This document shows positions 1 to 12,623 of a stretch of 12,623 nt of DNA, piece by piece; positions within the stretch are counted from its first letter, which is position 1; each line of letters starts with the position of its first letter. The stretch lies in NCBI GenBank assembly GCA_021129445.1, contig JAJOLG010000034.1:1-12623 (forward strand). Reading direction: 5' to 3'. Both the position numbers and the translations under genes were made by a program. The notes beneath the pieces were generated by a model that was not told where the DNA came from, did not search any database, and saw only the letters and a list, made by a program, of their open reading frames with translations. The stretch is from Candidatus Altimarinota bacterium. GTDB taxonomy: Bacteria; Patescibacteriota; Gracilibacteria; GCA-2401425; JAJOLG01.

Positions 1-26
1 GTTACCTGCAAGGCGAAGAAAGATAA

Positions 27-51
27 ACAGTAGAACATAAATTGAAAATAT
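27..51. repeat. Short flank repeat, left copy (ACAGT...TAAATTGAAAATAT)
   Basis: ACAGT at 27-31 is followed by TAAATTGAAAATAT at 38-51. The same two words occur in the same orientation in the right flank (12422-12426 and 12429-12442), with a spacer of 6 nt here and 2 nt there. A 14-nt AT-rich identity alone is weak, but together with the other shared words of the two flanks it supports a common repeat family. Confidence 0.45.
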
Positions 52-75
52 TGAACCGAGAATTTAAACATATAA

Positions 76-105
76 TTGGAAAATTGACTTACATAAATAA
101 TTTTG
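76..105 (+). promoter_or_regulatory. Candidate Bacteroidota-type promoter of the operon
   Basis: TAATTTTG at 98-105 fits the -7 consensus TAnnTTTG used by the primary sigma factor of Bacteroidota. A TTG at 76-78 lies 19 nt upstream, the spacing expected for the -33 element. This puts a transcript start near 110-114 and leaves a 5' leader of about 150 nt before the first start codon at 264. The leader would contain the hairpin at 142-204. No other TAnnTTTG match was noticed between here and the gene. The motif is short and the region AT-rich, so a chance match remains possible. Confidence 0.5.
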
Positions 106-119
106 TTTTTGCCGACCCG
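106..119. repeat. Short flank repeat, left copy (TTTTTGCCGACCCG)
   Basis: This 14-nt word recurs without mismatch and in the same orientation at 12393-12406. It is GC-rich in an otherwise AT-rich window, so the match is unlikely to be chance. It directly follows the candidate -7 box. Confidence 0.6.
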
Positions 120-141
120 CATAAAAGAGAAGCCCACGCAC

Positions 142-204
142 ATTGCACACATTTGCAAATCGCACTGGCTGACCCACAAACCGGAATTTACAAATGAGTG
201 CAAT
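142..204. repeat. Imperfect hairpin element, left flank copy
   Basis: The arms are 142-160 and 186-204. ATTGCACACATTTGCAAAT pairs with the second arm at 17 of 19 positions, leaving a 25-nt loop (161-185). The core CACATTTGCAAATCGCAC (148-165) recurs with one mismatch in 18 at 12322-12339, where it is part of an equivalent hairpin with the same loop length. Here the element would lie in the 5' leader of the operon mRNA. It could act as RNA structure, as a folded single-strand recombination site, or as a remnant of a small non-autonomous element. The sequence does not decide between these. Confidence 0.7.
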
Positions 205-263
205 TTACCCGACACACACGAAAGAATGAAACATCAATTAAGAATTTAATAAATAAACTTACA

Positions 264-1577
264 ATGAAATATTTTTGGAGACTTTGTACAATTGTAATTC
301 TATTTGGGTTAACAATCCTATCAGGTTGCACTGGTTGTAATAACCGTAGCGAAAGATTGAATGAAACAAAAACTAAAGAAAAATCAAATACTGAGGAACA
401 GAATACATTGAATAATGATTCTGACAATTCAGAAAGAAAAATTAGTAAAGCAGTCTTTTTTATAGAAAACTCTGAAAGTATGTTTGGCTATGTAAGTGGC
501 TTTACAGAATACGTTGATGTTATTTCTGAATTAGCAGAAAAGCCAAAGTTTGCAGAAGAAAAAACACAGCGTGAGTTCTATTTTATTAATGGTGGAGATA
601 TTCTTAAAGTAACACCAATAGGAAACAATCCTGCTGTTTTGAAAAAAAAATTAAACACAACTGGATTTAATTGTGGTGATAAAACAAAAAGCAACCTAAA
701 TTCAATGTTTCAAAAAGCACTTGAGAAAGCAAGGAAAGATACAATATCTATATTAATATCTGATGCAATATATGACTTGGGAAAACCAAATGCACCAATG
801 AATGCATTAGCAACAGAGGGTAGAGAGACTCGAAGCAGATTTATTGAAAGACTTGGTGATGGAGATTTACAAACAATAATGATTAAATTGTATTCTCATT
901 TTGATGGAAACTATTTCCCTGTTAATGGTGGAAGAATACCAATAAAACAGACACGACCCTATTATATTTGGATTTTTGGTGAAACGGAATTGTTAAATAG
1001 ATATTTCCCCGAAGAATATATCAAGTCATTAAAAGGGTATGCAGATATGGCAAGATTTATAAAGTTTGATGAATTGAATATTCCTTATCAGGCAGTATCT
1101 CAAAATATAATAGGACGTTTTAAGTTTGATAAGATAAGTAAGAACAAACTAAAGGATGTAAAATCTGACAGAAATGGTCAAGGTTTTCAATTTTCGTTTG
1201 CAACAGATTTTTCATCTCTACCTTATTCTGATTCATATTTTCAAACAACTAATAATTATTCATGTAGTGATGACAATTATGCAGTAACATCTGTTACAAA
1301 AATTAAGAAAAAGGCTTATGAAATAACATCATTTATTCCCACTCATATGATAACGGCTTCTACTCAAAACAATCCTTATTGCGAGTTAAACATATCGCTT
1401 AAAAATGTTGTGCCAATATGGATTGTCAATACAAATTCCGATGATGAATCAAACATTAAAAGTGACACAACACAAACCTTTGGCTTTAAATTTCTAACGA
1501 ATGCAATAAGCGAGGCCTATTCATATAAGAACAAAGAAAAGAATATTACAAATTTCACATTTGAAATAATTAAATAA
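264..1577 (+). CDS. vWA-like lipoprotein
   Basis: This is a probable outer- or inner-membrane lipoprotein of 437 residues with a von Willebrand A-like domain, a fold used for metal-dependent protein contacts. The signal peptide and lipobox end in LSGC, with the lipidated Cys at 22, followed by a polar Asn/Glu/Lys-rich linker to about residue 60. The vWA domain opens at KAVFFIENSESMFGY: ExSxS at 68-72 stands where the MIDAS motif DxSxS is expected. A second MIDAS-type Asp (167) follows the strand ISILISDAIYD. An in-frame GTG at 198 would add 22 residues, but it lies inside the flank hairpin and puts a hydrophilic stretch ahead of the signal peptide, so ATG 264 was chosen. It is the first gene of the operon, 7 nt before the next. 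The vWA assignment rests on motif order and is moderately secure; the exact function is unknown. Confidence 0.75.
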   Translation: MKYFWRLCTIVILFGLTILSGCTGCNNRSERLNETKTKEKSNTEEQNTLNNDSDNSERKISKAVFFIENSESMFGYVSGFTEYVDVISELAEKPKFAEEKTQREFYFINGGDILKVTPIGNNPAVLKKKLNTTGFNCGDKTKSNLNSMFQKALEKARKDTISILISDAIYDLGKPNAPMNALATEGRETRSRFIERLGDGDLQTIMIKLYSHFDGNYFPVNGGRIPIKQTRPYYIWIFGETELLNRYFPEEYIKSLKGYADMARFIKFDELNIPYQAVSQNIIGRFKFDKISKNKLKDVKSDRNGQGFQFSFATDFSSLPYSDSYFQTTNNYSCSDDNYAVTSVTKIKKKAYEITSFIPTHMITASTQNNPYCELNISLKNVVPIWIVNTNSDDESNIKSDTTQTFGFKFLTNAISEAYSYKNKEKNITNFTFEIIK

Positions 1578-1584
1578 ACATATT

Positions 1585-2031
1585 ATGAAAGATATTTTTG
1601 CAACAATTTATGAAACGTGGTTTCAATTGTATGATTCTCAATTCTCATTGATTTTCGACACACTTTATAATGCTGGTTACATAATGTTTGGACTTTCGTT
1701 CATTCTAATACCCCTAATTTTATGGCTTCTTTTCTATTATGTGTGGAATTATCCTTATGGAAAACTTTGGCACTGGTTAGTATGGCTAATAATTACATTT
1801 TTAATTGTGGCAGGTTCAACTTTTGGTATTGCAAACAATGAAATATTTGTTTCAGTTAATCAAGCCCTTATTGATGCATTAGCCGACCCTGAATCGGGTT
1901 ATGAACAGTTTGCAAAAACACTACCACTAAAATATGCCTTGTTTAATGGTATATTAACAATTGGTGTAGGCATTATTTACAGCTTGGTATTAAAGCAGTT
2001 TAGTAAAATTCAAATTCATTTACCTTTTTAA
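1585..2031 (+). CDS. Small three-helix membrane protein, unknown function
   Basis: The protein has 148 residues and I do not recognise its family. Three hydrophobic segments are visible at about 31-53, 63-83 and 115-136. An amphipathic N-terminus is rich in aromatic residues (EFW/Y pattern), and a polar loop at 84-112 contains DPESGYEQF. There is no signal peptide with a cleavage site and no known catalytic motif. It sits between the vWA lipoprotein and the tubulin-like gene, 7 and 10 nt away, so it is probably the inner-membrane partner of one of them. Its start codon and that of the next gene share the same AT-rich context ACATATTATG (1578-1587 and 2035-2044), with no Shine-Dalgarno sequence. 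Confidence 0.8.
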   Translation: MKDIFATIYETWFQLYDSQFSLIFDTLYNAGYIMFGLSFILIPLILWLLFYYVWNYPYGKLWHWLVWLIITFLIVAGSTFGIANNEIFVSVNQALIDALADPESGYEQFAKTLPLKYALFNGILTIGVGIIYSLVLKQFSKIQIHLPF

Positions 2032-2041
2032 TTGACATATT

Positions 2042-3532
2042 ATGGCAAAGAAATTATATATTTTCGGAATTGGTGGTACTGGTTCAAGAGTTTTAAAAGC
2101 ATTCACAATGTTGCTTGCATCTGGTTGTAAACTTGAAAACGACTTTGATACTGTAATACCAATAATTATTGACCCCGACACAAGTAACGGTGACTTAAAT
2201 CGCACCAAAGATATTCTGCGACTGTATCAGGAAATAAGAAATCAAATCCAGCAACCAGATGATTTTTATAAACAAGAAATAAAAACAATAAATGAATTAG
2301 CGAATAATTCGGCAGTAATAAATCCTGAATATTTCCAGTTTAAACTGGAAGGAGTTGAACAAAGCACTTTTGGGCAATATATTGGTTTTGATAGTCAAAG
2401 CCATGATTTTAAGAAATCAAAAGATGACAAAAATTTCATTCGTTTGCTTTATTCAGACAGCAACTTAAAATCTGATTTAAATGTTGGATTTAAAGGAAAT
2501 CCTAATATGGGTTCTATTGTATTAAATCAATTTACAAATTCGGAGAATTTCAGAAAATTTGGTCAAACTTTTAATGATGGAGATGCAGTTTTTATAATCA
2601 ATTCTATATTTGGAGGAACGGGAGCAGCAGGTTTTCCACTTTTATTAAAAAACCTTAGAGGAAATGACCAATTACCACACCACGAAAAAATTAAGGATTC
2701 ACAAATCGGGGGAATAACATATTTGCCATATTTTGCTCTAAATAAGCAAGACGAGGTTAATTCAGAATCATTTGAAGAAAAGGCAAAAATTGCACTTGAT
2801 TATTACAACAGAACAATTATAGACAAGAATCAAATCAATACTTTATATTTTATTGGCAATAAAGGAAATACTAAACACTTTGAATATTCTGTTGGAGGAA
2901 AAGAACAAAAGAATGATGCACATTTCCTTGAAATGGCAGGAGCTTTAGCAATTCTTGATTTTTGCAAGAATATTAATAAAATTTCTAATACTACACAAAT
3001 CAAAGAGTTTGGAATTGAAAACACAACAGAAAATATCAGTTTTAATGACTTAAATATAGAAAATAACAAAGAGGTTTCAGCCCCATTAACAAAATTCAAA
3101 CTCTACACAGAGTATCTAAAAAAAGGATTGCCAAAGTCATTGAATGTTTCAAGGTGGACGAAAAGCAATATTAAGTTAGTGAAAGGAAGTAAAAACTCAA
3201 TACTTGATAAAAACTATTTTAACAGTTCTGAATACAAAATACAAATTGAAGCATTTAATAAACATTTTGAGGATTGGCTTAAAGAAATGGGAGAAAATAA
3301 ACCAGCATTTAATCCTTATAATATTGTTGATTGGGACAATGCACTAAATCTATTAAAAGGCAATGAACCAAAAGGCAATAAAAGTTTTAAGGTGCTGGAT
3401 AAAGAAAACTGTAAGCTAATAGATGACAGTAGTATTAAATCATCTATAGAAAAAAAGCATACGACATTGATAAAGTTATTTAGTAAATCAACCGAAAATG
3501 TATTAAATAAACGTAACCTTTTAATAAGATAA
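2042..3532 (+). CDS. Tubulin/FtsZ-like GTPase family protein
   Basis: This is a cytoplasmic protein of 496 residues with two glycine-rich signatures of the tubulin superfamily. Near the N-terminus, GIGGTGSRV (9-17) follows the first beta strand, as in the first nucleotide loop of FtsZ. The tubulin signature loop SIFGGTGAAG (188-197) resembles GGGTGTG. A strand IIIDPDTSNGD at 41-51 would be the ribose/Asp region. No clear NxDxxD catalytic T7 loop was found, so polymer-stimulated GTP hydrolysis is uncertain. The protein is longer than FtsZ (about 380 residues) and has a lysine-rich C-terminal part. This is the pattern of the Tubulin_2-type families (PF13809) found beside vWA and OmpA-family genes. 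A Rossmann-type NAD enzyme was considered, but the second loop argues against it. It ends 3 nt before the ATPase gene, so the two are probably translated together. Confidence 0.75.
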   Translation: MAKKLYIFGIGGTGSRVLKAFTMLLASGCKLENDFDTVIPIIIDPDTSNGDLNRTKDILRLYQEIRNQIQQPDDFYKQEIKTINELANNSAVINPEYFQFKLEGVEQSTFGQYIGFDSQSHDFKKSKDDKNFIRLLYSDSNLKSDLNVGFKGNPNMGSIVLNQFTNSENFRKFGQTFNDGDAVFIINSIFGGTGAAGFPLLLKNLRGNDQLPHHEKIKDSQIGGITYLPYFALNKQDEVNSESFEEKAKIALDYYNRTIIDKNQINTLYFIGNKGNTKHFEYSVGGKEQKNDAHFLEMAGALAILDFCKNINKISNTTQIKEFGIENTTENISFNDLNIENNKEVSAPLTKFKLYTEYLKKGLPKSLNVSRWTKSNIKLVKGSKNSILDKNYFNSSEYKIQIEAFNKHFEDWLKEMGENKPAFNPYNIVDWDNALNLLKGNEPKGNKSFKVLDKENCKLIDDSSIKSSIEKKHTTLIKLFSKSTENVLNKRNLLIR

Positions 3533-3535
3533 ATC

Positions 3536-6500
3536 ATGGCAAAAGTATATAGACTTCACGAAGGACAAGATGGTACTGGTTGGTTTTCAAGTAAGCCCAT
3601 CGGCACAGAAGAATTAAAAACAATTAAAACGGAAGGCAAAGATGTTGCGACATCAATCCCAAGTCCATTTGCAAGAGTAGATTTGGTAAAGTCAGCTTTT
3701 AAATGGGTTGCTGAGAATGGTATTGATGGAACAACAGCCCATCATAAATTAGTTTCTGACGCATTAGATGTAGCGCAACTATTCTATGCTTCACAAAAGT
3801 TTGCGAGTAAAATCCAGATTGTAGCTTGGAACCCAAAAGAAAGGTTAAAGGATTTGGTTGAGAATGGAAATACACGACATTCAAAATTTGCTGCTACTCT
3901 TCGATTATTTTGGAATCAAGATAGTGTGCCAAATAATGAAAGAGGGAATAAAGTTCTGTACAACTTTGAATCTGTAAACAGATTGTATTTTCTGCTGAAC
4001 AAGGAATCTAATACTATTATTGGAGGAACATCCCCTGCAACCCTATTTTTTGCTTCGCCTGATGTTAAAAAAGCAACAGCAAACCTAAATATTAGAATAG
4101 GTCAGGACAAGTTATTCGATGATGAATATGCATCTTTAGCAAAGAGAGAAACTTCATTTGTTGAATATATTTACACACTTGCAAAACAACCAAAATTTGC
4201 TGACCATTTTCCAGAGGTATTCTCTTATTTGGAAGAAATCAGAGAAAATATCCTTAGTGCAGAACTTCGACAAAAAGTTTCAAATTTTGATGCAGAAGAA
4301 ATTAATGCTTTTACACCTTGTCCTGTACTTGATAATGAAAATGACCCCTGCGAAATACTTGGAATTCCATTGGGCATTCAAACAGTTAATGGTAATGAAA
4401 TTGAAGACGAAAGTGATTTTGTTGTAAAAAGTGATTATCAAATAACAGGTGTAAAACCGCTGATATTGCCATATCATAAATTTTCTAAAAAGTGGACTTA
4501 TACAACTAAAGGAATAATATGGGATGAGAATACAAAGATTCCAGTAAAAAATACATTTAGTTCAAAAGATTCAAAACTACCAATCCAACATGATAGTTAT
4601 TATTGGTTAACTATTGGCAACTTTTTTGAGGATAAAATTGTTGAACTTCCTTATCCAATAGATGATATAAAATTTAAAACTTGCGGGTCAAAAAACCATT
4701 TATTACCACTTACCCCAACATTCTTTAAATATTTTAGTGCAGAAAAGGTTACTGAATATTTAAAAATTGAAGAAAAATCAGGCGGATTAATTCAGGTTGA
4801 ATTAAACATTCCGGTAAAAGGTGGAAAAATAACATTTAAAAAGAATTATTCCACAGCAGATAGAAATATTGAGAAGTTTGAAATTCACTTAGCTGTATTT
4901 CCATTCCTTAAAGCAGATAATTCAAGCATTACATATACATTAGGTCTTTTGGATGACAGACTTGAAAAGAATGATAACCTTTTACTTAGTTGTTATAACA
5001 AAGGAAAAGAATTGGAATTGAAAAGTCCTATTACAAGAAACCCCGGAGAAGGAGGAGAACTCAAAAGTATATATTATAAAAGCAGTGAGCAATTCGACTT
5101 ATTAAAACTTGGCAATCAATCTGCAAAAGGATTTATTGTTCCAATTCTCAAGCAATGTTCTGGTAATAATCAAATAAATTTTGCGATTGATTTTGGCACA
5201 ACAAATACTCATATCGAATATAAATATGGTGATAACGATTCCACTTCATTTGACAATACTACTTCTACACCGCTATGGCAATCATTAATCAAAAGAAATG
5301 AAAAAGGAATAGACCCTGAATATTTTGAAAATGAAATTACTTTTGAACAGGAGATGTTGCCTTATTCATTTTCTAAAGGCAATGAACAGCTTCAATTTCC
5401 ATTAAGGACTGCACTGGTTCATAATCGACTAATAAACTTTAATGAGAATATTGATATTATTAGGCAAGTAAACAACTATTTATTACTTGAAAACAGAAAT
5501 GTTCCAAATTATTTAGAATTGAATACACAAATTAAATGGAGCAACTATGCAGATACTGTAGATGAAAAGAAAGTTGAAAGTTTTATTGAATTTCTCGCAA
5601 CTTTAGTGTTTTACAAAACACTTCTTTTGGGTGGCAATACAAATAATACAACAATTACATGGTTTTATCCTGTCAGTATGGACGAAGGCGAATTAGGTGT
5701 GTTTTTTAAACTTTGGAAACGAGTCTATAAAAAAGTATTTAATCAAGAAGCAACAGACGATAAATTAAAAGGAATACCTGAAAGTATTGCCCCTTATATG
5801 TTTTACAAATCATCTGTTGAAGGACTTAGTCTTTCTATTGATATTGGTGGTGGTTCATCTGATATTGCTGTTTTTGATGAAGATGAAGACAAAGCAAAGC
5901 TAATATCATCATTCAAATTTGCCGGGAACGCAATTTTTGGAGATGGATACCCATCGAACGAATATCAAAACAATTCGGATAGGAATGGATTTGTAAGAAC
6001 GTTTAAGGAAGCATCCTTTAATGCCATTAAAGGAGATAAACAAAAAGAAGGAATATTAAATAACATTTTAAATGTTAGAAAAAACTCATCAGACTTTAGT
6101 AGTTACTTATTTGCCTTAGAGAAAGATAGCTCAATCAACTTTAGTTATTCAAGGTTATTGGAAAAAGACAAGAGATTAAAACTTACTCATTTTGTATTTT
6201 ATGGTGCAATTGCATATTATTCGGCTATCCTGCTAAAAAAATCAGGAATTGGTATTCCAAAATACATTTTGCTAAGTGGTACTGCATCAAAATCTGCTTC
6301 AATACTCGATTCAACAGATGATTTTAGCAACCTTTCTGCAATGTTTAAATTTATATTTGAAAAGGTTAATGGTAAAAAATCAGATAATGGGATTTCTATC
6401 AGACTATCGCAAATCCCCAAAGAGGTTACATGTAAAGGTGCTTTAAAAGCTAATATCTCTGAAAGCATAAAAAAAGCCCCGGTAAAATTTTGGATTGGCG

Positions 6501-6871
6501 GAATGCAAGATGATAAATGGGGTGCAGCTTTCGATAAAGAATTAAATATTCAAGAAACACCTAAATATGGAGATGTTAATGATTCTTCAAAATCTGAAAT
6601 TGAAAAAGCAATAAAGGATTTTTATTCAATTCTTGATGAGTATATTAATACTATCAGACTTGAATCTAAATTTATTATTGAACCAAGTGCATATCAAGTG
6701 TTTAAGGATACAAGGGAAAAAGGTATAAAAGATTATCTAATTAGAGGAATAAAGGCATATTACAAGAAAAACGATGTGTACATTGAAGAGTCGCTTTTCT
6801 TTTATCCGTTAATCGGGATATTAAATAAACTTTCGTATGCACTTTCTGAAAAACAGAATAATGATGAATAA
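3536..6871 (+). CDS. Large protein with C-terminal Hsp70/actin-like ATPase domain
   Basis: This is a cytoplasmic protein of 1111 residues with no signal peptide or membrane segment. Residues 1 to about 540 form a region I cannot assign; it contains SIPSPFARVDLVKSAF (41-56) and IGGTSPATLFFASPD (161-175). From about 545 the actin/Hsp70/hexokinase fold begins: phosphate-1 motif FAIDFGTTNTH (D552), phosphate-2 motif IDIGGGSSDIAVF (D769) and adenosine motif LLSGTASKSA (G915). The motifs come in the right order, and the wide gap between the first two is filled by a large insert. Near the end, IGGMQDDKWGAAF follows. The protein therefore probably binds ATP and changes shape or assembles. It is distantly reminiscent of large SrfB-type proteins, but I am not sure of this. 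It sits directly after the tubulin-like gene and overlaps the next gene by 11 nt. Confidence 0.8.
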   Translation: MAKVYRLHEGQDGTGWFSSKPIGTEELKTIKTEGKDVATSIPSPFARVDLVKSAFKWVAENGIDGTTAHHKLVSDALDVAQLFYASQKFASKIQIVAWNPKERLKDLVENGNTRHSKFAATLRLFWNQDSVPNNERGNKVLYNFESVNRLYFLLNKESNTIIGGTSPATLFFASPDVKKATANLNIRIGQDKLFDDEYASLAKRETSFVEYIYTLAKQPKFADHFPEVFSYLEEIRENILSAELRQKVSNFDAEEINAFTPCPVLDNENDPCEILGIPLGIQTVNGNEIEDESDFVVKSDYQITGVKPLILPYHKFSKKWTYTTKGIIWDENTKIPVKNTFSSKDSKLPIQHDSYYWLTIGNFFEDKIVELPYPIDDIKFKTCGSKNHLLPLTPTFFKYFSAEKVTEYLKIEEKSGGLIQVELNIPVKGGKITFKKNYSTADRNIEKFEIHLAVFPFLKADNSSITYTLGLLDDRLEKNDNLLLSCYNKGKELELKSPITRNPGEGGELKSIYYKSSEQFDLLKLGNQSAKGFIVPILKQCSGNNQINFAIDFGTTNTHIEYKYGDNDSTSFDNTTSTPLWQSLIKRNEKGIDPEYFENEITFEQEMLPYSFSKGNEQLQFPLRTALVHNRLINFNENIDIIRQVNNYLLLENRNVPNYLELNTQIKWSNYADTVDEKKVESFIEFLATLVFYKTLLLGGNTNNTTITWFYPVSMDEGELGVFFKLWKRVYKKVFNQEATDDKLKGIPESIAPYMFYKSSVEGLSLSIDIGGGSSDIAVFDEDEDKAKLISSFKFAGNAIFGDGYPSNEYQNNSDRNGFVRTFKEASFNAIKGDKQKEGILNNILNVRKNSSDFSSYLFALEKDSSINFSYSRLLEKDKRLKLTHFVFYGAIAYYSAILLKKSGIGIPKYILLSGTASKSASILDSTDDFSNLSAMFKFIFEKVNGKKSDNGISIRLSQIPKEVTCKGALKANISESIKKAPVKFWIGGMQDDKWGAAFDKELNIQETPKYGDVNDSSKSEIEKAIKDFYSILDEYINTIRLESKFIIEPSAYQVFKDTREKGIKDYLIRGIKAYYKKNDVYIEESLFFYPLIGILNKLSYALSEKQNNDE

Positions 6872-8168
6872 AAACGGTTTTATAGTCTTAGTTGTACTAC
6901 TTCTTGGTTTTGTAAATACACTTTCTGCACAGCCCCAAATAAATGATTCAACAGAAGCTTATAATTATTGGGCACATCGTGGAATTATTGAAATGGTTTA
7001 TGCTTATATGAATGATTATATTGAAACTGTTGGAGAAGATAAAGCAAAAAGTGAAATTGTCGGTAGAGATAAATATGAGGAGAATTATATTTCAGAAATA
7101 AATAAAAAAGAACTTGTAAGTTTTGACATAATATCAAGTTTTTTAAAAAGTAATAGTTGGGGCGGAGCTGAGAAAAATCTTTTTCAACCTTTAGTAAAAA
7201 AATATAAGAATAAGGCAGAACTTGATTTAAACTTTTTTTTAGCTGAGAAGCCTGGCAGTAATGACTTAATTACAGTTATACCTGGTCGAAACAATAAAAA
7301 TGTTAATTGGAATAAAAAGCAGCAGGAAATTATTGAAAATTACAGGAGTGAACTAAAGGCCCTTTCCAAAAAACCAACTGCCAAAGAAAAGGTTGAACCT
7401 GAAATACAAGAGCCTGAAACAAACAATCACTCAAATTGGATGCAATGGATTATATATCTATCAGTTTTTATTTTAGGAATCTTTATTGGCGGTTGGTTGG
7501 TTTTTATTGTTTCAAAAAACAGGATTTATTCAATCCTTGCCAACGAGAAAGATGAATACCTACGTGATGTTAGGTCAAGTAATAAAAGTTTCATATTTAA
7601 GTATGTGGGTTTATTCTATATCTTAAAAAATCGTAAAGATGAATATAAAACAAAGTCCGAAGATACTCAGAGTAATAATTCTAAATCAAATTCTCATTTA
7701 AATGAAGTTGAAAAACTTAAACGAGAAAAATCAGAATTAAACGAGAAAATATCTCGAATGGAGCAAACTGCCCAGAAAGCTGATGAAAAGCCCGAAACTC
7801 AAAACACCCAAGAATGGGAAATCAAACAACCAAAAACAGTAACTCGAAAATTATTTTTCAGTATGCCTGAAAGTGATGGTCGTTTTATAGTTGACAATGG
7901 TGAATCATCAAATGATGGGCGAAAATATTTCAGAATAGAATATAATGAAGGCTCTGAAACAGGTGAACTCTTTTATATCTCTGGAGACAGAGACAAAAGA
8001 GCAATTAACAGATTGGAATCATATTTAAAACCAGCGTGTGATATTGAGAATATTGAAAATGCGGATTCAGCTAATAACATAGAATTTATTAAATCGGGAA
8101 AAGTTGTTTTAATAAACGATAGTTGGATAATTGATTCTGATAATAAAGCTAAAATAAAACTACTTTGA
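6861..8168 (+). CDS. Single-pass membrane protein, outside domain plus cytoplasmic coiled coil and tail domain
   Basis: The protein has 435 residues and an unrecognised family. A cleavable signal peptide (1-23, ending LSA-Q) precedes a charged domain (24-192) that would lie in the periplasm. One membrane helix spans about 195-217 (IIYLSVFILGIFIGGWLVFIV). A Lys/Ser-rich linker, a short coiled coil at about 280-305 and a compact C-terminal domain (about 328-435, beginning RKLFFSMPESDGRF) follow in the cytoplasm. The topology suggests a link between outside events and the cytoplasmic NTPases. Start: an upstream ATG at 6837 would put polar residues before the signal peptide. The paired ATGs at 6861 and 6864, overlapping the previous stop codon, fit better. 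The reading frame overlaps the ATPase gene by 11 nt, which suggests coupled translation. Confidence 0.8.
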   Translation: MMNKNGFIVLVVLLLGFVNTLSAQPQINDSTEAYNYWAHRGIIEMVYAYMNDYIETVGEDKAKSEIVGRDKYEENYISEINKKELVSFDIISSFLKSNSWGGAEKNLFQPLVKKYKNKAELDLNFFLAEKPGSNDLITVIPGRNNKNVNWNKKQQEIIENYRSELKALSKKPTAKEKVEPEIQEPETNNHSNWMQWIIYLSVFILGIFIGGWLVFIVSKNRIYSILANEKDEYLRDVRSSNKSFIFKYVGLFYILKNRKDEYKTKSEDTQSNNSKSNSHLNEVEKLKREKSELNEKISRMEQTAQKADEKPETQNTQEWEIKQPKTVTRKLFFSMPESDGRFIVDNGESSNDGRKYFRIEYNEGSETGELFYISGDRDKRAINRLESYLKPACDIENIENADSANNIEFIKSGKVVLINDSWIIDSDNKAKIKLL

Positions 8169-8170
8169 AA

Positions 8171-9877
8171 ATGATATTGTTACAAATAGCTTCAAATACA
8201 CAGGTTGAAAACCTGAATTTATTTGGCACAGACTTTTGGTTTTACGTTGAAATAGTAATAATTACTGTAATAGTAATAATGCAACTTAAAACTTTTGATA
8301 ATGTCAGAAGAAGAATTATTGAATTACGTCAAATTTTCGATTATAGCTTCACCATTAAATATGGTTTTATTGAAAAGAAAAAACTTGGAAAAATAGAAGG
8401 CGATTCAGAAGAGATTCAGTACGAAGATGGAACTGAGGAAGAATCACTCTCTGAAATAGTTGGCGATGATATTGCAAAACTGACACTTATTGAAACTGAA
8501 GGTGAGAACGCAATTATCACAAAAATAAAGAACGCAATTAATACCTATTTAATTAACAACTATGGTGCAGCGGTTAATTTTAGTATCATAAAGGATATTA
8601 TTGATAGAGAAGTAGAAGTAAAAGATGAGGAAATAACTCAGACAATTACAATCCCACTCTATTTGGGTCTTGCAGCCACAATGGTTGGAATTATCTTAGG
8701 TCTATTTTCTATGCCCAATTTAGATGGAGATGGCTTTTCACAAGGTGTAAATGCACTTATCAATGGTGTTAAAATAGCTATGATAGCAAGTCTGTCAGGT
8801 TTGTTTTTTACAACATTACTATCATCTACGTTCTATAAAAATGCAAAAAGCAAAGTATTAAAAGAGAAGAACGAACAACTTTCATATTTGCAGGCAAAGT
8901 TATTACCCGAGCTTGTTAAAGCAGAAGATACAGGCGTATCAGGTTTGAAAGCTAGCTTAGACAGGTTTGCAAGGGTAGCTACAACTATTTCTGATAATGT
9001 TCTTATTGCGGCAAACCAGACTGGCGAGAATCTTGTTTTACAACAGGAAGTTATGGATAAAGTCGAGAATATGAAAGTTCTAAAAGTATCTAAATGGAAC
9101 TTAGAATTGTTTGAGAAACTTGATATGAATATGGATGCCTTTAATAAGTTTTCTACTTATTTATCCAATATGGAGAAGATTTCTTCGAACCTTCTCGAAT
9201 TTGCGGCACGCACCTCTAGTATTGACCAAGTAATTAAAGGAATTGATACTACATTGAGCGATTCAAAACAATTAACCAAATTCCTAACTGCTCATTTTGA
9301 TAAGATTGAAGATGCAGGTAATGCTGCATTAAAATCTGTTGGTATTGCTGAATCACACTTTGAAGATGCAATTGAAAGTTTAAAAACAAGAACAGATGAA
9401 ATGATAAATCAACTGTATAAGAGTGCTGGTAATCATGAAACTAAATTAGAAGACATTTATAAAGAAATCAAAGAGAATTTAAATAATATAACCTCTGAAT
9501 ATATTAGTTCGTTTTCTGAAGCTTATTCTAATTCCATTCCAAAGTTTGAACAATTAGATAATTTAGGTTTGTTACCCGAGATAAAAGAAGAATTCTTATT
9601 AAAAGCTGCTGATTTTCAAAATGAATCAGGCTTGCGGTCTGAGACACTAATTAATATAGCAAATGAGTTAGATGCATCTTTAAAATCTGTACAAAACAAA
9701 TTAAATAGTCAAGCAATAATAAGCAAACTCGAATCTATTGATGATAAATTAAAAAGAAGTACAAACAAGAATGCTAACCACAATAATTCACAATCTACGG
9801 CAATTAGAAAATCAGTCAACACGGATTTGAAAGATAATTCTTTAAGTATTGGTAAAGTGATAAAAAAATTGTTTTAA
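8171..9877 (+). CDS. MotA/TolQ/ExbB-type channel protein with long helical tail (ZorA-like)
   Basis: The protein has 568 residues. Membrane helix 1 is at 22-39. A charged cytoplasmic segment of about 115 residues follows, then helix 2 (158-182), whose PLYLGLAATMVGIILGL resembles the TolQ/ExbB consensus LLGLLGTVxGI, and helix 3 (about 200-220). A polar Thr in helix 2 (170) and the Thr pair in helix 3 (214-215) correspond to the pore-lining threonines of this family. Residues 221-568 form a mostly helical, low-aromatic tail of about 350 residues, far longer than in TolQ or MotA, as in ZorA of Zorya. With the MotB-like protein it should form a proton-driven rotary unit in the inner membrane. A TTG at 8165 inside the previous gene is possible, but ATG 8171, two nt after that gene's stop, is preferred. 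Confidence 0.85.
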   Translation: MILLQIASNTQVENLNLFGTDFWFYVEIVIITVIVIMQLKTFDNVRRRIIELRQIFDYSFTIKYGFIEKKKLGKIEGDSEEIQYEDGTEEESLSEIVGDDIAKLTLIETEGENAIITKIKNAINTYLINNYGAAVNFSIIKDIIDREVEVKDEEITQTITIPLYLGLAATMVGIILGLFSMPNLDGDGFSQGVNALINGVKIAMIASLSGLFFTTLLSSTFYKNAKSKVLKEKNEQLSYLQAKLLPELVKAEDTGVSGLKASLDRFARVATTISDNVLIAANQTGENLVLQQEVMDKVENMKVLKVSKWNLELFEKLDMNMDAFNKFSTYLSNMEKISSNLLEFAARTSSIDQVIKGIDTTLSDSKQLTKFLTAHFDKIEDAGNAALKSVGIAESHFEDAIESLKTRTDEMINQLYKSAGNHETKLEDIYKEIKENLNNITSEYISSFSEAYSNSIPKFEQLDNLGLLPEIKEEFLLKAADFQNESGLRSETLINIANELDASLKSVQNKLNSQAIISKLESIDDKLKRSTNKNANHNNSQSTAIRKSVNTDLKDNSLSIGKVIKKLF

Positions 9878-9889
9878 TAATCGCGTAAG

Positions 9890-10390
9890 ATGAGAAATGA
9901 AATATATCTTATTAATAACTATAAAAGGAGCTTAATTACACTTCTTACTATACCTATAATCTTAATTGGTTGTATTTATATTTCCTATGGTGAAATTTTT
10001 GATGGAATTATTTTACAACAGGCTAACCCTTTGAAATTTTATCAATTACACGTTCATTTAGCAGTTTTTAGTGGTAATCTTTTCCAAGTTCCATTAAAGA
10101 ATTTACCAAATATTACTGCCTCTATTGGTTATTATTCAGTAATTGCCGTTTACATTTTATTTTCTGCTTGGGTAGTGCTTTTTGCAACTTCTTCTTACTT
10201 GCAACTTTCTCAAAAAACTGGTTCAAAATTTATTATACTCGTGGAATCAGCCTTGATATTGGCAATATATATCATTTCGATTAGTCCGGATTTAAACTTA
10301 TGGCTTTCCTTGATTGGTTATATAATTATCTCAATTGTTCTTGTGATGCTACTATTGTATTGGTTGTATGAAATTAAAACTAAGCAATGA
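9890..10390 (+). CDS. Four-helix membrane protein between the two motor genes, unknown function
   Basis: The protein has 166 residues with hydrophobic helices at about 14-33, 82-104, 114-132 and 136-159. A loop at 34-80 would lie outside, and a short charged C-terminus ends in KTKQ. No family was recognised and no catalytic motif is visible. It starts 12 nt after the ZorA-like gene. Its stop overlaps the start of the ZorB-like gene in the sequence ATGA, so its translation is tied to that of the motor pair. In ordinary Zorya loci the two motor genes are adjacent; here this gene separates them, which makes it a candidate third subunit of the motor. Confidence 0.8.
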   Translation: MRNEIYLINNYKRSLITLLTIPIILIGCIYISYGEIFDGIILQQANPLKFYQLHVHLAVFSGNLFQVPLKNLPNITASIGYYSVIAVYILFSAWVVLFATSSYLQLSQKTGSKFIILVESALILAIYIISISPDLNLWLSLIGYIIISIVLVMLLLYWLYEIKTKQ

Positions 10391-11007
10391 AAAATAATAA
10401 CATATTCTGGATAAGTTACTCTGATTTAATGACAAGCCTGTTTTTTGTTATGTTGGTGCTTTTTGTTGTAACTGTTGGCTATTTGAAATCTATTGTTGAT
10501 GCAACAAATGAACAACTGGAAAAAATTCAGGAACTACAAACTGCTGTCCAAGAATTACCGGTCGAATACTTCCAATATCAACCACAATATAAAAGATTTA
10601 AATTAAACAAACAGATTCAGTTTGATAAAGGAATGTCAGAGATAAAAACAGATTATAATTCTTATTTAATTGAAGTAGGCAATTCTATTACTAAACTTAT
10701 AGATGGCCTCAATAATAATGAAGAGTACAAAAAGTTTGACATTAAATATTTAGTAGTTATTGAGGGTATGGCTTCGAAAGATAATTTTTCATTAAATTAT
10801 GAATTGAGTTACGAAAGAGCATTATCCTTATATAAATTTTGGAAAACAAACGGAATATCATTTGACCCTCAAACTTGTGAAATACAAATTTCTGGTAGTG
10901 GGATTGAAGGTATAAGAGAATATTCTGGCAATCAAGAATATAAAAATCAACAATTTTTAATTCATATAATTCCTAAAATGGGTAAAATAATTGGAGCCAA
11001 TGAGTGA
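10387..11007 (+). CDS. MotB/OmpA-type stator protein (ZorB-like)
   Basis: The protein has 206 residues: a short cytoplasmic N-terminus, one membrane helix (14-34) and an OmpA-type C-terminal domain (about 75-197) in the periplasm. Asp13 in ISYSDLMTSLFF sits at the helix entry, exactly where MotB and ZorB carry the proton-binding Asp. The OmpA motif is recognisable at 125-145 (IEGMASKDNF, then NYELSYERA). The Asp of the usual G-H-T/A-D is replaced, while the Arg (144) of the RA pair is kept, so peptidoglycan binding may be altered. A Gln/Glu-rich stalk (40-58) links helix and domain. The start ATG overlaps the previous stop by 4 nt. The assignment to the MotB/OmpA superfamily is secure; ZorB-like is the best but not the only option. 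Confidence 0.85.
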   Translation: MKNNNIFWISYSDLMTSLFFVMLVLFVVTVGYLKSIVDATNEQLEKIQELQTAVQELPVEYFQYQPQYKRFKLNKQIQFDKGMSEIKTDYNSYLIEVGNSITKLIDGLNNNEEYKKFDIKYLVVIEGMASKDNFSLNYELSYERALSLYKFWKTNGISFDPQTCEIQISGSGIEGIREYSGNQEYKNQQFLIHIIPKMGKIIGANE

Positions 11008-11812
11008 TAAAATAAAAACATACATTCTTATTAGAAATATTTTCTTAATGCTTATTTTAATAGGTTCATCTTATATCTTTTATGGCTGTTCTGGCTGTTC
11101 CCAGTCAGGTATAAGAGATAACCAACAAAAAAGGAACTATTCAAATACTGATAGTCCTACAAGAAACAAAAGGTCAGTAGATGCTTCCAAAGAAAAGGAA
11201 CCGAAAGAAAGGAATTCCATTCCTGACAATACGAATGCTATCCCCTTAAATACTCTTTATAAGAAATACAAACCTTCAGTTTTTATGATTTATACTTCTG
11301 ATGGTGTTGATGTTGATGGTTATCAAGGCACAGGATTTTTTATTTCAAAAACTGGTATTGCAGTAAGTAATTACCATGTATTTAAAGGTACTTCACAAGG
11401 TTTGGAAGTAATTGAAACTTCTGATGGTCACAAATTGAATATTGAAAAAGTTTTAAGCAAAAGCGATGAAAATGATTTCATAATATTTAAAGTTAGGTTA
11501 TCAGGTTACAACATAAATAATCCAATTCCCATTTCTTTTCAAGAACCTCAGATTGGTGAGGATGTTTTTGCTATTGGCAATCCTCGTGGATTAGAAAGCA
11601 CTTTGTCTAAAGGAATTATTTCAGGTTTTAGAGAAAAAAGGAACTATATCCAAACAACAACAGAGATAACTCATGGAAGTAGTGGGGGACCATTGTTAAA
11701 TATGAGAGGAGAAGTTGTTGGTATTACAACCGCAGGTTTAGGTGAAGCAAATCTTAATTTTGCAATAAATATTAAACAATTACCATTGCATAAATATAAT
11801 TTAGGAAACTAA
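11000..11812 (+). CDS. Lipoprotein trypsin-like serine protease (DegP/HtrA-type catalytic domain)
   Basis: The protein has 270 residues: an N-terminal hydrophobic segment (8-28) ending in FYGC with a probable lipidated Cys30, a polar linker to about 80, then a chymotrypsin-fold protease domain. The catalytic triad is visible: His126 in VSNYHVF, Asp159 in SDENDFIIFKV and Ser228 in THGSSGGPLLN. GTGFFIS (110-116) and AIGNPRGLES (191-200) are typical of HtrA enzymes. The chain ends soon after the barrel, so there is no PDZ domain, unlike DegP or DegS. It should cut proteins outside the inner membrane, anchored by lipid. A TTG at 10991 would add three residues; ATG 11000 inside the end of the previous gene is preferred. 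The lipobox is loose (Phe at -3), so a plain membrane anchor is an alternative. Confidence 0.9.
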   Translation: MSDKIKTYILIRNIFLMLILIGSSYIFYGCSGCSQSGIRDNQQKRNYSNTDSPTRNKRSVDASKEKEPKERNSIPDNTNAIPLNTLYKKYKPSVFMIYTSDGVDVDGYQGTGFFISKTGIAVSNYHVFKGTSQGLEVIETSDGHKLNIEKVLSKSDENDFIIFKVRLSGYNINNPIPISFQEPQIGEDVFAIGNPRGLESTLSKGIISGFREKRNYIQTTTEITHGSSGGPLLNMRGEVVGITTAGLGEANLNFAINIKQLPLHKYNLGN

Positions 11813-11815
11813 TTA

Positions 11816-12304
11816 ATGAAACATTGTCTTTTAAAATATTTAAGTTTTGCATTCTTACTTTTATTTTTTTCGTGTAATTCGAGAAGTGATAGAGATAGTC
11901 TTGCAGGGTATATGTCTATCAAGAAATTTGTAGATGGTGATACTTTTTGGGTGGATGATGGTTCTGAAAAAGGTTTAAAGATTCGATTAATTGGAGTCAA
12001 CACACCTGAAACTGTTCATCCTCAAAAGCCAGTTGAATATTATGGAAAGGAAGCATCTAATTATGTAAAAAAGGTATTAATGAACAAAAAGGTTCGCTTG
12101 GAATTTGATGTTAGTAAACAAGATAGGTATGGGCGAACTCTTGCATATGTTTTTTTAAATGATGGAACATTTTTAAATGCAGATTTAATTGAAAACGGTT
12201 ATGGCCAAGTTATGACTGTGCCACCGAATGTAAAGTATTCAGAAGAATTTTTAGAATTAGAAAGAAAGGCACGTGAAAATAATATTGGACTATGGAAAGA
12301 ATAG
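11816..12304 (+). CDS. Lipoprotein thermonuclease (SNase family)
   Basis: The protein has 162 residues: a signal peptide with lipobox FFSC (Cys20), then a staphylococcal-nuclease fold from about 33. Residues matching the staphylococcal enzyme are D42 (D21, in VDGDTF), R57 (R35), E65 (E43, in NTPET) and R107 (R87, in DRYGR). The calcium ligand D40 is replaced by Asn62; from memory NTPE is common in bacterial relatives and does not prove loss of activity. The enzyme should cut DNA and RNA outside the cytoplasm, anchored to a membrane. It starts 3 nt after the protease gene and is the last gene of the operon. It could be an effector that meets incoming DNA, a scavenging enzyme, or passenger cargo of the island. 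Confidence 0.9.
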   Translation: MKHCLLKYLSFAFLLLFFSCNSRSDRDSLAGYMSIKKFVDGDTFWVDDGSEKGLKIRLIGVNTPETVHPQKPVEYYGKEASNYVKKVLMNKKVRLEFDVSKQDRYGRTLAYVFLNDGTFLNADLIENGYGQVMTVPPNVKYSEEFLELERKARENNIGLWKE

Positions 12305-12313
12305 CCTACACAC

Positions 12314-12380
12314 CAGCCAAGCACATTTGCAATTCGCACCAGCCAACGCTAAAGCCAAAAATTGCAAAAGAGCTTGTCTG
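12314..12380. repeat. Imperfect hairpin element, right flank copy
   Basis: The arms 12314-12334 and 12360-12380 pair at 18 of 21 positions; mismatches lie at 12317, 12323 and 12325. The inner 9 bp (TTTGCAATT with AATTGCAAA) are perfect, and the loop is 25 nt (12335-12359). The loop matches the loop of the left copy at 15 of 25 positions, beginning CGCAC in both. It lies 9 nt after the last stop codon. A run of six T follows at 12392-12397, 11 nt beyond the stem, so it might also stop transcription, but the layout is not that of a classical terminator. Confidence 0.7.
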
Positions 12381-12392
12381 TCTGCCACCGCT

Positions 12393-12406
12393 TTTTTGCC
12401 GACCCG
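12393..12406. repeat. Short flank repeat, right copy (TTTTTGCCGACCCG)
   Basis: This is identical over 14 nt, in the same orientation, to 106-119. Here it follows the hairpin element, while on the left it precedes it. Confidence 0.6.
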
Positions 12407-12421
12407 AAAAACAAAATTAGG

Positions 12422-12442
12422 ACAGTGCTAAATTGAAAATAT
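12422..12442. repeat. Short flank repeat, right copy (ACAGT...TAAATTGAAAATAT)
   Basis: ACAGT (12422-12426) and TAAATTGAAAATAT (12429-12442) match 27-31 and 38-51 in the left flank. Because it lies 15 nt after the 14-nt word, the right-hand hairpin and the two words form a compact unit of about 130 nt. Confidence 0.45.
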
Positions 12443-12478
12443 AATGACAGAAATGAAGTAAGCCCAGCAGGTAACAAA

Positions 12479-12586
12479 GGCTATACGTAATTTGGGCAAT
12501 GTGCTGATATTAAAGTTTATAGCATTAAATAAAATTAGTTGTAAATTGAAAGTTAATCGTTTCAAAATCCCAAACTACGCATAGCC
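12479..12586. repeat. Long imperfect inverted repeat
   Basis: GGCTATACGTAATTTGGG (12479-12496) is the reverse complement of 12569-12586 with two differences in 18. The arms enclose 72 nt of AT-rich DNA without a gene. The arms are followed by CAACCGTTATGTGTG. Candidate roles are a folded recombination site, the ends of a small non-autonomous mobile element, or a transcription stop for a neighbouring unit. No flanking target duplication was recognised. Confidence 0.65.
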
Positions 12587-12623
12587 CAACCGTTATGTGT
12601 GAATTTTGAATAACTCAATAAAA

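Follow-up and report, generated by a model that had tools for sequence, protein, structure and literature searches.

A Bacteroidota gene locus pairing tubulin-like and actin/Hsp70-type proteins with a MotA/MotB-type motor: a candidate envelope-spanning cytoskeletal machine

The ten genes of the DNA analyzed here (the window, 12,623 nt, positions 1–12623) bring together a tubulin-family protein, an ATPase domain of the actin/Hsp70 (ASKHA) type and a channel–stator pair related to MotA/MotB and ZorA/ZorB. On the strength of gene content, domain types, a gene order conserved between distant genomes and the co-occurrence of motor and core genes, all of which are directly observed, we consider an ion-powered cytoskeletal machine that spans the envelope more likely than an anti-phage system, and we give the former a probability of about one half.

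Layout of the locus and origin of the contig

Ten open reading frames on one strand fill positions 264–12304, with intergenic spacings from gene 1 to gene 10 of +7, +10, +3, −11, −4, +12, −4, −17, and +3 nt; the overlap between genes 8 and 9 is −17, or −8 if gene 9 starts at the ATG at 11000. These coordinates agree with a first-pass annotation, made from the sequence alone, that described ten co-directional genes with overlaps or gaps of at most 12 nt. No tRNA or Rfam matches were found in the window. Its features are:

Gene 1: 264..1577, + strand; lipoprotein with an LSGC lipobox and a vWA-like fold at residues ~56–262
Gene 2: 1585..2031, + strand; small protein with three transmembrane (TM) segments
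Gene 3: 2042..3532, + strand; tubulin/FtsZ-family GTPase-like protein
Gene 4: 3536..6871, + strand; 1,111 aa, with an ASKHA (actin/Hsp70-type) ATPase domain at ~545–1000
Gene 5: 6861..8168, + strand; signal peptide, TM segment (193–220), coiled coil and conserved C-terminal domain
Gene 6: 8165..9877, + strand; MotA/ZorA-type channel subunit; alternative start ATG at 8171
Gene 7: 9890..10390, + strand; multi-TM protein of unknown kind
Gene 8: 10387..11007, + strand; MotB/ZorB-type stator with an OmpA-like peptidoglycan-binding domain
Gene 9: 10991..11812, + strand; HtrA/DegP-like serine protease lipoprotein; alternative start ATG at 11000; accessory
Gene 10: 11816..12304, + strand; thermonuclease (SNase) lipoprotein; accessory
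3′ flank: 12297..12485, no strand; 94% identity with the related locus L003, the similarity ending at 12485

TM segments were predicted for genes 2, 5, 6, 7, and 8, and lipobox signals were read from the sequence for genes 1, 9, and 10, by which eight of the ten products are predicted to reside at the envelope; the exceptions are the two large soluble proteins encoded by genes 3 and 4.

The window (G000:C21) is filed under a 673-kb genome, but it uses the standard code and has 31% GC, versus code 25 only and 25% GC in six sampled contigs of that genome. The tetranucleotide correlation of the window with these six contigs is ~0.2, compared with 0.7–0.85 among the six and 0.78 between the window and L003, a locus from a Bacteroidetes metagenome-assembled genome. 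L003 is the nearest relative of the window, with 91% identity in gene 4 and with genes 3–10 in the same order, and gene 4 was found in none of 98 other genomes of the class to which the filed genome belongs. Because of this mismatch in code, composition and kinship, we take the window to be, almost certainly, a mis-binned Bacteroidota contig, and on the same grounds we rejected the idea of an operon native to the small-genome, code 25 host. The mis-binning had escaped the first-pass annotation.

Similarity to L003 ends at an imperfect hairpin (~12472–12600) that resembles an integron attC site; its core 14-mer occurs once in the L003 genome and is not a dispersed exact repeat there. Three short motifs (14, 14, and 18 nt) are common to the window flanks at 38–165 and 12322–12442; their strand is the same and their order is mirrored.

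Domain types of the encoded proteins

Pfam alone was clear only for the protease and the nuclease, and the other genes were identified by means of family profiles. The window protein of gene 3 by itself matches the Pfam tubulin model at 4.4e-5 and, in a second comparison, at 5.9e-5, below the curated cut-off. Seven of 12 members of its family match Tubulin_2 (best 2.2e-10), the SIFGGTG motif is invariant in the family, and the GGTG loops at residues 11–14 and 191–194 are conserved in the 12 members, which bears out the tubulin-type loop noted at first pass. The ATPase motifs reported for gene 4 are likewise upheld, in this case by the family profile and by fold comparison. No Pfam ASKHA ATPase matched the window protein. 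Among 12 homologs, D552/G554/T555, D769-GGG-D776, and G915/S918 are invariant, within the common motifs D-x-G-T, D-I-G-G-G-x-x-D, and G-x-x-S. When the family profile was compared with the PDB, the matches were almost exclusively to actin, MreB, FtsA, DnaK, and Hsc70 and sat at the phosphate-1 and phosphate-2 positions, with E-values of 0.001 to 1 that are individually weak and collectively consistent. The Foldseek matches listed for gene 4 are also ASKHA folds, although the predicted model is poor (full-length pLDDT 39). Together, the invariant residues, profile and fold matches place phosphate-1, phosphate-2, and adenosine motifs of the ASKHA type in gene 4. To the N-terminal ~540 aa preceding this domain we assign no fold, the confidence of the full-length model being that low.

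Genes 6 and 8 resemble a stator-type motor. Gene 6 has three TM segments and a cytoplasmic helical tail of ~350 aa, and gene 8 has a single TM segment with an invariant Asp (D13), followed by an OmpA-like domain. The Pfam MotA and MotB models match weakly (0.046 for gene 8). The nearest PADLOC families are ZorB1 for gene 8 (6.5e-17) and ZorA2 for gene 6 (1.8e-5); the NCBIfam ZorB1 model scores gene 8 at 33 bits against a cut-off of 400, so by these models gene 8 is homologous to ZorB1 and, as judged by NCBIfam, not its ortholog. Positions 5–213 of the gene 8 family profile match a MotB-related chain at 5e-10, and the best solved chains for the pair are the MotA/MotB-related complex (8vvn) and ZorB of the ZorAB complex. 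The MotA/TolQ channel and MotB/OmpA stator motifs seen in the initial reading are thus confirmed by the PADLOC families and PDB chains. Trees of the MotB and MotA proteins were poorly resolved and cannot place the motors of this system as one clade apart from those linked to DUF4433.

The latter come from a similar four-gene cassette in mobile DNA, L050 (5497–9681) and L075 (5517–9639; Parabacteroides distasonis plasmid NZ_OY725823.1), which encodes a ZorA/ZorB-like pair together with two other proteins, one uncharacterized and one carrying the annotation DUF4433 in L075. This cassette is a candidate defense system with a different effector.

None of 11 homologs of gene 1 has a Pfam vWA match. 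The fold predicted for residues 56–262, though modeled with low confidence, found alignment partners almost exclusively among vWA domains, at Z-scores of 6–7 (maximum 7.3, below 8), and the first MIDAS position is Glu (ExSxS) in place of Asp. The model is suggestive of a vWA-fold lipoprotein. The earlier reading of a vWA-like lipoprotein accords with the lipobox and the fold alignment and has no match in Pfam. Homologs of gene 2 were detected at 1e-7 to 1e-44 in the same position of most Bacteroidota loci. The C-terminal domain of gene 5 is probably cytoplasmic, since a Prevotella homolog has no TM segment.

The serine protease and thermonuclease recognized at first pass are both clear in Pfam: gene 9 matches Trypsin_2 at 2.2e-24, with no PDZ domain, and gene 10 matches SNase at 7.9e-29. 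Apart from the window, gene 7 and the protease were found in L003, its 91% relative, and in no other locus; L025 carries, in the position of the protease, a lipoprotein with a similar N-terminus and a retropepsin-type domain. A thermonuclease lipoprotein adjoins the locus also in G458, G611, and G622, in differing orientations; as two of these three have flanking genes in common, they do not count as independent cases. Since nuclease genes of this kind are common in any case (46 of 60 genomes), the signal lies in adjacency and not in presence. As judged from these occurrences, the protease and nuclease are accessories and not fixed members of the locus.

Recurrence, gene order and phyletic pattern

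Genes 1–5 occur in constant order across divergent Bacteroidota. More than 20 mapped loci run in the order vWA-like lipoprotein, small TM protein, tubulin, ASKHA protein and, usually, gene 5; a simple ORF picker missed the small TM gene in L030 and L074. Genes related to 1–4 were also found on cyanobacterial plasmids, as a tubulin and an ASKHA protein with adjoining genes for a small TM protein and a lipoprotein. The core is present on three IMG/VR contigs, and neither gene 3 nor gene 8 had a match in phage records. Among 395 sampled genomes of the phylum, nine (centre included) have gene 4 by BLAST; most genomes also give profile hits to gene 4 with E > 1e-12, but these cover only short stretches of other ASKHA proteins and were set aside. 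A MotB of the present type occurs in six genomes of this sample and adjoins gene 4 in five of them. The sixth hit (L073, 3924–9413) is a decayed copy of the locus with a split tubulin, no ASKHA gene, and MotA and MotB fragments.

In most loci motor genes follow the core: the window, L003, two IMG/VR contigs and the loci from the genera of G265 and G458 have them, and neighbors resembling MotA and MotB also occur in the divergent locus L067. Five loci (L011, L025, L029, L031, and L044) have the core without MotAB, and the motor is therefore not obligatory for the core. The view of all ten genes as a single functional unit consequently survives in part: core genes 1–5 and motor genes 6 and 8 keep their order in distant genomes, whereas gene 7 and the protease are restricted to the window and L003 and the nuclease is a recurrent neighbor in two lineages.

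The association is closest in the genus of G265, where gene 4 (complete or truncated at a contig end) is present in 59 of 61 species and MotB in the same 59. In 55 of these 59 genomes, the two genes lie on one contig, separated by 2.7–4.7 kb, and in the other four they lie on different contigs; a scattering of motor and NTPase genes, which would have spoken against one system, was not found. The remaining two species lack the standard gene 4 and MotB alike. These two carry loci (L065, 6459–13333; L066, 4145–9528) in which a true Hsp70 gene, checked against Pfam in L065, comes after a divergent ASKHA gene; L065 has a tubulin gene as well. A further divergent tubulin/ASKHA pair (L069, 2171–11171) is followed by TerD-domain genes, two of them confirmed by Pfam. 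Sampled species of the G265 genus share neighbors of the locus: L027, L030, and L071 lie next to a nucleotidyltransferase gene and a LemA-like gene, and L063 and L074 next to EF-Ts. This sharing indicates vertical inheritance and a resident role. Elsewhere the locus is rare, being present in 3 of 60 genomes of the G458 genus and in 1 of 57 of the G099 family. The 45 proteins that flank eight relative loci were mostly ordinary; the few defense-type matches comprised an HSDR_N gene in two loci and single proteins matching RtcR-type and DrmD models.

Proposed machine, alternatives and known systems

In the arrangement that we propose from topology and knowledge of the protein families, which underlie its localization, ion coupling, tail contact and remodeling function alike, the tubulin-family protein (gene 3) and the ASKHA ATPase (gene 4) would form a nucleotide-driven, probably polymerizing assembly in the cytoplasm that genes 2 and 5 tie to the inner membrane. 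The channel–motor pair would be anchored to peptidoglycan by the OmpA-like domain of gene 8, and ion flow would turn a pentamer of gene 6, whose long cytoplasmic tail may contact the NTPase assembly. With the vWA-like lipoprotein (gene 1) as a putative partner on the far side, such a machine could remodel the envelope or service it mechanically, whether at the peptidoglycan, the outer membrane or the surface lipoproteins; in some lineages interchangeable lipoprotein hydrolases, such as the protease and nuclease, would be loaded onto it.

We favor this envelope machine on account of the topology, the ion-motor pair, the cytoskeletal NTPases and the resident status of the locus in one genus. Against it weigh the patchy presence outside the G265 genus (3/60 and 1/57), which fits an optional system, the five loci that have the core and no motor, and the inclusion of Zorya defense proteins among the nearest relatives of the motor. 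The main rival, owing to these relatives and the patchy distribution elsewhere, is a Zorya-like anti-phage system in which the motor, on sensing that an injecting phage has perturbed the envelope, would activate the tubulin/ASKHA assembly together with the two lipoproteins, nuclease and protease, so that infection is stopped at the envelope. Motor relatives do occur in mobile DNA with a DUF4433 gene, accompanied in L050 by probable restriction-modification genes, and roles in conflict have been proposed for tubulin/Hsp70/vWA systems (Kaur et al. 2020, PMC7159879). However, the locus is near-universal in one genus and stands beside housekeeping genes, the flanks of its relatives hold mostly ordinary genes, with few defense-type matches, and the nuclease is missing from most loci and, like the protease, is predicted to be an extracytoplasmic lipoprotein and not a cytoplasmic effector. 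With E-values of up to 1 admitted, PADLOC matched none of the ten proteins to ZorC, ZorD, or ZorE. We accordingly depart from the anti-phage leaning of the first-pass annotation and consider this explanation unlikely.

A surface motility or protein export motor resembling GldLM or AglRQS, in which cytoskeletal tracks would guide the cargo that an ion-driven stator moves or exports, is quite improbable. Stator-type motors of 5:2 composition power gliding and secretion elsewhere (PMC11890865, PMC12204202) and the tubulin- and actin-type partners could serve as tracks, but adhesin, secretin-like, and T9SS components were not recognized in the loci, several of which have the core with no motor at all. 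About as improbable is a stress-response or protein-quality-control assembly of the kind proposed for Ter and tubulin/Hsp70 systems, with the ASKHA protein as a chaperone instead of a cytoskeletal ATPase: the divergent relatives adjoining TerD genes (L069) or true Hsp70 (L065 and L066) are deep, distant branches of gene 4, and the branch of the window has neither a TerD nor an Hsp70 gene.

More tentatively, we suggest that the locus may represent a new kind of trans-envelope machine. A stator powered by protons or sodium would drive a cytoskeleton of mixed tubulin and actin families, or be gated by it, and in at least one genus the machine would be a resident and almost universal feature. Both cytoskeletal superfamilies and a rotary stator in one bacterial operon would represent a new coupling of force between cytoskeleton and envelope, and the genus with the locus in 59 of 61 species is a place to test function directly by gene removal. 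In the open-license literature, we found no description of the ASKHA and ZorAB-like combination or of the full gene set.

The closest precedent is a prediction of the same class by Makarova and Koonin 2010 (PMC2875224), in the portion of that paper concerned with FtsZl1, of membrane-remodeling systems that associate it with vWA and OmpA proteins. Their systems, in a set that includes Bacteroides and cyanobacteria, likewise have a Tubulin_2-type protein, there in an operon with a vWA gene (gene 1 would be its putative counterpart), some with OmpA-domain and TM proteins, and the OmpA-family gene has its counterpart in gene 8 (MotB plug and OmpA-like domain). Unlike the window, they are described in that portion with a P-loop GTPase and protein kinases and with no ASKHA ATPase or MotA/ZorA channel; some of the window genes may be among the unnamed families. 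The present locus links this prediction of 2010, still unsolved, with a motor driven by ions and with an ATPase of the actin type. Zorya shares the channel subunit with a long helical tail and the stator with an OmpA-like domain (genes 6 and 8), whereas the present system has no recognized ZorC/D/E effector and has two cytoskeletal NTPases, a putative vWA lipoprotein and, in one genus, a resident chromosomal locus. The GAP1-N2/DO-GTPase conflict systems (Kaur et al. 2020, PMC7159879) also have tubulin-domain genes, in one neighborhood with vWA genes and, in a separate theme, with Hsp70, but are reported mainly from Firmicutes and Actinobacteria; the window has no recognized DO-GTPase, GAP1, or FNIII protein, and Pfam and NCBIfam, searched up to E = 1, matched TRAFAC DO-GTPase or GAP1 in none of its ten proteins. 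The vWA force transducers with TolQ-like motors (PMC12204202) combine a vWA protein with a MotA/TolQ-type motor; theirs are TM-tethered or form a pore helix, whereas the putative vWA protein of the window is a predicted lipoprotein accompanied by a separate MotB-type stator.

Follow-up and report, generated by a model that had tools for sequence, protein, structure and literature searches.

We found that a tubulin-like protein (here, TubL) and an actin/Hsp70-like protein (ActL), encoded back to back, are probably obligate partners forming one cytosolic, GTP- and ATP-binding module of a membrane-anchored envelope machine. As a rule, the tubulin and actin types of protein occur in separate systems. 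The direct observations behind this proposal are the two folds, the nucleotide-binding motifs, the conserved adjacency of the genes, their natural fusion, and their co-occurrence with membrane and motor genes.

The window, i.e., the whole stretch of DNA analyzed (12,623 nucleotides), is an entire 12.6-kb contig of a 0.67-Mb metagenome-assembled genome (MAG) whose class has genomes of ca. 1 Mb. Given that TubL was found in none of 98 genomes of this class and that the closest relative, a contig from a Bacteroidota MAG (L002), showed 83 to 89% DNA identity to the window over the shared operon, the contig is probably misbinned Bacteroidota DNA. It carries ten genes (198 to 12304, + strand) that almost certainly form a single operon, as judged from their common strand and their spacing of −35 to +12 nt. 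The genes and their main motifs are as follows:

198..1577, +, vWA-like lipoprotein (family c2), from its motifs and a lipobox, LSGC
1585..2031, +, small membrane protein with three predicted transmembrane (TM) helices, from hydropathy (family c3/c11)
2042..3532, +, TubL, 496 aa, tubulin/FtsZ fold, divergent relative of Tubulin_2/FtsZl1 (Pfam, alignment, model)
2066..2092, +, T1 loop of TubL, GIGGTGSRV (sequence, family alignment)
2603..2632, +, T4 loop of TubL, SIFGGTGAAG, GTP phosphate binding (SIFGGTG invariant in the alignment)
2906..2932, +, QKNDAHFLE of TubL, putative start of H7 with a presumed guanine contact (alignment and model helix)
3536..6871, +, ActL, 1111 aa, a ca. 540-aa N-terminal region followed by a C-terminal actin/Hsp70-type (ASKHA) ATPase domain (motifs, profile, model)
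5189..5209, +, phosphate-1 motif of ActL, DFGTTNT (family alignment)
5840..5863, +, phosphate-2 motif of ActL, DIGGGSSD (family alignment, profile)
6275..6292, +, adenosine motif of ActL, SGTASK (family alignment)
6837..8168, +, membrane protein c4, with a signal or N-terminal TM helix, a TM helix at residues 208 to 226, a charged coiled stretch, and a C-terminal domain (hydropathy)
8165..9877, +, ZorA/MotA-like membrane protein with a long C-terminal cytosolic tail (Pfam MotA_ExbB, E=5.4e-4; PADLOC ZorA2, 1.8e-5; family alignment)
9890..10390, +, four-TM protein, present in the window and L002 only
10387..11007, +, ZorB/MotB-like protein with one TM helix and an OmpA-like periplasmic domain (PADLOC ZorB1, 6.5e-17)
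10991..11812, +, trypsin-like (HtrA-type) serine protease with an N-terminal membrane/export signal (Pfam Trypsin_2, 2.3e-24; hydropathy)
11816..12304, +, staphylococcal-nuclease-type protein, probably exported (Pfam SNase, 7.9e-29)

A sequence-only reading of the window had picked out five motifs as marks of the two main cytoskeletal NTPase folds in neighboring genes. All five are present, GIGGTGSRV and GGTGAAG in TubL (residues 9 to 17 and 191 to 197) and DFGTTNT, DIGGGSSD, and SGTASK in ActL (residues 552 to 558, 769 to 776, and 914 to 919), and a check of the open reading frames (ORFs) placed both genes on the same strand with 3 nt between them. The SIFGGTG T4 loop and the phosphate-1, phosphate-2, and adenosine motifs were conserved across 16 divergent TubL/ActL pairs, and their presence is therefore beyond chance. 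Within TubL, T1 (GIGGTGSR) and T4 (SIFGGTGA) were invariant or nearly so in the 16 sequences. The Pfam matches of the window TubL, to Tubulin (E=4.4e-5) and Tubulin_2 (PF13809; E=5.9e-5), were weak and under their cut-offs (for Tubulin_2, 22.9 bits versus a curated value of 27), and Tubulin_2 was matched by 11 of 12 family members at an E value of ≤0.1 (best, 2.2e-10). An AlphaFold2 model built from five sequences had low confidence (pLDDT, 47; pTM, 0.48); in a Foldseek comparison with the PDB, the best match had an E value of 1.2e-4 and a probability of 1.0, and the best 50 listed were all FtsZ or tubulin. Residues 1 to 327 of the model, compared with solved structures (VIA), gave a Z score of 14.2 and an rmsd of 3.8 Å over 196 aligned residues. 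Together, structure prediction, Pfam matches, and the conserved T1 and T4 loops bore out the tubulin GTPase fold.

Farther along the TubL alignment, the Q, N, H, and E of a Q-x-N-x-x-H-x-x-E block were invariant, and a helix of the model (residues 288 to 310) begins at this block; alignment and model together indicate that it is probably H7. In FtsZ and tubulin, the NxDxxD motif of loop T7 completes the GTPase site between subunits. A T7-like catalytic loop had been named as a point to check, and here the search came out negative, with no conserved NxDxxD past the putative H7 in the 16 sequences, in a region where the alignment is uncertain. For this reason, an FtsZ-type polymerization cycle or treadmilling of TubL is not indicated by the sequences.

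The three nucleotide-binding motifs of ActL all lie within its last ca. 560 residues. The window protein matched no Pfam family at an E value of ≤1, and its AlphaFold model was poor (pLDDT, 39). A profile of 12 ActL sequences matched actin-family, MreB, FtsA, and DnaK chains at the motif sites (E values from 9e-4 to about 0.3), and weak Pfam matches among the 12 members included FtsA (6), MreB_Mbl (3), and SrfB (2), with FtsA, EutA, and MreB as the commonest. In the Foldseek comparison, the model was closest to glucokinase (E value, 6.7e-6), followed by Hsp70s, MreB, and ParM, and VIA gave Z scores of up to 10.4 (rmsd, 4.5; 235 aligned); the matches listed all belonged to the actin/Hsp70/sugar-kinase superfamily. 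Motifs, profile, and model matches thus agreed on the actin/Hsp70 (ASKHA) fold. ActL shares this ATPase core with SrfB (PF07520), MreB, FtsA, and Hsp70, and differs from all of them in its N-terminal region of ca. 540 residues, which gave no match in searches with the ActL protein; the window ActL had no significant match to any family. SrfB was not adopted as the family of ActL, the matches being weak (2 of 12 members; best E value, 0.056). In a divergent branch (L074, 1967 to 5467; L076, 5613 to 9518), the phosphate-2 glycines (GGST) and the adenosine motif of ActL are altered. Judged by these motifs, both proteins are perhaps weaker or inactive ATPases, so that parts of the family may do without ATP turnover.

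The kinship with Hsp70 raises the question of whether ActL could be a chaperone or assembly factor for TubL and not its partner in a working complex. DIGGG and PESxAP (resembling EPTAAA) are Hsp70-like motifs, and DnaK and BiP were among the best structural matches of ActL. However, HSP70 was not among the Pfam families matched by ActL members, an Hsp70 substrate-binding domain is absent, the extension is N-terminal and not C-terminal, no GrpE or DnaJ match appeared among the window proteins, and the gene fusion described below suggests a lasting association. We therefore regard a chaperone role as unlikely.

A profile search detected TubL in 15 of 395 Bacteroidota genomes. ActL adjoined it directly downstream in 12 (G099, G115, G171, G190, G265, G283, G348, G383, G408, G458, G470, and G486), both formed one ORF in two (G369 and G491), and in one (G489, locus L073) the TubL frame was broken and ActL was gone. 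In that decayed locus (5925 to 11414), the ZorA/B-like and protease genes were also truncated. Strong ActL profile matches in the 395 genomes were all inside TubL loci, the remaining matches being short FtsA/DnaK-like phosphate-2 stretches. The distance between the two genes ranged from 3 to about 190 nt across loci. The conserved core comprised four genes, in the order vWA-like lipoprotein, small membrane protein, TubL, and ActL. The same core was found in Prevotella sp. oral taxon 299 (L004) and on plasmids of the cyanobacteria Gloeothece and Picosynechococcus (L005 and L006), where the pair had 18 to 22% full-length identity, as well as on three IMG/VR contigs (L080 to L082) in searches with alignments; a search of viral contigs with a single ActL protein gave no match. 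In one of these contigs (L080, 1 to 17281), a five-gene TubL/ActL operon without motor genes abuts genes for prophage tail and baseplate proteins that run in the opposite direction. Distances in the TubL, ActL, and vWA families were correlated (r, 0.91 to 0.96), consistent with co-inheritance.

Lack of conserved pairing in other genomes had been put forward as what would speak against a partnership, and the opposite was found, with 12 adjacent and 2 fused pairs among 15 and with recurrent fusion. Functionally unlike genes can share an operon, but a gene order conserved over phyla, together with recurrent fusion, makes it highly improbable that TubL and ActL are chance neighbors with no joint function. 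Long Tubulin_2 proteins (open frames of 986 to 1215 aa) were present in 8 of the 395 genomes (L095 to L102), with no ActL, vWA-family, or Zor-like neighbor by the profiles used; lacking ActL and ZorAB-like neighbors, these were rejected as the same system and treated as a separate class of loci.

The fused proteins of L071 (1686 aa) and L072 (1681 aa) were 52% identical and carried CGGTGAH and SSVGGTGSS near the N terminus and IDFGTSH and DLGGGTLD near residues 1110 to 1350. Fused ORFs were found in 7 of 146 genomes of the class of G491, encoding proteins of 1615 to 1692 aa that were 36 to 97% identical to the L071 protein. T1, T4, and phosphate-1 were kept in all of them, and the phosphate-2 pattern was unmatched in L120 only. 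Maintenance of the frame over this range of identity makes an assembly error unlikely. The fusion supports a physical coupling of TubL and ActL, and, with the invariant pairing, supports their binding to each other. Within the clade of the fused proteins, one contig (L117, 440 to 5147; G502) has TubL-like and ActL-like ORFs overlapping in different frames. It was not counted as a natural split of the fusion, since the contig is short and a frameshift is a possible reading.

A fusion fixes a 1:1 ratio, and both proteins have the main filament-forming NTPase folds, as might be expected if TubL and ActL were a two-component cytoskeleton, in which dynamic filaments or a mixed polymer would move or position envelope parts. 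We consider this rather unlikely, given the missing T7 NxDxxD of TubL, the N-terminal region of ActL that a filament would have to accommodate, and the many actin-fold proteins (Hsp70, kinases) that do not polymerize.

Upstream, the vWA-like family was kept in most loci and the c3/c11 family stood immediately 5′ of TubL in nearly all, with four predicted TM helices in the cyanobacterial relatives. The lipoprotein of the window, the true start of which is likely the ATG at 264, has ENSESM in place of the MIDAS DxSxS and the invariant D of ISD; the first MIDAS position is D in cyanobacterial members and E in most Bacteroidota. These are vWA-like motifs in a protein with no Pfam vWA match, so the domain call is motif based only. 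Downstream, family c4 followed ActL in L002, L004, L018, L020, L022, L023, and L024. ZorA/ZorB-like genes were located 3′ of the pair in the window and in L002, L019, L020, L021, L023, L081, L071, L072, L118, L120, L121, and L122. All fused loci with enough sequence carried them, and L119 has a ZorA-like gene at the contig end. In the TM helix of the ZorB-like protein, W8, D13, M15, and T16 were invariant in nine sequences, D13 (nucleotides 10423 to 10425) being the conserved aspartate. The ZorB-like profile matched 2 of 163 Bacteroidota genomes at 1e-8, both in TubL-ActL loci and both with sequences that had contributed to the profile. ZorAB-like genes were not found in L004, L005, L006, L018, L022, and L024, where other envelope genes occurred, and control of a motor therefore cannot be the universal role. 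With this proviso, synteny supported the suggested association of the pair with membrane proteins and a motor. Overall, the sequence-only reading was partly supported: it held for the two folds and for the conserved partnership, and control of the motor by the pair is a proposal.

The best match of the motor genes was to type I ZorB, and, like Zorya (types I to III), the window has a MotAB-type pair with a TM aspartate, a periplasmic OmpA-like domain, and a long ZorA tail. This motor signature, combined with a weak ZorA match, points to a distant relative. Membership in Zorya was rejected, since PADLOC detected no ZorC/ZorD, ZorE, or ZorF/ZorG effector among the 10 window proteins; unlike in Zorya, moreover, the TubL-ActL core can occur without the motor. 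In Zorya, ZorAB is a 5:2 motor in which ion flow, peptidoglycan binding, and the ZorA tail are needed for defense, and the structure paper does not mention tubulin (PMC11890865). By analogy, the ZorAB-like proteins found here may share these properties.

The likeness to Zorya suggests a role in conflict with invaders, in which the ZorAB-like motor would sense envelope damage at a threshold set by TubL and ActL, with the protease and nuclease as effectors. Given the Zorya-like parts, the patchy spread, and the mobile carriage, this role is plausible, although we stop somewhat short of calling it probable; it is compatible with the envelope machine and would supply its biological purpose. It is favored by the ZorB1-like (6.5e-17) and ZorA2-like matches, by the presence of TubL in only about 4% of Bacteroidota, on plasmids and beside prophage genes, by a nuclease of varying type within the operon or close to it, and by the existence of predicted conflict systems that contain vWA along with tubulin or Hsp70 (Kaur et al. 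2020, PMC7159879). On the other hand, PADLOC gave no match to any core protein, TubL and ActL included, the ZorC/D/E/F/G components are missing from the window, and PADLOC on the flanks of the loci gave no consistent signal (mostly ordinary genes, with possible defense neighbors at L004 and L081 only). The nuclease and protease also carry export signals, which would keep them from meeting cytosolic phage DNA.

Among known systems, the set extends the FtsZl1 (Tubulin_2, PF13809) system of Makarova and Koonin (2010, PMC2875224), and it is similar to, yet distinct from, Zorya and the DO-GTPase systems with tubulin or Hsp70. Like TubL, FtsZl1 is a divergent FtsZ-like GTPase with no recognizable T6-T7, and T6-H7 likewise could not be found in it (PMC2875224). 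Its operons, cyanobacterial ones included, contain vWA genes, to which the vWA-like gene of the TubL loci corresponds by motif, and share with these loci membrane and OmpA-type genes; a membrane role is predicted (PMC2875224). However, FtsZl1 has ca. 1000 aa, with a coiled coil and a C-terminal helical domain (TubL, 496 aa), and TubL-ActL loci have no P-loop GTPase and always have an actin/Hsp70-type partner, one that is not named in the main text on FtsZl1 (PMC2875224); ActL may be included, unnamed, among the associated families B1 to B9 of that study. In the DO-GTPase/GAP1-N2 conflict systems (Kaur et al. 2020, PMC7159879), variable envelope-associated genes are likewise joined by HSP70 or by tubulin homologues plus an extracellular vWA. 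In Firmicutes and Actinobacteria, their tubulin and HSP70 neighborhoods are non-overlapping themes, and the overview describes one class in which GTPases occur together with an HSP70 protein and tubulin homologues (PMC7159879). Unlike these themes, TubL and ActL are fixed, adjacent, and sometimes fused. No GTPase or GAP1 Pfam match was found among the 10 window proteins at an E value of ≤1, on a contig whose ends are close by. In the openly searchable literature, supplements apart, we found no description of the TubL-ActL pair or its fusion. Thus, within that literature, the fixed pair, the fusion, and the ZorAB-like link appear undescribed, while operons that link FtsZl1 to vWA and OmpA-type genes were already known.

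We propose that TubL, carrying GTP, and ActL, carrying ATP, would sit together in a single complex beneath the inner membrane, linked to the vWA lipoprotein and to membrane proteins; from the pattern of genes, we infer physical binding, nucleotide turnover, the flow of a signal, and a role in either envelope homeostasis or anti-invader defense. An envelope signal would be sensed by the vWA lipoprotein and the OmpA-like domain of the ZorB-like protein and relayed across the membrane, where TubL and ActL, assembled beneath it into an NTP-dependent switch or scaffold, would gate the motor or whatever other output is present. The vWA-like lipoprotein, small membrane protein, TubL, and ActL would be the fixed core, to which variable outputs are attached; in the lineage of the window, these would be an ion-driven ZorA/ZorB-like (MotAB-type) motor with a long cytosolic tail and, on the outer side, a protease and a nuclease. 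More tentatively, the tubulin-fold GTPase and the actin-fold ATPase, one polypeptide in some species, might gate or load the MotAB-type motor from the cytosolic side, which, if true, would bring a rotary motor and the two principal cytoskeletal NTPase folds together in a single envelope system. A conserved and sometimes fused pair with a motor-like complex would provide a testable function for short proteins of the FtsZl1-like kind, the role of which has been in question since 2010, and the pair plus motor would offer a handle on the control of nonflagellar MotAB-type motors. The fused proteins are ready single-chain targets for structure determination.

At or just past the operon end, unrelated nuclease families were observed, SNase in the window (11816 to 12304) and Endonuclease_NS (7e-48) in L081 (16998 to 17924), both with apparent export signals.
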